From Paenisporosarcina sp. FSL H8-0542 (GTDB lineage Bacteria > Bacillota > Bacilli > Bacillales_A > Planococcaceae): 64,000 nucleotides of DNA. Positions 1-64,000 of the stretch are shown here, one piece after another (within the stretch, counting starts at the first letter, position 1; each line of letters begins with the position of its first letter). Position numbers and translations under genes: made by a program. The stretch is from the NCBI RefSeq assembly GCF_038632915.1, contig NZ_CP152050.1, positions 2,573,001 through 2,637,000 of the forward strand. The letters run 5' to 3'. The notes below the pieces were generated by a model. That model was given only the letters and a program-made list of their open reading frames with translations, was not told the DNA's origin and made no database searches.

Positions 1-2619
<2,619 letters not shown>

Positions 2620-2718
2620 TTATCGGTCAATACCAAGACGAATCATATGACAAAAATTGTTCATCTGATTAACCAATTACGCTGTCCACTCGTTCTTGCT
2701 CCTGGCGAAGTTCCATGT

Positions 2719-3498
2719 TCATAGGTTGGGCCTGGTTCCAATGACGACTGTAGCGTCAAGTTCGTCGTAATATGCCACCTGTGTTATTAGCCCGTTTTGA
2801 GCAAAAATCTCGACGGTCAACAGTGCCTGTCTCTCGCTAGTCTCAACCAGCAGATGACCGCCCGGCGCAAGCCAGAGTGTTGCCTCAGCAGCTACTCGCC
2901 GCTGGACGTCAAGCCCGTCCGCACCCCCGTCGAGTGCCACCCGCGCCTCATGTATGCGGGCCTCCTGGGGTAACAGCACGATCGCTTCGGTAGGGACGTA
3001 GGGTGCGTTTGCGACCAGGACGTTGACACGGCCCCGTAATGTGGCTGGCAGCGGCTCATAGAGGTCTCCTTCATACACGTGCCCTCCGACGGAAGTTACG
3101 TTTCGGCGGGCGCACCGCACCGCGGCTGGATCAATGTCAGCGGCGTACAACTCGATTCCTTCCATAGCTACGGCCAGCGCTAAACCCACCGCGCCTGTGC
3201 CGCAGCACAGGTCAACCACAATGGCGCCTTGTGTTACGAGAGCTGCTGCTTGGCGGACTAAAAACTCAGTGCGACGGCGGGGTACGAATACTCCCGGGTC
3301 CACCGCTATCCGGATACCGCAGAATTCAGCCCACCCTAAGACGTATTCAAGGGGCAAGCCGTTTATTCGTCGTTCCACCATGGTGGCAAATTCAGCCGGC
3401 GTCCTTGCCTCAGAGAAAAACAACCGTGCCTCATCTTCTGCGAATACACAACCGGCTGTCCGAAGCCTGGTTATTATACTTTTTGTTTCATCGTCCAT
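2719..3498 (-). CDS. PrmC/HemK-related protein-(glutamine-N5) methyltransferase, probable horizontal acquisition
   Basis: This is a class I SAM-dependent methyltransferase of the PrmC-related group. The SAM-binding motif is VVDLCCGTGAVGLAL, and the substrate-side motif reads NAPYVP instead of the NPPY of true PrmC, a variant known from a PrmC-like family of unknown substrate that is common in actinobacteria. GC content of the body is clearly higher than in all neighbours, with many GCC/GGC/CGG codons, which suggests transfer from a high-GC donor. The start is uncertain: ATG at 3498 gives 259 residues and fits family length, while an in-frame GTG at 3531 adds 11 residues; neither has a good ribosome binding site. 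It lies 115 bases upstream of rph on the same strand. Its substrate cannot be told from sequence. Confidence 0.8.
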   Translation of the reverse strand: MDDETKSIITRLRTAGCVFAEDEARLFFSEARTPAEFATMVERRINGLPLEYVLGWAEFCGIRIAVDPGVFVPRRRTEFLVRQAAALVTQGAIVVDLCCGTGAVGLALAVAMEGIELYAADIDPAAVRCARRNVTSVGGHVYEGDLYEPLPATLRGRVNVLVANAPYVPTEAIVLLPQEARIHEARVALDGGADGLDVQRRVAAEATLWLAPGGHLLVETSERQALLTVEIFAQNGLITQVAYYDELDATVVIGTRPNL

Positions 3499-3591
3499 AT
3501 AAAAATTAATTTGCTCTTCTATTAATATCACCTAATCTTGATAGCTTTTAGTATTATTTGTAATTCGTTAAAAATAGAAGAAATCCTTCTT

Positions 3592-3600
3592 GAACTAACC
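3592..3600 (-). repeat. Partial arm of the 3.6-5.6 kb cassette-like repeat
   Basis: GGTTAGTTC on the minus strand, followed by AAGAAGGAT, matches the outer edge of the element at 4412-4502 (GGTTAGTTCGAAAAGGAT). It marks the distal limit of the repeat array. The rest of 3601-3710 shows no convincing gene. Confidence 0.45.
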
Positions 3601-3710
3601 AAGCTTTTCATAATACCACTCCACTTTTTCGATTAGATGTTAGAAGAATTTATTCATGGTCTTTTAGCTCTGATGTAGATCTTTGAGGTGAGAACTTCAT
3701 TTCATCCATA

Positions 3711-3795
3711 AGAAAAAGCCACCTGTAAAGGCGGCAGCAAGTTCCAACTAAAGTACCCGTTAGTTGAAGAAGAAATTTTAAGTTAGTTCAATAAG
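3711..3795 (-). repeat. Cassette-like repeat element 1 with intrinsic terminator
   Basis: On the minus strand two copies of TTCTTnTTsAACTAAC stand in tandem (the first overlaps the stop codon of the DUF3953 gene), followed by GGGTACTTTAGTT and then a GC-rich hairpin (GCCGCC...GGTGGC) with a run of Ts. It shares the AACTAACGGGTnCTTTA core with elements at 4412-4502, 4865-4936 and 5511-5550, and like them sits directly after a small minus-strand gene. Confidence 0.7.
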
Positions 3796-4019
3796 AAACC
3801 CTGTATGGAAACAAAGAAAATAAATAAAGAAACAATAATGAACATATACCCTTCAAATCTCTTTCTGTCTTTCTGAAGTTCGAATAATCCTGTTACCAAC
3901 ATAAACGCACCTAAGAACAACATCATAAACGGCATCAACTCAAAGTTTCTACTTATTAAACTATAACTGGATAAAGCAATAACAATTATTCCTAATATAA
4001 TTCTTATTATTTTCATCAA
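3783..4019 (-). CDS. Small membrane protein, DUF3953 (YczI-like)
   Basis: A 78-residue, very hydrophobic protein with three predicted membrane segments at about residues 5-22, 29-47 and 56-76, separated by the charged linker ELQKDRKRFEG. It resembles the DUF3953/YczI family of Bacillus membrane proteins of unknown function (approximate length 80). A paralogue with the same layout (SRNFELMPF versus TRNFEFQAY, then LFLG..MLVTG, then FVSIQ) is encoded at 32344-32577. The stop codon lies inside the repeat element that follows, and the gene is the last of the small-gene array. Family assignment is by recognition of pattern; no biochemical role is known. Confidence 0.7.
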   Translation of the reverse strand: MMKIIRIILGIIVIALSSYSLISRNFELMPFMMLFLGAFMLVTGLFELQKDRKRFEGYMFIIVSLFIFFVSIQGFLLN

Positions 4020-4101
4020 TATAATCCTCTCAAAAATTATTTTATCTTATCATATAAAGTATTCATTTTGGTGGAATGAAGAGAACGGACGCTTACTAAT
4101 C

Positions 4102-4119
4102 CGCCCCGTTAGTTGGACA
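4102..4119 (-). repeat. Truncated copy of the cassette-like repeat (element 2)
   Basis: The minus strand reads CCAACTAACGGGGCGG, the core of the repeat without the TTTAGTT arm and hairpin. It lies just after the stop codon of the gene remnant at 4136-4369, the same gene-then-element order as in the neighbouring units. Confidence 0.5.
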
Positions 4120-4135
4120 ACAAATACTGTAATAT

Positions 4136-4369
4136 TCATTTAACTGAATTAGCCATTTTTAAAAAATCCTTAAGTGTATAGTTTTTCTTCTCTCCCTTGT
4201 GAGGAGGTATCATTAAACCGATGTCCACATTCTCTTCACTATCGTGCCACGAAATTACTTTAGCATCTCCTTGATCATCCCATTGAGCGTCTATTCCATT
4301 ACTTAACTTCACTGTTTCCTGAGCGGCAAACGTATCGATTGCTTTGGTGAAAAGGTTGGATACGTGTAA
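4136..4369 (-). pseudogene. 5'-truncated remnant of an unidentified gene
   Basis: The minus strand has an open frame of about 77 codons ending in TGA at 4136-4138. It has normal codon structure and encodes an acidic, soluble-looking tail (LFTKAIDTFAAQETVKLSNG, then IDAQWDDQGDAKVISW, ending KDFLKMANSVK). There is no start codon or ribosome binding site; the frame is blocked by a stop at 4370-4372, so this is the C-terminal part of a longer protein. I do not recognise the family. It lies between two copies of the repeat element, as do its neighbours. Confidence 0.55.
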
Positions 4370-4411
4370 TTAGAAAAATCCTTTCATTTAAATATTAGAG
4401 TACATCCTTTT

Positions 4412-4502
4412 CGAACTAACCTGTCCCTTTAGTTCAATAAGAAAAGGGCTGACAAACAGCCCGATGATCTTTAACTAAAACACCCGTTAGTCGAATAAGA
4501 AA
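4412..4502 (-). repeat. Cassette-like repeat element 3 (most complete copy)
   Basis: Read on the minus strand: ACTAACGGGTGTTTTAGTT, a terminator hairpin GGGCTG-tttgt-CAGCCC (4446-4462) with TTTTCTTATT, then AACTAAAGGGACAGGTTAGT. The two arms are inverted copies of each other (CTAAC...TTTAGTT against AACTAAA...GTTAG), so the whole unit is an imperfect palindrome of about 75-90 bases around a terminator. It lies directly downstream of the 4530-4742 gene. Confidence 0.7.
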
Positions 4503-4529
4503 TGAGGAATTATTCAAACACAATGCCTT

Positions 4530-4742
4530 TTATTTTTTACACTCAAAAGAATATTCACTTGTGAAATTATTATGGATTTCTAATATGACTTCTCCACCAA
4601 TTTCATAACAGCGAGTACTAGCTAAATTTATTTCTGAAGTATTGAAATAACTAGATGAAATCGTTAAAAAAGCGAATCCAAATAAAGCTAAAACTAAAAT
4701 CAATAACCCACCTGTAAAATGCCTATTTTTAAATACAGTCAT
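4530..4742 (-). CDS. Small single-pass membrane protein, unidentified
   Basis: A 70-residue protein with a basic N-terminus (MTVFKNRHFTGG), one strong hydrophobic segment at residues 10-30, and a polar extracytoplasmic tail with two cysteines (CYEIGG and SFECKK at the end), which could form a disulfide outside the cell. The start ATG at 4742 has a good site, AAGGGGTG, 8 bases upstream. I do not recognise a family. The gene is followed within 30 bases by repeat element 3, so it forms one gene-plus-element unit of the 3.6-5.6 kb array. Expression is plausible because start, ribosome binding site and terminator are intact. Confidence 0.6.
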   Translation of the reverse strand: MTVFKNRHFTGGLLILVLALFGFAFLTISSSYFNTSEINLASTRCYEIGGEVILEIHNNFTSEYSFECKK

Positions 4743-4864
4743 TTTCAGAACACCCCTTATTTAAATTGAACAAACTTTCCATTTACTTTAATACGTTTGA
4801 AACAAATATAAGTTACAAAAAATTTCCATATGAAATCAACAAAAGTCCATTTCTGCTTATTGGA

Positions 4865-4936
4865 GTACCTGCCCCTTTAGTTTAAAAAGAAAAAGGCTTT
4901 ACTCCTTATTGAAGTAAAGCATCCGTTAGTTGAAAA
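4865..4936 (-). repeat. Cassette-like repeat element 4 with terminator
   Basis: Minus strand: CAACTAACGGATGCTTTACTT, hairpin GCTTTAC (4914-4920) / GTAAAGC (4896-4902) followed by CTTTTTCTTTTT, then AAACTAAAGGGGCAGGTA. Arms and hairpin correspond to elements 3 and 5. It follows the broken lipoprotein gene by about 10 bases. Confidence 0.7.
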
Positions 4937-4946
4937 ACACAATCCC

Positions 4947-5375
4947 TTATTTCGCTTCCACAACAAAACTTGTATAGGGTTTTTCATCAATAGTTACATC
5001 AATTTTCCATAACCCTAATTTGTCAAATCCGAATTTCGCTCCATTCTGTTCCTTTTCAATATTTTTTTCATGAAGCTAGACAGATTCGCCATTTTCTTTA
5101 TGTGTAGCCGTCATTTTATATTTTTTCCCATTAAGTTCTTCGAGACTATTCAAGAAATAAACTGCATAAAGTCTTCCTTGTTTTGCTGGAAACTCAAGTT
5201 CATTGCTTTCTCCATTTACTTTAATAACACCAAATTCCCCTTCAGTTCCATGCAAAGTTAGATTATCGACATTGAATGCAGGACTTAGATTCCAATCTCC
5301 ATCATTATCTTTTTCTTCTGTACATCCTAAGAGTAATAAAACTAAAACAAGCAACAGAAAACTTATTCTCTTCAA
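4947..5375 (-). pseudogene. Broken small lipoprotein gene (in-frame amber stop)
   Basis: The first 99 codons encode a lipoprotein precursor: basic start, hydrophobic stretch and lipobox LLLGC, then an acidic mature domain (TEEKDNDGDW). Translation stops at TAG (5076-5078), but the same frame continues for 42 more codons (LHEKNIEKEQNG ... PYTSFVVEAK) to a TAA at 4947-4949, and repeat element 4 follows at the usual distance. The original protein was therefore about 142 residues. The start is also poor: the frame begins with TTG at 5375, while the AGGAGG site lies some 20 bases upstream and opens a different 7-codon frame. Two defects suggest a decayed gene, although a truncated lipoprotein could still be made. 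Confidence 0.65.
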
Positions 5376-5510
5376 TCGAATAATTGAAATGTCATTTCCT
5401 CCTTTTTTTCATCTGTTTATTCTTTAAACATTTGATAAAAATGCACATAGAAATATTCTTCAATTCAATCTAATCTCTTTATGTTACCTATTTCGGCGTC
5501 CTTCCAAATA

Positions 5511-5550
5511 TACCTGCTTATTGAAGTAAAGCACCCGTTAGTTGAATAAG
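5511..5550 (-). repeat. Short form of the cassette-like repeat (element 5)
   Basis: Minus strand: CTTATTCAACTAACGGGTGC, then TTTACTTCAATAAGCAGGTA. Compared with element 4 it lacks about 35 internal bases (right hairpin arm, T-run and AACTAAAGGG), joining CAATAAG directly to CAGGTA. This internal deletion shows the element is modular. Confidence 0.65.
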
Positions 5551-5702
5551 ACAGATTAATTTAACGGTCCATATATATCTATTTATTTTCTAGTGTAAGC
5601 ATTCATAATTGGACCAGATTGTGGAATAAGCGATATTTGATATTTAAAAATTGGATTTAAGGAATAGCGCTTTTTAATTAAAGTAGAATGGAAATTTAAA
5701 AA

Positions 5703-5739
5703 CCTAAACTCTTTGTTCAATATGAACAAGGAGTTTAGG
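5703..5739 (-). terminator. Strong hairpin, minus-strand terminator
   Basis: CCTAAACTC.TTGTTC pairs with GAACAA.GAGTTTAGG around a short AT loop, 17 near-perfect pairs; on the minus strand it is followed by TTTTTAAA. It probably stops transcripts leaving the efflux gene. Confidence 0.6.
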
Positions 5740-5866
5740 TTCAAAGATAAGAGTATGGCTTTTTGAGTAAGAGAGTTTTCTAGCTCCACATGGAAGCTAC
5801 TTCGAATGATCATCACAGGAACAATCTTGGCCTTTTATTGTTCCGAAGGCCATTGTGCTTTTCTAA

Positions 5867-7069
5867 TTAATTCGCTAAACTTTCTGCCAATTCGTTTTCT
5901 TTCCACATGACTGTAATACATAGGCCAAAGACCATAATGACAGCTGCGAATAGATAAGGATAGTGGATGTTTACGTCAAATAGTATTCCGGCCATGGCTG
6001 GCCCTACGATATTACCTAAGCTCGTATAGGTTGAATTCATTCCTGCAACAAATCCTTGCTCTTTCCCGCCAGCTTTTGATAAAAATGTCGTCACTGCCGG
6101 ACGAAGCAAGTCAAATGCGAGGAAGATGAAGCAAGTTACCACCAGTACTGCCAAGAAGCTAGAGACCAAGGTGGACGCCACCGCCAATATTGCACCTACA
6201 ATCAAACATAATTGGATCAGTTTCTTTTCTCCGAGTATATCTACCATTTTTCCAAACATAAATACTTGCACAACAACTCCAAAGATTGAGCTTATTGTAA
6301 TAATAGCTGCAAGGTCTTTAGGCGTGAAGCCGAATTTATGATTAGAAAATAGACTAAAAACAGTTTCATATGCTGATAAACCGAAAGCGAGTACAAATAC
6401 AATGATAAATGCAATAAAGTAAAGCGGATGAAGTGATCTTTTTAAATCGCCAATAAAGTTTGTTTGCTTTGTATTAGCAGAAATTTCCGAAAGCTGTTCC
6501 TTTGTTAGAGGCTCTTTTAAAATAAACATCGATGAAATGCATGCTAAAAAAGCAATTGCTGCCGCAAAGAAGAAAGGCAAGCGAACACCATATTCTGCAA
6601 TAAATCCACCTATACCAGGTCCTATAATAAAGCCAGTGCTAATGGCGGCAGAAATATAGCCCATTGCTTTTGCCCGTTCCTGAACTGATGTAATATCTGC
6701 AACATATGCAGTAACACCAGGCATAATAAAGGCTGCACTAATTCCCCCTAGAAACCTTGATATATAAAGAACCGATACGTTCGTGCCTACACCAAAGATA
6801 AGTTCTGAAACACCAAAAAGGAATAAGCCGAATATAATGATTTTCTTTCTACCGTAACGGTCAACCCATCGACCTGCGAATGGTGACAGAAGCAGTTGCG
6901 CTACCGCAAATACGGCAACAAGATAGCCCATCGTACTTCCTGATAAATCCATGATATTCATAAATGACGGCATAACGGGGATGATGAGTCCAATTCCTAG
7001 AAATGCAATGAATATATTGCTTAAAAGAATAATTAATACCATCTTTTGTTTTTTAATTGGTTTTTTCAT
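5867..7069 (-). CDS. MFS multidrug efflux transporter (Bmr/NorA type)
   Basis: A 400-residue, 12-helix major facilitator protein, probably a drug:proton antiporter of the plasma membrane. It follows Bmr/Blt of Bacillus nearly block for block: FIAFLGIGLIIPVMP in helix 1, motif A GRWVDRYGRKK at residues 66-76, LGGISAAFIMPGVTAYVADI, and the antiporter motif C AAISTGFIIGPGIGG near 140-154, then RPAVTTFLSKAGG..QGFVAGMNS in the C-terminal half. The start ATG at 7069 lies 26 bases after the tetR-like gene, so the two genes probably form one operon under autorepression. Likely substrates are amphipathic cations or fluoroquinolones by family analogy; the actual range cannot be read from the sequence. 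Confidence 0.88.
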   Translation of the reverse strand: MKKPIKKQKMVLIILLSNIFIAFLGIGLIIPVMPSFMNIMDLSGSTMGYLVAVFAVAQLLLSPFAGRWVDRYGRKKIIIFGLFLFGVSELIFGVGTNVSVLYISRFLGGISAAFIMPGVTAYVADITSVQERAKAMGYISAAISTGFIIGPGIGGFIAEYGVRLPFFFAAAIAFLACISSMFILKEPLTKEQLSEISANTKQTNFIGDLKRSLHPLYFIAFIIVFVLAFGLSAYETVFSLFSNHKFGFTPKDLAAIITISSIFGVVVQVFMFGKMVDILGEKKLIQLCLIVGAILAVASTLVSSFLAVLVVTCFIFLAFDLLRPAVTTFLSKAGGKEQGFVAGMNSTYTSLGNIVGPAMAGILFDVNIHYPYLFAAVIMVFGLCITVMWKENELAESLAN

Positions 7070-7095
7070 GTTTTAACACCTTTTTTCTGTATGGC

Positions 7096-7677
7096 TCATT
7101 GATGTGAAATACCTCTCCAAAATACTGTCCAAGAGGCTGCTAATTTGTCCTTCAGCCGTTTCTCATTATTGCCGTAAACAAGCTCCAGCAGAATGGAATC
7201 GACTACTCCTAAGAAAGCATAGGTAGGCGTTATTGCCTCATCTCCGAAGATTTTTTTTACATTGATCCAATCCTGAAATTTTCTTTCCAATATCATCTGT
7301 ACCTTTTCCTCGATATCTATGACTTCCTGTTCAATTGCTTTTTCAAGATGGGCTGGCGGAAAAAAAGACATACGCAGCCAAAACTTTAACTGCTCATTTT
7401 TTTGGAAAAGATCGATGACCAATTGTAGAAATCCGTATAAATCTTTTTCAGGGTTTTCTGAATCAACTTGACTAAAATATTGAAGTTTTGAAGATAGCTC
7501 CGTCTCTTTCGCATCCCGTAAAACTTGCAGAAAAAGATCATCCTTTCCTTTAAAATGGGCATAAATGGATTGCTTTTTCATGCCGACTTCTTCAGCTATT
7601 AGAGAAAGGGATGCTCCTTCATAACCATGAATTGTGAAATATTTTAGAGCTGCCTTCTTAATTTCATTGCTTTTCAA
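7096..7677 (-). CDS. TetR-family repressor of the adjacent efflux gene
   Basis: A 193-residue regulator with the N-terminal TetR helix-turn-helix (ALKYFTIHGYEGASLSLIAE, then EVGMKKQSIYAHFKGKDDLF at about residues 8-48) and a variable ligand-binding C-terminal domain. I place the start at TTG 7677 because GAGGTGA stands 5 bases upstream; the frame could also start at GTG 7686. The perfect palindrome TAACGAACGTTCGTTA lies 18 bases upstream of the start, the normal place for an autorepressor operator. The gene is co-directional with the efflux pump and 26 bases before it, so the inducer is probably a pump substrate. This is a different regulator class from BmrR (MerR type). Confidence 0.85.
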   Translation of the reverse strand: MKSNEIKKAALKYFTIHGYEGASLSLIAEEVGMKKQSIYAHFKGKDDLFLQVLRDAKETELSSKLQYFSQVDSENPEKDLYGFLQLVIDLFQKNEQLKFWLRMSFFPPAHLEKAIEQEVIDIEEKVQMILERKFQDWINVKKIFGDEAITPTYAFLGVVDSILLELVYGNNEKRLKDKLAASWTVFWRGISHQ

Positions 7678-7694
7678 TAATATCACCTCAAATT

Positions 7695-7710
7695 TAACGA
7701 ACGTTCGTTA
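7695..7710. promoter_or_regulatory. TetR-type operator palindrome
   Basis: TAACGAACGTTCGTTA is a perfect 16-base palindrome (extended further by AA/TT-rich flanks) just upstream of the repressor gene. Its size and GAACGTTC core match operators bound by TetR dimers, such as those of QacR-like regulators. It probably controls the repressor-pump operon. Confidence 0.75.
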
Positions 7711-7829
7711 GTTATATTAGCAAACTAAATAGATATAAGCAAGCAGATTAGTTTATAGAAAGGTTTTACAGCACGGTAATGCAGAAAAATATTCCATAAT
7801 CGTCCGCGATTGTGGAACAAAACAAGTAG

Positions 7830-8137
7830 AAATTAACAGGGTTGGTGAATCGTCATTTATTAAATGATCACCCCACTCAAGCACTTAATCAGGCAAATAA
7901 AATTGGTATCATGTTATCGATTTGTACCGTTTTAAGTACATAAATGACACGTTAGGACATACCGTAGGCGATCATTTATTGATGGAGGTTACCAAGCGAA
8001 TTCAAGCCGGCGTGGTTAAAGAGGATACAGTGACACTACGTTCATCATGTCTAGATGGAGTTCGAAACTTAGATAGTATGCATAATATAAAAGAGGAAAT
8101 CGTAGATTGTTTGAAGAATACATTACTGAATACTTGA
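7830..8137 (+). pseudogene. Degraded GGDEF-domain (diguanylate cyclase-like) gene
   Basis: Two reading frames carry consecutive pieces of a GGDEF domain. The first, from about 7833, reads LTGLVNRHLLNDHPTQALNQ, the usual start TGLPNRhLL of the domain; the second, after a frameshift near 7918, reads LYRFKYINDTLGHTVGDHLL, matching the LDrFKyINDtlGH block. The sequence then breaks off before any GGDEF signature and ends in an unrelated or EAL-like tail (EEIVDCLKNTLLNT) at 8137. Without the upstream sensory part, the signature motif and a continuous frame, it cannot make an active cyclase. It is the remnant of a cyclic-di-GMP gene. Confidence 0.75.
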
Positions 8138-8176
8138 TAGAATTGCTAGTTACTTAATTTACACTTGGAGGTAGTC

Positions 8177-8845
8177 ATGACACTTAAAAAATATTGGTTG
8201 CCAGTGCTCATTCTATTCATGAGCATTCTCTACATTTTCATCATTCCTAAAGATACACTTGCTGTTAAGCTCTTGTTTAAATTAATTCCAATGTGGCTGA
8301 TTATTTACTTTGCCTATTTACAAGCGCCAGCTAAGAAATTGCTTACACATTGGCTTCTGTTAATCGGTCTATTTTTTTGTATGCTCGGAGACGGCTTTCT
8401 CGTCTACTGGTTTGTCGTTGGTTTATCCGCTTTTCTGATTGGACACCTGTTTTATTTTGCGGGATTTTTGAGTAGATGGAACTTTTCAAAAATCCGTTTT
8501 GCAACCATCGTACCGATTGCGATATACGGTTACTTTTTCGGTAAAGAAATCATCAGTGCTCTAACTCTTGATGGCAACGATTCATTAGTATTACCCGTCT
8601 TGTTTTATATCATCGTCATTTCTTTGATGGCATGGTCCGCATTTATGACAGGCAACAAATGGGCGATTGTTGGAAGTATTTTGTTTGTCATTTCCGATTC
8701 CATTTTGTCCTGGAATATGTTTGTGTCCGATATTCCGTATTCAGGAATCCTTATTATGACGACTTATTACAGCGCACAATTTTTGATTGCTAATAGCATA
8801 CGTTCCATTGTATCTGAAACTAATCGACCGTCTGCTTTCTCTTAA
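8177..8845 (+). CDS. YhhN-family membrane protein (lysoplasmalogenase-like)
   Basis: A 222-residue protein made almost entirely of hydrophobic segments (about eight helices). Family landmarks are GLFFCMLGDGFLVYW, LIGHLFYFAGF and the later ISDSILSWNMF with acidic residues within helices, typical of the YhhN/TMEM86 family. Members hydrolyse the vinyl ether bond of lysoplasmalogens in animals; the substrate in bacteria is less clear. The start is ATG at 8177 behind TTGGAGG with 6 bases spacing; the upstream in-frame TTG overlaps the ribosome binding site and is unlikely. It stands alone after the broken GGDEF gene. Confidence 0.8.
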   Translation: MTLKKYWLPVLILFMSILYIFIIPKDTLAVKLLFKLIPMWLIIYFAYLQAPAKKLLTHWLLLIGLFFCMLGDGFLVYWFVVGLSAFLIGHLFYFAGFLSRWNFSKIRFATIVPIAIYGYFFGKEIISALTLDGNDSLVLPVLFYIIVISLMAWSAFMTGNKWAIVGSILFVISDSILSWNMFVSDIPYSGILIMTTYYSAQFLIANSIRSIVSETNRPSAFS

Positions 8846-9024
8846 ATAATTTTTCTAGTTCTTTAATCTTGTTACAACATTCTCCATTTATTACTATGAT
8901 CCCTTAAGATATCATTAAAGTTTTAAATGCTCTTCCGCTTCTGAAATACTTTTAACACAATGTCATCTGAAAGAATATTGTTAATCAAGTGAAAAAAGTA
9001 TCCTAGAAAAATTGCCAAAATAAA

Positions 9025-9053
9025 AGCCCATCCACAATAACTGTGGTTGGGCT
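9025..9053 (+). terminator. Intrinsic terminator, probably of the YhhN gene or bidirectional
   Basis: GCCCA.CCACA pairs with TGTGG.TGGGC around AATAAC and is followed by TATTTTAATT. The other strand has a comparable T-rich tail. Confidence 0.65.
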
Positions 9054-9187
9054 ATTTTAATTCTTCAAAAATTCCTACTACATCAACTTCATTATATTGT
9101 TAATTATGCTACCAATTAAGAGAACAAAGAACTGATTAAACTGCTTAAAATTACGAAAGTGTACATAGTCCTTTAAAAGTAAGAAAA

Positions 9188-9216
9188 CGTCCAGGCAATT
9201 GCCTAGACGCTTTTTT
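9188..9216 (+). terminator. Intrinsic terminator
   Basis: CGTC.AGGCAATTGCCT.GACG hairpin followed by CTTTTTT. No gene ends directly before it, so it may close a short untranslated transcript. Confidence 0.65.
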
Positions 9217-9645
9217 GGTTTGACTGACAACCTGGTTAAGTTCCGCAGTCAATATAGTTTATGCAATACCATCCTGTTTATGTACAGAATTGCGTATCAA
9301 ACCATTGTTAAACTTTCCCTCAAGTTTATATTACTCATTAATTTTTTGAATTACTTTTTATTTTTGATGGCTTTTTTGCTTTAGGATATAAGTGTCCATA
9401 AGCTAAAGTCACCTGCATTTATATATTATTTGAGGGCAAGTTAAAAAAGAATAATTATCTCTTTAAGAAAGGCCAAAAATCATGGACCGTGGATAATATT
9501 CGAACAGGCAAGATATTAACTGCCATATGACATCTGCAATATTGTTTAGAGGCTATTTTTTTATTCTTCTCTGGCTACGGTTATTGGAGCAACTTTGGGG
9601 AAGATTAATGATGTTGTTTTATTTAATGAAAGGAGGATTACAAAA

Positions 9646-9882
9646 TTGGCAAAGATTGCAGTAGAAAAACCCTATGAAGACGTAAAAAAGGCTTTAGAAG
9701 AAAAAGGTCACACTGTGAAGATGTTCAGCACTGATGAGAATGTTTCAGGTTACGATATGGGTGTTGTAAGGGCGATTAACGAAGGTCATAATGACGAATT
9801 TGAATTTCCGGTTGTTGCGATGTCAGGAATGTCTATTGATAACGTAGTACAAGCGGTAGAACATCGGCTAGGTCAGATGTAA
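9646..9882 (+). CDS. UPF0180 family protein (YkuS-like)
   Basis: A 78-residue protein resembling YkuS/UPF0180: it starts AKIAVEKPYEDVKKALEEKG and ends SIDNVVQAVEHRL, matching the family pattern aKIgVE..l.dv...L...Gh.V and the terminal ..V..qVe.rL. The function is unknown. The start is TTG at 9646 because AAAGGAGG lies 10 bases upstream; the frame is open back to 9595 but those 17 codons precede the ribosome binding site. It is monocistronic, with a strong terminator directly after it. Confidence 0.75.
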   Translation: MAKIAVEKPYEDVKKALEEKGHTVKMFSTDENVSGYDMGVVRAINEGHNDEFEFPVVAMSGMSIDNVVQAVEHRLGQM

Positions 9883-9904
9883 TCGGAATTAATCAAATCA
9901 AAAA

Positions 9905-9932
9905 AGAAGCTCAGTCTACTTGAGCTTCTTTC
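9905..9932 (+). terminator. Intrinsic terminator of the UPF0180 gene
   Basis: AAGAAGCTCA pairs with TGAGCTTCTT around a GTCTACT loop and is followed by TCTTTAACT; 20 bases after the stop codon. Confidence 0.75.
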
Positions 9933-9963
9933 TTTAACTCCTTTGTACGATAAAAATTAAAGA

Positions 9964-9981
9964 CCCACTAAAATGCGTGGG
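9964..9981 (-). terminator. Terminator of the WGxxGxxG gene
   Basis: On the minus strand CCCAC-GCATTTTA-GTGGG is followed by TCTTTAATTTTT, a few bases after the stop of the 9988-10203 gene. Confidence 0.55.
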
Positions 9982-9987
9982 AACAGG

Positions 9988-10203
9988 CTATTTCACATGG
10001 CGATCGCGAAGATCATCTTTTCGTTTTAGGCCCATTAAACCAATCAAGCCTAACAATCCTAGCCAACCCCATTCCATATCACCATCGTCGTCGTTTACGT
10101 CATCCACGACATCGTTATTTGTATTAGGGGTAGCGTAAGTAGTTGATTCTGCAAATGAAAAAGCAATCATAAAAGCGAGGAAAAGTGCTGCAAGTTTTTT
10201 CAT
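9988..10203 (-). CDS. Small exported protein with WGxxGxxG C-terminal anchor motif
   Basis: A 71-residue protein in three parts: an N-terminal signal peptide (MKKLAALFLAFMIAFSFAES), a very acidic low-complexity linker (NNDVVDDVNDDDGDMEWG), and a C-terminal hydrophobic segment WGWLGLLGLIGLMGL followed by KRKDDLRDRHVK. The last part matches the WGxxGxxG family of short Bacillales proteins and resembles a sorting tail (hydrophobic helix, then basic residues). Start ATG at 10203 lies 7 bases after GAGGAGG. The function is unknown; the layout indicates a secreted or membrane-tethered acidic peptide. Confidence 0.75.
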   Translation of the reverse strand: MKKLAALFLAFMIAFSFAESTTYATPNTNNDVVDDVNDDDGDMEWGWLGLLGLIGLMGLKRKDDLRDRHVK

Positions 10204-10412
10204 TAATAATTCCTCCTCAAGTAAGTTAGGTACACTTTTATCTTTACCATAATCAAAACCAAATATTCACAAAATAAATGATTCATGGATTATAGTGTAT
10301 ATGATTGGGAAAAATTAAAAAGAAAAAAAGATGTCAGCACATTACTTCAATGTTTTGAACACTCCAAATGAATATTAAGTAATGCGCAAAAATTTTTAAA
10401 CGTGACAAAAAA

Positions 10413-10436
10413 GCATCATCCCATTTGAGATGACGC
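10413..10436 (-). terminator. Terminator of the 40-codon gene
   Basis: GCGTCATC pairs with GATGATGC on the minus strand around TCAAATGG and is followed by TTTTTT, 16 bases after the stop codon at 10452. Confidence 0.75.
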
Positions 10437-10451
10437 TTTACATCATATTCT

Positions 10452-10574
10452 CTAAGCTCTCCAAACTCCACGTTCCCACTTCTCAATAAATTGCTCAAAC
10501 GTAAGACCATATCGTTCTCTAATTTTATGATACACGAAATATTGTCCCAAGCTTTCAATGAGTCGCTCTTCCAT
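10452..10574 (-). CDS. 40-residue conserved-looking small protein
   Basis: The frame MEERLIESLGQYFVYHKI, then RERYGLTFEQFIEKWERGVW, is preceded by GGAGGAG 5-6 bases before ATG 10574 and followed closely by a good terminator, so it looks like a complete tiny gene. It is soluble, aromatic-rich and probably helical; the LTFEQFIEKWERG tail resembles small Bacillales proteins of unknown function, but I cannot name a family. A longer overlapping frame (10334-10606) runs through the terminator and is rejected in its favour. No partner is evident. Confidence 0.65.
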   Translation of the reverse strand: MEERLIESLGQYFVYHKIRERYGLTFEQFIEKWERGVWRA

Positions 10575-10703
10575 TTAAACTCCTCCTGCTGTTTTGATGG
10601 ATACATTTATTCTATTCATCAATAGCTTGTCCATATACATGAAATCATATTCAAGTTTTTATAAGGATAAGGGTGATTCAACATGTGTTTATCAGAACAA
10701 AAA

Positions 10704-10733
10704 AACGTTGAAGACGAAAATCCTTCAACGTTT
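10704..10733. terminator. Bidirectional terminator
   Basis: AACGTTGAAG-acgaaaat-CCTTCAACGTT with A-run before and T-run after. It ends the pgpA-like transcript (minus strand). Confidence 0.75.
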
Positions 10734-10776
10734 TTCTATAACTCTAGCTTAAAAAGATGGTACTACTTTTTTCTTA

Positions 10777-11361
10777 TTAGGTCGTTGTTCCTTCAATATT
10801 TGTTTCTGGAGCTGTCTCTTCTGGTTTAATATCGGCAAATGTCTCATTATGCTCTTCTAAGTCCCGTGTACGGTGTGCAATTCTTGACGATGCACATGCA
10901 GCGATACTTGCAACAAGATCGTCCAAAAATGTGTGTATGCCTTCACCTATTTTTGTATCCAGTTTTTTGATAATCCCAATTTTATTCTTATCCAGATGAC
11001 CAAATGTGGTTACCGCTATACTTCCATACGTAAAAACGGAACCTAATGCAATCGTTTCATCTACTCCAAATAATCCTTCATCCGCTTCAACAATCTGTTG
11101 CAATGGCGTAGAGAGCATTTTCTTCTCTGCCAATTCATCAAGCTCAATGCCAACCAAAATGGCATGTTGCATTTCTCTTTTTTTAAGAACACTTTCGACC
11201 GATTCTATGCAATGTTCCAATGTAAGGCCTACATTGTATGCAACTTGCATTTCGTATACAATTTTCGCTATTTCTTCAATTGATACACCTCGGCGCTGCA
11301 AAGCCTCTTTTGTAGCTTCGAATACTTGCTTAGAGTGTACGCGCAAACCATTCCTATCCAT
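10777..11361 (-). CDS. Phosphatidylglycerophosphatase A-type protein (YutG-like)
   Basis: A PgpA-superfamily protein; family members are implicated in dephosphorylating phosphatidylglycerophosphate to phosphatidylglycerol. It matches YutG-type proteins: RRGVSIEEIAKIVYEMQ near the N-terminus, GIELDELAEKKML, EADEGLFGVDETIALGSVF (acidic metal-binding block), YGSIAVTTFG, and GEGIHTFLDDLVASIAACAS with the HTFLDD signature. Unlike E. coli PgpA it lacks obvious membrane helices at the ends and has a polar Glu/Thr-rich C-terminal tail. I choose ATG 11361 behind GGAGATG; ATG at 11397 would add 12 residues. It is divergent from the yjcH operon with about 100 bases between. Confidence 0.75.
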   Translation of the reverse strand: MDRNGLRVHSKQVFEATKEALQRRGVSIEEIAKIVYEMQVAYNVGLTLEHCIESVESVLKKREMQHAILVGIELDELAEKKMLSTPLQQIVEADEGLFGVDETIALGSVFTYGSIAVTTFGHLDKNKIGIIKKLDTKIGEGIHTFLDDLVASIAACASSRIAHRTRDLEEHNETFADIKPEETAPETNIEGTTT

Positions 11362-11468
11362 TGTGCCATCTCCATTTCTTTCAATCCTTGTTGTCATTAT
11401 TCATAATTATACCTTCCACCTTCAGTATGGTACAATTTCTGTAGCAAGATTTAGAGGAGGTTAAACCG

Positions 11469-12191
11469 TTGTCTAAAGGTACAATCCAAGACGTAACGCT
11501 ATTTAGTGACGCCTTACAAGAAGATATGCAACTGCTGATTTATATACCAGCAAATTATTCACCACTTTATAAATATACAGTTTTAATTGCGTCTGACGGA
11601 AAAGATTACTTCCAATTAGGAAGAATTTCCCGTGTTGCGGACGAATTACTCGAAAACAAAGAAATTGAAAATATGATCATTGTCGGTGTCCCGTATAAAA
11701 ACGTGGAAGATCGACGTCGTAAATACCATCCGTCCGGGGATCAGCATGATGCGTACTTACGTTTTCTTGCACATGAACTTGTTCCTTATTTGGATTTAAC
11801 CTACCCTACATATCAGATTGGAATGGGACGAGCACTAATCGGCGACTCATTGGCAGCAACTGCTTCCCTTCTTGCCGCTATCAAATACCCCAATATATTT
11901 GGAAAAGTTCTTTTACACTCCCCGATGGTCAATGAAGATGTATTGGAAAAAATTAAAAATGTCCGGACACCGCATTCGTTCTCGGTTTATCATGTCATTG
12001 GAACTGGCGAAAATGCAGTAAAGCTAACCAATGGCGAGATTGAAAACTTCCTTGAACCTAACAGGGTTTTAAATTCATTGATGCAAGACAAAGGATTTTC
12101 GTTGTTCTATGACGAATTTGAAGGAGAGCATACTTGGAAACATTGGCAACCGGATTTGAAACGTGCGATTAAAATGAATTTCGGACATTGA
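11469..12191 (+). CDS. yjcH: Putative alpha/beta-hydrolase esterase (YjcH)
   Basis: A 240-residue protein of the esterase D-like family. It shows the alpha/beta-hydrolase layout: LLIYIPANYSPLYKYTVLIA strands, a nucleophile elbow region IGMGRALIGDSLAATASLLA (G-D-S-L-A in place of classical GxSxG), and the C-terminal EFEGEHTWKHWQ with the likely catalytic His. The start is TTG 11469, with AGAGGAGG 8 bases upstream. It is first of three co-directional genes (yjcH, yjcG, yjcF) that also neighbour each other in B. subtilis. The true substrate is unknown. Confidence 0.82.
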   Translation: MSKGTIQDVTLFSDALQEDMQLLIYIPANYSPLYKYTVLIASDGKDYFQLGRISRVADELLENKEIENMIIVGVPYKNVEDRRRKYHPSGDQHDAYLRFLAHELVPYLDLTYPTYQIGMGRALIGDSLAATASLLAAIKYPNIFGKVLLHSPMVNEDVLEKIKNVRTPHSFSVYHVIGTGENAVKLTNGEIENFLEPNRVLNSLMQDKGFSLFYDEFEGEHTWKHWQPDLKRAIKMNFGH

Positions 12192-12268
12192 TCGTCAAAT
12201 GAAGCCTTATCCAGAAAATTTGCTATACTATAAGTATGTACTTACTTAACTAAAAGGAGGTTTTTAGG

Positions 12269-12787
12269 ATGAAATATGGAGTCGTTGCATTCCCATCTAA
12301 AAAACTACAAGACTTGGCAAACTCATACCGCAAACGTTATGATCCACATTATGCACTCATCACCCCCCACATGACGGTCAAGGGCGTATTCGAAGCTAGT
12401 GACACTGAGATTGAACAACTTTCTACAAAAATCAGCAACGTTGTCAAACGTCACAGCCCCTTCAAAATACACACAACTAAAGTTAGTTCCTTTTCACCGG
12501 TTACGAATGCAATTTATTTCAAAGTGGAACCGAGTGAAGAATTGCTTAATTTACATGAAGATTTGCATTCTGACGAAGTGGGTGGCAAAGCTGAATATGC
12601 CTTTGTCCCTCATATTACCATCGCACAAAAAATGTCATCAGGTGAACATGACGATATTTATGGCCAATTGAAAATGATTGGTGTCGATCACGAGGAAACT
12701 ATTGATCGCTTGCATTTGCTGTATCAACTTGAAGATGGCTCTTGGACGGTTTATGAAACATTCCGTTTGACTGGAGCTGAAAATTGA
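12269..12787 (+). CDS. yjcG: 2H phosphoesterase / 2'-5' RNA ligase-like protein (YjcG)
   Basis: A 172-residue member of the 2H phosphoesterase superfamily. The two catalytic motifs are both present: PHMT with His34 and Thr36, and PHIT with His115 and Thr117, at the positions expected for YjcG. Family members act on 2'-5' or cyclic phosphodiester bonds, but the substrate of YjcG is not established. Start ATG 12269 follows AAAGGAGG. The next gene begins one base after its stop, so the two are translationally coupled. Confidence 0.88.
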
Positions 12788-12788
12788 T

Positions 12789-13217
12789 TTGATTACTGCC
12801 AAACGAGTGGAAATACCAAAAGAGCTGGATGATGCATTTTTTGTTCGTCAAAAAGTATTCGTGGATGAACAGGATGTCCCAGTACATTTAGAGATGGATG
12901 AATATGATCAGTCTGCTGTTCATTTCGTGGCGTATGACGATGAAATGCCTATAGGTGCGGGCCGAATTCGAGAACCTGAACCAGGTGTCGCAAAAGTTGA
13001 ACGTGTCTGTATCTTGCCTCAATATCGTGGCAAGCATTTAGGAAATTTGATGATGGAAACGATGGAAAGTTATGCGAGAGAAGCTAGTTTAACGACAGTT
13101 AAACTAAATGCTCAGTCTTATGCCGTTCCTTTTTATGAAAAACTCTCTTATCAAATTACCTCGCCTGAATTTATGGATGCAGGTATACCCCATCGTGCCA
13201 TGGAAAAAAATCTATAA
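12789..13217 (+). CDS. yjcF: GNAT acetyltransferase (YjcF)
   Basis: A 142-residue N-acetyltransferase. The acetyl-CoA motif is VERVCILPQYRGKHLGNLMM (R/Q-x-x-G-x-G/A type) around residues 76-95, and the N-terminal block FFVRQKVFVDEQDVP is typical of the ElaA/YjcF group. The start is TTG 12789, one base after the stop of yjcG, with GGAG about 12 bases upstream, so translation is probably coupled. The acceptor substrate is unknown. A strong bidirectional terminator separates it from spoVIF, which converges from the other strand. Confidence 0.85.
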   Translation: MITAKRVEIPKELDDAFFVRQKVFVDEQDVPVHLEMDEYDQSAVHFVAYDDEMPIGAGRIREPEPGVAKVERVCILPQYRGKHLGNLMMETMESYAREASLTTVKLNAQSYAVPFYEKLSYQITSPEFMDAGIPHRAMEKNL

Positions 13218-13218
13218 T

Positions 13219-13255
13219 AAAAGCACTTGTTCAACTGAACAAGTGCTTTTTTTTA
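13219..13255. terminator. Bidirectional terminator between yjcF and spoVIF
   Basis: AAGCACTTGTTC-aac-TGAACAAGTGCTT with A-run before and eight Ts after; overlaps the end of the converging spoVIF gene. Confidence 0.85.
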
Positions 13256-13513
13256 TTCGTTTTTTTGGTTCATCATGTTTGCTATCTCATTAAGATTTAG
13301 CTTGTTTCCTTTTTGAACAACTGATTGAACAATTTGGTCTTCGAAATCGCTTGAAATCTGTTTTCCAGCAATTTTCGACACTCTTCGAACAATTTTTTTC
13401 ACTTGGCGTTCATCTGAAAAATCAGCGTGCTGGATGGCATTGGCCAATGTAAAAACTTCATCCATCGATACACCAGTTTTTTGCTCAATCTTCTTAAAAA
13501 ATGAGTCTTGCAT
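13253..13513 (-). CDS. spoVIF: Stage VI sporulation protein F
   Basis: An 86-residue protein matching SpoVIF (YjcC) along its length: SFFKKIEQKTGV at the start, LANAIQHADFSDERQVKKIV, then RRVSKIAGK and the terminal LNEIANMMNQK. In B. subtilis this protein controls late coat assembly and GerE-dependent gene expression in the mother cell. Start ATG 13513 is preceded by AGGGGAACA. The neighbourhood (yjcF-G-H on one side, coat genes on the other) is the same as in B. subtilis, which supports the name. Confidence 0.88.
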   Translation of the reverse strand: MQDSFFKKIEQKTGVSMDEVFTLANAIQHADFSDERQVKKIVRRVSKIAGKQISSDFEDQIVQSVVQKGNKLNLNEIANMMNQKNE

Positions 13514-13524
13514 TTGTTCCCCTC

Positions 13525-13662
13525 CTATCTGATGAAACTACTCCCTACGATGATTAATAGGATGAATAGTACAACTATGAGGATAAATGTTGACCCTTGA
13601 TAAGGAGCACGAGCTGGATACATTTTTGGATAACCACCGCAAGGACTATAACCCTCACACAT
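13525..13662 (-). CDS. YjcZ-family sporulation peptide
   Basis: A 45-residue peptide: a Gly/Cys/Pro-rich head (MCEGYSPCGGYPKMYPA) and one transmembrane helix ending in SFIR with the block GSTFILIVVLFILLIIVG, the hallmark of YjcZ-family spore peptides. The start ATG 13662 has an excellent site, GGGAGG, 6 bases upstream. It ends 12 bases before spoVIF, so both may be read from one mother-cell promoter. In B. subtilis such peptides are small hydrophobic spore or forespore-membrane components of unclear role. Confidence 0.8.
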   Translation of the reverse strand: MCEGYSPCGGYPKMYPARAPYQGSTFILIVVLFILLIIVGSSFIR

Positions 13663-13728
13663 ACGATTCCCTCCCTTTCCATTCGAACTAGAATATGCGA
13701 ACGAGTTTAAAGGAAGAGGGCATTTTCC

Positions 13729-14094
13729 TCAGGACACTTTACCTTTGGACTTGAAAATGATTGCTGCAACCACACCGAATATTATGGCTGCACTGATACC
13801 TGAACTTGTCACTTCGAACATACCGGTTAATACGCCGATAAAGCCATGTTTTTCTGCCTCTGCCATAGCTCCATGAGTAAGTGAATTACCAAAAGAAGTA
13901 ATGGGAATAGTTGCTCCTGCTCCTGCAAAATCGATGAAAGGCTCATATAAGCCAAACCCATCTAAAACAGAACCAATGACTACCAATAAACTTAATGTAT
14001 GCGCTGGCGTTAATTTCGCCACATCAAAAAGTAGTTGTCCCACTACACAAATAAGTCCACCTGCGATAAATGCTAAAATGATTGAAACGATCAT
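13729..14094 (-). CDS. spoVAE: Stage V sporulation protein AE (SpoVAEb)
   Basis: A 121-residue integral membrane protein with four hydrophobic segments and the family blocks [41 protein letters not shown] and [12 protein letters not shown]. It is a paralogue of SpoVAC in the same cluster (compare GQFGGAGSAVPVTGFGNA). SpoVA proteins form the channel that moves dipicolinic acid into the forming spore and out during germination. ATG 14094 follows GAGGTGA. It is last of a four-gene operon. Confidence 0.92.
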
Positions 14095-14103
14095 ATTGTC
14101 ACC

Positions 14104-15108
14104 TCATTCCATCGACAATTCAACAGCATGCGCAATACATGGGATCGTTTCACCCTGTTGAAATGAAAGTGGGGATAATAAAGCACCAGTGGCTACCAGC
14201 AGTATTTTCTTATATTGTTTCGCTAATAATTCAGCATAAATTGGTCCTAGATAGACCGTTGCAGAACAACCAGCTCCGCTGGCTCCAGATAAAAATTTAT
14301 CGTCATTTCCGTAAAATTCCGATCCTGCATCACGATATTTATCAACAAGATAAGAAGAAACTCCACTTGTTTTGATAAGTTCCTGTAAAATGGCAAAGCC
14401 ATTCTTCCCAAGATCCCCAGTCATGACAAAATCATAAGAAGTTCCTTTATTTTGAGCTAAATGTCGCTGAATTGTATCAAAGGCTGCCGGTGCCATAGCA
14501 CTCCCCATATCAAGTGGATCCGTACATTCACAATCCATAACTTGACCAATTGTGGCAGACTGCACGAACGGTTTACCAACTTGATTGTGGGAAAGAACTC
14601 CGTAACCTGCTCCAGTTACAGTCCATTGGCCTGTAGGAGGCTTTTGTGCACCGTATTCAATTGGGTACCTAAATTGTCTCTCAACAGCGTTATGCTGGCT
14701 GGCTGCACCAAATAAGATCCGATCCATTTGTTTGGTTTCAAGAAAGAAACTTGCTGTAATTAGAGAAGAAATGCTTGTTGCACAAGCAGAAAACATGCCC
14801 ATAAACGGAGTAGCGAGCTGGCGTGCCGCAAAATTGGTTGGTGTCATTTGATTGACTAAATCCCCTCCAAGAAACAAATCGATATCCGGGAGTTGAAATC
14901 CACCTTTCATGATGGCCAAATTACAAGTATCCTCTATTAACTGGGAATGCCCTTTTTCGTTTGTGTCTTGTCCAAGACGTTCATCATCGTAGACATGGTC
15001 GAAATGAGGATGGAATGGACTTTCTTTTTCTAGGGGACCAACAGCAACTGCCGTTGAAACGATACTTGGCTTTGTAGCAAACTGATACGTCCGCGAATTA
15101 CTTACCAA
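14104..15108 (-). CDS. spoVAD: Stage V sporulation protein AD
   Basis: A 334-residue soluble protein with a thiolase-like fold. Characteristic blocks are FFLGGDLVNQ-type text (LFLGGDLVNQMTPTNFAA), FSACATSISSL, GAASQHNAVERQFRYP and GASGAGCSATVYLGPIY. In B. subtilis SpoVAD binds dipicolinic acid directly on the inner membrane surface. The start is TTG 15108 with GGGGGTGA upstream; it overlaps the last codons of spoVAC by 7 bases, pointing to coupled translation, and spoVAE starts 9 bases after its end. Confidence 0.93.
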   Translation of the reverse strand: MVSNSRTYQFATKPSIVSTAVAVGPLEKESPFHPHFDHVYDDERLGQDTNEKGHSQLIEDTCNLAIMKGGFQLPDIDLFLGGDLVNQMTPTNFAARQLATPFMGMFSACATSISSLITASFFLETKQMDRILFGAASQHNAVERQFRYPIEYGAQKPPTGQWTVTGAGYGVLSHNQVGKPFVQSATIGQVMDCECTDPLDMGSAMAPAAFDTIQRHLAQNKGTSYDFVMTGDLGKNGFAILQELIKTSGVSSYLVDKYRDAGSEFYGNDDKFLSGASGAGCSATVYLGPIYAELLAKQYKKILLVATGALLSPLSFQQGETIPCIAHAVELSME

Positions 15109-15557
15109 GAGATCACCCCCATCTTAACGAGTATGGTTTTGATGAGCGCTACGACAAAGGCAGAGAAAGTACCATAGACGATAACTGGACCTGCCAGTTT
15201 AAACATATTGACTCCTACTCCTAAAATAAAACCTTCCGATTTATGTTCAATTGCTGCAGAGATTACGGCATTACCAAAACCTGTTACAGGTACTGCCGAA
15301 CCTGCACCACCAAACTGGCCAATTTTTTTATAAATACCGAACCCTGTTAATAACATGGAAATAAAAACCATCGTGGCTACGGTAGGATTGCTCGCTGTTC
15401 GCTCAGTAAATGAAAAATAGGCCATGTAGAAAAATGAAATGACTTGTCCGACAGCACAAATGATACCGCCAGTCAGAAATGCTTTCAGACAGTTCTTTAA
15501 AACGGGTCGCTTCGGTGCCATCTCGTCCACTGTTTGTTGATATGAATTGGGATCCAT
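15102..15557 (-). CDS. spoVAC: Stage V sporulation protein AC
   Basis: A 151-residue membrane protein with a short hydrophilic head (MDPNSYQQTVDEMAPKRPVL) and four to five helices. Family blocks are FLTGGIICAVGQ, GFGIYKKIGQFGGAGSAVPV and GFILGVGVNMFKLAGPVIVYG. SpoVAC is the mechanosensitive pore component of the SpoVA dipicolinate channel. Its ATG overlaps the stop codon of the upstream lipoprotein gene as TAATG. The cluster here contains only AC, AD and AE; AA, AB and AF are not present. Confidence 0.92.
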   Translation of the reverse strand: MDPNSYQQTVDEMAPKRPVLKNCLKAFLTGGIICAVGQVISFFYMAYFSFTERTASNPTVATMVFISMLLTGFGIYKKIGQFGGAGSAVPVTGFGNAVISAAIEHKSEGFILGVGVNMFKLAGPVIVYGTFSAFVVALIKTILVKMGVISW

Positions 15558-15964
15558 TACGTATTCTCCTTTGCCAATGCTCGAAGTTTATCTAAATCTT
15601 TTTTCAAAGCATCCTCTGTCGGTTTCTTTTCAATAATTTTCTTAAGTTCCCAAGTGATTTTCAAATCAGGAGATACAAATACATCATGATCAGGGAAAAG
15701 CGATTTCACTTCTTTTTCAATTGATTTTGCAATTTTTTCTTTGCTGAATTTCGACATTGGTTCTACTTGCAAGGACACAACCAACTGATGATCAAAGAAC
15801 ACGGCAGCAGCCTCGCTTATTTTTTCATTGTCCTGGAAGATTTTCTTGAGTGATTCAATTTCTTCCTGATCATCATCAACATGATAAATGGATACTTGCG
15901 GTTGGTCATTTGAACAACCCACCAATAGCAATAATATACAGATCAACAATCCGAATTTTTTCAT
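15557..15964 (-). CDS. YhcN/YlaJ-type sporulation lipoprotein
   Basis: A 135-residue lipoprotein: signal sequence with lipobox LLLVGCSND, then a domain with DQEEIESLKKIFQDNEKISE, AAAVFFDHQLVVSLQVEP and KEVKSLFPDHDVFVSPD, which resembles the YhcN/YlaJ family of spore cortex or germination lipoproteins (a BON-like fold). The start is ATG 15964, behind AAAAGGTGA; the frame is open further upstream only because the facing CotZ serine repeat reads as a Met run. A probable sigma-G promoter lies 21 bases upstream, and the gene leads the spoVAC-AD-AE operon, so it is probably expressed in the forespore. Confidence 0.75.
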   Translation of the reverse strand: MKKFGLLICILLLLVGCSNDQPQVSIYHVDDDQEEIESLKKIFQDNEKISEAAAVFFDHQLVVSLQVEPMSKFSKEKIAKSIEKEVKSLFPDHDVFVSPDLKITWELKKIIEKKPTEDALKKDLDKLRALAKENT

Positions 15965-15984
15965 TTTCAATTCACCTTTTATCC

Positions 15985-16013
15985 TAGTATGATGTTTTTC
16001 CAAAAATTTATGT
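15985..16013 (-). promoter_or_regulatory. Probable sigma-G promoter of the spoVA operon
   Basis: On the minus strand a perfect CATACTA -10 (15985-15991) is 17 bases after ACATA (16009-16013), close to the sigma-G/sigma-F pattern GHATR-N17/18-CATAMTA. It directly precedes the lipoprotein-spoVAC-AD-AE operon, whose B. subtilis counterpart is sigma-G dependent. Confidence 0.6.
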
Positions 16014-16033
16014 ATAAATTGGTTACGCGCCCT

Positions 16034-16061
16034 GACCAACGAACACAATCTACATATTGTA
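16034..16061 (+). promoter_or_regulatory. Possible sigma-K promoter of the CotZ-type gene
   Basis: GACC (16034-16037), 15 bases, then CATATTGTA (16053-16061), which fits the sigma-K pattern mACm...CATAnnnTA. It lies 35 bases before the coat gene start, as expected for an outer-coat gene expressed late in the mother cell. Confidence 0.5.
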
Positions 16062-16095
16062 TAAAGACTCTTAAAGAGAGTGAGGTGAAAACAAA

Positions 16096-16647
16096 ATGGG
16101 ATGTGGACGTAACTTGGAATCATCATCATCATCATCGTCATCGTCATCTTCATCTTCTGGACATTTCAAGAAGAAAGATCAATGTATCTGTGATGTAGTT
16201 CGTGCAATCAAAGACATTCAAGATCGAGCAACGGACATGGACTGTCCGGTATGTCCAACAAATTGCTTCTTGGAGCCACTTGGTGGATTAGTAAGTCCTT
16301 CTCGTCACCAAGCTGATACTCGCGTATTCATGCTTTTGACGGATGACGGTACACCGTTCAAAGCTTTCTTCCGCGATAATGATCGTAAAGACTGTGATTG
16401 CTTCTCTGTATTCTTCCGTGTAGAAGAAATATTCGATGGTTGCTGCGCAACACTTCGTGTACTAGAACCTTTGGATCATCATCATAAAGAAGTAGATCTT
16501 TTAAACGACTGTGGTGACAAATTGGATTTAAGAAAAATTTGTAAAGTTCGAGATTTCAGACTTTCTAATAGCTGTATTACCGTTGACTTGAATTGCTTCT
16601 GTGGCATTGAATGTGTAGCAGACGTATTTCTAGGTGTTTGTGACTAA
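16096..16647 (+). CDS. Spore coat protein of the CotZ/CotY family
   Basis: A 183-residue cysteine-rich coat (crust) protein. After MGCGRNLE comes an uninterrupted run of 13 serines (residues 9-21, bases 16120-16158), then the family core: CICDVVRAIKDIQD, CPVCPTNCFLEPLGG, DTRVFMLLTDDGTPFKAFF, DCDCFSVFFRVEEI and CITVDLNCFCGIECV. CotY and CotZ form disulfide-linked crust lattices on the spore surface. Start ATG 16096 follows GAGGTGAAAACAAA. Only one CotY/Z-type gene is present where B. subtilis has a cotVWXYZ cluster. I cannot decide between the names CotY and CotZ. Confidence 0.88.
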   Translation: MGCGRNLESSSSSSSSSSSSSGHFKKKDQCICDVVRAIKDIQDRATDMDCPVCPTNCFLEPLGGLVSPSRHQADTRVFMLLTDDGTPFKAFFRDNDRKDCDCFSVFFRVEEIFDGCCATLRVLEPLDHHHKEVDLLNDCGDKLDLRKICKVRDFRLSNSCITVDLNCFCGIECVADVFLGVCD

Positions 16648-16680
16648 TAAATAAACACGTCAAGCGTGCAGTGTCTAATT

Positions 16681-16719
16681 AGCTCGACTTCCTATCAAAA
16701 GGAGTCGGGCTTAGTTTTG
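16681..16719 (+). terminator. Terminator of the coat gene
   Basis: AGCtCGACTtCCT pairs with AGGaGTCGgGCT around ATCAAA, followed by TAGTTTTGTTTT, some 35 bases after the stop codon. Confidence 0.7.
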
Positions 16720-16779
16720 TTTTATCAACAGAATGTGTAAAATGACAAAAATAATTCGGCTAGTTCCAGATAAAAAGAA

Positions 16780-16810
16780 AAAACATCCACTATGTTAAAA
16801 TGGATGTTTT
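16780..16810 (-). terminator. Terminator of the cotO-like gene
   Basis: AAAACATCCA pairs with TGGATGTTTT; minus-strand transcript ends in a T-rich run, 13 bases after the stop of the cotO-like gene. Confidence 0.7.
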
Positions 16811-16822
16811 CTTCACTACTAT

Positions 16823-17239
16823 TCACACTCGAATCGGGAGAATTTTTCCTCCCCACCAAATCTCTTTAATTTCGTTAATTTCAAATGCCATAATCTCATC
16901 TTCAGCTGATTTAATTTGGACACTATCTTGATAAAGCACATCCACGATTCCGCCAATTTTTTCACCATCTTTTAATTGAAAAAAAAGTGGCTTATACACA
17001 AACTTTGCAAAATCTGACGTCAAAAAGCGCAATCTTTGCCACATCAATGGATCGGTTTCAATTACGGTTTCGACTTTGGCTTCAACTTCGGCTTCGACTT
17101 TGGTTTCGAGGGCTTTTACAACAGGCTCCGGGAAGATTGAAGTACTTTCTTCTTGCCAACGAGACACCTTACGTACATACCTATAGACCGGCGGACCTTG
17201 GACAAAAAGGAGCGGATCATTTTCCAATGGAATACACAC
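16823..17239 (-). CDS. CotO-like spore coat protein
   Basis: A 138-residue protein whose start (PLLFVQGPPVYRYV) and end (KDGEKIGGIVDVLYQDSVQI, then INEIKEIWW) correspond to the conserved ends of CotO, a morphogenetic coat protein needed with CotH for outer-coat assembly. The middle is a low-complexity Glu/Val/Lys segment (ETKVEAEVEAKVETVIET, coiled-coil-like) that varies between species. It lies between the CotZ-type gene and fabI, as yjbX/cotO does in B. subtilis. The start is uncertain: GTG 17239 overlaps the end of AAAGGGTG, and TTG 17227 would give better spacing. Confidence 0.75.
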   Translation of the reverse strand: MCIPLENDPLLFVQGPPVYRYVRKVSRWQEESTSIFPEPVVKALETKVEAEVEAKVETVIETDPLMWQRLRFLTSDFAKFVYKPLFFQLKDGEKIGGIVDVLYQDSVQIKSAEDEIMAFEINEIKEIWWGGKILPIRV

Positions 17240-17269
17240 ACCCTTTTTGAAATAGCTTATGCTGCAGGT

Positions 17270-18040
17270 TTACAATATGTGAAAACCGCTGTCACAATGA
17301 ATGGTTTCACCTGTAATCCCGCGTGATAATTGACTAAATAAGAACAGTGCCGTATCCCCTACTTCTTCAGGTGTAGTATTGCGACGAAGCGGTGCACGTT
17401 CTTCGATCTCTTTCAACACACTGTTAAAATCACTTACACCTTTAGCAGACAACGTGCGGATTGGGCCAGCTGAAATGGCATTGACACGGATGTTATATTT
17501 CCCAAGATCTGCTGCCAAGTATCGTACTGACATATCAAGCGATGCTTTGGCAACACCCATGATATTGTAATTCGGTACCACTTTTTCTCCGCCTAAATAA
17601 GTTAAAGTGACAATACTTCCGCCTTCTGTCATTAATGGCTTAACAGCTTTCGCTACCACCGTTAATGAGAAAGCACTTATATTATGTGCAAGCAAAAACC
17701 CTTCACGTGAAGTATCTGAGAAGTTCCCCGCTAACTCTTCTGTTTTAGCAAATGCGATACAATGGGCTAAACCATCTACTTTTCCTACTGCTTGTCCAAT
17801 TGTTGCGAAACATTTCTCCACATCTTCGTCATTTGTTACATCACATGGAAGAACAATTTCATGTTTCCCTTCCAATGTTGCTACTAAATCACGCACGGGT
17901 TTCTCGAATCGTTCCCCCGCATACGTGAAAATGATATTCGCTCCAGCTTTATCCAACGACTGTGCGATTCCCCAAGCGATACTGCGTTTATTTGCTACAC
18001 CCATGATGACAAACGTTTTCCCCTGCAATGACAAAGACAT
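17270..18040 (-). CDS. fabI: Enoyl-[acyl-carrier-protein] reductase FabI
   Basis: A 256-residue short-chain dehydrogenase that performs the last step of each fatty-acid elongation cycle, reducing trans-2-enoyl-ACP with NAD(P)H; it is the triclosan target. The nucleotide-binding block is GVANKRSIAWG at residues 14-24; the active-site set Tyr148, Tyr158 and Lys165 is present (TYLGG..YNIMGVAKAS). Full length for the family. Start ATG 18040 follows AGGGGGA. A FapR-type operator lies 30 bases upstream, so malonyl-CoA should control its expression together with fabH-fabF at 47-50 kb. Confidence 0.95.
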   Translation of the reverse strand: MSLSLQGKTFVIMGVANKRSIAWGIAQSLDKAGANIIFTYAGERFEKPVRDLVATLEGKHEIVLPCDVTNDEDVEKCFATIGQAVGKVDGLAHCIAFAKTEELAGNFSDTSREGFLLAHNISAFSLTVVAKAVKPLMTEGGSIVTLTYLGGEKVVPNYNIMGVAKASLDMSVRYLAADLGKYNIRVNAISAGPIRTLSAKGVSDFNSVLKEIEERAPLRRNTTPEEVGDTALFLFSQLSRGITGETIHCDSGFHIL

Positions 18041-18069
18041 ATAAAAATCCCCCTAATTAATATTCTTTA

Positions 18070-18086
18070 TTAATACCTGGTACTAA
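18070..18086 (-). promoter_or_regulatory. FapR operator upstream of fabI
   Basis: TTAATACCTGGTACTAA differs at one base from the FapR palindrome TTAGTACCnGGTACTAA. It lies 30 bases upstream of the fabI start. FapR represses fatty acid and phospholipid genes and is released by malonyl-CoA. A second copy precedes fabH (49671-49687). Confidence 0.85.
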
Positions 18087-18177
18087 TAATACATCACAAA
18101 AAAAGAAAGTGCAAAAAGAATATGACACTAGTAATAGCTAGTGGGTTTGTGAAGGCGCTTTTCATATAACAAAAAAC

Positions 18178-18203
18178 CAGAACCCCAAATCAATGGGGTT
18201 CTG
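18178..18203 (-). terminator. Terminator of mgtE
   Basis: CAGAACCCC-aaatcaat-GGGGTTCTG, followed on the minus strand by GTTTTTTGTT; 13 bases after the mgtE stop. Confidence 0.8.
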
Positions 18204-18215
18204 ATTTTCATTAAG

Positions 18216-19589
18216 CTAAAGTTGTGTGAGAAACATGCTAGCCAATCCTAAATAGATTAAAATGCTGATAATGTCGTTGAGTGTCGTAATAAATGGTCCA
18301 GACGCCACAGCGGGGTCGATATTCATCCGGTGAATGAGTAACGGAATGAAAGATCCCGATAAGGTAGCAACAAAAATGGAGCCGAAAATTGCTGCCCCGA
18401 CTAACAGTCCAAGCAATAAATCGTGTTGACTGAAAAACACAATGCCCACGCCAAATACCGCACAAACAATACCGGTGATTAGGCCTGTACCCGCTTCACG
18501 CATCAACAATTTCAATTTGCTTTGTTCGGCGATATCGCCTGTTGCAATCCCCCGAACGGCTACAGCAAGTGCTTGGGTCCCACTATTGCCTGCCATTCCT
18601 GCAATTAACGGAATAAAAACGGCTAAAATGGCAACCTGGTCTAGTGTTTCCTCAAAAATACCCATCAAGTTTGCAGTGAGCATCCCCAAAAACAATAAAA
18701 TGATGAGCCATGGCAACCTTTTTTTTGCTGCTGTTAATGGCCCTTTATCAAATGTATCCATCTCTGATACGGCTGCCAATTTCGAGTAATCATCATTCGC
18801 TTCTTCTTCGAGTACATCTAAAATATCATCAACTGTGATGATTCCAAGTAAATGATTTTGAAAATCTACTACAGGCACTGCCAGGAAATCATAGTCTTTT
18901 ATCATTCTTGCTACTTCTTCCTGATCGTCACTGACTGACACACTTACTACACGTTCATTTCGAATCGTACGTATAAGAGTGTCTTCTTCGGCAATAATTA
19001 AATCACGTAATGAAACAACTCCCGTCAGCTGGTGATCATCGTTGACGACGAAAAGGTAGTAAATGGTCTCAGCTTCAGGGGCAGCGTTTCGCAAGATGGT
19101 CATCGCAGAGCGACATGTTGAATTTTCGGGAATTGCTACATATTCGGTCGTCATAATGGATCCGGCCGTATATTCTTCATAATGGAGCAAGTCTTTGATT
19201 TCCTTAGCCGACTCATCATCCATGATAGTCAAATAGCTGGCTACTTGATCTTTGCCCAGCTCATTTAGTACGTCTACAGCATTATCGGCATACATTTCGG
19301 ATAACATATCCGCCGCATACGTATTGTCCATTTCTTTTAGAAAAGGTTCATATTCATCGTCATCGAGTTCAATCGACTGGAAAATTACTGCCATTTCTTT
19401 CGGAGAGAGATACTGATAGATAATTTGCCTGCTGTCAGGTCCCACCTTTTCAAAAAATTGTGCCTGATCATATGGATGAAGCGCTAAAAATTCATCTCTG
19501 AATTCATCTACTTGTTGGTCAGTCAAAAATGCTAGCAGTTGTTCAGCATCGAATTGGTTTTCTTCGTTATGTTTACGCTCCTCTGTCAT
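18216..19589 (-). CDS. mgtE: MgtE-family magnesium transporter
   Basis: A 457-residue Mg2+ channel. Order of parts: cytoplasmic acidic N-domain (about residues 10-135, with ELGKDQVASYLTIMDDESAK), tandem CBS domains (about 140-260, ending VVDFQNHLLGIITVDDILDV), the plug helix, then five membrane helices (about 290-455) with the pore blocks IPLIAGMAGNSGTQALAVAV and PAVASGPFITTLNDIISILI, both diagnostic for MgtE. CBS and N domains sense cytosolic Mg2+ and gate the pore. The start ATG 19589 has AAAGGAGG. Only 100 bases separate it from the divergent prpE, too little for an M-box riboswitch. Confidence 0.93.
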   Translation of the reverse strand: MTEERKHNEENQFDAEQLLAFLTDQQVDEFRDEFLALHPYDQAQFFEKVGPDSRQIIYQYLSPKEMAVIFQSIELDDDEYEPFLKEMDNTYAADMLSEMYADNAVDVLNELGKDQVASYLTIMDDESAKEIKDLLHYEEYTAGSIMTTEYVAIPENSTCRSAMTILRNAAPEAETIYYLFVVNDDHQLTGVVSLRDLIIAEEDTLIRTIRNERVVSVSVSDDQEEVARMIKDYDFLAVPVVDFQNHLLGIITVDDILDVLEEEANDDYSKLAAVSEMDTFDKGPLTAAKKRLPWLIILLFLGMLTANLMGIFEETLDQVAILAVFIPLIAGMAGNSGTQALAVAVRGIATGDIAEQSKLKLLMREAGTGLITGIVCAVFGVGIVFFSQHDLLLGLLVGAAIFGSIFVATLSGSFIPLLIHRMNIDPAVASGPFITTLNDIISILIYLGLASMFLTQL

Positions 19590-19689
19590 GTATGCCCCCT
19601 CCTTTCTTTGCCCGTTACAATTCTACATTCCCCATTGTATGGGGTAAACTGAAGTTATAGCAAACTATTTTTATAATGAGGTGAACGAA

Positions 19690-20442
19690 TTGTTGTACGA
19701 TATCGTTGGAGATATCCATGGATGTTACGAAGAACTGACTGCATTGATTGAAAAATTAGGCTATCAACCGACTGAAGAGGGATTCGTTCATCCACATGGA
19801 CGCAAACTCGCCTTTGTCGGAGATGCAGCTGATAGAGGACCGCAATCCTTGGCAGTCCTGAACTTATTGTTTGATTTGCAGGATGCCACGCAATTAATTT
19901 ATTCCCCGGGAAATCATTGCAACAAACTTTATCGCTATTTTAAAGGTCATAAAGTTCAAATTACTCATGGTCTGGAAACGACCGTAGAAGAATTTAAGCA
20001 ATTATCTCCAAATAAACAAGAACCATTTAGAAAGCGATATATTGCTTTTTATGAAGCACTTTCACCCTACCAGCAGCTTGACGATGATCAACTGATTATC
20101 GCTCATGCTGGAATACGCGAAGATATGATCGGTAAACCGATACAAAAAAATATTATTGTTTTTGTCTTATACGGTGATATTTCCGGTAAACAACATGCTG
20201 ATGGTCGTCCAATACGGGGAGATTGGGCCAAACATTATAAAGGTCCTGCATTTATTGTATACGGTCATACACCTACCAAAGAAGCACGCTTCAAAAACCG
20301 AACAGTGAATATCGACACCGGCTGTGTGTTCGGCGGGAAATTATCTGCCCTTAGATATCCTGAGATGGAAGTGGTTTCAGTACCTTCAATCCAGCCATAT
20401 GTAGAAGAAAAATTTCACGACTATGAAAACTATGAAAACTAA
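19690..20442 (+). CDS. prpE: Bis(5'-nucleosyl)-tetraphosphatase PrpE
   Basis: A 250-residue metallophosphoesterase. It has the PPP-type metal motifs YDIVGDIHGC, FVGDAADRGP and GNHCNKLYRYF, plus IIAHAGI and VYGHTP; the segment VLYGDISGKQHADGRPIRGD, then WAKHYKGPA is typical of PrpE, which splits diadenosine tetraphosphate and dephosphorylates proteins. One oddity is GDAADRGP where GDLTDRGP or GDLVDRGP is usual; the metal ligands are intact. Start: TTG 19690 (directly repeated at 19693) after GAGGTGA; the earlier in-frame GTG overlaps the ribosome binding site. Its 3' end overlaps the converging pseudouridine synthase gene by four bases. Confidence 0.88.
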   Translation: MLYDIVGDIHGCYEELTALIEKLGYQPTEEGFVHPHGRKLAFVGDAADRGPQSLAVLNLLFDLQDATQLIYSPGNHCNKLYRYFKGHKVQITHGLETTVEEFKQLSPNKQEPFRKRYIAFYEALSPYQQLDDDQLIIAHAGIREDMIGKPIQKNIIVFVLYGDISGKQHADGRPIRGDWAKHYKGPAFIVYGHTPTKEARFKNRTVNIDTGCVFGGKLSALRYPEMEVVSVPSIQPYVEEKFHDYENYEN

Positions 20443-21311
20443 TGGAGTAATTTACTCATATCGTCTGGCAATGGACTCGTAATGGTTAAAATTTCTCCGG
20501 TTAAAGGATGTTTAATATCTACAGATGCACAATGGAGTGCCTGTCGTGTAATTAAGTCCAGTTTCCCCCCGTATAGATCATCTCCCATGATCGGATGACC
20601 AATATGAGCCAAATGTACACGAATTTGATGAGTTCTTCCCGTGTGCAATAGACATTTCACGTGTGAAAAATGTGAATCATATCGAATGACACTGACATCG
20701 GTATGAGCAAATAGACCATCTTTCCGTACTTCTCTCTCAATAATACTGCTTCCTTTACGTCCAATCGGTTCGATGATTTCTTGTGTCTGTTTCTCGACTC
20801 TGCCGTGAACAATGGCTTCATATGTCTTATTCATGACATGTCCTTGATTCATGATGTGATGGATGTGTCGATTTTTAACTAAACAGACTAAGCCAGATGT
20901 ATCACGGTCTAGTCGAGTCAAAATATGGACTGTCGAAGGAATCGACATTTCTTCATAATAGTGAGCTACATAATTGGCTAACGTGTTTGATGGATGTTCC
21001 CTGGAAGGAATGGTGCTTTGACCAGGCGGTTTATTGACAATCAAGAGGACATCATCTTCGTAAATGATTTCCAGTGGACCTTCTTGGCGAATCAGCCCTG
21101 CACTCACTTCTTCATAAGGAAAAAGAACGGTCACTACATCCCCAACTGAAAGTGGATGTCTGACCGTTTTTTCTTGTCCATTTACTAGTAAGGAACCGCC
21201 GTCAAATTTAATTGATGTTAAAGTGCGTTTGGAAATCCCCCATTTACCTAGGGCTTCACGAAGTAATATAGGCTCTGTTGCGTTAAATAGTAAATGAAAT
21301 TGTTTATACAT
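20439..21311 (-). CDS. RluA/RluD-family pseudouridine synthase (YjbO-like)
   Basis: A 290-residue RNA pseudouridine synthase. An N-terminal S4-like segment ([20 protein letters not shown]) precedes the catalytic domain with [17 protein letters not shown], whose RLDRDTSG contains the catalytic Asp, and the later [27 protein letters not shown] split over its usual blocks. The start is ATG 21311, which overlaps the stop codon of the NAD kinase gene (ATGTATAA), suggesting coupled translation; no separate ribosome binding site is visible. It is last of the relQ-nadK-yjbO operon, as in B. subtilis. The modified RNA position cannot be deduced. Confidence 0.88.
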
Positions 21312-22104
21312 CGCTGTCGATAAATGAATCGTGTACACGTTTCCAGAAAGGAAATGGACGGAATCGAGCAAATCGCACTTTTTCTTTTGCTACACGATAT
21401 TGGATGGATTTTACGTCTTTATGGAGCAATTGCAAATGATCAATCGTCACCATGAAATCGACGGCCTTCACTGGTTTCAAAACGCATGTATGATGTGATG
21501 GTAAAACCAGAGGAGCGCCGACTGTACGGAAGACCCGATTGTTGATGGACGCCATTTCCGTCAACTGCATCGCTTCCAAAGATGGGTGAATAATTGCTCC
21601 ACCAAGCGCTTTATTGTAGGCGGTACTTCCTGAAGGTGTCGACATACATAACCCATCGCCACGGAAACGTTCGAAATGGCTGTCATTCAGTTCGACATCC
21701 ATCACCAATGTCACATCAGGAGATTTGATTGTGCTTTCATTTAAAGCCAAATAAACACTTTCTTCATCCGTATTACGATAATTAATTGTCGCTTCCAGCA
21801 AAGGATATTGAATCACTTCGAATTCTTTTTTGGCAATGGAAATCACCAACTTCTCGATTTCAGCTGGTTTCCAATCTGCATAAAATCCTAAATGACCTGT
21901 ATGAATTCCAACAAAGGCTACTTTCGACAATTGTTCACTATAGCGATGAAACGCGTGCAACAATGTCCCATCTCCACCTATTGAAATCACGATATCAGGT
22001 GACTCTTCATCCCACACCAGTCCAAAATCCGACAAGTAGGTTTTGGCATTGGCCATCAATTCGTTTGAGTGTGCATCATTCCTTGATTGAATGGCAAATT
22101 TCAT
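21304..22104 (-). CDS. nadK: NAD kinase
   Basis: A 266-residue enzyme phosphorylating NAD to NADP. Motifs: [12 protein letters not shown] with GGDGT at residues 43-47, LNESTIKS, and [20 protein letters not shown] with the conserved SGSTAY segment. Length and motifs fit the YjbN/NadF type of Bacilli. ATG 22104 overlaps the stop of the upstream alarmone synthetase gene (ATGA), so synthesis is coupled. Confidence 0.95.
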
Positions 22105-22781
22105 AAATGCTTCGACCTACCTTCCCCAGAGTTAGATGGGAAATTCGCATTTCCACTCTCTTTATATTCACTGAAATATTTTTGTGCTTCCTGGATTTCA
22201 TCACGGATTAGTGACATCTCTTCATCTAAACGAAATGCTGCTTCAGCTGCACTTTGCAAGCGGTTTTTTATTTCTTCGGGAAATAATCCCTTATATTTGT
22301 AGTTTAACGAATGTTCAATGGATGCCCAAAAATTCATTGCCAACGTGCGGATTTGAATTTCCACCAGGATATGAATTTTCCCATGAATGGTTTGGACGGG
22401 ATATTCAACAATCATGTGATATGAACGGTAGCCACTTGGTTTCTCATGTGAGATATAATCACGTTCTTCAACCACTTTGATATCGTGACGATTACGCAGT
22501 AACTCTACCACTGTCTCTATGTCATCAACGAATTGACACATGATGCGCAACCCTGCAATATCTTGCAGTTCATTAACTAGTATGGCAGAGGGCTCGAAAG
22601 CAATTCCTTTTTCAAGTGTTTTATCATAGATACTTGCAAGAGGTTTCACACGGCCAGTAACAAACTCAATTGGTGAGTTTGTATTTGCTATTTCATATTG
22701 CGTCCGCATACCCTTTAATTTTATTTTCAATTCATCTACTGCTTGCTTATAAGGCTCTAAAAAACGTCTCCATTGCCCCAT
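22101..22781 (-). CDS. relQ: Small alarmone synthetase, GTP pyrophosphokinase (RelQ/SasB, YjbM)
   Basis: A 226-residue single-domain (p)ppGpp synthetase, without the hydrolase, TGS and ACT parts of Rel. It carries [56 protein letters not shown] and the [23 protein letters not shown] block of the RelA/SpoT domain (E-IQIRT is needed for GTP binding). It contributes to alarmone synthesis under cell-envelope stress in related species. ATG 22781 lies 6 bases after AAGGGGGA. It is first of the three-gene operon with nadK and the pseudouridine synthase. Confidence 0.93.
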
Positions 22782-22827
22782 GACCAGTCCCCCTTGCCAA
22801 TGCTATCTTCGTGAATTTATTATGAAT

Positions 22828-23214
22828 TCAATTTGCAGCCAGTTGTTCTTTAAAAGCTTCTTCTACTGCATTTGCAAATTCTTCACCGTAATTGTGATTT
22901 CCTTCGATATTGAAGATCAGCATATTTAATTCTTCTCTGAAATTATCAAGCACAATATCCGTCTTTCCCCAAACTAACACTGGGTCCTTGTCTGCACCAA
23001 GTGACACTGCCAGTAATGGCCACACTGTTTTGGGAAATAGAACATATGTATACCCATCGGAGTCATCCATTAAATAAACGAATGCATTCTCATCTGAATC
23101 AGTGATTAACTGACCAGCCGCTTTTACTTCCTGATTGGTTGGATCTTCTTGCAATAAAAAACGGATATCGTTTTCATTTTGCACGCCGCTATCGACAATA
23201 TAAGTTTTACGCAA
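22828..23214 (-). CDS. UPF0738-family protein (YjbL-like)
   Basis: A 128-residue soluble acidic protein of unknown function. It occupies the yjbL position between yjbM and yjbK and shares the family's central features: DENAFVYLMDDSDGYTYVLF, PKTVWPLLAVSLGADKDPVL and ELNMLIFNIEGNHNYGEEF. The start is TTG 23214 with AAGGAAGAG 6 bases upstream. Function cannot be predicted; identification rests on synteny plus pattern resemblance. Confidence 0.7.
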   Translation of the reverse strand: MRKTYIVDSGVQNENDIRFLLQEDPTNQEVKAAGQLITDSDENAFVYLMDDSDGYTYVLFPKTVWPLLAVSLGADKDPVLVWGKTDIVLDNFREELNMLIFNIEGNHNYGEEFANAVEEAFKEQLAAN

Positions 23215-23322
23215 TGTTTGCTCTTCCTTTCAATCTTTACTACCCCATATTTTATCATAGGTTCCCATATGTTGCAGTTTGCAATTTTTTCAGCATAATA
23301 AGAAGGAAGGTGGTGAATCACG

Positions 23323-23895
23323 ATGTCCATTCAAAAAGAAATAGAATTTAAAAATCTGTTGGAAAAAGAAGAGTTTCATAATTTATGCCGTGAATTTGGC
23401 GTATCTGAGCATGACTTTCGCATGCAGACAAACACATACTTCGACACGAAGGATTTTCAGTTACGTGATGCTTACATGGGATTTCGTTTACGAGTCGTTG
23501 GACAGCGCACTGAATTAACCTTAAAAGCACCTGGTGAAAATAAACATACCATGATTGAAACTACACGCCTGTTAAGTGCAACAGAAAAAGATGAAATTTT
23601 GCAAAACGGCTTTATTATGCCCCAATCTTACAGTGAATTCCAGTCTTTACCCGAGGTTCTATTCGCATTTGGATCTCTTCATACACATCGTGTAGAAATT
23701 CCGTATCAAGATGGCTTGCTCGTATTGGATCGCTCCGACTATTTGGGGAAGACAGATTATGAAGTTGAATTTGAAGTGAATGATTATTTAAGTGGACAAC
23801 ATAGCTTTAATGAAATGCTTTCAACTTATAGAATTCCAATTCGTAAAACACCAAAAAAAATTGCCCGGTTCATGAAAGCGGCTCAACATAAATAA
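23323..23895 (+). CDS. yjbK: CYTH-domain protein (YjbK)
   Basis: A 190-residue CYTH-fold protein (adenylate cyclase IV/thiamine triphosphatase superfamily). It begins with the diagnostic EIEFKNLLEKEEF (ExExK motif), followed by TNTYFDTKDFQLRDAYMGFRLRV and ELTLKAPGE, strands of the tunnel fold that binds triphosphates and two divalent metals. Such proteins hydrolyse inorganic triphosphate or similar compounds; the substrate in Bacilli is not fixed. ATG 23323 is preceded by GGAAGGTGG. It diverges from the yjbL gene and precedes the hemoglobin gene. Confidence 0.9.
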   Translation: MSIQKEIEFKNLLEKEEFHNLCREFGVSEHDFRMQTNTYFDTKDFQLRDAYMGFRLRVVGQRTELTLKAPGENKHTMIETTRLLSATEKDEILQNGFIMPQSYSEFQSLPEVLFAFGSLHTHRVEIPYQDGLLVLDRSDYLGKTDYEVEFEVNDYLSGQHSFNEMLSTYRIPIRKTPKKIARFMKAAQHK

Positions 23896-24051
23896 ACTGT
23901 ATGAATAGTAATACCGCTTGTACATTTATAAACTTGCATTCGTTGTTACGAAAATAAAATTGTATGTAAGAATTAACAAAATCGATTTGTTTGAGAAATA
24001 TACGTGAGGTTGATAGAATGGGAATACAGCGCAAGCAAAGGAGTTTATAAA

Positions 24052-24450
24052 ATGACCCGAAAACCTATTATTCCTTATGAGGAAATTGGTCCGGATAAAT
24101 TGTCGCAACTTGTTGATGCATTTTACGAGAGAGTCGCGGCACACCCAAAGCTTAAGCCTATATTTCCAGATGACTTGACGGAAACAGCTCGTAAACAAAA
24201 ACAATTTTTGACACAATATTTAGGTGGACCAAATATTTATTCACAAGAACACGGACACCCGATGTTACGTGCCCGACATATGCCTTTCCCTATCACACCA
24301 GACAGAGCACAAGCATGGCTTGAGTGTATGCATGATGCAATGGATGAGGTCGAGTTAGAAGGAAAAATCCGTGACGACTTTTATCATCGCCTTGTGCTAA
24401 CGGCTCATCATATGACGAACCGGCCAGATCAAGAGGAGGAAATCGAGTGA
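24052..24450 (+). CDS. yjbI: Truncated hemoglobin, group II (YjbI)
   Basis: A 132-residue 2-over-2 globin. Group II features: ETARKQKQFLTQYLGGPNIY, HPMLRARHMPFPITPDRAQAW (the His in RARHMPF is the proximal F8 haem ligand) and a conserved Trp in the G helix. Family members bind oxygen and protect against oxidative or nitrosative stress. The start is ATG 24052 after AAAGGAG, 8 bases spacing; the frame is open 16 codons upstream without a ribosome binding site. Its stop overlaps the spxH start (GTGA), as in the B. subtilis yjbI-yjbH pair. Confidence 0.9.
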   Translation: MTRKPIIPYEEIGPDKLSQLVDAFYERVAAHPKLKPIFPDDLTETARKQKQFLTQYLGGPNIYSQEHGHPMLRARHMPFPITPDRAQAWLECMHDAMDEVELEGKIRDDFYHRLVLTAHHMTNRPDQEEEIE

Positions 24451-25259
24451 ATAACTTGCAGATTCCGCCCGAAGCGATAGTTTCTACGAGTTCAACAAAG
24501 CCAATTGAGCTTTACGCATTTATTGACCCACTCTGCTCTTCATGCTTTGATTTACAACCGATTGTGCGAAAATTACAAGTCGAATATGAACAATATTTCA
24601 CGTTACGTGTAGTACTTAGTACGAAGCTTTCTACTCTTAATTCATTTTGTGCAAATGATTCGGTAGATGCCGATGATTTTACACATCCAGCACTTCCCTC
24701 TGTTGCCATTAAAGCTGCGGAGCTACAAGGTAAACGAGCTGGAGTCCGATATCTTCAAAAACTTCAAGAACAGTTTTTCTTGGATACAAAAAACGTTGCT
24801 TCATTTACAAGCCTCATAGCAATTGCGGAAGAAGCACAGTTGGATGTAGAAGAATTCAAGTCAGATATTCAGTCAAAAGAAGCCACCCGCGCCTTTCAAT
24901 GCGATCTCCATATCAGTCGGGAAATGGAAGTCAGTGAATCGCCTAGCATGGTATTTTTCAATGAACATATTGAGGATGAAGGACTGAAAGTGTGTGGTGT
25001 GTATTCTTACGAAGTATACGAGAAAATTTTGGCTGAGATGTTGGATATGGAACTAAGTCCTCAAGAACCACCCACACTAGATGAACTTTTTATACGCTAT
25101 CATACATTGTCTACTAAAGAAATCGCTTCCATTTACGGTGTGACAAACTATGCCGCGGAGCGAGAATTAAAAAAACGAACACTACTACAGCAACTTGAAC
25201 GCATTCCATTGGCAGATACAAATCAATGGAGACTCAAATCTTATATGCAAAAAGCGTGA
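24447..25259 (+). CDS. spxH: ClpXP adaptor for Spx degradation, SpxH (YjbH)
   Basis: A 270-residue DsbA-like thioredoxin-fold protein. The N-terminal active-site-like motif is DPLCSSCF with Cys30 and Cys33, and the C-terminal part (LDELFIRYHTLSTKEIASIY, then NYAAERELKKR) is the winged-helix-like tail seen in YjbH. It delivers Spx to ClpXP; its substrate gene spx is in this window at 30096-30491. The start is GTG 24447 inside the stop region of yjbI, with GAGGAGG 7 bases upstream. It is retained next to pepF as in B. subtilis. Confidence 0.9.
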   Translation: MNNLQIPPEAIVSTSSTKPIELYAFIDPLCSSCFDLQPIVRKLQVEYEQYFTLRVVLSTKLSTLNSFCANDSVDADDFTHPALPSVAIKAAELQGKRAGVRYLQKLQEQFFLDTKNVASFTSLIAIAEEAQLDVEEFKSDIQSKEATRAFQCDLHISREMEVSESPSMVFFNEHIEDEGLKVCGVYSYEVYEKILAEMLDMELSPQEPPTLDELFIRYHTLSTKEIASIYGVTNYAAERELKKRTLLQQLERIPLADTNQWRLKSYMQKA

Positions 25260-25313
25260 AACCTCCCTTTAAATAGGGCATATACTTTATAAAAACTATC
25301 CAAAGACAAAAGT

Positions 25314-25363
25314 AACTGCCCCCCACTTGTTAAACACAACTAACAAGTGGGGGGCAGTTTTTA
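25314..25363. terminator. Very strong terminator after spxH
   Basis: AACTGCCCCCCACTTGTTA pairs almost perfectly with TAACAAGTGGGGGGCAGTT over 19 positions and is followed by TTTTATGG. Confidence 0.85.
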
Positions 25364-25433
25364 TGGAGATATATCCATTAAACATGGTTTGTTAAAGAAT
25401 GCTGTTAATACTACTCATTAAAAAGAGAGGCAA

Positions 25434-25672
25434 TCGGCTCCCTTTTCCTTTCCGTGGACGAACAGGCAAGCCTCCTTGGCCAACAGAATGTTGGTCACGA
25501 AGGCGTTTCCACAAAGTGGTGTTCTTAGCCTTCGTTCCATCGTTATCGATCCAGGGTCTTACCCACTGGAGTGTTAACGCAAGAGCGTGAATCGTGAGAC
25601 CCGCAGGTAATTGGTTTTAATACTTGAAGGCTCATGCGGAACAGGCTGCTAGCGCAAATGTAAGATAAACAA
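25434..25672. repeat. Dispersed intergenic repeat, long copy A
   Basis: Begins CGGCTCCC, contains TTTCCGTGGACGAACAGGCA, AGCCTCC, the hairpin CCAACAGAATGTTGG with GTCACGAAGG, and ends with ATGCGGAACAG..GCTAGCGCAAATGTA. The same blocks occur in the same order at 32801-33024 and in part at 60611-60697; a reversed end fragment is at 52370-52437. It is GC-richer than its surroundings and non-coding. Confidence 0.8.
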
Positions 25673-25696
25673 CAGTATAGTTTTAGAAAAAAATAA

Positions 25697-25733
25697 AGAA
25701 CCGTCCTTCCATTTCTGGAGTGACGGTTCTTTT
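25697..25733. terminator. Bidirectional hairpin terminator
   Basis: AAGAACCGTC..TCCA-tttc-TGGA..GACGGTTCTT with T-run on the plus side and a run of Ts on the minus side. Confidence 0.65.
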
Positions 25734-25945
25734 CACAAAGGGGATGGGAGAAATGTTCACGTTCAAACAAAGGGGTGTATGTTTGTGTGTGATTTATTTC
25801 ACATTTAAACGATATCATGACATAACGAGTAAATCAATCCTTCACAATCTTTTTCACAAAATCGTCATAAGGTAAGCGCTTCCAGTAAAATGCGAATCTA
25901 TTTCTACCATTTGAATGATATACCGATATAACTAAAATAAAAAAA

Positions 25946-25972
25946 CACCTCCATCTATTTCAGATGGAGGTG
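25946..25972 (-). terminator. Terminator of pepF
   Basis: CACCTCCATC-tgaaata-GATGGAGGTG on the minus strand, followed by TTTTTTTATT; 8 bases after the pepF stop. Confidence 0.85.
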
Positions 25973-25980
25973 GATAATGA

Positions 25981-27798
25981 TTATTTTAATAACAGACTTT
26001 CAAGTTCAGCTAGCTTCTCTTCAAACACTTTACACGCTTCTTCAATCGGTGCAGCGGATGTCATATCAACTCCTGCTTTTTTCAGCACTTCAATCGGCGT
26101 ATCTGAGCATCCCGCTTTCAGGAATTGGTTGATATAGCGATCAACTGCTGGTTGGCCTTCAGAAAGGATTTGATTGCTCAAAGCGACTGCAGCACTGTAA
26201 CCAGTCGAATATTGATAAACATAATAATTGTAATAGAAATGTGGGATACGAGCCCATTCCAGACCGATTTCTTCATCAACAACCAAGTCGTCACCAAAGT
26301 ATTTTTTATTCAAATCATAATAAACTTCAGTCAACTTATCTGCTGTCAATGCTTCCCCGTCTTGGTTCATTTTATGAATCAAATGCTCAAACTCAGCGAA
26401 CATCGTTTGACGGAAAACAGTACCACGGAACCCTTCCAGCCAATAGTTCAGCAAGTAAATTCGTTTTTGCTCGTCTTCAATTGTGTTTAACATATATTCG
26501 TTCAATAATGCTTCATTACACGTTGATGCAACTTCAGCTACAAATATAGAATAGTCCCCATAAATAAATGGTTGATTTGCGCGTGAATAATAGCTGTGAA
26601 GGCTATGACCAAACTCATGAGAAAGTGTGAATAAATTATTTACATTATCCTGCCAGTTCATTAGTACATAAGGATTTGTTCCATATGCACCAGAAGAATA
26701 TGCACCTGAACGTTTTCCTTTATTCTCTACAACATCCACCCAACGATTTTCCAATCCTTGTTTGGCAATCGATACATACTCTTCACCAAGTGGTGCAAAG
26801 CTCTTAAGCATAATTTCTTTTGCTTCTTCATAAGGAATTTCCATCTTTGCTTCTTTAACTAATGGTGTGTAAAGATCCCACATATGCAATTCGTCGACAC
26901 CTAATACTTTCTTGCGTAAAGAGACGTAACGTTGTAATAAGTGCAAGTTCTTATTTACGGTATTAACCAAGTTATCATACACTTGCTCAGGAATATGATT
27001 TTCAGACATTGCAGCGTGACGTGCAGAAGTATAATTACGAACTCTAGCATTCACGTTATCGCGTTTAACATTCCCAGCTAATGTTGAAGCGAATGTGTTA
27101 CGGAACTTTCCATATGTACCATACATGGCACGGAAAGCATCTTCACGCACTCGACGATCAGAGCTCTCAAGTAAGCGGCTGTATCGACCGTGGGTCAATT
27201 CCAGATCTTCCCCATTTTCATCTTTAATCGTAGGGAATTCTAAATCGGCATTGTTCAACATTCCAAATGTTTCAGATGAAGCATTTGCCACTTCCGCGAA
27301 TTGAGCCAATAACGCTTCTTGTTCTGCAGGAAGAACATGTGGACGCATTTCATTAATTTCTTTTAATACTTGTTTATATAATTTCAAACCTTCATGTTCT
27401 TCTACATAATCTTTGACTTTCGTTTCATCCAACGCCAATAGTTCTGGTGTCATGAAAGATAAACCTGTTGATACTTTTACAAGCAACGTCTTAATACGGC
27501 TGTCCATTGCTTGGTAGTGGCTATTTGTTGTATCTTGATCGTAACGCATGTGAGAGTAAGTATATAAGCGATAAATACGCTCCAACACTTCATCTTTATA
27601 CGTAAAAGCATTGAAAAGAGCTTCTGCCCCGTTCTCAAAGGTACCTTTAAATGTTTCTGCTTTTTCTGCGAGCCCACTTACTTCTTTGTATTCACTTTCC
27701 CATGCTTCATCGCTAGAGAAAATGTCTTCAAGCTTCCATGTCAAATCTGTTGGTACTTCACTACGTGATAAAATTTTGTTTTTTGTTTCTGTCGTCAT
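25981..27798 (-). CDS. pepF: Oligoendopeptidase F
   Basis: A 605-residue cytoplasmic zinc metallopeptidase of the M3 family that cleaves peptides of about 7-17 residues. The zinc motif is HEFGHSLHSYY with HEFGH at residues 394-398, and the third ligand region FVAEVASTCNEALL follows about 25 residues later. The N-terminal half has the usual helical M3 cap (RSEVPTDLTWKLEDIFSSD). ATG 27798 has GAACGGAAATG-type purine-rich upstream sequence. It sits between spxH and coiA, the B. subtilis order. With the two peptide transporters in the window it can feed on imported peptides. Confidence 0.95.
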   Translation of the reverse strand: MTTETKNKILSRSEVPTDLTWKLEDIFSSDEAWESEYKEVSGLAEKAETFKGTFENGAEALFNAFTYKDEVLERIYRLYTYSHMRYDQDTTNSHYQAMDSRIKTLLVKVSTGLSFMTPELLALDETKVKDYVEEHEGLKLYKQVLKEINEMRPHVLPAEQEALLAQFAEVANASSETFGMLNNADLEFPTIKDENGEDLELTHGRYSRLLESSDRRVREDAFRAMYGTYGKFRNTFASTLAGNVKRDNVNARVRNYTSARHAAMSENHIPEQVYDNLVNTVNKNLHLLQRYVSLRKKVLGVDELHMWDLYTPLVKEAKMEIPYEEAKEIMLKSFAPLGEEYVSIAKQGLENRWVDVVENKGKRSGAYSSGAYGTNPYVLMNWQDNVNNLFTLSHEFGHSLHSYYSRANQPFIYGDYSIFVAEVASTCNEALLNEYMLNTIEDEQKRIYLLNYWLEGFRGTVFRQTMFAEFEHLIHKMNQDGEALTADKLTEVYYDLNKKYFGDDLVVDEEIGLEWARIPHFYYNYYVYQYSTGYSAAVALSNQILSEGQPAVDRYINQFLKAGCSDTPIEVLKKAGVDMTSAAPIEEACKVFEEKLAELESLLLK

Positions 27799-27862
27799 TT
27801 CCGTTCCCCCTTGAGCCGATTTGATAGAAAAATCGAATAACTTCTATATTTTCTCAATTTTC

Positions 27863-29017
27863 CTAACGTTTTGCAACTATTAACCTATGAAAAAGTTGTT
27901 TTAAAAATGTTTCTTGCATGATTTGTTGTGATACTAATTTAGATAAATCGAAATTTATTTCTTGAAGCAATTGGCAATATTGCATGACTACATCTTTCGC
28001 TATTTTAAAGTCTATTACTCTACAGTATTCGGCAAGAAATGCTTCGATCCACACTTCGCTGATATTATCGAAATCTACTTGCTTTTGGGATAGCGCGCAT
28101 ACTAGCGCTAACTGCCATTCTGTAGAATGGTTTTGGAAGACTTGTGATCCAAGTAGTGGAAAGCCTATATATAACGGTAAATCTTTTGGTAGAATGCGTT
28201 CAACATAACAATTGTTTAAAAACTTATCTCTGGTACCAAATTTACTGGAATAAATTCGATTGGTTAAAAACTTTGAGCGTTTATGCTGGTAAATATTCCA
28301 ATACTGATTTGCTTCGGTCTGAGTAAGTGGTTTTATGTGTGCAAAAGGAAAAGTTTGCAACATATTCGGCAAAGTACAAATCTTGGCAATAAATGATGAC
28401 CCGCTAATATGTAATAGATGACTAATATAAACAAATTGAGTACTGGTCGGATCATAGGTGATTAACGTGGGCTTGGATGAAGAATCTATTGTGATAAACG
28501 ACTGCTCAAACTTGGATAATTTGATGAAAGTTACGCCAGTTGCCTTGACATTAATATTAGCAGGGGTGCGAAGTAACCAAACGGATGGAATTTTCACTTG
28601 ACTATATCCAAGATTTCTTTTATAGACATCGTCTATGGGTATTACACTGCACTGAAATTCTACAGCAAATAAATTTCTTCCTTTTTGCACTAATAAATCA
28701 GGTCGTTGTGAAATTTTCGGAATGAATGCTTCGACCTCTACTTGAAAACCTACTCGTGTAAAGAATTCAGCAAGCTGCTGTTTTCCAATTAAATGTGTTG
28801 GGGATTCTCTTTCTGAAAATGAAGTAAAACAATCGCTTAGCACGATATGGGCGAAATGGGGAGTGACGACTTTGCCAATTTTTAAGCGAAGGGGGTTTCC
28901 GCATTGGGGGCATGTAAATTGGCTTGTACTTCGTATTAGTTCCAACTGACTTTTTGTCATGTGTCTTTCCAGTGTGAAATTTTTCTCGTTATTTATTTGT
29001 GCCGTTAGAATACACAA
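27863..29017 (-). CDS. coiA: Competence protein CoiA family
   Basis: A 384-residue protein. An N-terminal zinc-ribbon-like motif FTCPQCGNPLRLKIGKV..HFAH precedes a nuclease-like domain with HLIGKQQLAEFF, RPDLLVQKGRNLFAVEFQCS (PD-(D/E)xK pattern: D, then E-x-Q) and YKRNLGY. CoiA-type proteins act after DNA uptake during transformation; whether this organism is competent is not shown here. Start TTG 29017 directly after AGGAGGTG fits the length of B. subtilis CoiA; GTG 29020 is an alternative. It lies between mecA and pepF, the same order as in B. subtilis. Confidence 0.85.
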   Translation of the reverse strand: MCILTAQINNEKNFTLERHMTKSQLELIRSTSQFTCPQCGNPLRLKIGKVVTPHFAHIVLSDCFTSFSERESPTHLIGKQQLAEFFTRVGFQVEVEAFIPKISQRPDLLVQKGRNLFAVEFQCSVIPIDDVYKRNLGYSQVKIPSVWLLRTPANINVKATGVTFIKLSKFEQSFITIDSSSKPTLITYDPTSTQFVYISHLLHISGSSFIAKICTLPNMLQTFPFAHIKPLTQTEANQYWNIYQHKRSKFLTNRIYSSKFGTRDKFLNNCYVERILPKDLPLYIGFPLLGSQVFQNHSTEWQLALVCALSQKQVDFDNISEVWIEAFLAEYCRVIDFKIAKDVVMQYCQLLQEINFDLSKLVSQQIMQETFLKQLFHRLIVAKR

Positions 29018-29143
29018 CACCTCCTTTTGAACATTTTACGAATATTCCGACATAAAGGCAATTAAAAAATTGTCACGCACCTCTTTAGAACAATTACAGC
29101 AATGCAAAAAAGAATATTTATTTTGAAGCAAGACATAAAAAAA

Positions 29144-29163
29144 TCCTCCCCGTTAAGGGAGGC
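29144..29163 (-). terminator. Terminator of mecA
   Basis: CCTCCC-ttaac-GGGGAGG followed by ATTTTTTTATG on the minus strand, starting right at the mecA stop. Confidence 0.75.
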
Positions 29164-29165
29164 GA

Positions 29166-29834
29166 TTAACTGAAATATTTATTGATTTGCTCAAAAACCT
29201 CATCGGCCATTATTTCTTTGCCATACTCTTTCATACGATGAACCGTCACAGTTGAACCGGACGTATATTCAGAAAGTATGCTGACCATATTTTCAATTTC
29301 TTCGTCATTCATTAACTCAGCATCTGCTTTAACGTATAAGTAGTAACGATCTTTATAAGCGAATAAAGACGTTGATACATACGTAGGCAAATCAATGCGC
29401 TTAGCTAATGGAATCAAATCTTCAAAGTCATTCACAAAAAATGTGAATTCACTTTGAGGTTCATCTGAATCAGTAAAAAGTCCACCATATTCATCATAAG
29501 ATTGTTCGTCTGATGAACTTTCAGACATATTAGAAAAGTATTGACCCTTTTCATCCATTTCAAATGGAGAGTCTACTTTCTTCCCATCACGATTAATTTG
29601 TGCCCGAGTTACTGTTACTTCAAGTCCTTTATCCATTGCATGAACTTGAATCCACAATGGACCTTCGACTTCAAAGTCTGATTCATCATTAATTTCATCC
29701 ATCATTTCCCAAAAGAGTTCTTCGCTTTTATCTCGATTAAACCAAATTTCGTCTCGGCTGAAGCCTCTTTTTTCAATGTCGATGTATGAAATGTAGAATT
29801 TGACTGTGTTTTCATTAATGCGTTCGATATCCAT
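29166..29834 (-). CDS. mecA: Adaptor protein MecA
   Basis: A 222-residue ClpC adaptor. The N-terminal substrate-binding domain begins MDIERINENTVKFYISYIDI, with RGFSRDEIWFNRDKSEELFW; a variable acidic linker (SESSDEQSYDEYGG) follows; the C-terminal ClpC-binding domain has FEDLIPLAKRIDLP and SLFAYKDRYYLYVKAD. It targets ComK and other proteins to ClpCP. The start is ATG 29834, 7 bases after GGGAGATG; an ATG at 29843 lies within that site. Upstream is spx, downstream coiA. Confidence 0.93.
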   Translation of the reverse strand: MDIERINENTVKFYISYIDIEKRGFSRDEIWFNRDKSEELFWEMMDEINDESDFEVEGPLWIQVHAMDKGLEVTVTRAQINRDGKKVDSPFEMDEKGQYFSNMSESSSDEQSYDEYGGLFTDSDEPQSEFTFFVNDFEDLIPLAKRIDLPTYVSTSLFAYKDRYYLYVKADAELMNDEEIENMVSILSEYTSGSTVTVHRMKEYGKEIMADEVFEQINKYFS

Positions 29835-30028
29835 TTTACACATCTCCCTTCGATCGCTTTAAAGGGATTCCCCTTTTTTCAGCAACACTTCAAGCCGCTT
29901 ACCGATACAGTGTCTGTTTCTATTGTATGACGGTCCAGAGAAAATGAAAAGGATATGCTCCTACTCTGGAAAATACAATTTATTAGCATTGTAGTAGAGC
30001 GAGAAGAGATTGGCAAGCTGAAAAATGC

Positions 30029-30085
30029 AAAATGACTGACGTTTCTTCTCAATTAAAATTAAAAGAAGAATCAATCAGTCATTTT
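30029..30085. terminator. Bidirectional terminator after spx
   Basis: AAAATGACTGA..TTTCTTCT pairs with AGAAGAA..TCAGTCATTTT around an AT-rich loop; 10 bases after the spx stop. Confidence 0.75.
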
Positions 30086-30095
30086 TCATCCGAAT

Positions 30096-30491
30096 TTAGT
30101 TAACCATGCGTTGTGCTTCAAGCAATTGATAAGCCCGAACTTTACGAGGTAAAAAACGACGAATTTCATCTTCGTTATAACCTACTTGTAGACGCTTTTC
30201 ATCTAGAATAATTGGACGACGTAACAGTCCAGGATGTTCTTGAATTAATTCGTACAAACGTTGAAGTGGTAAGCTTTCAACATCAACATTTAATTTTTGG
30301 AATATTTTAGAACGAGTGGAAATGATCTCATCAGTACCATCTTCCGTCATTCGAAGAATTTCTTTAATTTCGCTAATACTTAGCGGTTCCGAAAAGATGT
30401 TACGCTCAGTATATGGAATGTCATGCTCTTCTAACCATGCTTTCGCTTTTCGACATGATGTACAGCTAGGAGAAGTAAACAATGTAACCAT
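30096..30491 (-). CDS. spx: Global stress regulator Spx
   Basis: A 131-residue ArsC-like protein that binds the RNA polymerase alpha subunit and redirects transcription under disulfide stress. The redox switch is CTSC with Cys10 and Cys13; RRPII and [15 protein letters not shown] near the end match Spx almost exactly, as does [20 protein letters not shown]. Start is ATG 30491 (ATG 30494 directly before it is equally possible) behind AAAGGAAG. Its protease adaptor SpxH is encoded at 24447-25259, so production and removal are encoded close together. Confidence 0.96.
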
Positions 30492-30867
30492 CATAGGAAC
30501 ACTTCCTTTCAAATGTGTAAACAAGTTCAAGTAAATTGTAACAACTTTTAATTTAGAATTACTTTAATATAGGTTAACAAAATTTATTATACACCATTTT
30601 CAAGATTTTTAATATAGAATATGAAGAAAAAGTCAAGTAATTTAATGTGGCGTCACATTTTAGCAATAATATGTAGGAAGCACGCACTCTAACTCAATTT
30701 CTATGCTATACATTTAAAATATACCCGCATCTAACCTGTTTTAAACAATAAAATTTGTTTGGATTTTCAATTCTCAATTAGAGAATGAAAATGACAAAAT
30801 GTTTTTTCTCTTCATTAAATAATACGTTTAAAACACCCAAAAGGTTTCATATTTAGAAAAAAAAAAA
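30492..30867. other. Intergenic region upstream of spx
   Basis: About 375 AT-rich bases between the start of spx and the end of the DUF4015 gene. It must contain the spx promoters, but several TATAAT-like strings occur and I cannot choose one. No gene or repeat seen. Confidence 0.4.
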
Positions 30868-30897
30868 AATTCTCTTCCATACGAAAGAGAATTTTTT
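30868..30897 (-). terminator. Terminator of the DUF4015 gene
   Basis: ATTCTCTT-tcgtatgg-AAGAGAAT followed on the minus strand by a run of thirteen Ts; directly after the stop codon. Confidence 0.85.
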
Positions 30898-30902
30898 CTG
30901 TG

Positions 30903-32108
30903 TTATGGTGTGTAATCCACACCTGGCGAATAACGATTGCCCGCATTCCATAATAAGTATTCTTTTATACCAGCTTCACTTAACGCACGTATTTGCGCTT
31001 CCACTTCTGCAGCACCGTATTTCTTGTAATTCCCTGCTCCTAAGTAGGAAGCTGTGAAATCCTGTAACCATGGACGTGAAATTGGCGGACTTTCAAGTTT
31101 GCCCAGTGTGGCATTTTCAGCTTTTGCATATTCTTGGACAAGTCGATACGGTTCTAAATCTGGCTTAGCGATGCCAAAATAAGACGTCCAGTGACTTGGG
31201 TAGATCATTGACGAAATCACATCAACGTTTTCGGAAATTTTTCCGAAATTTTGTCCGATTCCTGGTGCTTCAGGTAAGGTTGCGGCATACCCGAAGATAT
31301 CCACAGATACTTTTACATCATAAGGTTTTAATTTCTCACGTGCATACGCTACAAAATCGGTCACTGCATGAACACGTAGTTGTACATCGTCATCTTTAGA
31401 AGTTGCATAGTCACCTTTTCCATATTTAAGTGAATCAGAACGCGTTTCAAATCCTTCAGGGAAACGTACATAATCAAATTGGACTTCCTGGAAGCCCATT
31501 TTTGCAGCTTCTATTGCAATGGCAACGTTATGATCCCAAACTTCTTTCATGAAAGGGTTTACAAATGATTCTCCGCGACCGTTTTTCCAGACTGTTGAAC
31601 CTTCCACAAAGGAAAGCTCTGGTTTGGCATTAGCAAGGTTGGAATCTTTGAAAACCACTACACGTGCGATTGGGTATACTTGTTTTTCCTCTAAAACTTT
31701 TAACATCGCTTTTGGATCTTTAATATATGGGTTTCCGATATTTAAAGGTTTTAATGGTGAGTCGTCGGCTGGAACATATGTTAAATCGCCAAAATCATCT
31801 TTAATATCAATAACCATGGCATTTAATTCAGTGGAATCCATTAACTTCAACAACTCTTTAAAGCGTGCTCCTCCTGCTGAATGACCAGTTACATAGACAC
31901 CACGGATGGCATCAGGATAAGTGAAATTCATACCCGAATCAAATCGAAACAATGCGGAAGCAGTAATCATTTCTTCTTCAACCGTAGTAAAGCCATATGT
32001 ACGTTCAGTAAAGTCCTTGAAGATTACTTCTTTCGCTGCATAGCCTGAAGTAGGCATTAATAATGCTGCAACTAAAGCACTTGTTCCTATGTATTTTCTT
32101 ACTGTCAT
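30903..32108 (-). CDS. Secreted putative glycoside hydrolase, DUF4015
   Basis: A 401-residue exported protein. A signal peptide (MTVRKYIGTSALVAALLMPT) is followed by the DUF4015 barrel: IRGVYVTGHSAGGARFKELL, LNAMVIDIKDDFGDLTYV, YPIARVVVFKDS, GFQEVQFDYVRFPEGF, VSVDIFGYAAT and IKEYLLWNAGN. The acidic residues in VIDIKDD and QFDYVRFPE suggest a glycoside hydrolase-type active site, but the substrate is not known. The start is ATG 32108, 9 bases after AAAGGAAG; ten more codons are open upstream. It is monocistronic. Confidence 0.82.
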   Translation of the reverse strand: MTVRKYIGTSALVAALLMPTSGYAAKEVIFKDFTERTYGFTTVEEEMITASALFRFDSGMNFTYPDAIRGVYVTGHSAGGARFKELLKLMDSTELNAMVIDIKDDFGDLTYVPADDSPLKPLNIGNPYIKDPKAMLKVLEEKQVYPIARVVVFKDSNLANAKPELSFVEGSTVWKNGRGESFVNPFMKEVWDHNVAIAIEAAKMGFQEVQFDYVRFPEGFETRSDSLKYGKGDYATSKDDDVQLRVHAVTDFVAYAREKLKPYDVKVSVDIFGYAATLPEAPGIGQNFGKISENVDVISSMIYPSHWTSYFGIAKPDLEPYRLVQEYAKAENATLGKLESPPISRPWLQDFTASYLGAGNYKKYGAAEVEAQIRALSEAGIKEYLLWNAGNRYSPGVDYTP

Positions 32109-32271
32109 AATTTGTACTTCCTTTCTATTCTCTACCATTTTAGCAAGTATACATATGCATTTAAAGATTAATTTGTCATATAAAAAAAGAAAGCCTATGT
32201 TAAACTTTCTCGGTTGTTTTTAAAAAATAGGCTCTGTTTAACTTGATTGTTGTTTTGTATCAAATTAAGAA

Positions 32272-32305
32272 GCGTATTCGATATTTTGAGTCGAATACAC
32301 TTCTT
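32272..32305. terminator. Hairpin terminator downstream of second DUF3953 gene
   Basis: AGAAGcGTATTCG pairs with CGAATACaCTTCT around ATATTTTGAGT; T-rich on both sides. Confidence 0.6.
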
Positions 32306-32343
32306 GTTCTTTCGTATGGAGAATAATACTTACATTAAACTCC

Positions 32344-32577
32344 CTAATGCAATATAAAACTTTGGATAGATACGAATAGCGAAAATGCAAATACGACTAT
32401 CAATAACCAACCTGTCAGCTTTTTATTTTGTTGGAATTCTTGTATTCCCGTCACCAACATTGATAAACCTAAAAATAAAATCAAATATGCTTGAAATTCA
32501 AAATTTCTTGTAATTAATCCATAACCAGCTAATGCTAATGTAATAATTGAAAATAGAATCCGTAAAATCATTAACAA
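32344..32577 (-). CDS. Small membrane protein, DUF3953 (second copy)
   Basis: A 77-residue protein with three hydrophobic segments, paralogous to the 3783-4019 gene: both have ISR/TRNFE after helix 1, LILFLGLSMLVTGIQEFQ-like helix 2 and a C-terminal FxVSIQSF. The linker here is QQNKKLTG. The exact start is open: TTG 32577 lies 10 bases after AAGGAGG, ATG 32571 is two codons further. No repeat element of the 3.6-5.6 kb type follows this copy, so this may be the resident chromosomal gene and the other one the mobile relative. Function unknown. Confidence 0.72.
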   Translation of the reverse strand: MLMILRILFSIITLALAGYGLITRNFEFQAYLILFLGLSMLVTGIQEFQQNKKLTGWLLIVVFAFSLFVSIQSFILH

Positions 32578-33059
32578 AGTTTATCTACCTCCTTAAACTA
32601 AACTCGCCTATTTTCTTAACTAAGGCAATTTTTTTCTTACATTATATAATATAATTCTACAAATATTCCCAATTTTTTTGTTATGCTGTCCTTTTTCTTA
32701 ATGGAATCGTTGCGTTAGTTTCGTTTATTGGGTATAAACATATGTTCTAAACAGTCGAATATCACAGTATTATTAAACAGATCCAAAAAAAGGAATCTGT
32801 GCCATTTCCGCAGCCGAACTAACAAGCCTCCTCGGGCCAATAGGATGTTGGTCACGAAGGTGTTACCACAAAATTGCATTTTGCGACTAGTAACCGCAGA
32901 AGCAGCCTTATCTTTGCGACGAGTAACCGCAGGAGCAGCATTTCCGAAGAATGAGACCCACAAATATGTGGTTTTCATACTCGCTGGCTTATGCGGAACA
33001 TACGGCTAGCTTAAATGTACGAGAAACAAACTTCTCTTTTAACATAGCCAAAAGAAAAA
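32578..33059. other. Intergenic region with dispersed repeat
   Basis: About 480 bases between the DUF3953 gene and the end of oppF. It is filled by the dispersed repeat at 32801-33024. Frames at 32715-32978 (minus) and 32728-33009 (plus) are artefacts of the repeat. Confidence 0.55.
32801..33024. repeat. Dispersed intergenic repeat, long copy B with internal 33-base tandem
   Basis: Same block order as copy A at 25434-25672: TTCCGCAGCCGAACTAACAA, GCCTCC, hairpin CCAATAGGATGTTGG, GTCACGAAGGTGTTACCAC, then ATGCGGAACAT..GCTAGC..AAATGTACGA. Within it a 33-base unit starting TTGCGACTAGTAACCGCAG occurs twice in tandem (32881 and 32914); the same unit occurs once at 56881. Confidence 0.82.
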
Positions 33060-33082
33060 GCCATTCCTTATGAAGGAATGGC
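33060..33082 (-). terminator. Terminator of the opp operon
   Basis: GCCATTCCTT-cat-AAGGAATGGC followed on the minus strand by TTTTTCTTTT, 30 bases after the oppF stop. Confidence 0.85.
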
Positions 33083-33113
33083 ACATTTCATTTTTCCCGT
33101 GTATCAAAGTTCA

Positions 33114-34055
33114 TTATACACGAGCTGCAGAAGTTAACTTTAATGATTCAAATTCACGTTCTGAACAGAATACAAAATGTCCAGGTGTTACTTCACGCAT
33201 CGCAATTTCTTCCCCATCTTGATAATTATGAGATGTAGGATCATACGATTTACGTACGCGTGTACGCTCATAGTTAGGATCTGGAAGTGGAATTGCAGAT
33301 AACAAAGATTGTGTATAAGGATGTAATGGGTTATTGTACAACTCTTCGGCAGGAGCCAGTTCAACCAATTTCCCGAAATACATCACACCGATACGATCGG
33401 AAATGTATTTTACCATCGACAAGTCATGTGCGATAAATAAATAAGTCAATCCTTTTTCTTCTTGTAGTTCTTTTAATAAGTTAACTACTTGTGCTTGAAT
33501 CGATACGTCCAGCGCAGAAATTGGCTCATCAGCGATGATGAATTCAGGATCTACTGCAAGAGCGCGAGCGATACCAAGACGTTGGCGTTGTCCACCCGAG
33601 AATTCATGTGGATAGCGGTTTGCATGTTCTTTATTAAGACCAACAGTCTCTAAAAGTTCATGGACACGATCTTTACGCTCTTTTGAATTTTTTGTTAAGC
33701 CATGAATATCTAAACCTTCTGCAATAATATCCAATACTTTCATACGTGGATTGAGCGACGCATACGGATCTTGGAAAATCATTTGCATTTTACGGTTAAA
33801 TATTTTTAAATCCGACTTTGATTTTTTCCCATGAACATTAATTCCATCGAAAATCACTTCGCCGTCTGTTGCATTATATAAGCGGATAATTGAACGGCCA
33901 GTTGTTGATTTCCCACAACCAGACTCTCCAACTAATCCAAGTGTTTCACCTTTGTAAATATCGAAGCTAATGTCATCTACTGCACGCACTTCATTAGCTT
34001 TGCCTTCATTGAAATATTGTTTTAAGTTTCTAATTTCTAGCAATTTTTCAGCCAT
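33114..34055 (-). CDS. oppF: Oligopeptide ABC transporter, ATP-binding protein OppF
   Basis: A 313-residue ABC ATPase. Walker [16 protein letters not shown], signature [16 protein letters not shown], Walker [15 protein letters not shown] and the H-loop AHDLSMV are all present, and the C-terminal oligopeptide-specific extension ([23 protein letters not shown]-type) is complete. It energises peptide import together with OppD. It starts on the base where oppD ends (34055) and is the last gene of oppABCDF. Confidence 0.93.
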
Positions 34056-35110
34056 CAGCGCGCAACTCCTTCATAGTATCGACTTCCCGGGAATTTCTTC
34101 ATACGTTCCACAATGGCAGCTGGCGGCTCGACTTGAGGTGCCTCCGGATGTAGTAACCAAGTCGCAGCATAATGTGTATCGCTCACTTGGAATACTGGCG
34201 GAGCCTGTTCCAAATCGATTGCAAGTGCATAGTCACTACGAAGTGCAAATGCATCTCCTTTTGGTGGATCCAATAAATCAGGAGGTGTCCCTGGAATTGC
34301 ATATAATTTTTCATCTGCTGTATCCAGAGAAGGCATTGAGCTTAATAATCCCCATGTATACGGATGTTGGGGGTTATAGAAAATCTCATCCACTGTACCC
34401 ATTTCGACAATACGTCCACCATACATAACCGCAACTCGGTCTGCAACGTTTGCTACAACACCCAAGTCATGCGTAATGAAAATGATAGATGTATCAATTT
34501 TCTTCTGTAAATCTTTCATTAATTCAAGAATTTGAGCTTGAATCGTAACGTCCAATGCTGTTGTTGGTTCATCCGCAATCAGAATCTGAGGATTACAAGC
34601 AAGAGCAATCGCGATAACGATACGTTGTCGTTGACCACCAGAGAATTGGTGTGGATATTGCTTAATACGTAATTCAGGTTTAGGCATCCCTACCATACGC
34701 AATAAATCAATCGCAATTTTTTTCGCTTCTGTTTTCCCTACTTTCTGGTGCTTTAACAATGGTTCAGTAATTTGACGACCGATTGTCATTGTAGGGTTAA
34801 GTGAAGTCATCGGATCTTGGAAAATCATTGAGATATCTTTACCACGAATTTTTTGCATTTCTTTATCTGAGAGCTTTGTTAGATCTTTGCCATTGAACAA
34901 AATTTGTCCGCTTTTGAATTCTGAACTAGATTCTGGTAAAAGGCGCATAATCGCTTTTGTTGTTACTGATTTCCCTGAACCCGATTCACCAACAATCGCT
35001 AGCGTTTCCCCTTTTTGCAAATCGAAGTTTACACCACGAATGGCTTTTACTTCCCCTGCAAAAGTGTGGAAGGAAAGCTGAAGGTCTTTTACTTCTAAGA
35101 TTTTTTCCAT
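34055..35110 (-). CDS. oppD: Oligopeptide ABC transporter, ATP-binding protein OppD
   Basis: A 351-residue ABC ATPase with Walker [16 protein letters not shown], signature [16 protein letters not shown], Walker [15 protein letters not shown] and THDLGVVA. The C-terminal extension has [14 protein letters not shown], followed by a longer than usual tail (about residues 285-351) without the compact cysteine motif of many OppD proteins: the segment is [20 protein letters not shown]. It pairs with OppF as the NTPase heterodimer. ATG 35110 follows AAGGAGGAAAG. Confidence 0.92.
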
Positions 35111-35127
35111 TGTCGCTTTCCTCCTTC

Positions 35128-36147
35128 TTAATCTTTCATTTTCGGATCAAGTGCATCACGTAATCCATCTCCGAGTAAGTTAAATGCCACCATCAATAAA
35201 CTCAAGACAATTGACGGGAACATCAAAATATGCGGTTGGAATTTGATTAGTTTATAGCCATCGTTAATCAATGTTCCAAGTGATGCAGCTGGTGGTTGTA
35301 ACCCAAGACCGATAAAGCTCAAGAAAGCCTCGAAGAAGATTGCACCTGGAATTGTGAACATTGTGTTGATAATAATAATTCCTAGAATGTTAGGAAGTAA
35401 GTGTTTAGAAATGATGCGGTTGTTGCTTGCTCCTAAAGTACGTGAAGCCAATACGAATTCCTGGTTTTTATATTTAAGAACTTGTCCACGTACAACACGT
35501 GACATCCCGATCCATCCAGTAATTGTAATGGCGATAATAATGGCCATGATACCTGGATCCATGACGAGAATCATTAAGATAACCACGACAAGGTTTGGAA
35601 TTCCGTATAAGATTTCAACGACACGTTGCATGATATCATCTACTCGTCCACCATAATATGCAGAAATACCTCCATAAAGAACGCCGATGACCATATCTAT
35701 TAAAGCTGCAATGAATGCAATGAATAATGAGATTTGAGTACCTTCCCATACACGTGAGAACATATCACGTCCTAATCCATCAGTACCGAACCAGTAGTAT
35801 TCGTCTACATTTTTCAGTTCATACAAATCTACTTCTTTACCTGCCAAATTCCCTGTTCCATCCCAAATACCGATGTTTTCAAAACCTGGAACTTTCGGTG
35901 GTAAGTTTGCATGAGTAAGAGTTTGTGTCTCTGCATCATGCGGACTTATCATTGGCCCTACAAATGACATGATTATAATCAAAAACAAAATGACAATACT
36001 AACGATGGCCGCTTTGTTTTTACGAATGCGTAACCATGCATCTTGCCAGAAGCTTAAACTTGGTTTAGTAATACGTTCTGCTGCACTGCTATCTATTGTA
36101 ATACGGTTAAAAGAACCAGCAGGTAATTTATCTAGATTTTGTGTCAT
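35128..36147 (-). CDS. oppC: Oligopeptide ABC transporter permease OppC
   Basis: A 339-residue permease with a cytoplasmic N-terminal tail, one helix near residues 43-65, a large loop (DAETQTLTHANLPPKVPGFE) and five more helices. The EAA loop ALGASNNRIISKHLLPN contacts the ATPases, and FLSFIGLGLQPPAASLG is typical of the DppC/OppC family. Partner of OppB. It overlaps oppB by one base (ATG/TAA at 36147). Confidence 0.93.
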   Translation of the reverse strand: MTQNLDKLPAGSFNRITIDSSAAERITKPSLSFWQDAWLRIRKNKAAIVSIVILFLIIIMSFVGPMISPHDAETQTLTHANLPPKVPGFENIGIWDGTGNLAGKEVDLYELKNVDEYYWFGTDGLGRDMFSRVWEGTQISLFIAFIAALIDMVIGVLYGGISAYYGGRVDDIMQRVVEILYGIPNLVVVILMILVMDPGIMAIIIAITITGWIGMSRVVRGQVLKYKNQEFVLASRTLGASNNRIISKHLLPNILGIIIINTMFTIPGAIFFEAFLSFIGLGLQPPAASLGTLINDGYKLIKFQPHILMFPSIVLSLLMVAFNLLGDGLRDALDPKMKD

Positions 36148-37079
36148 TAATTATTACCTCCTGATAAACGGATACGTGGGTCGATTACTCCATAAAGAAC
36201 ATCGACAACTAAGATAATGAAAATCAAGAATACAGAGAAGAACAACGTTGTTCCCATAATAATTGAATAGTCATTGATCATAATCGCTTTTACAAATTGC
36301 TCACCGATACCTGGAATCGCAAATATTTGCTCGATAACAAGTGAACCTGTAAGTAATCCAGCAGCAACTGGTCCTAAAACCGTTACCAAAGGAATCAAAG
36401 CATTACGGAAAGCATGCTTAAATGCTACTTCAAATCCACTGGCACCTTTAGAGCGTGCTAGAGTAATATAATCTGAGCTTAAGACTTCGATCATTTCTGT
36501 ACGGATGAAACGTGAAGCAATTGCAAGTGGTCCCATTGCTAATGCAATGGAAGGCATAACACTGGACATCCAGCCGTCTTTCCAAAGAGCTACTGGGAAC
36601 CAGCCTAATTGTACGCCGAACCAATATTGAAGAGTTGTTGCAAAAACGAATGATGGGATAGAAATACCGATAATAGCAATTAATGTACTACCGTAATCCC
36701 AAATCGTATTTTGTCGTAATGCGGCAATCATCCCAAGGATAATACCGATGAAAACTCCTAAAATCATACCTTGTGCACCTAGTAAGAAAGATGGTCCTAA
36801 GCGATTGAGAATTAAATCTGTTACGCTCGCACCTTTAAACTGGAATGAGTTACCTAAGTCACCTTGTGCTAAATTTAGCATGTATTTACCATACTGAACT
36901 GGTAGTGGTTCATTTAAACCATATTTCGCCTCTACTACCGCTAGCTGGTCAGGGGTAAGTTTCGAAGCGGATGCAATAGGGGAACCTGGTAGCGTTTTCA
37001 TTAAGAAAAATGTTGCTGTCGCAATCAGGAAAAGAGTAATGAACATATAAAAAACACGTCTTGCGATATACTTAGCCAT
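36147..37079 (-). CDS. oppB: Oligopeptide ABC transporter permease OppB
   Basis: A 310-residue permease with the N-terminal ARRVFYMFITLFLIATATFF helix, MKTLPGSP, and the family blocks YITLARSKGASGFEVAFKHA (EAA loop), FRNALIPLVTVLGP and VIEQIFAIPGIGEQFVKAI. It forms the channel with OppC. ATG 37079 follows AGGAGGTG. A hairpin in the 197-base gap after oppA probably lowers its transcription relative to oppA. Confidence 0.93.
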   Translation of the reverse strand: MAKYIARRVFYMFITLFLIATATFFLMKTLPGSPIASASKLTPDQLAVVEAKYGLNEPLPVQYGKYMLNLAQGDLGNSFQFKGASVTDLILNRLGPSFLLGAQGMILGVFIGIILGMIAALRQNTIWDYGSTLIAIIGISIPSFVFATTLQYWFGVQLGWFPVALWKDGWMSSVMPSIALAMGPLAIASRFIRTEMIEVLSSDYITLARSKGASGFEVAFKHAFRNALIPLVTVLGPVAAGLLTGSLVIEQIFAIPGIGEQFVKAIMINDYSIIMGTTLFFSVFLIFIILVVDVLYGVIDPRIRLSGGNN

Positions 37080-37208
37080 TTTTGCACCTCCTAAGTGAAT
37101 ACGAGCAGAATTTAAATTCTACTTTTCTATATAAACAGATGAAACTAGTTAATGTCAAATTAATATTTGAAAATAGTAAATTTTTAATTAATTCACTCTC
37201 ATTTAAAA

Positions 37209-37246
37209 AGAGAGTATATGGCCCTATTGGATACCATATACTCTCT
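37209..37246 (-). terminator. Terminator/processing hairpin between oppA and oppB
   Basis: On the minus strand GAGAGTATATGG pairs with CCATATACTCTC over 12 bases, followed by TTTTTAAATG. As the downstream genes need readthrough, it probably acts as a partial terminator or 3' stabiliser that favours the binding protein. Confidence 0.75.
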
Positions 37247-37276
37247 CTCTATGAGATTTTTTTTCTTAGTTAAAGA

Positions 37277-38992
37277 TTACTCTTTACCTGAGATGTACGC
37301 CCATTTGTATGAGTAGTCTCCACCGAATGGGTGAGAAACAATACCTTTAACATAAGGTTGTACTAATGCCATTGTTCCGCGTTGGTAGATCGGTCCAATT
37401 GCATAATCTTCTTGAACTAACATTTTCTCAGCTTGAGCCATTGCTTCCCAACGACCTTCTGCATCAAGTGCAAGTTCACCTTTAGCTGATTCAATCAACT
37501 TGTCAAACTCAGGGTTAGAGTAAGACATTAAGTTATGAGAAGAACCTGTTACGAACAAGTCTACGAAAGTCATAGGATCTTGATAGTCAGGGCCCCAACC
37601 AGAAACTTGGATATCATAATCTTGTTTTTCATCAAGTTCTAAACGAACGTTGAATGGTACTTCTTTAAGTGTGATTTTTAAACCTTCAAGGTTAGTCTCT
37701 AATTGAGATTTGAAGTACTCATCCATTTTCTTAGAAAGGTCAGAGTCTCCACCTAGAATTTCAAGAGATAATTCAGTAACACCTAGCTCAGATAAACCTT
37801 TTTCCCATGCGGCTTTAGCTTCTTCAACATTGTAAGTAGCCATGTCGCCATTTACTTCGCGGAAGTCAGCACCTTCAGCAGTGAAAGTGAATTCTTGTGG
37901 TACTAAGTAGTTAGCTGGAAGAGATCCGTTAGCTAATACTACATTTGCTAAATCTTCTTTGTTGAATGCTTTAGCAAGTGCTTCACGAATGTTTACGTTA
38001 GCAAGTGGTGTTTTCTTACCGTTACGTTCTTGGTTATATTTGAAGTAGAACACAGTTGGCTCTAATTCTTTTAATAGATTTTCATCGTTAGCATATTGCA
38101 TAGCATACTCACCAGAAAGACCAGTACGATCTTTTTCGCCAGTTGTGTAAAGGTTAACTGCAGTAGCTACTTCTTTAACAACGTCGAAGTTGATTTGAGT
38201 AAGTTTTACAGTTTCTGCATCCCAATATTGTTCGTTTTTCTTAAGTTTCCAAGTTAAACCAGTGCCATCCCAATCAGTCATAGTGAATGGACCGTTGTAA
38301 AGAATTGTTTCAGAATTTGTTGCATATTTATCGCCTTGTGCCTTAACGAATTCTTCTTTCAGCGGGAAGAATGTTCCGAATGACATCAATGAGATAAAGT
38401 AAGGAACTGGACGCTCAAGAGTAACTTCAAGAGTTTTCTCATCTAGAGCTTTAACTCCAAGGTCAGCAACTTCAGCTTTTTTCTCACCGATAGCAGTTGC
38501 GTTTTTGATAACGCCAGCCATCATGTAAGGACCGTATGGTGAACCAGTTGCTGGGTCAATTGCACGTTTCCATGCATACTCGAAGTCGTTAGCAGTAACA
38601 GCAGAACCGTCAGACCATTTAGCATCACGTAACTTGAACGTGTATGTTAAACCATCTTCAGAAATTGTTGGTTCCTCAGCAGCCATAGCTGGAACAGGAA
38701 CATTTTCTTGATCCAAACGCATAAGACCTTCGTTTACGTTACCTAACATATCGAAACCAACTTGGTCTTCAACGATTGAAGAATCCAATGATGGAATCTC
38801 AGCGACGTGGTTTAGATTAAGGATTTGCTCCGCATCTAAAGCACCTTCAGCTGGTTCTTCTGTACCTGTATCGCCGTCTCCTTCAGTTGCTGGTTCAGTT
38901 GAAGGTTTTTCTTCATCTTTACCACAAGCAGCTAAGAACATACTAAGTACTAGCATAAGACTTAATAGCCAAACTAATTTACTTTTCTTCAC
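37277..38992 (-). CDS. oppA: Oligopeptide-binding lipoprotein OppA
   Basis: A 571-residue extracellular substrate-binding protein of the SBP family 5. Signal peptide and lipobox MFLAACGKDEE, a Glu/Thr-rich linker, then NLNHVAEIPSLDSSIVEDQV and the family signature block around LTYTFKLRDAKWSDGSAVTANDFEYAWKRA (split here at the strand ends). It captures peptides for OppBCDF. The start is GTG 38992, 8 bases after AAGGAGGT. Codon usage is strongly biased to preferred codons, suggesting high expression. First gene of the operon. Confidence 0.94.
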   Translation of the reverse strand: MKKSKLVWLLSLMLVLSMFLAACGKDEEKPSTEPATEGDGDTGTEEPAEGALDAEQILNLNHVAEIPSLDSSIVEDQVGFDMLGNVNEGLMRLDQENVPVPAMAAEEPTISEDGLTYTFKLRDAKWSDGSAVTANDFEYAWKRAIDPATGSPYGPYMMAGVIKNATAIGEKKAEVADLGVKALDEKTLEVTLERPVPYFISLMSFGTFFPLKEEFVKAQGDKYATNSETILYNGPFTMTDWDGTGLTWKLKKNEQYWDAETVKLTQINFDVVKEVATAVNLYTTGEKDRTGLSGEYAMQYANDENLLKELEPTVFYFKYNQERNGKKTPLANVNIREALAKAFNKEDLANVVLANGSLPANYLVPQEFTFTAEGADFREVNGDMATYNVEEAKAAWEKGLSELGVTELSLEILGGDSDLSKKMDEYFKSQLETNLEGLKITLKEVPFNVRLELDEKQDYDIQVSGWGPDYQDPMTFVDLFVTGSSHNLMSYSNPEFDKLIESAKGELALDAEGRWEAMAQAEKMLVQEDYAIGPIYQRGTMALVQPYVKGIVSHPFGGDYSYKWAYISGKE

Positions 38993-39235
38993 TTAAAATG
39001 ACCTCCTTAAATATTCTGAAAAATTGTTACAATGTTAATTATACATATTCAAAAAAATCTGTACAGTCTTTTTTTGAATATTTTTTACACTTATGTAACA
39101 GAAAGATTACAAGAACATAACAGAACCGTTGGTAGTCTAAGGTTTTTCGAGAATTGCGAATTATTAATTCGTTTAGCGAAATTTTGATTTTTTCCGTCAA
39201 TTCTTCTACAATATGAGAAGGATTGAGGTGTTTTT

Positions 39236-39583
39236 ATGAAAAAGTTGATTAATTGGTTTATTGCTTCTCAGTTACTTATCATTGCATTGATGTTACTCAT
39301 TATTAAAGAAGTGACACTTACCTCTTATATAAACATGTCGTTTTTTGTCGGAGGAACGATCACTTTTATTGGGTTATTGGTCTATGTTGTGTCAAATGGA
39401 TTTTTCGATATTTTTACTATGAGCTTCAGAAAAGTTTTCTCATCGAAAAGAAGTTTAGTGGATACGGAGTCAATGCGTGCCCCTTCGGAGTTGCTGGATT
39501 TCCAGACAAAACCTTTTTTCCAGTTAGGTGGGTCCATTTTACTCGCAATGTTGATTGCACTGATGATTTATTATTTAGCATAA
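39236..39583 (+). CDS. DUF3899 membrane protein
   Basis: A 115-residue protein with three hydrophobic segments (about residues 7-24, 32-53 and 97-114) and a cytoplasmic basic loop (MSFRKVFSSKRSLVDTESM). The layout and the sequence FVGGTITFIGLLVYVVSNGFFDIF match the DUF3899 family of Bacillales, whose role is unknown. ATG 39236 stands 10 bases after GGATTGAGG. It lies between oppA (divergent) and the trpS leader, and is probably transcribed on its own. Confidence 0.75.
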   Translation: MKKLINWFIASQLLIIALMLLIIKEVTLTSYINMSFFVGGTITFIGLLVYVVSNGFFDIFTMSFRKVFSSKRSLVDTESMRAPSELLDFQTKPFFQLGGSILLAMLIALMIYYLA

Positions 39584-39644
39584 TTTGTACTTGATTTTGG
39601 AGTTTCTTCTATATTATAATGACAATCAAAATACATGATAAATG

Positions 39645-39885
39645 CAAAGACGAAGAATAGTACTTTTGAATGGGTTGTCCAGAGAATCTGTATTTGGTGA
39701 AAACAGATCTTCCCATCATTAGGAATGGACTTCTGAGCATGGTTTACGAACCGGATTTCGGTGTAGTTCATCACGTACCTTCACGTTACGAAGTTAAAGA
39801 GGCCAAGATTTTTTGGCAATCTGGGTGGTACCACGGATTCACACATCATTCGTCCCTTTTTGAGGGAGAGTGATGTGTTTTTTTT
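39645..39885 (+). promoter_or_regulatory. Tryptophan T-box riboswitch controlling trpS
   Basis: The leader shows the T-box parts in order: stem I base with CAGAGAATCTG, distal GGTGAAAACAGAT, specifier loop GGAA-TGG-ACTTCTGAGC with the Trp codon TGG at 39726-39728, the antiterminator bulge CTGGGTGGTACCACGG (about 39828-39838 within AATCTGGGTGGTACCACGGA), and a terminator CACATCA..GTCCCT...AGGGA..TGATGTG followed by eight Ts (39843-39885). Uncharged tRNA-Trp should prevent termination and raise trpS expression. Confidence 0.92.
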
Positions 39886-39893
39886 ATTTTTAA

Positions 39894-40892
<999 letters not shown>

Positions 40893-40934
40893 ACGTCATA
40901 AGAACAAACGAACAAGCAAATATGAAGAAATCGG

Positions 40935-40966
40935 GTGTCTGGAATATAAATGTCCAGACACTTTTC
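40935..40966 (+). terminator. Terminator of trpS
   Basis: GTGTCTGGA-atataaatg-TCCAGACAC followed by TTTTCC, 43 bases after the stop codon. Confidence 0.85.
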
Positions 40967-41211
40967 CATGTGTATCCCAGTGAAAGATAATTTAAATACA
41001 ATAAAATCTGCATAAGGCTTATGACAATGCAAATGTAGCTGATTAAGAACATTAACCATTTGATCAATATTAGCACCCTTTTTCACTACTATATGAAGTG
41101 TTTGTACATGTCAGTCTGAAAGCTTGCTTCTTTTTACAAGAAGGCCTCAAATCAGCACTTTTCCAACTTTACTCTTACTTGTTCCAATTGCCGTTAATAT
41201 TTAACAAAAAA

Positions 41212-41243
41212 AAACGACTCATCATTTTCAAGATGAGTCGTTT
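41212..41243 (-). terminator. Terminator of the app-like operon
   Basis: AAAACGACTCATC-ttgaaaat-GATGAGTCGTTTT on the minus strand, followed by TTTTTTTGTT; about 10 bases after the last stop. Confidence 0.85.
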
Positions 41244-41252
41244 TAATTTTCA

Positions 41253-43040
41253 TTATTTTACTGGTGCGTTAGCAGATATTGCAACTTCATCCCAGAAAGT
41301 CATTCCAGCAGCGATATCATAGTTAAGAACTCGCTTGTTAGTAGATGTTATGCTGTAACGGAACAATGTAGGAATTACAGGAAGCTCTTCGTTCATAAGT
41401 GCTTGCCATTCTTTGTAGACGCCTTGACGGTATTCAACATCGAATGCATCTTCAGATATACCCTTTGCAAGTAACTCGTCATTTTTTTCGTTTGTCCAAC
41501 GAGTGTAGTTGAACAATGCTTTACGACCGTATAATCCTTCTGGATCCACGTCTGATCCTGTACCCCATGCTGCAGCAAAGATATCAATTTTTGGATCATT
41601 TGCTTCCACGCGCTCGTAGAATGAGTTGAACTCGTGTAATTTGCCTTCTAACAATTCAACTTTAATACCTACATCAGCCCAGTTTTGAATGTAGTGTTGA
41701 GCTAATGGCTCAGCTACATCAGAACCTGACATTGATGCAAAGTTTAATTTGAATTCTTTACCTTCAGGATCTTCAACAAAACCATCATCATTTGTATCTT
41801 TGTAGCCAGCTTCAGCTAACAATTCTTTTGCTTTCTCTGGGTTGTACTCGATAGCTTTTGCATCGAAATCATGGTAACTAGGGAAAGATGGTGGAATTAA
41901 TGTAGTAGCCGGGAAACGTAAACCATGGTACATTTTTTCGCCAACTGGCTTGTTGTTAAGAGCTACAGCCATTGCTTGACGTAATTGTTTGTTTTCTAAT
42001 TTCGGGTTGCCCATAATGTTTTCGCCTTTTTTAGCATCCCATTTACCAAGGTTGAAACCAATGTAAGAATAAGCTAAGTCAATTTGACCAAGTAATTCAG
42101 TATTTTGAAGTTCTTTTGCTGATAAATATTGGTCAGCAGGTAAGCTTGCAATATCAAGGTCGCCATTTTGCATTGCTTTAACAGCAACACTTGGGCTTAC
42201 AACTTTAAGTACGATAGATTTAAGCGCAGGAACGCCTCTCCAGTAATCTTCGTTGCGTTCGAATTCAACAGATTCACCTGGAATGATTTTCTTAACTTTG
42301 AAAGGTCCGTAACCAATTGGAGTTGTACGAATCTTGTCAGATTCAAGTATTTCTGCAATTGTCATGTCACCCAAGTAGTGACGTGGTACTGGGTAAGCCC
42401 AGAATCCAGTTGTTAAAGAAGGACTAGCTTGCGTGAAAGTGATTTTAATTGTTTTTTCGTCTTTTACTTCGATACCAGAAATCGTTTTAGCTTTACCAGT
42501 ATGGTATTCTTCCATACCAACTACCATAGGAACTAAACCTGAGTAACGAGCTTCAGTATAGTCTGGATGACCAAGTAATTCATAAGCATATAATAAGTCG
42601 TCTGCTTTAACTGGCTCACCATCATGCCAGTTTACATTGTCTTTGATTTTTACAGTAATAGATTTTTTGTCTTCTGATATTTCAAATGTAGCAGGACCGT
42701 CATTTGTAATTTCGTAGTCACCATTAATTGCAAGTAAGCTTTCATCAAAGAATTGAAGAACTTCAGAATCAGGGTTACCTGAATAGAATACATAGTTCAA
42801 AGTACCTTCAAATGGTGTATCTGAAATCAAACCATAGTTTAATGAACCATCTTTAACTGCTTCACCTTCAGCAGAAACTTTTGTCGGGAAAGCTAAATCA
42901 ATTTTGTTTTCATCTTCCCCTGCTTCTTCATTATCTTTCTCTGGATCTTTCTCGCTACCTTTGTCTTTACCAGTACAAGCTGCTAAAAAGGCGCTTAGTA
43001 CAAGCATCAAACAAAGTAACAACAGTGAACTTTTCTTCAT
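41253..43040 (-). CDS. Peptide-binding lipoprotein of the second (App-like) transporter
   Basis: A 595-residue SBP family 5 protein. Signal peptide and lipobox LSAFLAACTGKD, an acidic linker (KDPEKDNEEAGEDENK), then the binding domain with KDNVNWHDGEPVKADDLLYA, the family signature, and FRYSITSTNKRV near the end. It resembles AppA-type proteins that accept longer peptides; the substrate is not proven. The gene is last in its operon, unlike oppA, which is first. ATG 43040 follows GGGAGGAAG. Confidence 0.88.
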   Translation of the reverse strand: MKKSSLLLLCLMLVLSAFLAACTGKDKGSEKDPEKDNEEAGEDENKIDLAFPTKVSAEGEAVKDGSLNYGLISDTPFEGTLNYVFYSGNPDSEVLQFFDESLLAINGDYEITNDGPATFEISEDKKSITVKIKDNVNWHDGEPVKADDLLYAYELLGHPDYTEARYSGLVPMVVGMEEYHTGKAKTISGIEVKDEKTIKITFTQASPSLTTGFWAYPVPRHYLGDMTIAEILESDKIRTTPIGYGPFKVKKIIPGESVEFERNEDYWRGVPALKSIVLKVVSPSVAVKAMQNGDLDIASLPADQYLSAKELQNTELLGQIDLAYSYIGFNLGKWDAKKGENIMGNPKLENKQLRQAMAVALNNKPVGEKMYHGLRFPATTLIPPSFPSYHDFDAKAIEYNPEKAKELLAEAGYKDTNDDGFVEDPEGKEFKLNFASMSGSDVAEPLAQHYIQNWADVGIKVELLEGKLHEFNSFYERVEANDPKIDIFAAAWGTGSDVDPEGLYGRKALFNYTRWTNEKNDELLAKGISEDAFDVEYRQGVYKEWQALMNEELPVIPTLFRYSITSTNKRVLNYDIAAGMTFWDEVAISANAPVK

Positions 43041-43056
43041 TTTTCTTCCTCCCTTT

Positions 43057-43974
43057 TTATGTCAATCTTTGTCTTGCATCAGCCGCACGTTTCAACGCTT
43101 GACCGATGAAATTTATACACAGCATGATTACTAATATCAGTAATGATGCAGGTAACCAAACCCACCATCTATTTTCGATGACTTCTGGATTACTGGCGTA
43201 CGCTACTAATGTTCCTAGTGAAGGAACACTTTCAGGTAAACCGAATCCGAGATAAGTTAATCCAGTTTCAATTCCAATATTACCCGCTAACGTTAACGTC
43301 ATGTTTACGATAATAATAGAGCTCAAATTTGGTAACACTTCAAACATCATAATTTTCCAGTTTGGTGTTCCAAGAGTTTTTGAAGCATTTACGTAATCCA
43401 GTTCGCGTTCAGCAAGTGTCTTGGATCTGATTAATCGCGCTTTACCTGTCCATAAGAATAGAGACAGGATCGCGATGAACGTATAGACGTTGAACACAGG
43501 TACAACTGTTATCAATACGATAATAATCATCAAGAAAGGTAGGATGATGATGAAATCGATGAAACGCATAATAATATTATCTACAGCACCCCCGAAGTAA
43601 CCGGCAATCAATCCTACCGTTAATCCGATTATTGCCGAAATTAACGTGATGACCACTCCGATGGTAATGGAATTCTTTGCTCCAATGATTAACGTGCCAA
43701 AAACATCACGTCCGCCATAATCTGTACCAAGCCAATTGGCAGCAGAAGGTTCAGCATAAATGTTAAAAACATCAATTCTTCTGATTTCCTCTAAGTCAAG
43801 AAAATACGATCCTATATACACCGTCAACAAAATACCGCTCAATAAGATAAGTGAAAAAAGCGCCATCTTATCATGTTTAATTTCACGCCACATCGTTTTG
43901 GCTAATGAAGTGTGCGTACTTTTAGATTTCATTGCACCCGTTACGGGCGTTTCATTTCCCATATTTACTGTCAT
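43057..43974 (-). CDS. Peptide ABC transporter permease (AppC/OppC-like)
   Basis: A 305-residue DppC-type permease: N-terminal cytoplasmic tail, first helix near residues 37-57, an external loop with AEPSAANWLGTDYGGRDVFG, the EAA loop KTLGTPNWKIMMFEVLPNLS, and TYLGFGLPESVPSLGTLVAY. It should pair with the next upstream permease to form the pore. ATG 43974 follows GGAGAGAG. Sequence is clearly different from OppC at 35128-36147, so the two systems are old paralogues, not a recent duplication. Confidence 0.88.
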   Translation of the reverse strand: MTVNMGNETPVTGAMKSKSTHTSLAKTMWREIKHDKMALFSLILLSGILLTVYIGSYFLDLEEIRRIDVFNIYAEPSAANWLGTDYGGRDVFGTLIIGAKNSITIGVVITLISAIIGLTVGLIAGYFGGAVDNIIMRFIDFIIILPFLMIIIVLITVVPVFNVYTFIAILSLFLWTGKARLIRSKTLAERELDYVNASKTLGTPNWKIMMFEVLPNLSSIIIVNMTLTLAGNIGIETGLTYLGFGLPESVPSLGTLVAYASNPEVIENRWWVWLPASLLILVIMLCINFIGQALKRAADARQRLT

Positions 43975-43998
43975 TTTTCTCTCTCCAATCTAGTATCC

Positions 43999-44964
43999 TC
44001 AATCGATGCGAATTCTTGGGTCCACCCAGCTTAGAATAATATCGGATAGCATGGTGCCGACAATTGCAGCAATACCTGATATTAATACTAGGATTGTTAC
44101 GACACTAAAATCTCGTGAACTGATTGATGATAAAAAGAGTTGGCCCAATCCTGGGTAACTGAAGATTGATTCTAAGAATATGGAGCCGCCTATTAATCCA
44201 GTAATTTCATAGCCTAGAAAAGCAGCAATCGGTAATAATGAGTTGCGTAATATGTGCTGCGTATAAACTTTACGTTCTGGTACACCTTTTGCACGTGCAG
44301 TTTTGACGAAGTCTTTAATTTTTGTATCAATGATTTCATTTCTTAAGTACTGGATTGTACCGAATGTAGCGAGTAATGCACCAGCCATTGTTGGTAACAC
44401 TAAATGCTCTGCCTTACTTAAGACATATTCGAAAGTTCCTTTATCAGCCCTAATGTCGACCGAACCACCTATTGGGAACCACTGGAGTACAAAGCCAAAG
44501 ATAAACAATAAGATTAAGGCAAATACGAATAATGGTGTGGCAAACGACAAATAGTTATACCAGACAATAATTTTGTCCGCCCACGAATCTGTCCACCTAC
44601 CGGCTATAATTCCGAGTGGAATGGCAATTAAGTAACTGACAATTAAAATACTTGCGGATAACAAGAGGGTATTACCCACTCGGTCACCGATCAAGTTTGT
44701 TACCTTTTGTTGGTAGACCGCTGATTTACCAAAATCACCTTGGACGGCATTACCAATCCATCGGGTATATTGAACATGCCATGGATCATTAAGGCCAGCT
44801 TTTTCACGCAGTTCCACAATTCGTTCCGGATCAACATCCCCTGCACCGAGTTTTCCAGTCAATGCGTCCCCAGGCATTGCTTTTGCTAAAAGAAAGATTA
44901 AAACACTGAGTATGAATATTTGAGGAATCATAATCAATGTCCGGCGAAAAATAAACTTTAACAT
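43999..44964 (-). CDS. Peptide ABC transporter permease (AppB/OppB-like)
   Basis: A 321-residue DppB-type permease with the N-terminal FIFRRTLIMIPQIFILSVLI helix, AKAMPGDALTGKLG, the EAA loop TARAKGVPERKVYTQHILRN, SLLPIAAFLGYEITGLIGGS and IFLESIFSYPGLGQLFL. It is the first permease gene after the two ATPase genes. ATG 44964 follows TAGGAGGA. Probable partner of the 43057-43974 permease in importing peptides. Confidence 0.88.
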   Translation of the reverse strand: MLKFIFRRTLIMIPQIFILSVLIFLLAKAMPGDALTGKLGAGDVDPERIVELREKAGLNDPWHVQYTRWIGNAVQGDFGKSAVYQQKVTNLIGDRVGNTLLLSASILIVSYLIAIPLGIIAGRWTDSWADKIIVWYNYLSFATPLFVFALILLFIFGFVLQWFPIGGSVDIRADKGTFEYVLSKAEHLVLPTMAGALLATFGTIQYLRNEIIDTKIKDFVKTARAKGVPERKVYTQHILRNSLLPIAAFLGYEITGLIGGSIFLESIFSYPGLGQLFLSSISSRDFSVVTILVLISGIAAIVGTMLSDIILSWVDPRIRID

Positions 44965-44976
44965 TGTTATGTCCTC

Positions 44977-45903
44977 CTATTGCATCGCAACTGAGTGCGT
45001 GTCTGTAATTTTCTTTAAACCGTAAGAACGGCCATCTTGATCGAAAAATTGATCTCTAGTTTGTCTGTACTCTTCCGCAATTTGTTGGCGAATCAACGTC
45101 TTTTCTTTGCGATGTCCTGTTTCCATTTCTGGAATAGCCGCAATCAAACGTTTTGTATATATATGTTGTGGATTGTTGTAAATTTCTTCGCTTGTCCCTT
45201 CTTCAACAAATTGACCGCGATACATAATTCCCATTCGATCGCACATATGACGAATAATGCCAAGATCGTGACTGATGAATAAGTACGTAAGGTTAAATTC
45301 TTTTTGGATGTCCTGCATGAAGTTCAAAACCTGAGCTTGTACCGAAACATCCAATGCCGACACCGGTTCATCTGCAATAATTAATTTCGGATTTAACATT
45401 AAAGCTCTGGCAATCCCTATACGTTGACGCTGTCCACCTGAAAACTCATGCGGATATTTATAAATAGCTTCTGGGTTCAACCCCACTCGTTCAATGACAA
45501 ACTGTACGCGTTTGCGCTCTTCATCTGGTGATAACCGTTCGAAGTTACGAATCGGTTCTGCAACAATATCAAGTACACGCTTCCTTGAATTCAGTGATGA
45601 ATAAGGATCCTGGAAAATCATTTGAATGTCTTTCGTATATTTGCGGCGATCACTTTTTGACAGCTTAGTCAAATCTGTTCCATCAAATAAAATTTCACCC
45701 GAAGTGGCTTTATTCAATCCAATGATTGTTCGTCCGGTAGTCGTTTTCCCACAACCAGATTCACCTACAAGACCGTATGTTTCACCTGCTTGAAGCTCAA
45801 AACTGACACCGTCGACTGCACGAACATGATCTTTTACGGTTTTAAAAACCCCACCGCGAATTGGATAATGTATTTTTAAATCGTTCACTTTAAGTAAGGA
45901 CAT
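44977..45903 (-). CDS. Peptide ABC transporter ATP-binding protein (AppF/OppF-like)
   Basis: A 308-residue ABC ATPase with Walker [18 protein letters not shown], signature [16 protein letters not shown], Walker B LIIADEPVSALDVS and SHDLGII; the peptide-transporter C-terminal extension (QHIYTKRLIAAIPEME) is present. It overlaps the upstream ATPase gene by 14 bases and has its own site, GGAGAAAAA, so the two are coupled. The end of the protein carries a short species-specific tail. Confidence 0.9.
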   Translation of the reverse strand: MSLLKVNDLKIHYPIRGGVFKTVKDHVRAVDGVSFELQAGETYGLVGESGCGKTTTGRTIIGLNKATSGEILFDGTDLTKLSKSDRRKYTKDIQMIFQDPYSSLNSRKRVLDIVAEPIRNFERLSPDEERKRVQFVIERVGLNPEAIYKYPHEFSGGQRQRIGIARALMLNPKLIIADEPVSALDVSVQAQVLNFMQDIQKEFNLTYLFISHDLGIIRHMCDRMGIMYRGQFVEEGTSEEIYNNPQHIYTKRLIAAIPEMETGHRKEKTLIRQQIAEEYRQTRDQFFDQDGRSYGLKKITDTHSVAMQ

Positions 45904-46909
45904 AGTGTTTTTCTCCTGTTTTCCCTTCTGGGAAGTAGAAATTACGATAGCATGAGCAACGCACCCAGTGATTCGGTTCTACTTCTTCCAAAACGGGATT
46001 CTCTTGATGTTCTTCCTCACCAATCCATTCGATTCGAGGAGCAAAACGACAACCAGTTCTCTTCAGATTTTGAATCGATGGGACAACCCCATCAATTACG
46101 TGCAAACGACCTTTGTTTGAAAAATTACTTGGGATTGAATTCAATAAAGAGCGTGTGTATGGATGAAGCGGATTCGACAGGATTGTATCCACAGCTGCCA
46201 CTTCAACAATTTGACCCGCATACATAACTGCTACTCGGTCTGCCATTTCGGCTACGACTCCCAAGTCATGTGTAATTAGGATAATGCCGGCCTTTGTATC
46301 TTCCTGTAGTGTTTTCATCAAATCCATAATTTGTGCCTGAATTGTTACATCTAATGCGGTTGTTGGTTCATCCGCTATCAATAGCTTCGGCTCGCAAGCA
46401 AGTGCAATCGCTATGACAACACGTTGTCTCATTCCACCTGATAATTCATGAGGATATTGTGTATAAACGCGTTCTACGTTTGGAATGCCCACTTTCCCAA
46501 GTAACTCATGCGCCTTTTTTTTACGCTGACTCCCTGGAAGTTTCGTATGATACTTCATGGACTCTTCAATTTGTTTCCCGATGCGCACTAATGGATTCAG
46601 AGCTGTCAAAGGATCTTGAAAAATCATACCAATATCATTCCCGCGGATTTTGTTCAAATTCGCATCGTTTAAACGCAATAAGTTTTGATTATTATAATTA
46701 ACTTCACCATCTAATTTTGTTCGCTTTTTTGTGTGAAGCCCCATAATGGAAAGAGCTAATGCGCTTTTCCCACATCCCGACTCACCAACAATCGCTAGTA
46801 CTTCGTTTTCATTTACAGTCAACGTGACATCATCAACCGCTGCATAATACTGCTCTTTAATCTTAAAAGATGTTGAAAGATTGCGAATATTTAACACAGG
46901 ATTACTCAA
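45890..46909 (-). CDS. Peptide ABC transporter ATP-binding protein (AppD/OppD-like)
   Basis: A 339-residue ABC ATPase with Walker [18 protein letters not shown], signature ELSGGMRQRVVIAIAL, Walker [15 protein letters not shown] and [10 protein letters not shown]. The C-terminal extension contains the cysteine region RTGCRFAPRIEWIGEEEHQE, then NHWVRCSCY, a likely iron-sulfur or metal-binding tail of OppD-type proteins. The start is TTG 46909 because GGAGG lies 7 bases upstream; the frame is open to 47050, but without a ribosome binding site. It is the first gene of the operon D-F-B-C-A. Confidence 0.88.
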   Translation of the reverse strand: MSNPVLNIRNLSTSFKIKEQYYAAVDDVTLTVNENEVLAIVGESGCGKSALALSIMGLHTKKRTKLDGEVNYNNQNLLRLNDANLNKIRGNDIGMIFQDPLTALNPLVRIGKQIEESMKYHTKLPGSQRKKKAHELLGKVGIPNVERVYTQYPHELSGGMRQRVVIAIALACEPKLLIADEPTTALDVTIQAQIMDLMKTLQEDTKAGIILITHDLGVVAEMADRVAVMYAGQIVEVAAVDTILSNPLHPYTRSLLNSIPSNFSNKGRLHVIDGVVPSIQNLKRTGCRFAPRIEWIGEEEHQENPVLEEVEPNHWVRCSCYRNFYFPEGKTGEKHYVLT

Positions 46910-47310
46910 ATTAACGCCTCCCACATGTTGGTTTATCTTAGCTGAATAGTATGTATTAGTTCGTTTTATCAGAAAAGTCGAACACTTTTTAAAAATATAC
47001 AATATCTTTCCAAATGTTACAACAATTATTTTTATATTAAATTTACTCATACTGTGTTTAAAGTATGAATGACACGTAAATTAAATAATCATTATTATTA
47101 AATTTAGTTATTTTAATATAGTTATAATTTTAGTTGAATTGATATCTATAGCCTTTTTATTGAGAATTTTAATATATTGCAGTAAATAATATTTAATTCG
47201 TTCATTTGATATGCATATAAAGTTTTTCTACTAAGTAACCATTGAAATTGTTTTCGTCTCCCTAATATTTCGACATCGTCCGACATTATCTAATGGATAA
47301 AACTAACAAA
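46910..47310. other. Intergenic region upstream of the app-like operon
   Basis: About 400 very AT-rich bases. The promoter of the operon must lie here, but I cannot pick it reliably, and I see no gene, repeat or riboswitch. Confidence 0.4.
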
Positions 47311-47348
47311 AAAAGTCTCAATAGCACTTACATGCTACTGAGACTTTA
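47311..47348 (-). terminator. Terminator of fabF
   Basis: AGTCTCA.TAGCA-tgtaag-TGCTA.TGAGACT with TTTTTTTGTT following on the minus strand; directly after the fabF stop. Confidence 0.85.
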
Positions 47349-47353
47349 ACTGT

Positions 47354-48595
47354 TTAATTACGAACTTTTTTGAATAAAAGTGACGCGTTATGTCCACCAA
47401 AACCAAGTGAATTACTCATTGCATACTCGATTTCTTTTTCACGTGAGGCGTTTGCCACATAATCAAGATCACAAATCGGATCAGGATTTTCCAAGTTCAT
47501 CGTTGGAGGCAAAATACTATCATGTATTGCAAGCGAAGTAAATATCGCTTCAATTCCGCCAGCTGCTCCAAGCAAATGTCCTGTCATTGATTTTGTTGAA
47601 CTCATAGCAAGTTTGTAAGCATGTTCACCAAATACTGATTTAACTGCCATTGTTTCAAATTGGTCGTTGTAAGGTGTACTCGTACCATGTGCATTGATAT
47701 AGTCGACATCAGAAGGAGAGATTCCAGCATCCGTAAGTGCTTGTTGCATTGCACGGGCAGCGCCTTCACCCTCAGGAGCTGGTGCTGTGATATGATGTGC
47801 ATCACCAGTTGAACCGTAGCCGATAATTTCTGCATAAATTTTCGCACCACGTGCAATGGCGTGTTCATACTCTTCCAAAATAACAATACCCGAGCCTTCT
47901 CCAATTACAAATCCATCACGGTTTGCATCAAATGGACGTGAAGCGGTCTTAGAATCTTGGTTAAGAGTAAGAGCAGTATTCGAACAGAAACCTGCAACTG
48001 ACATATTTGTTATCGGTGCTTCTGCTCCACCAGAAATCATTACATCAGCCTCTCCACGTTGAATCACTTTAAATGCATCACCGATTGAGTTAGTGCCTGA
48101 TGCACAAGCTGTCACGGTACAAGAATTCATTGCTTTTGCACCGAAATGAATCGATACTTGACCCGCTGCCATGTCCGGAATCATCATCGGGACGAAAAAC
48201 GGACTTACTCGACGATAGCCTCTGTCTAGAAATGTACGGAACTGTGCTTCATATGTTTCCATTCCACCAATTCCAGACCCAATCCATACGCCTGTGCGAA
48301 GACCCAGTTCAGGTGTTAATTCCAAATTTGCATCTTTCATCGCCATAATGGATGCTGCCAGTGCAAAATGTGTAAAGCGGTCCATTTTTCTTGCTTCTTT
48401 ACGCTCGATATATGTTTCGATATCAAAGTCTTTAACCTCTGCTGCAACTTTTGCAGGAAAATCGTCCGGGTTGACGCGAGTCATTGGTCCAATGCCCGAT
48501 CTGCCTTCTTTAATCCCCGCCCAAGTTGTTTCAATATCATTTCCAAGCGGTGAAACCGCTCCTACTCCCGTTATTACAACACGACGTTTTGTCAT
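47354..48595 (-). CDS. fabF: Beta-ketoacyl-ACP synthase II
   Basis: A 413-residue condensing enzyme that elongates acyl-ACP with malonyl-ACP. The nucleophile Cys164 lies in [10 protein letters not shown], and the two active-site histidines are in [12 protein letters not shown] and [11 protein letters not shown]. Length and motifs are those of FabF. The start is ATG 48595, 7 bases after GGGAGAAAA; an ATG 18 bases upstream overlaps that site. It follows fabH by about 110 bases on the same strand, so both probably share the FapR-controlled promoter. Confidence 0.96.
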
Positions 48596-48703
48596 GATTT
48601 TTTCTCCCTTCATGTGAAAATTGATTTTTATATTAACTGTTTAACATTGCATTACTTGACTGGGTGACAATCGTAACCCAACTGACACTCCATCAAAATA
48701 ACT

Positions 48704-49639
48704 CTATCTTCCCCATTTTAAGCAAATGGCCCCCCATGTTAAACCGCCGCCAAATCCAACAAGAACCACTACATCATCGTCTTTCACTCTACCCACTAAA
48801 ATATCTTCTTTTAATGAGATTGGTATAGATGCAGCAGATGTATTACCGTATTGATTAATTGTTTTGGACATTTTCTCTACAGGTAATTCTAATCGCTGTC
48901 TTGAAGCTTCCATAATTCGAATATTCGCTTGATGAGGCACCAAGAAATCGACTTCATCTTTTGTCAGTCCAGCTTTGACAATGACATTTTCAGCTGATTC
49001 CCCCATTTGACGGACAGCAAATTTATATACTTCCCGACCATTCATTTCAAGGAAGGGACCGTTTTGGAATAAGTGTTTTCCTCCGGAGCCGTCTGCACCA
49101 AGTTCAAATGATAGAATACCTCTGCCTTCCGAAACCTGACCAATGATGGCCGCTCCGGCACCGTCTCCAAATAAGACAGCGGTATTGCGGTCTTCAAAGT
49201 TCGTAATTTTTGATAGTTTTTCAACGCCCACAACTAGAACATACGGATAGACACCCGTCTCAACAAATTGTTTGGCTGTAATCACTCCGTACATAAAACC
49301 TGCACATGCCGCCGAAATGTCCATTGCCGCTGCATTCTTTGCACCGAGTTTCTCCTGAATCATCGTCGCAACAGTTGGAAAAGGCATATCAGGCGTAACC
49401 GTAGCAACCAAAATCAAGCCAATTTGATGAGCTTCGATCCCTGACTCTTCTATCGCTTGTTTAGCTGCTTCGAAAGCCATATCTGAAGTATTAACATCAT
49501 CGTCCGCATATCTTCTCTCTTCTATACCAGTACGAGTACGAATCCATTCATCGGTAGTATCCATTTGTTTTTCCAAATCAAAGTTTGTAACAACACGTTC
49601 TGGCACATATCTTCCTAAGCCGATAATCCCCACACTCAT
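48704..49639 (-). CDS. fabH: Beta-ketoacyl-ACP synthase III
   Basis: A 311-residue enzyme that starts fatty-acid synthesis by condensing acyl-CoA with malonyl-ACP. The catalytic triad is visible: Cys112 ([11 protein letters not shown]), His236 (VPHQANIRI) and Asn266 ([10 protein letters not shown]). Only one FabH gene is present in the window. ATG 49639 follows TGAGGGTG. A FapR operator is centred 40 bases upstream. Confidence 0.96.
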
Positions 49640-49670
49640 ATGACACCCTCATTTCAATTATTATCTTCTA

Positions 49671-49687
49671 TTAGTACCTGGTAATAA
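49671..49687 (-). promoter_or_regulatory. FapR operator upstream of fabH
   Basis: TTAGTACCTGGTAATAA matches the FapR palindrome TTAGTACCnGGTACTAA at 16 of 17 positions. It precedes fabH-fabF and is the counterpart of the site before fabI (18070-18086). Confidence 0.85.
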
Positions 49688-49829
49688 TAATAACGAATTA
49701 AGCATGAAATTTCAACTCATCGTCACGAATTTGCCAAACTTAGAGAAGGTTCTATAAAAGATTCTTTGTCACATTCGGCTCATATGCTATGATGGTAGAA
49801 GTAAATAGTCTGTCCAGAGGTGAAACAAC

Positions 49830-50018
49830 ATGAAATTTGTCATTACATTAATTTGGTCATTTCTACTTGTTACAATGCTGAACTATGTAGTAAGTTCAGT
49901 GGCAGCAGTGCCATTCGACTTTAACTTGGGTGCTATCATCTCACTTGGGTTTGCAGCACTTATCTTCTTGATTTCTGCAATTATTCCTAATGAGCCAGCA
50001 ACACACGAGCACCACTAA
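49830..50018 (+). CDS. YjzD-like small membrane protein (DUF2929)
   Basis: A 62-residue protein with two membrane segments (about residues 4-26 and 33-52) and a short His-rich tail (PATHEHH). It matches the DUF2929/YjzD family, encoded next to fabH in Bacillus; the role is unknown. ATG 49830 follows AGAGGTGAAACAAC. It diverges from fabH, so the FapR region lies between the two promoters, and it is closed by a strong shared terminator. Confidence 0.78.
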   Translation: MKFVITLIWSFLLVTMLNYVVSSVAAVPFDFNLGAIISLGFAALIFLISAIIPNEPATHEHH

Positions 50019-50030
50019 TTCAACAAAACA

Positions 50031-50075
50031 AAAACGGTATCTCCGAAGCTTCCACTTCAGAGATACCGTTTTTTA
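50031..50075. terminator. Bidirectional terminator between yjzD and clpB
   Basis: AAAACGGTATCTC pairs with GAGATACCGTTTT around CGAAGCTTCCACTTCA (which itself pairs as GAAG/CTTC), with a T-run after it and A-run before. Confidence 0.85.
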
Positions 50076-52187
50076 TTAATTGATTATAACTTCTCCATTT
50101 TCAAGGGATACTTCAACATTGCTTCCGGGAGTTAAGTTCCCACCAAGGAGAACTTTTGCTACAGCTGTTTCAACGTGTCGCTGAATAAAGCGACGCAATG
50201 GGCGTGCCCCAAACGCTGCATCCGTTCCCTCACTAACCACCCAATCAATCAATGGCTGGGTGAAAGTAATTGTGATTTCCTGCTCTTTCAACCGATTTGC
50301 TAATTGCGCCAAATACTTCTCCGTAATTGACGTGAAGTGAGAACCTTTTAATGAATGGAACAAAACAATTTCATCCATTCGGTTCAATAATTCTGGTTTA
50401 AAATGTGTTCGAAGTGCAGTCATCACCAAAGATTCCGCTTGGTCGCTATCCTCCAACAAATATTGTGATCCAATATTTGAAGTCAGAATCACTACAGTAT
50501 TTGCGAAGTTGACGACCCGCCCCTGACTGTCCGTAATCCTTCCATCATCCAAAAGCTGGAGTAAGATATTAGCGACATCAGGATGTGCTTTTTCTATTTC
50601 ATCGAGCAAAACGACCGAATATGGATTACGTCTTACCATTTCTGTCAGTTGCCCACCTTCTTCATAGCCGATATATCCTGGAGGAGCTCCTACAAGACGT
50701 GATACGCTGTGTTTCTCCATATATTCGGACATATCAATGCGGATGAAATGATCTTCGGAATCAAATAAATTGGCAGCTAATGCCTTGGCAAGCTCTGTTT
50801 TTCCTACACCGGTTGGCCCCAGGAATAAAAATGAACCAATTGGTTTTGTAGGATCTTTAATACCCGCACGTGCACGCCAAACGGCTTCCGTTACAAATTG
50901 GACAGCCTGATCCTGCCCCACTACACGTTCCTGTAATGTTTCCTTCAATCTAAGAAGCTTATCTCTTTCTCCTTCAACTAATTTCATCACGGGTATTCCT
51001 GTCCAACGAGAAACGATAGAAGCAATTTCCTCCGAAGTCACTTCTTCGCGCAATAAACGATTTTCAGAAGTTGATTCAAGCGCAGACTCAAGTTCAGCGA
51101 TTTCTTTTTCGAGCGTTGGTATTTTGCCATGACGAAGCTCGGCTGCTTTATTTAAGTCATAGCTATTTTCCGCCAGTTCCAGATCTCGTCGGTAACCATC
51201 CATTAACTCACGTTTCTTTTGAATGTACTGAAGGGATTCTTTCTCTTTGGACCATTGATTACGCATAGACTCGGTGGACGTTTTCAATTCATCGAGTTCC
51301 TGTCGTAGTTTAGATAAACGTTGTTGACTTGCCTGATCTTTTTCCTTCATCAATGCTTGTTCTTCTATTTCCAATTGCATCATTCTTCTTGTCACTTCAT
51401 CCAGTTCCTGAGGCATGGAATCAATTTCTGTTCGGATCATCGCACATGCTTCATCCACTAAATCAATTGCTTTATCCGGCAAAAATCGTTCCGTTAAATA
51501 ACGGTCAGACAATTGTGCTGCTGCAACAATCGCCCGGTCATGTATCCGTACAGCATGATGCAATTCAAAACGTTCTTTTAATCCACGTAAAATCGACACG
51601 GTATCTTCAACAGAAGGTTCCCGTACCAAAACTTGTTGGAAACGTCGCTCCAGTGCAGGGTCCTTTTCGATATACATACGGTACTCATCAAGCGTTGTTG
51701 CTCCGATACAATGCAATTCTCCACGTGCCAACATAGGTTTAAGCATATTGCCCGCATCCATCGCACCTTCTGTTTTTCCAGCACCGACAATGGTGTGAAT
51801 CTCATCAATGAAAAGAATAATGCGTCCTTCACTATCTTTAACTTCTTTTAACACCGCTTTTAATCGTTCTTCAAACTCACCGCGGTATTTAGCACCTGCA
51901 ATCAATGAACCCATATCCAGTTCATAAATATCACGTTCCTTCAATCCTTCAGGAACATCCTTCCGTACGATTCGCTGTGCCAATCCCTCAACTATCGCTG
52001 TTTTACCAACACCCGGTTCCCCTATCAGCACCGGATTGTTTTTAGTTTTTCTGGAAAGAATACGAATGACGTGTCTGATTTCCTGATCTCGCCCAATAAC
52101 GGGATCCATTTTTCCATTACGAGCCTGTTCTACTAAATTGCGACCATACAGTTCTAGTGGTCTTTTCTGTTCTTGTTGCTGTTGCAT
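50076..52187 (-). CDS. clpB: ClpB-type disaggregase lacking the N-terminal domain
   Basis: A 703-residue AAA+ unfoldase. The first ATPase domain starts at once ([20 protein letters not shown]; Walker A GEPGVGKT at 56-63; Walker [10 protein letters not shown]), followed by the ClpB-specific coiled-coil M domain (about residues 265-380, e.g. [20 protein letters not shown]) and the second ATPase domain ([25 protein letters not shown], ending [14 protein letters not shown]). Usual ClpB has about 860 residues with a 140-residue N-domain, which is absent here. The loss is not a damaged 5' end: ATG 52187 has a good AAGGAGTG and a promoter with a CtsR box just upstream. It dissolves aggregates with DnaK in related bacteria. 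Confidence 0.92.
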
Positions 52188-52204
52188 ATTCGCGCCACTC
52201 CTTG

Positions 52205-52261
52205 TTTGACCTTTTTTGACTAATTGATTTTATTATAGGATGCTGGGAGGAATATTGTAAA
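52205..52261 (-). promoter_or_regulatory. Sigma-A promoter with CtsR operator before clpB
   Basis: Minus strand: TTTACA (52256-52261), 18 bases, TATAAT (52232-52237), then AGTCAAAAAAGGTCAAA (52205-52221). The last is a perfect CtsR heptad repeat RGTCAAA-NNN-RGTCAAA located after the -10, where repressor binding blocks transcription. Heat inactivation of CtsR should induce clpB. Confidence 0.85.
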
Positions 52262-52487
52262 GAAATGTGCATAGGATTTTTGTGGTGCATAATGTTTGTT
52301 TGGTGAATTTCGTTGTTTAGTTGGGGAAGCATTCATTTGAAATTAAAATACTATGTTAACCTTTACAGTGGTTTATCGTACATTTGCGAAGGGTCTGATA
52401 CTTCACGCTCTTGCGGCTTGCTAGGCGCAAATGTACTCTCTTGTTTTCAATTCAATATCCACAACTTTCTATAATAATGGCATAAAA
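52262..52487. other. Intergenic region upstream of clpB
   Basis: About 225 bases between the clpB promoter and the yitW terminator; together with the promoter this gap exceeds 300 bases. It contains the repeat fragment at 52370-52437; I see nothing else. Confidence 0.5.
52370..52437. repeat. Reversed fragment of the dispersed repeat
   Basis: TTTATCGTACATTTGCG, then CACGCTCTTGCGGC and CTAGGCGCAAATGTAC; read on the minus strand it gives GCTAG...CGCAAGAGCGTGAA...AGACCC...CGCAAATGTACGATAAAC, corresponding to blocks in the second half of copy A (25577-25670). Confidence 0.65.
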
Positions 52488-52515
52488 AATCCACTCACTT
52501 AACTGTGAGTGGATT
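52488..52515 (-). terminator. Terminator of yitW
   Basis: AATCCACTCAC-agttaa-GTGAGTGGATT followed by TTTTATGCC on the minus strand; 12 bases after the yitW stop. Confidence 0.85.
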
Positions 52516-52526
52516 AATAGAATATC

Positions 52527-52835
52527 TTATCTGACACCGAGTGCCATTTTTGCGTAGCGGGACATATTGTCTTTTGACCAACCTGGAGTCCACACAATAT
52601 TGACATCGACTTCTTTAACTTCCGGTAATTCGTATAATGCAGTTTTTACTTGGTCAACAATCATTGGGCCCATTGGGCATCCAAGTGAAGTTAATGTCAT
52701 AGTCACAACTGCAAATCCATCTTCTGATAAATCCACATCATAAACAAGTCCAAGGTTTACAATATCAATACCAAGTTCTGGGTCAATAACATTTTCGAGT
52801 GCACCCATCATGCTGTCGCGCATATCTTGATCCAT
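52527..52835 (-). CDS. yitW: MIP18/DUF59-family iron-sulfur assembly protein (YitW)
   Basis: A 102-residue SufT-like protein. Its features are ALENVIDPELGIDIVNLGLV with DPE, TLTSLGCPMGPMIVDQVK with the conserved Cys, and VNIVWTPGWSKDNMS. The family helps mature or repair Fe-S proteins. I use ATG 52835, 7 bases after AGAGGGG; ATG 52841 overlaps that distance less well. It is followed on the same strand by nothing, and preceded by yitV, reproducing the yitU-yitV-yitW neighbourhood. Confidence 0.87.
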   Translation of the reverse strand: MDQDMRDSMMGALENVIDPELGIDIVNLGLVYDVDLSEDGFAVVTMTLTSLGCPMGPMIVDQVKTALYELPEVKEVDVNIVWTPGWSKDNMSRYAKMALGVR

Positions 52836-52885
52836 GTTCATACCCCTCTCTAACTAACGTATATATTCATCATAACAAATGCAGC

Positions 52886-53659
52886 TTACTGAGACAAATA
52901 GTGTGCAATGAAGCTGGTTGATTCCAGCATCCCTTTTCTTGAAACGGCATGACCCGCAGATTTATCCGTCATAAACTGGAAACGTTCAGGATCATGCACA
53001 TATGATTTTTTCAACGCATTGAAAAAGTTAAAGGTAGGTTCATAAGGAACCACATTATCTTGAACCCCATGCCAGAAAAATACTGGCCGGCCATTCAATG
53101 CACTCGGGTTTAAAGTAAGATCGAATTTTCTTAACGTATCAAACATCTGCATACGCTCCACGTCAGTAATCGGTAATTTAAAGCCACGTGCTTCATACTG
53201 AGCCATTTGTGCCTTCGCCAAATGGACATATCCAGGAGAACCCATCATCACGGCAGCCGTGTCTATCCACGGATAAACATTCAGGCACCCTAATGTTTCA
53301 ATGCCTCCCATTGATGTCCCAGCTAGCCCTATTTTTGTATGGTCCATTATTAAGTTTCGTTCAATTAATTGTTCTCTTAACATAGCTACTTCTTCAATAG
53401 ATGTTAAAATTATTTCCCAGAAGCGCAGTGACAATTGAATTTCATCAAGATTTTCTTGTCTCTCCCCATGCAAATGGGCATCAGGCAGTAACACTCGAAA
53501 GCCTTTCTCGGCCAATTGATAGGCATAATGTAAGTTGTGTTCTTTAGCACTTGTGAAGCCATGAAGAAAAATCACGACTGGTACCTGTTGTTCCCGTAGG
53601 GATTCTTTGTATACATGCAATAGTGGAATATGTCCCCACCGCTCATTTTCAACGTTCAC
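52886..53659 (-). CDS. yitV: Alpha/beta hydrolase, putative esterase (YitV)
   Basis: A 257-residue serine hydrolase. HGFTSAKEHNLHYAYQLAEK forms the oxyanion region; GLAGTSMGGIETLG contains the nucleophile elbow GTSMGG; the acid and base are probably in WHGVQDNVVPYEPT and KSAGHAVSRKG. It is annotated as esterase in Bacillus with unknown substrate. The start is GTG 53659, 7-8 bases after AAAGGAAG; the upstream frame lacks a site. It diverges from yitU. Confidence 0.85.
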   Translation of the reverse strand: MNVENERWGHIPLLHVYKESLREQQVPVVIFLHGFTSAKEHNLHYAYQLAEKGFRVLLPDAHLHGERQENLDEIQLSLRFWEIILTSIEEVAMLREQLIERNLIMDHTKIGLAGTSMGGIETLGCLNVYPWIDTAAVMMGSPGYVHLAKAQMAQYEARGFKLPITDVERMQMFDTLRKFDLTLNPSALNGRPVFFWHGVQDNVVPYEPTFNFFNALKKSYVHDPERFQFMTDKSAGHAVSRKGMLESTSFIAHYLSQ

Positions 53660-53796
53660 TTTTCCACTTCCTTTGTATCTAATACTTGTTATCGTAGCAA
53701 AACAAATCAAAAACTTCAAAAATGAAGTTGGATTTTTTTGACTAATGGATGTCCATGACGATACACTTTACTCTAATAGGAAAGGAGTCATTTAAC

Positions 53797-54603
53797 ATGC
53801 AACCTCATTTAATCGTTTTGGATCTTGATGGAACATTATTAACAGATGAAAAAGTCATTTCTGAAAAGACTTTACATACGTTATTTAAAGCAAAAGAAAA
53901 AGGTCATGAAATAATGATCGCGACTGGACGACCTTATCGTGCCAGTGAAGTTTACTACCACCAGTTAAAAATGCAAACACCCATTGTCAATTTTAATGGT
54001 GCCTTTGTCCATCATCCCACTGACCATACATGGAATCCGATTCATGAACCCATTAATTTGAAAGTCGTAAACGAAGTGATTGATGCCATTCATGATTATA
54101 AATTTCATAACATTATTGCCGAAGTTATGGATGATGTTTACTTGCACTATCATGATGAGAAACTGCTCGACATTTTCAGCTTCGGAAAACCACAAGTAAC
54201 AACAGGTGATATACGAAATTATTTAAAGACCGACCCTACCAGTTTGCTTATTCATGCAGAAGAACATGAAGTTCCTGCCATCCGTCAACACTTACATGAT
54301 GTACATGCAGAAGTGATTGATCACAGAAGATGGGGCGCGCCATGGCATGTAATTGAAATTGTACGCAGCGGCCTAAATAAAGCTGTAGGTATTTCGCATG
54401 TATCGAAACACTTGAATATTCCAAAGGAACGCATTATTGCATTTGGTGACGAAGACAATGATTTAGAGATGATTGAATATGCTGGAACCGGCGTTGCTAT
54501 GGGCAATGCCATTGCGAAACTCAAAAACATTGCAAATGAAGTAACAACTTCAAATAATGACGATGGGATTGCGGATTTCTTACAAGAACGTTTAAAATTA
54601 TAG
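53797..54603 (+). CDS. yitU: HAD-superfamily Cof-type phosphatase (YitU)
   Basis: A 268-residue HAD hydrolase, type IIB cap. Motif I is LIVLDLDGTLL with the nucleophile Asp; motif II is in IMIATGRPYRA; motif III Lys is in LNKAVGISHV; motif IV is AFGDEDNDLEMIEYAGTGVA. Members dephosphorylate flavin or sugar phosphates; YitU is reported as one of the riboflavin-pathway phosphatases in B. subtilis, so 5-amino-6-ribitylamino-uracildione phosphate is a possible substrate. Start ATG 53797 with GAAAGGAGT 8 bases before; 16 upstream codons are open but have no site. Confidence 0.87.
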   Translation: MQPHLIVLDLDGTLLTDEKVISEKTLHTLFKAKEKGHEIMIATGRPYRASEVYYHQLKMQTPIVNFNGAFVHHPTDHTWNPIHEPINLKVVNEVIDAIHDYKFHNIIAEVMDDVYLHYHDEKLLDIFSFGKPQVTTGDIRNYLKTDPTSLLIHAEEHEVPAIRQHLHDVHAEVIDHRRWGAPWHVIEIVRSGLNKAVGISHVSKHLNIPKERIIAFGDEDNDLEMIEYAGTGVAMGNAIAKLKNIANEVTTSNNDDGIADFLQERLKL

Positions 54604-54628
54604 AAATAGTTGATTCAGGAGGATACAA

Positions 54629-55483
54629 ATGAGAATATTTGCAGACAGTGCTTGCGATTTACCGAAATCTTTTTATGAAACAAATCCGGTCACGTTGATT
54701 CCATTACGTGTACATATTGATGATGCCGAATACTTGGATGTCATGACAATCGATTCGACACAAGTTTACGCGGAAATTCGTCAAGGGAAACAACCAAAAA
54801 CTTCACAAGCTTCACCAGAACAATTTTTGTCGTTTTTTGAAGAACTTGCGAAGTCCGGAGAAGAAGGCTTGTATATTGCCTTTTCTTCAGAACTTTCAGG
54901 AACACATAATACCGCAGTTATGATTCGGGAACAGGTAAAGGAAGACTATCCTGATCTTAAATTAACAATCGTTGATTCGCGATGTGCTTCACTTGGTTAT
55001 GGCTTGCTTATAAAGGAAGCCGTCCGATTGATGAAATCTGGAGAACCTATGGAACGTATTGTCGAAATAATCCGTTTTAAAGCACTACATATGGAACATT
55101 TGTTTACAGTTGAAGATTTAGATTATATGGCTCGAGGCGGACGCGTGTCCAAGACCAGTGCTATTATTGGAGGATTATTAAACATCAAACCTCTTCTTCA
55201 CGTGGAAAACGGCAAGCTTGTACCGATTGAAAAATTAAGAGGACGCAAAAAAGTAATGAAACGGATCATTGAACTCATGGAAGAACGCGGTGAGCGTTTA
55301 CATGAACAAACTATTGCAATCAGTCATGCTGACGATGAAGCATTTGCAATGGAAATGAAGGCAATGGTTGAAGAAACATTCCATCCAAAACATGTAGAAA
55401 TTCATATTATCGGATCTGCGATAGGTGCACATACTGGTCCTGGTGCATTAGCTTTGTTCTTTTCAAATCAGATACAGCCATAA
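54629..55483 (+). CDS. DegV family fatty-acid-binding protein
   Basis: A 284-residue DegV/FakB-type protein. It begins IFADSACDLPKSFYE (DSxxDLP), has SQASPEQFLSFFEEL (S-Q-PS/A type), GLYIAFSSELSGTHNTA (SSxLSGT) and RGGRVSKTSAIIGGLLNIKP. Such proteins bind one fatty acid and present it to the FakA kinase for phosphorylation. ATG 54629 follows CAGGAGG. Only 25 bases separate it from yitU and 18 from the next gene, so the three may be one transcript. Confidence 0.9.
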   Translation: MRIFADSACDLPKSFYETNPVTLIPLRVHIDDAEYLDVMTIDSTQVYAEIRQGKQPKTSQASPEQFLSFFEELAKSGEEGLYIAFSSELSGTHNTAVMIREQVKEDYPDLKLTIVDSRCASLGYGLLIKEAVRLMKSGEPMERIVEIIRFKALHMEHLFTVEDLDYMARGGRVSKTSAIIGGLLNIKPLLHVENGKLVPIEKLRGRKKVMKRIIELMEERGERLHEQTIAISHADDEAFAMEMKAMVEETFHPKHVEIHIIGSAIGAHTGPGALALFFSNQIQP

Positions 55484-55501
55484 GAAACGGAGCGAGTGAA
55501 C

Positions 55502-56830
55502 ATGAAGAAAATCGTCATCGTTGGAGCTGTTGCAGGAGGAGCGACTGTCGCTTCCCAAATTCGTTTTTATGACAAAAACGCAGAGATTGTTGTGTTCGAT
55601 CAGGATGATACGATGTCGTATGGTGCGTGCGGAATGCCGTATGTCATCGGAGGGAAAATTTCAGAGCACAATCGTTTGATTGCGGCAACTCCTGAAGAGT
55701 TTAAAAACGAGCGGAAAATCAATGTTTTTCTGAAACATCGTGTGACAAAAATTGATCGCCAGCTTAAGACGGTAGAAGTCTTGAATCTCGAGTCCCAGCA
55801 ATCCTTTAAAGAAACTTACGATTTTCTTATCCTCTCTCCAGGTGGTACACCGATTGTGCCTGAAACAACCGGTCTGGAAAGCGCGATCATGTTCACGTTG
55901 CGTAACTTCAGTGATATGAAAAAAATCAATGGATATATATCCACTGAGAAACCTAAAAGCTGTGTAATTGTGGGTGCTGGATTTATCGGTGTGGAAATGG
56001 CAGAAAATCTTGTTGACCTTGGTTTGAACGTATCAATTGTCGAAAAATCCCCTCAAGTGATGAACATCATGGACGTGGACTGCTCTACCCTTGTGGAAAA
56101 AGAGCTAAGTGATCATGGTGTGCGCGTATATAAGGAAGATTTTATTACCAATGTAAAGGGTTCTAATCTGGTTCTCGATTCTGGCAAAACGATCCAAGCC
56201 GATTTCATTCTTATGAGCATCGGTGTATCGCCCAATACGAAATTGGCTGAAGACGCTGGTTTAACGATTGGCGAAACGCGAGGGATTGTCACAAACGAAT
56301 ATTTGCAGACAAATGATGCTTATATATATGTAATCGGAGATGCTGCAGAAAATAAAGATTTCATCACTGGCGACGCCAAACGTGTTCCGCTAGCCTGGCC
56401 AGCTCATCGCCAGGCGTTTATCGTCGCGAAGCATATCACCGGAGAAAAAATTCCTTTCAAAGGATTACTTGGTACAACGATTTGCAAAGTCTTCTCACTG
56501 GATGTGGCATTAACTGGATTAAATGAGCGAACATTGAAAGATAGTCCGCTGAAGTTTGAAACGATTATTCAAAAATCTAAATCCAATGCTGGCTATTATC
56601 CGGACCATGCAAACATATTCTTGAAAGTTCATTATGATTCTGTAACCCGCAAAGTATTGGGTGCACAAGCAGTTGGTGGTAAAGGTATCGATAAACGAAT
56701 TGATGTCCTCTCCACTGCCATTTTTGCCGGTCTCACAATGGACGATTTACAAGCTTTGGAACTGGCCTATGCCCCTCCCTATTCATCACCAAAAGATCCC
56801 GTGAATATGGTCGGTTACCGAGCTAATTAG
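55502..56830 (+). CDS. cdr: CoA-disulfide reductase (pyridine nucleotide-disulfide oxidoreductase)
   Basis: A 442-residue FAD enzyme. N-terminal FAD site IVIVGAVAGGATVASQIR; single active-site cysteine Cys43 in SYGACGMPYVIGG, the hallmark of CoA-disulfide reductases; NAD(P)H site CVIVGAGFIGVEMAENL; FAD2 block YIYVIGDAAE; C-terminal dimerisation domain from about residue 325 with LGAQAVGGKGIDKRIDVL. It keeps coenzyme A reduced, important in bacilli with little glutathione. ATG 55502 lies 9 bases after GGAG; GTG 55496 is an alternative. Other members are NADH oxidases, but the lone Cys43 context favours CoADR. Confidence 0.88.
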   Translation: MKKIVIVGAVAGGATVASQIRFYDKNAEIVVFDQDDTMSYGACGMPYVIGGKISEHNRLIAATPEEFKNERKINVFLKHRVTKIDRQLKTVEVLNLESQQSFKETYDFLILSPGGTPIVPETTGLESAIMFTLRNFSDMKKINGYISTEKPKSCVIVGAGFIGVEMAENLVDLGLNVSIVEKSPQVMNIMDVDCSTLVEKELSDHGVRVYKEDFITNVKGSNLVLDSGKTIQADFILMSIGVSPNTKLAEDAGLTIGETRGIVTNEYLQTNDAYIYVIGDAAENKDFITGDAKRVPLAWPAHRQAFIVAKHITGEKIPFKGLLGTTICKVFSLDVALTGLNERTLKDSPLKFETIIQKSKSNAGYYPDHANIFLKVHYDSVTRKVLGAQAVGGKGIDKRIDVLSTAIFAGLTMDDLQALELAYAPPYSSPKDPVNMVGYRAN

Positions 56831-56840
56831 AAAAGCGAAA

Positions 56841-56964
56841 AGCGTCACTTTAGCTCGACGTCAGTGCTGGAAAGGTTCTCATTGCGACGAGTAACCGCAG
56901 GAGCAAGACCCATGCGAAAGCCTGCTTTCGCCTGAGGTTCTGAAGCTTAGGTGCGAGCTGACGC
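56841..56964. repeat. Dispersed repeat fragment with nested hairpins
   Basis: Outer inverted pair AGCGTCA (56841-56847) / TGACGCT near 56958-56964, an inner perfect hairpin GCGAAAG-cct-GCTTTCGC, and the TTGCGACGAGTAACCGCAGG unit at 56882 that also occurs in tandem in copy B (32881, 32914). It is GC-rich, non-coding and lies after the CoA-disulfide reductase gene, where it may also act as a 3' hairpin. Confidence 0.65.
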
Positions 56965-57032
56965 TTAGAACTAGACATCGCGATCATTGAAAGAATTAAT
57001 ATTTCAGTAGAATCCATCTTAATGAAATTGAA

Positions 57033-57071
57033 AAAATCGCTTGGGACTGTATGTTGTCTCAAGCGATTTTT
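57033..57071. terminator. Bidirectional terminator
   Basis: AAAATCGCTTG.GAC-tgtatgtt-GTC.CAAGCGATTTT with T-run on the plus strand. Confidence 0.8.
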
Positions 57072-57120
57072 GTTTTTCGAGGAATATTGCTATGCGTTGG
57101 TAATCCTTTTGAAAAATCAT

Positions 57121-57156
57121 TATATAGTTGACTGAGTCAACTATATACATTATACT
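57121..57156 (+). promoter_or_regulatory. Sigma-A promoter overlapped by a perfect palindromic operator
   Basis: TATATAGTTGACT-g-AGTCAACTATATA (57121-57147) is a perfect 27-base inverted repeat. It covers the -35 TTGACT (57128-57133); the -10 TATACT (57151-57156) follows after 17 bases. This is the arrangement of an autorepressed MarR-type gene, and the next gene encodes a MarR domain. Confidence 0.85.
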
Positions 57157-57197
57157 CTTTTTAGTTTAAAATTTCTGAATATTGAGGAGGAGTTTTT

Positions 57198-58136
57198 ATG
57201 GAAACAATTCATTATGTAGAAAAAATCCGGAAATTCAACAGGTTTTATGCAAATGTTTTAGGTAAAATCGATCAAGAAATTTATAATCAACCTTTTCCAT
57301 TAACAGAGGCGCGGGTTATCACTGAACTCAATTATAGAAATGGTTGTACTGCAACTGAAGTCAGAGAAAAACTTGGAATAGACAGAGGTTATATGAGCCG
57401 AATTGTACAGCGATTTGAGGACGAAAATATTATCATTAAAAAACAGTCAACAGAGGATAAACGTCAATATTCCCTCTTTCTAACACAATATGGCAAAGAA
57501 ATTTTCAATGACTTGGTTGAAAATGCAAATAGCGGAGTAGATAAAATGATTCAAAATTTATCAAAGAAACATCTGACAGAGCTAGTCCAATCTATGGAAT
57601 CAATCGAATCGATTTATTCAAATGAAAATGATTCCTCACTGGTTGTCTCCATTCATCCATTTCAACCCGGAGATATTGGATATGTCGCCCACCTACATGG
57701 AAGGTTATATGCAAAGACATATAAATTCGGACGAATCTTTGAATATTACGTCATGAAAGGTTTAACTGAATTTATGATCGATACGGATGGTGGAGAGTTA
57801 TGGGTTGCTGAAGTGAATGGTGATATCGTTGGTTCGATTGCAATTACTAAGTCGAGTGAAAACGTAGCACAGCTAAGATGGTTTGTTTTAGATGAAAACT
57901 TTCAAGGAATGGGCTTAGGAAAAAAACTAATGGAGCATGCTCTTAATTTCTGCCAGGCACAAAATTATCAGCATGTGTTCTTATGGACGGTAAGCACGCT
58001 CGAGACCGCTCGATATCTTTACAAAAAGTATAATTTTAGGCTGACCGAAGAAAAACCAAATGAAGAATGGACTGGAGAGCAATTAATAGAAGAACGATGG
58101 GATCTTGACTTTTCCGATGCAAACCAATCAAAATAA
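57198..58136 (+). CDS. MarR-family regulator fused to GNAT acetyltransferase
   Basis: A 312-residue fusion. Residues 1-145 are a MarR winged-helix domain (LTEARVITELNYRNGCTATE, VREKLGIDRGYMSRIVQRFE, then the wing KKQSTEDKRQYSLFLTQYG); residues 150-305 are a GNAT domain (ELWVAEVNGDIVGSIAI, FQGMGLGKKLMEHAL with the acetyl-CoA loop, ETARYLYKKYNFRLTEEK). This two-domain architecture is known, but targets are mostly unknown. It probably binds the palindrome in its own promoter and acetylates a small molecule or protein; which one is not visible. ATG 57198 has GAGGAGG 7 bases upstream. No target gene is adjacent. Confidence 0.88.
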   Translation: METIHYVEKIRKFNRFYANVLGKIDQEIYNQPFPLTEARVITELNYRNGCTATEVREKLGIDRGYMSRIVQRFEDENIIIKKQSTEDKRQYSLFLTQYGKEIFNDLVENANSGVDKMIQNLSKKHLTELVQSMESIESIYSNENDSSLVVSIHPFQPGDIGYVAHLHGRLYAKTYKFGRIFEYYVMKGLTEFMIDTDGGELWVAEVNGDIVGSIAITKSSENVAQLRWFVLDENFQGMGLGKKLMEHALNFCQAQNYQHVFLWTVSTLETARYLYKKYNFRLTEEKPNEEWTGEQLIEERWDLDFSDANQSK

Positions 58137-58323
58137 AAACGAAAAATCAATCTTGTTGGATTCATTACCGATGGGAAAAGCTTATCCTCTTTGGAAGTAT
58201 TATAAGATGATGGGGATGTTATGCTTTCTGTTTATACATAAGTATGTTCTTTTAGAACCATTGAACATAAGTAAAAGAATAGAAAAAACTTTCACTTGGT
58301 AAAGCGAGGACTCACTAAAAATT

Positions 58324-58358
58324 AAGCCGGTTATTCCAATTAATAGGAAAACCGGCTT
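58324..58358. terminator. Terminator between the MarR-GNAT and amylase-like genes
   Basis: AAGCCGGTT.TTCC-aattaat-AGGA.AACCGGCTT. It lies about 190 bases after the MarR-GNAT stop and 60 after the converging gene's stop. Confidence 0.7.
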
Positions 58359-58418
58359 GATCATTGGGTACACGATTTTGCTGCTGGTGGTATACAGTCC
58401 CATGCAATAGAATTACAA

Positions 58419-59876
58419 CTATCCTATATTTTTCTTTTCATCTAATTTTCGTTGCTTACCTTTGCGCCAAACAAGATAAATGAAGAACATGAATAGAATG
58501 TAGACTAAAACAAGAGCTGCTAAATACCCTTTATTGATTCCTTTATCATCAGTTACTTGATAAAATTCGGCAATTTCTCTGTCCACTACCAGACGATAGT
58601 TTCCATCATCTCTTTGTCGTAAAATATCCCCTTCAATTAAACCACGAAGTTGTTTATTATCGCCAACCACTTCTCGTGGGATATCAAAGCTTTGAGTACC
58701 ACCTGTATTGTTGATGGCGACAATCCAAGTTTCCTCATCATTCGAACGTTCATACACCATCAAGCCGGCTTCGTTATATAACATTTCCATTGAACCTGTC
58801 CGAAATGCTGCTGAATCATTTCGAAGCGATTGTACATCTCCAATATATTCAATCAATTCTTCATCAGTCTTAAAGTCCATAATCGGGTGAGAAGCTGGAG
58901 GCTTCTCTCCGTTTACTGCAATCTCAGAACCGTAAGTCATCATTGGTATACCGGGCATTGACAATAAAGTAGCCATTGCCATTTTCCAACGTGTAGGCGG
59001 AAACATATTTTCTTCGGCCGCATTGGCGGTGAATCGTTTTGAATTGATCGTATCAATTTGATGGATGACTGGATTTTCAGTCGATATTTCTTCCAATGCC
59101 TTTGAATCTAAATCTACATTTTTGAAAATGTTTCGATACATATCTTCTTGTCCACTTACTAATGTGGCATCGAATTTAGCTTCACTAGATTCGGAACTGA
59201 GCACAGATAAATGTTCATTGTCTTTTTTAAGGCTCTCGATCAATGAATTTAAAAACGCAGAATCGATTCCTTCAATTTCAGTCAATCGCACGGCATCTAC
59301 TTTATATTTTTTTACAAAATCAAGCGCTGCCTGTTCAATCGCTTTTTGTGCATCTTCATTTGTTAAATCCCATGAGATCGTTCCATCTTCATTGGATTGT
59401 ACCCAGGAAGCCTTGTCCTTATCTTTTGCCCAAACGTGCTTCGCACTTACATTTTGAAGCGGTAAATCAATCATGACGCTCATGTTGTTTTTATGCGCTT
59501 TTTTGATCAAAGCTGTAAGCTCTTCGGATGTCCCAAAATGACGTTCTAGTTGCCCGTAATCCATGACACGTTTCCCGTCATATGTCTCTGTTGAAAAGAC
59601 GGGTCCTAAAGACACCATCGTAAAGCCCATCTTTTGGATGTGATCCAATTTTTCCGCCACACCTTCGAAATCGCCACCTGCAAATGCACTGGGCTCCCTC
59701 GCATCAACTTCAAAATCATTTTCAATTGTTTTATTGAAATAGCGGTCGACTAGTAAGTCGTATATACTTTCGTTTTGAATGGATTGTTTTGATGCCGCCT
59801 GTGTAGTTAACGGGGCAATCAAACCCATAAGTAATGTTGCTGCAATTGTTGCACGAATCCATTTATCTATTTTCAA
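58419..59876 (-). CDS. Membrane-anchored alpha-amylase-like protein with degenerate active site
   Basis: A 485-residue protein: signal peptide (cleavage near APLTTQAAS), a GH13-type barrel from about residue 36 (ESIYDLLVDRYFN, LDHIQKMGFTMVSLGPVF), a C-terminal beta domain, and a final membrane helix (about 450-470) followed by KGKQRKLDEKK. GH13 active-site motifs are damaged: region I reads DLPLQNVS instead of D...NH, and region II reads VDAVRLTE with Thr199 where the nucleophile Asp should be. So it is probably not a normal hydrolase; it may bind glucans or have another role at the cell surface. ATG 59876 follows AGAGGAGG. Monocistronic. Confidence 0.82.
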   Translation of the reverse strand: MKIDKWIRATIAATLLMGLIAPLTTQAASKQSIQNESIYDLLVDRYFNKTIENDFEVDAREPSAFAGGDFEGVAEKLDHIQKMGFTMVSLGPVFSTETYDGKRVMDYGQLERHFGTSEELTALIKKAHKNNMSVMIDLPLQNVSAKHVWAKDKDKASWVQSNEDGTISWDLTNEDAQKAIEQAALDFVKKYKVDAVRLTEIEGIDSAFLNSLIESLKKDNEHLSVLSSESSEAKFDATLVSGQEDMYRNIFKNVDLDSKALEEISTENPVIHQIDTINSKRFTANAAEENMFPPTRWKMAMATLLSMPGIPMMTYGSEIAVNGEKPPASHPIMDFKTDEELIEYIGDVQSLRNDSAAFRTGSMEMLYNEAGLMVYERSNDEETWIVAINNTGGTQSFDIPREVVGDNKQLRGLIEGDILRQRDDGNYRLVVDREIAEFYQVTDDKGINKGYLAALVLVYILFMFFIYLVWRKGKQRKLDEKKNIG

Positions 59877-60084
59877 TTGAGGTCCTCCTCTAACGAATCT
59901 TCCTACGTTATTTTATCAAACGGAACATTGCCACGCCATGATTAGCAAAGATTTAAGTAGTATTTACGTCAAAACTGTGAAAAATAACATGGATACCTCA
60001 AGGAACCTTGTAAGAGTCCGATTCCACCTAAACCTCCAGATTTCCCAACTAACCCTCCACTGACCTTCAAATCACGCAATAAAA

Positions 60085-60121
60085 AAACCACTTCACTCCA
60101 AATAAATGAAGTAAAGTGGTT
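60085..60121 (-). terminator. Terminator of yisL
   Basis: AAACCACTT.ACT...AGT.AAGTGGTTT on the minus strand, followed by TTTTTTATTG; about 12 bases after the stop codon. Confidence 0.8.
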
Positions 60122-60132
60122 TCTTCCTTTGT

Positions 60133-60504
60133 TTATGCTAAAAAGCTGCTGCCTAATGGTAATGAGAACCCTAGGAACATTGTGATAAACAAGAACACAA
60201 ACAATAATACCCAAAACATCGTTGTTGGTTTTTGTTTTTTCATACGAACCAAAATCATTTCCATCATGCCGATGACTAAAATTCCACCAAGGAACTTAAA
60301 TCCATAAAGCATGCCCATATCGGAATCCATGCCAACCATGAACAATGCCACACCTGTCAAAATGATGAATACGTAAACTAAACGTAACACCATATGTGTG
60401 ATTTTTTGTCCTTTGCCTGTCTTAAGTAAAACAGAGACAAAGAACAAGATAATACCTAGTACCCAAGCTGTAATGTGTAAGTGCGTGTTAGCTAAAAAAT
60501 CCAA
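60133..60504 (-). CDS. yisL: UPF0344 membrane protein (YisL)
   Basis: A 123-residue protein with four membrane helices (residues roughly 10-28, 37-56, 63-85, 97-118). The THLHITAWVLGIILFFVSVL start, and GQKITHMVLRLVYVFIILTG and YGFKFLGGILVIGMMEMIL blocks are those of YisL/UPF0344; function unknown. The start is TTG 60504, 7 bases after GAGGTGA; a GTG at 60513 lies inside that site. As in B. subtilis, it is next to yisK. Confidence 0.82.
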   Translation of the reverse strand: MDFLANTHLHITAWVLGIILFFVSVLLKTGKGQKITHMVLRLVYVFIILTGVALFMVGMDSDMGMLYGFKFLGGILVIGMMEMILVRMKKQKPTTMFWVLLFVFLFITMFLGFSLPLGSSFLA

Positions 60505-60610
60505 AATCGTCACCTCATCTAATTAATCGTTCAATTCTATCGTATCATATCTCGCTGACTAATAAACTTTTTAACCTACTAGTTTCAATTTATAAAAAAA
60601 GTGTGAATCT

Positions 60611-60697
60611 CTGCTCCCTTTCCGCGGACGAACTGACAAGCCACCTCTGGCCAACAGGATGTTGGTCACGAAGGTGTTGCCACAAAATTGCATTTCG
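60611..60697. repeat. Dispersed repeat, 5' part only
   Basis: CTGCTCCCTTTCCGCGGACG, AACTGACAAGCC, hairpin CCAACAGGATGTTGG, GTCACGAAGGTGTTGCCACA and AAATTGCATTT. It matches the first 85 bases of copies A and B and stops at the point where B enters its 33-base tandem. Confidence 0.78.
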
Positions 60698-60799
60698 TTC
60701 GTTTATTCTCACTGAAGAGTTTTGGCAATCCATTTTTCAGCAGGAGTCACGAAGATTCTCTTATTCAATAACATGATGTTACAAAGCCTAAATAAATCT

Positions 60800-61702
60800 T
60801 TATTCAAATCGGTTTACCAATGTGCCAATTCCTTCAACAGACACCTTCACTGTATCACCGGCTACCAAAAATTTTGGGGGATTAAAGCCTTTTCCCACAC
60901 CAGAAGGAGTTCCTGTCAAAATTACATCTCCGGGTTCAAGTGTTACCAATGCAGAAATTTGTGCAATCAATTCTTCTACAGAAAAAATCATATCATCTGT
61001 ATGTCCATTTTGGCGTACTTCGTCATTCACTTTTGTCACAATGGATAGATTTTGCGGATTTGGTAACTCGTCTTTCGTCACTAAATATGGACCCATCGGA
61101 CAAGATCCTTTCAAGCTTTTGCCAAGGAAAAATTGCTGGTGTTTCTTCTGTAAATCACGCGCTGTTAAATCGTTTGCGATTGTATAGCCAAACACATGAT
61201 CATAAGCAAGTTTTTTAGGAATATTTTCTCCCTTTTTACTGATAACAACGGCCAGTTCACCTTCATAGTCATATGAAGAAGTGGCATCTGAATGTACTGA
61301 AAGTAATTCTCCGTCTGCTGCAATTGTTGTCGGTGATTTTGTGAAAATCATCAAATGTTCTGGTGCAGCTTCTGAACCCATTTCTTTTGCATGCTCTGCA
61401 TAGTTTCGACCCACACCAAAAATATTTTTCGGTGTTCGTGGAATCGGAGATAGCCATTCGATGCTTGTAAATGGTCGTTTGAATTGATTCGGCTCTTCAG
61501 AATTCAGAGCAGCATCTGCGAGCTTACGCATCTGCTCAACAAAATCCATTCCTTTTTCAATTCCATCAACAATGGTCTGAGGAAAATCGGGCAACACTTG
61601 GAGCGTCTGTTGTATCGCCACCACGTCCCATATGGCTTCTTCTTTCTTCACCTTGGGACCGAAACGAATTTGACCTTCATAACGAAAAGAAACGATTTTC
61701 AT
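60800..61702 (-). CDS. yisK: Fumarylacetoacetate hydrolase family protein (YisK)
   Basis: A 300-residue FAH-superfamily enzyme. An N-terminal cap (about 1-90) is followed by the catalytic domain: PKNIFGVGRNYAEHAKEMGS, YDYEGELAVVISKKG (the E-x-E metal ligands), GYTIANDLTARDLQKKHQQF, and LEPGDVILTGTPSGVGKGFNPP. In B. subtilis YisK has been described as an oxaloacetate decarboxylase that also interacts with Mbl. ATG 61702 follows GAGGGAGTG. The gene lies before yisL with about 300 bases between, partly filled by the dispersed repeat. Confidence 0.88.
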   Translation of the reverse strand: MKIVSFRYEGQIRFGPKVKKEEAIWDVVAIQQTLQVLPDFPQTIVDGIEKGMDFVEQMRKLADAALNSEEPNQFKRPFTSIEWLSPIPRTPKNIFGVGRNYAEHAKEMGSEAAPEHLMIFTKSPTTIAADGELLSVHSDATSSYDYEGELAVVISKKGENIPKKLAYDHVFGYTIANDLTARDLQKKHQQFFLGKSLKGSCPMGPYLVTKDELPNPQNLSIVTKVNDEVRQNGHTDDMIFSVEELIAQISALVTLEPGDVILTGTPSGVGKGFNPPKFLVAGDTVKVSVEGIGTLVNRFE

Positions 61703-61778
61703 ACACTGACACTCCCTCTGAATGAAATTTTGTTTAATTCAGTCTACGATACTTCGACAAATTTTTCATCGATTTTTT

Positions 61779-62942
61779 TTATTTAATTTTTCCATACGTC
61801 GCTCTTTTCCAGAGCATTTCAATCGGTCCTTGCTTAAACTTGGATAACCAGATTTCTGCGAATATTATTTGGACGATAAAGATTCCGACAGCTAGCCAAG
61901 TTCCTGTCAATACATCCACTTTGCCATACAAGCCAAACCCATAAGAATAAAAGATGGTGGTGGCAATGACTGATTGTGTTAAATATGTCGTCATGGACAT
62001 TCTTCCAACTTTAGCAACAGGCGAGAAGAGCTTACGGAAGACAGTTAATTGACATAACAGTGCAATCAGTCCTGCATAGCCAATAGCGACCAAGGGACCT
62101 CCAAATATATCTTGCACATACATTGTGAAAAAGTCCGCTTCTTTTGTGAAAGGCAAGAACTTGATGAAATAGCCCACTGCCAATGTTAGTACCGTCAATC
62201 CAATCCAAAAAATCTTCTTCTCTGATGTGCGTTCAATCAATTTCGCTTTAGCCGCCGCAGCACCAAGCAGCATATAAGGGAAAATCGTTATACCTATTAA
62301 TAATAAGGTCCCCGACTCAATATTGGCATAGCTCCAATCGGCTGCCCGCTGAATGAAAATATCAGTCCAGCTTCCAGAACCAAATGCCAGGATAGAAGAT
62401 TCAATCTCCTGTACACCGGCATAAAATTCTTGGCCAGTTTGCGCTGCGTAATAAAGTAAAAACGAGAAACCTAAGTTCGGTATGAGATAAAGAGGTAACG
62501 CAATTCCAAGTAACCAGCCACTTGAAAGTCGCAACAACAAAATGATAATAAACCCACTCAGTGCATATGTGATCAATATGTCACCTGACCAAATAAGGAA
62601 AGCATGTAGAATTCCGATGATCAATAATACGCTTAACCTGCGTATTGCAAGTGGTAGGAAAGATCCTCCTCGTTGCTTTGATTTAAGGAATTGCATCATC
62701 AATCCATAGCCAAATAGCATGGAAAATAAAGGATATACACTTCCTTGTAACACTATATCTATCCATTGAAACGTTTCTTTATCACTCAGATCTGTATACC
62801 AAGTGTACGGATTTATGTAGTAATAGGGAGTATGAAACGCCAGCATATTGACGATAAAAATCCCTAGGAGTGAGAAGCCGCGCATCATATCGATTGCAAC
62901 GACCCGTTCCTGTAATTCTGTAGGTCTTAAATTCACCTTCAA
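61779..62942 (-). CDS. DUF418 family membrane protein (YeiB type)
   Basis: A 387-residue protein with about ten membrane helices. It has the family start RVVAIDMMRGFSLLGIFIVN and the C-terminal DUF418 block VAKVGRMSMTTYLTQSVIAT, TIFYSYGFGLYG and EIWLSKFKQGPIEMLWKRAT. The layout resembles membrane acyltransferases (the opening DxxRG and the T-YL-QS segment), but no substrate is known. ATG 62942 overlaps the stop of the addA gene by four bases, so it is translated from the same transcript, an association without obvious functional logic. Confidence 0.83.
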   Translation of the reverse strand: MKVNLRPTELQERVVAIDMMRGFSLLGIFIVNMLAFHTPYYYINPYTWYTDLSDKETFQWIDIVLQGSVYPLFSMLFGYGLMMQFLKSKQRGGSFLPLAIRRLSVLLIIGILHAFLIWSGDILITYALSGFIIILLLRLSSGWLLGIALPLYLIPNLGFSFLLYYAAQTGQEFYAGVQEIESSILAFGSGSWTDIFIQRAADWSYANIESGTLLLIGITIFPYMLLGAAAAKAKLIERTSEKKIFWIGLTVLTLAVGYFIKFLPFTKEADFFTMYVQDIFGGPLVAIGYAGLIALLCQLTVFRKLFSPVAKVGRMSMTTYLTQSVIATTIFYSYGFGLYGKVDVLTGTWLAVGIFIVQIIFAEIWLSKFKQGPIEMLWKRATYGKIK

Positions 62943-64000
62943 TCCTCCAATACAATGATTTGATTCGAGTCAAACAAATACAATATTTTTTCCTTGATGG
63001 TGATGGAAAGAATATTTTCTATAGCTTTTTGATAGAGCGACAGCTGTAAACCATAGCGATGCTGCATTTCCCGCAAAATCGAAGTCTCGTTATGGAAAAC
63101 ACCTTTAATTCGATCGGTTTTATAGTCGAGTAATACCCACTGTCCATCTTCTTCCTGGAATAAGCAATCTGCGATACCCTGCAAAATTTGAATGTCCCCA
63201 TCCTCGTCTTTCATACCATACGTAAAAGGTACTTCACGCAGGACTTCGGAAGCATGACGCAATCTGTCCACAAGCGGTGATTGCAGGAAGTTTTCAATGG
63301 CATTCACTTTTATGGCTTTTGCTTCATTTGTAGTCAACAACTGACGATCTGCAAGCAGTTGAATAAAGGATTCAATCATTTCCCTGCCAGGATGTAAATT
63401 GAAATCGAGGTGCTGCATGGCCGTATGCATCGCTGTACCAATTTCTGCACTAGTTAGTTTGTGCTCCCCTTGTTGTAGAAAAGCAGGCCGTTTATGAACA
63501 CTGGTAATGGCTTGCTGAACTTCTTTCGTCCTGAAAAATTCGGGTTCTTCTTCTTTTCGCAGTTGATCAATTCGTTTCAGTTCACTTACCGATTGCTTGG
63601 AACGTTTGACGGTTGAACGCTCGTGAATATAGACTGTATTGAATCGACGTTCCACTTCACTCATTATTTCCGGGGAAATTCCTTTTTGCTTCGTGGCATC
63701 AGACGGCTCTGAAGTAGTATCGATTGCAATGACCTGTCGTAATTCTTCTACATGAATCGTTTCAAACGACCATTTTGATGGATGTTGCAATGCATCTGAA
63801 TCCACCTGTCCTTGCCACAACGCGAAGTCATGATGTCTAGCGACGGCAGGACCAATCCAATCCAGGAACCCCTTCGCACGTGAACGTACATATTCCGGTA
63901 ACATATCGCCACTGGAAGCGGAAATATCCTGCCACTTGTCAATCGATTTTTGTGCATCCTTAACAGTCGCGACGAGCATTAACTTTTCCTTTGCTCGTGT
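62939..64000 (-). CDS. addA: ATP-dependent helicase/nuclease subunit A (AddA), C-terminal part
   Basis: The last 353 codons of AddA, the helicase-nuclease subunit that with AddB processes double-strand breaks for RecA. The frame is open to the right edge. The visible start TRAKEKLMLVATV is the end of the UvrD-like helicase core (motif VI: TRAKE..), and the rest holds the RecB-like nuclease domain with GTAMHTAMQHLDF (motif I His), a later ILQGIADCLFQEEDGQWVLL and the catalytic DYKTD. The addB gene would lie further upstream, outside the window. It is followed by the overlapping DUF418 gene. Confidence 0.93.
   Translation of the reverse strand, partial: TRAKEKLMLVATVKDAQKSIDKWQDISASSGDMLPEYVRSRAKGFLDWIGPAVARHHDFALWQGQVDSDALQHPSKWSFETIHVEELRQVIAIDTTSEPSDATKQKGISPEIMSEVERRFNTVYIHERSTVKRSKQSVSELKRIDQLRKEEEPEFFRTKEVQQAITSVHKRPAFLQQGEHKLTSAEIGTAMHTAMQHLDFNLHPGREMIESFIQLLADRQLLTTNEAKAIKVNAIENFLQSPLVDRLRHASEVLREVPFTYGMKDEDGDIQILQGIADCLFQEEDGQWVLLDYKTDRIKGVFHNETSILREMQHRYGLQLSLYQKAIENILSITIKEKILYLFDSNQIIVLED

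Follow-up and report, generated by a model that had tools for sequence, protein, structure and literature searches.

In the 64-kb window, the whole stretch of DNA analysed here, a series of small gene-bearing and gene-less units follow one another on the minus strand. Four places in the window, all on this strand (3749, 4476, 4915 and 5527), match the core AACTAACGGGTGCTTTA with at most three mismatches, against 0.15 expected, and four matches were reached in none of 100 shuffles. The repeat family proposed in the initial annotation is thus real and extends far beyond the window. Seven boundaries between a left arm and a spacer (5537/5536, 4925/4924, 4876/4875, 4486/4485, 4428/4427, 4108/4107 and 3759/3758) mark off the units of Table 1. 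Past the last unit, no additional site fits the pattern.

Table 1. Units of the putative cassette array within the window
Feature	Position	Strand	Remarks
Left arm CTTATTCAACTAAC	5537..5550	-	Ends the unit lying before the first cassette of the array
Gene cassette U1, 612 bp	4925..5536	-	Begins GGGTGCTTTACTTCAATAAG, finishes CAACTAAC; ORF 5375-5076, 99 aa, then in-frame TAG
Gene-less terminator unit, 49 nt, type ACTTCAATAAGGAGTAAAGCC	4876..4924	-	Start GGATGC, end AACTAAA
Gene cassette U2, 390 bp	4486..4875	-	ORF 4742-4530, 70 aa
Terminator unit, 58 nt, type TTAGTTAAAGATCATCGGGCTG	4428..4485	-	Boundary reading
Gene cassette U3, 320 bp	4108..4427	-	ORF 4312-4136, 58 aa (4369-4136 in the initial annotation)
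Gene cassette U4, 349 bp	3759..4107	-	ORF 4019-3783, 78 aa; preceded by a simple site with spacer GGGGCGG
Last unit of the array	3587..3758	-	Start GGGTACTTTAGTTGG and terminator-like hairpin; far end, located by eye, bears decayed arm GGTTAGTTCAAGAAGG

Small minus-strand genes, each followed by an element, had been described at this locus. Unit boundaries were indeed found, but the gene at 4369-4136 has no long element after its stop; the one behind it is short and devoid of a hairpin (CCAACTAAC-GGGGCGG-ATTAGT at 4108/4107). The frame reported as 5375-4947 is split by the in-frame TAG, beyond which it continues, as judged by eye, to 4947. The copy at 5511-5550 is a reduced form, as proposed, when compared by eye with the copy at G000:1598495. 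What had been taken for the full element as a single entity is composite: it comprises a left arm, then a terminator unit of 49 nt (4924-4876) or 58 nt (4485-4428), then the beginning of the unit that follows. The crossover lies at the arm that first follows the gene, so the hairpin is read as a small unit in its own right and not, as in attC, as the end of the preceding gene. Judging from their own ends, these hairpins make the suggested alternative of a mobile terminator partly right.

Relatives of the window's units lie in other arrays. U1 has a 94.9% copy in another array of the host (G000:1598495-1599096; unit positions 8-612 of 612), and the 49-nt terminator unit belongs to the size class of 63 small units of the genome. 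U2 has a relative in an array of Psychrobacillus sp. OK032 (locus L140; 68% over 50 residues). The product of the U4 ORF is a DUF3953 protein (E 5e-10), and weak relatives of this cassette occur in arrays of the sister strain G061 (L093; 42% over 79) and of Psychrobacillus vulpis (L154; 50% over 46). None of the window's elements matches Rfam at the gathering score, and four weak Rfam matches in 3500-5900 lie outside the elements and are taken as chance.

Across the genome, the 16-base core ACTAAMGGGTGYTTTA has 118 copies with at most one mismatch, against 2 for the reversed pattern. The host chromosome stretches examined hold 264 sites in 19 clusters (controls: 1 for the reversed pattern, 1-3 for shuffled ones). 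Orientation is uniform within each cluster, two sites excepted, and 257 of the 264 point in the direction of replication, assuming a terminus opposite dnaA. Of 229 site-to-site intervals, 176 start with GGG and 191 end with AACTAAC, the latter partly imposed by the pattern. Sixty-three intervals measure at most 100 nt; these are the gene-less terminator units, and 60 of them are 48-61 nt long. Among the 148 intervals between 250 and 2500 bp, 130 have their longest ORF in the sense orientation and 17 in the antisense one, and in one interval it falls short of 50 aa. This bears out the expectation that copies lie behind small ORFs of the same orientation. A Pfam scan of 109 of the 118 cassette ORFs of at least 80 aa returned 70 families with a maximum of four members each; the other nine comprise four of IS110 transposase length and five excluded by hand on no stated ground.

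Comparison of the host with a strain of the same species revealed swaps at the sites, in which identical flanks enclose unrelated cargo (events A, F, H, M and N). When only blocks of at least 900 bp are considered and four IS110 edges are removed from 46, 17 of the 42 block edges lie within 45 bp of a unit boundary (8.2% expected, p = 1.2e-8) and 25 lie away from the G000 sites; the comparison covers G061 apart from its arrays near C1:1.636-1.649 Mb and on C2. The swaps join sites with differing spacers, and the change falls inside or adjoining AACTAACGGG. The cargo differences anticipated between strains are seen, with an enrichment of breakpoints at sites, but not at the window's own locus, which aligns in one piece between the two strains (99.7% identity over 15.4 kb) with no gain or loss. 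Further afield, a 578-bp host cassette matches Psychrobacillus at 92.9% (positions 5-578 of 578), whereas the dnaA region reaches 75% in the same comparison. As far as sequence can show it, cassettes have been exchanged within the genome, between strains and between genera; part of the swaps could arise from homologous recombination between the many similar sites.

In many related soil bacteria, the arrays also contain a Xer-like tyrosine recombinase of ~281 aa, which in almost every locus read runs antisense to the sites around it. A close recombinase, defined as a listed match of at least 76% identity with fragments counted (G193 and G233 rest on 80% fragments), is present, among the matches listed, in at least 39 of 250 family genomes. 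Its hosts include Psychrobacillus, Paenisporosarcina, Sporosarcina, Lysinibacillus, Solibacillus, Viridibacillus, Neobacillus and others. Sites number up to 257 in one of the 250 genomes surveyed and are lacking altogether in 100. They track the recombinase: among the matches listed, at least 10 sites occur in 36 of 39 genomes with a close recombinase and in 26 of 211 without one (p = 3e-23). The window genome is one of these 26 and keeps only recombinase remnants, so that it would exemplify an array without an integrase.

Like a cassette, the recombinase unit has sites at both of its ends. Of 54 full-length loci, 46 carry a site ahead of the start, 29 a core behind the stop and 24 the two together; no upstream site fits the pattern in 8, and no downstream core in 25. 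Broken copies exist, for example in G006 and G012. Sister strain G061 holds two 1231-bp recombinase units, 99.2% identical, in different arrays with unrelated flanks. A tyrosine recombinase had been sought at one end of larger arrays; the enzyme is tied to arrays but sits inside them, as a cassette. A conserved region of ~100 bp upstream of the recombinase mostly finishes in ACTAAC, the start point of the next cassette, and may be attI-like. From these sequence features we infer that the array recombinase acts on the sites. Distant recombinases (57-65%) at L133, L155 and L156 were rejected as members, as no array of the AACTAAC|GGG site surrounds them; at L163 (57%) the array layout is present. 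A recombinase tree was discarded because the ORF taken for one Xer row was incorrect and, of its 13 inner forks, 7 stayed open.

The sites, arrays and unit boundaries, the swaps and duplicated units, and the place of the recombinase and its association with the sites are best explained by a site-specific cassette system moved by an array-borne Xer-like recombinase, the window holding the tail of one host array; we assign this reading a probability of about 0.85. A cassette typically opens with a spacer and arm at its 5′ end (GGGGCAG-GTTAGTTnAAnAAG or GGGTGC-TTTAGTTnAA...), continues with one cargo gene and closes with a 3′ arm (CTTnTTCAACTAAC). At a junction, two inverted arms of ~14 bp lie on either side of a 6-7-nt spacer, as in the core site of a tyrosine recombinase. 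The ~281-aa enzyme, encoded in its own unit antisense to the array and divergent from the cassettes as in integrons, would cut and join them at or beside AACTAAC|GGG, with a putative cleavage strand and base and probably through circular intermediates. Terminator hairpins make up small units with the same ends as cassettes and would presumably insulate neighbouring genes.

The logic of integron cassettes had been invoked for this locus, and it holds for orientation, cargo exchange and the linked recombinase but not for membership in true integrons. Shared with integrons are arrays of single-gene cassettes in one orientation, parted by one kind of site at which unrelated cargo is exchanged, a divergent tyrosine integrase, arrays without an integrase, chromosomal and plasmid forms, and an insertion sequence of the IS110 type that targets the sites. 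A true integron, in which an IntI-family integrase acts on attC sites folded from single strands, is nevertheless unlikely, although it is the best placed of the alternatives. Four compound elements folded as single strands gave z scores of -5.3 to -8.2, with an attC-like minimum in three (the outer arms pair, enclosing an inner stem and a spacer that stays unpaired), the integrase is divergent, and the gene-sense strand would be on the lagging-strand template. Against this reading, the IntI profile TIGR02249 gave 93 and 97 bits, far below its cut-off of 265, and the sole model reaching its cut-off was the broad NF040815 (225 and 223 bits; cut-off 220). The I2 insertion of integron integrases, as described in PMC4792948, spans ~20 residues and, at the level of sequence, appears to be absent relative to Xer-type proteins, XerC-like 4a8e aligning over residues 51-278 with short gaps only. 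Where an integron has attI beside an integrase that is not among the cassettes, the integrase here is site-bounded and duplicated as a unit. Further differences from integrons are two sequence-conserved arms per site, the position of the crossover, terminators that form small units of their own, the presence of many arrays on one chromosome and hosts in the Bacillales. Simple sites, without second arms or hairpin, account for 83 of 141 counted junctions. Of 67 rows identified as full elements, A1 and A2 comprise 54 and A3 comprises 50. Nor do the arms covary. Six pairings gave p values of 0.24-0.98 at the two variable positions, except for the own 5′ and own 3′ arms of gene cassettes (p = 0.041, not taken as support for covariation), and left and right arms of a junction showed none.

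This lack of covariation would suit a somewhat less likely explanation, namely that the sites are dispersed palindromic terminators resembling REP/BIME and MITE-like repeats, which occur as many dispersed palindromes behind genes. Here, the repeats would offer homology to RecA only, and the swaps would be ordinary homologous exchange. The numerous copies directly behind genes and the 25 of 42 strain edges away from sites point in this direction. However, the palindromes bound precisely exchanged gene units, in one orientation per cluster, and unit ends remain precise even across genera (5-578 of 578). The swaps also join sites with different spacers, with the change in or beside AACTAACGGG, and the embedded recombinase is a bounded unit that tracks site number.

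Host XerC/XerD could also mobilise the units, with the array recombinase as a passenger, as with the pdif (dif-flanked) modules of Acinetobacter plasmids, in which gene units lie between two-arm Xer-type sites. The two-arm, short-spacer layout is shared, and the 26 of 211 genomes with at least 10 sites but no close recombinase among the matches listed would be accommodated. This is improbable, since Xer-scoring tyrosine recombinases were found in 13 of 13 genomes searched, yet 100 of 250 genomes are site-free, and the array recombinase keeps a conserved antisense position within arrays and tracks them; in contrast to pdif modules, the arrays hold their own recombinase and are mostly chromosomal. 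Least probable as movers are three tandem tyrosine recombinases (435, 380 and 325 aa) that lie beside the 2460-2487 kb array, with a tandem order like that of recombinase-in-trio (RIT) elements, and end ~3.5 kb from its nearest site: they were dropped as first candidate because site-rich relatives lack them, the first protein having no close relative (best E 2e-19, ~30% identity) in 60 related genomes, several with many sites, while no site borders the trio and it is not linked to arrays in relatives.

A cassette system probably moved by its own array-borne recombinase resembles the gene shuffling of integrons, here in Gram-positive hosts. In the Firmicutes, according to PMC9024848, complete integrons are nearly absent, with one complete case, Limnochorda pilosa, and a few integrase-less clusters. 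A search of open-access PMC papers yielded no account of an AACTAAC|GGG-type site, nor of such arrays for the genera concerned. With slightly better than even odds, the Bacillales would have a second, independently arisen form of cassette shuffling, served by an I2-less Xer-like recombinase that travels as a cassette (any array thereby becoming a platform), with up to ~250 sites per genome and mobile terminators as insulation units. Such a system may resemble the proposed duplex-acting ancestor of integron integrases or represent a convergent solution. If true, it would account for a large stock of small accessory genes in these hosts and open a long-standing question to testing: whether integron-like life needs single-strand attC recombination and I2, or whether ordinary Xer-type chemistry suffices. 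It might also find use as a gene-capture tool in Gram-positive hosts.

An IS110 element targets the sites of this system at AACTAACGGGGCAG^GTTAGTT. It shares with the IS1111-attC group a transposase of the IS110 kind and insertion at one fixed point of a cassette site, but differs in that target. Its copies were at one stage considered as cassette boundaries (GGGGCAG|CATTCC) and proved to be insertions. A sister site, TTCAACAATC-nGGCCn-GATTGTTGAA, occurs at most 19 times per genome across 121 genomes.

On its minus strand, the window carries seven boundaries between 5550 and about 3588, each formed by a left arm (consensus CTTnTTCAACTAAC) and the G-rich spacer after it. They delimit gene units, hairpin units and a last, decayed unit (Table). 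A GGGTGC-type core follows three of the four gene units; behind unit 4427-4108 stands a short site whose spacer is GGGGCGG. The window holds 4 core matches versus 0.15 expected by chance. Throughout the 3.63-Mb chromosome (dnaA domain match at position 331), the 16-base core occurs 118 times with at most one mismatch, the reversed pattern twice. The site pattern yields 264 boundaries in 498 kb of fetched stretches of this genome (reversed patterns, 1; shuffled sequence, 1-3). These fall into 19 clusters, one of which is a single site, with one opposite copy in each of two clusters.

Junctions between units are of two types, 83 simple and 58 compound, in addition to one tandem pair of hairpin units. 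GGG starts 176 of the 229 site-to-site intervals and AACTAAC ends 191 of them. Intervals of 100 nt or less number 63, nearly all (60) spanning 48-61 nt. Because the ends of the hairpin unit equal those of gene units, hairpin units would represent cassettes without a gene. In 130 of the 148 intervals of 250-2500 bp the longest ORF has the sense orientation, which agrees with the proposal of the initial annotation that gene and site share one orientation; in 17 it is antisense, and in 1 it is too short. Sense ORFs have a median of 143.5 aa and a stop 56.5 nt before the next boundary. Cargo is diverse: the 109 ORFs scanned, out of 118 of at least 80 aa, match 70 Pfam families with at most four members each. 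GNAT acetyltransferase models are the commonest matches and many others are DUFs. Two Colicin_immun matches and one SUKH_5 match hint at immunity proteins, and PADLOC models match cassette ORFs in nine families, one member per family.

Units are mobile, and their ends are exact. Within the genome, homologous units occupy different arrays with different neighbours. The gene at 2462059 leads into a compound site and its copy at 3472761 into a simple one, divergence beginning after AACTAACGGGG; in the pair 1724211/1599404 it begins after AACTAACGGG. The first gene cassette of the window has a copy (1598495-1599096) that is 94.9% identical across unit positions 8-612 of 612 and sits nearly 1 Mb away, in an array of the opposite replichore. 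Comparison with a second strain of the species (G061), to which most syntenic blocks are 97-99.9% identical, revealed identical flanks enclosing unrelated cargo of unequal length (events A, F, H, M and N; Table). The spacer travels with the downstream cargo in events F and N; in F and M it is the upstream cargo that keeps the outer left arm. Together these place the crossover in or beside AACTAACGGG. Non-IS block edges lie within 45 bp of a boundary of the window's genome in 17 of 42 cases versus 8.2% expected (p = 1.2e-8), and near a boundary in either strain in 20 of 42; the remaining edges are indels distant from sites or are not resolved. The predicted exchange of cargo at sites between strains is borne out by this enrichment; no such difference between the strains exists at the window's own locus, where the expected gain or loss of units was not seen. 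Counterparts in the fetched stretches of the window's genome exist for 68 of the 118 G061 cassettes longer than 150 bp, likewise from fetched stretches, and are missing for 50.

Coordinates and structures of sites, units, exchange events and insertions (G000, the window's genome; L numbers, fetched loci)
Feature	Location	Strand	Size or structure
Simple site			CTTnTTCAACTAAC-GGGGCAG-GTTAGTTGAAnAAG
Compound site			left arm, then unit GGGTGC-TTTAGTT...terminator...CTTATTGAACTAAC, then GGGGCAG-GTTAGTT
Four gene units	window array, between boundaries	minus	612, 390, 320, 349 bp
Two hairpin units	window array, between boundaries	minus	49 and 58 nt
Last unit	window array	minus	decayed
Event A	G000 vs G061		cargo 648 vs 765 bp
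Event F	G000 vs G061		cargo 511 vs 4136 bp
Event H	G000 vs G061		cargo 1684 vs 997 bp
Event M	G000 vs G061		cargo 659 vs 1561 bp
Event N	G000 vs G061		cargo 989 vs 38 bp
IS110 copies	G000:1034222, 1601081, 1711484, 2134872, 2158000, 2466003, 3473179 (L032, L034, L038, L043, L044, L045, L064)

A tyrosine-recombinase profile search of 13 genomes, followed by inspection of six loci, located a short recombinase within the arrays of related genomes G003, G006 (two loci), G011, G012 and G030, and each of the six copies runs antisense to its array. The G006 and G012 copies are broken and the G030 copy is cut by a contig end. A tyrosine recombinase is tied to the arrays, as anticipated, but lies within them and not at one end. 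Most of loci L104-L132 share a conserved unit that runs from the AACTAAC boundary through GGGTGCTTTAGTCAA, a hairpin and the recombinase gene (stop first, start last) to about 100 bp ending in TTTTTACTAAC, directly before GGnGCAG of the following cassette. Integrons have the same order of integrase, attachment-like region and cassettes pointing away. Of 54 full-length recombinase loci, some of which represent one gene more than once, 46 have a site upstream of the start, 29 have a core past the stop and 24 have both. A loose pattern places 246 sites on the opposite strand versus 52 on the same strand, and a stricter one leaves 0-2 same-strand sites per locus (L134-L180). The window's genome retains fragments only. 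G061 harbors a 1231-bp integrase unit twice, in two arrays whose flanking sequences are unrelated; the copies align over 1273 bp, site sequence included, at 99.2% identity. The two copies start at AACTAAC/GGGTGC and AAGTAAC/GGGTGC and both end at AACTAAC/GGGGCAG; each shows decay directly upstream of the integrase (AATAACGGGTTAGG) and includes a further stretch.

Recombinase and sites tend to occur together. A close recombinase (76% identity or more) is present, among the matches listed, in 39 of 250 family genomes, an even sample of a larger group. At least 10 sites are found in 36 of these 39 (median 52, maximum 257) and in 26 of the 211 others (Fisher p = 3e-23, with recombinases taken from the matches listed). 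Hosts include Psychrobacillus, Sporosarcina, Paenisporosarcina, Lysinibacillus, Solibacillus, Viridibacillus, Neobacillus and Bacillus, among others. Of 72,556 plasmid records, 7 match the recombinase; in a phage collection only 4 records do, at 33-35%. On a 266-kb Sporosarcina psychrophila plasmid it is the sole plus-strand gene of 28 annotated in the stretch, adjoined by GNAT, NUDIX and mercury genes; merA and merR (L182:6653-8738, plasmid pSP10-266k) belong to one run of minus-strand genes with the recombinase. Cassette 2522298-2522875 of the window's genome matches an array locus of Psychrobacillus sp. OK032 at 92.9% (positions 5-578 of 578), whereas the dnaA regions are 75% identical, indicating recent transfer.

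By its sequence, the array recombinase belongs with simple Xer-like enzymes. In a ten-row alignment (A4), the expected active-site residues R, K, H, H and Y do not vary; one Neobacillus copy (L151) has K in place of the second arginine. The IntI profile scores 93 and 97 bits, below its cut-off of 265. Alignment to the XerC-like chain 4a8e runs from 51 to 278 with short gaps only, so the I2 insertion of about 20 residues is absent by sequence. This insertion is reported as not identified elsewhere (PMC4792948), and the integron-like subgroup is likewise said to have a specific insertion (PMC8138268). The arrays are integron-like in working yet not members of the integrons by three tested features, and the cassette system is new as far as searches of open-access papers show.

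Sites have two arms, and exchange partners carry different spacers. Cleavage of the gene-sense strand would fall at AA^C, matching the 5'-AAC-3' point at which the R-box of integron sites is cleaved (PMC4792948), with genes that face the opposite way here. Integron insertion exchanges one strand and is resolved by replication, with folding favoured on the lagging-strand template (PMC8946536). Assuming a terminus opposite the origin, 257 of the 264 boundaries are co-directional with replication, and at these the gene-sense strand would be the lagging-strand template; gene direction alone could explain this bias. Four compound elements give good single-strand folds, with outer arms paired in three, yet no covariation of site arms was detected in the junctions of this genome, and 83 of 141 junctions are simple.

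The sites are themselves parasitized by a 1.79-kb IS110-family element, found at AACTAACGGGGCAG^GTTAGTT, counting one-base variants, in 7/7 exact-tag copies of the window's genome. The seven are 99.5-99.9% identical and share one fixed insertion point within cassette sites (Table), in parallel to the IS1111-type elements that target attC sites (PMC11187229). The junction sequence recurs with at most one mismatch in L137, L139, L147, L160, L162, L169 and L176, from several genera; the L139 element is the same (89%), the others being matched by junction sequence only.

Other recombinases were also observed. A possible sister system (L156:4924-5947, L155:4926, window 5603 and G000:1787088) comprises recombinases of 62-64% with TTCAACAATC sites on their flanks; in 121 family genomes the palindrome TTCAACAATC-nGGCCn-GATTGTTGAA reaches at most 19 copies per genome. 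At L062:14073-17419 (G000:2454073-2457419), three tyrosine recombinase genes of 435, 380 and 325 aa overlap in tandem, near a phage-type integrase and, by eye, an apparent tRNA gene; the first protein has no close relative among 60 related genomes. Directly behind the array end, window 2719-3531 encodes what we presume from its translation to be a methyltransferase-like protein. With 56% G+C (window, 38.7%; array, 31.9%), this gene is perhaps a separate acquisition. RsaE/RoxS sRNA and Bacillaceae-1 RNA are adjacent on the minus strand at window 25480-25802, and a T-box leader is present at 39638-39860.
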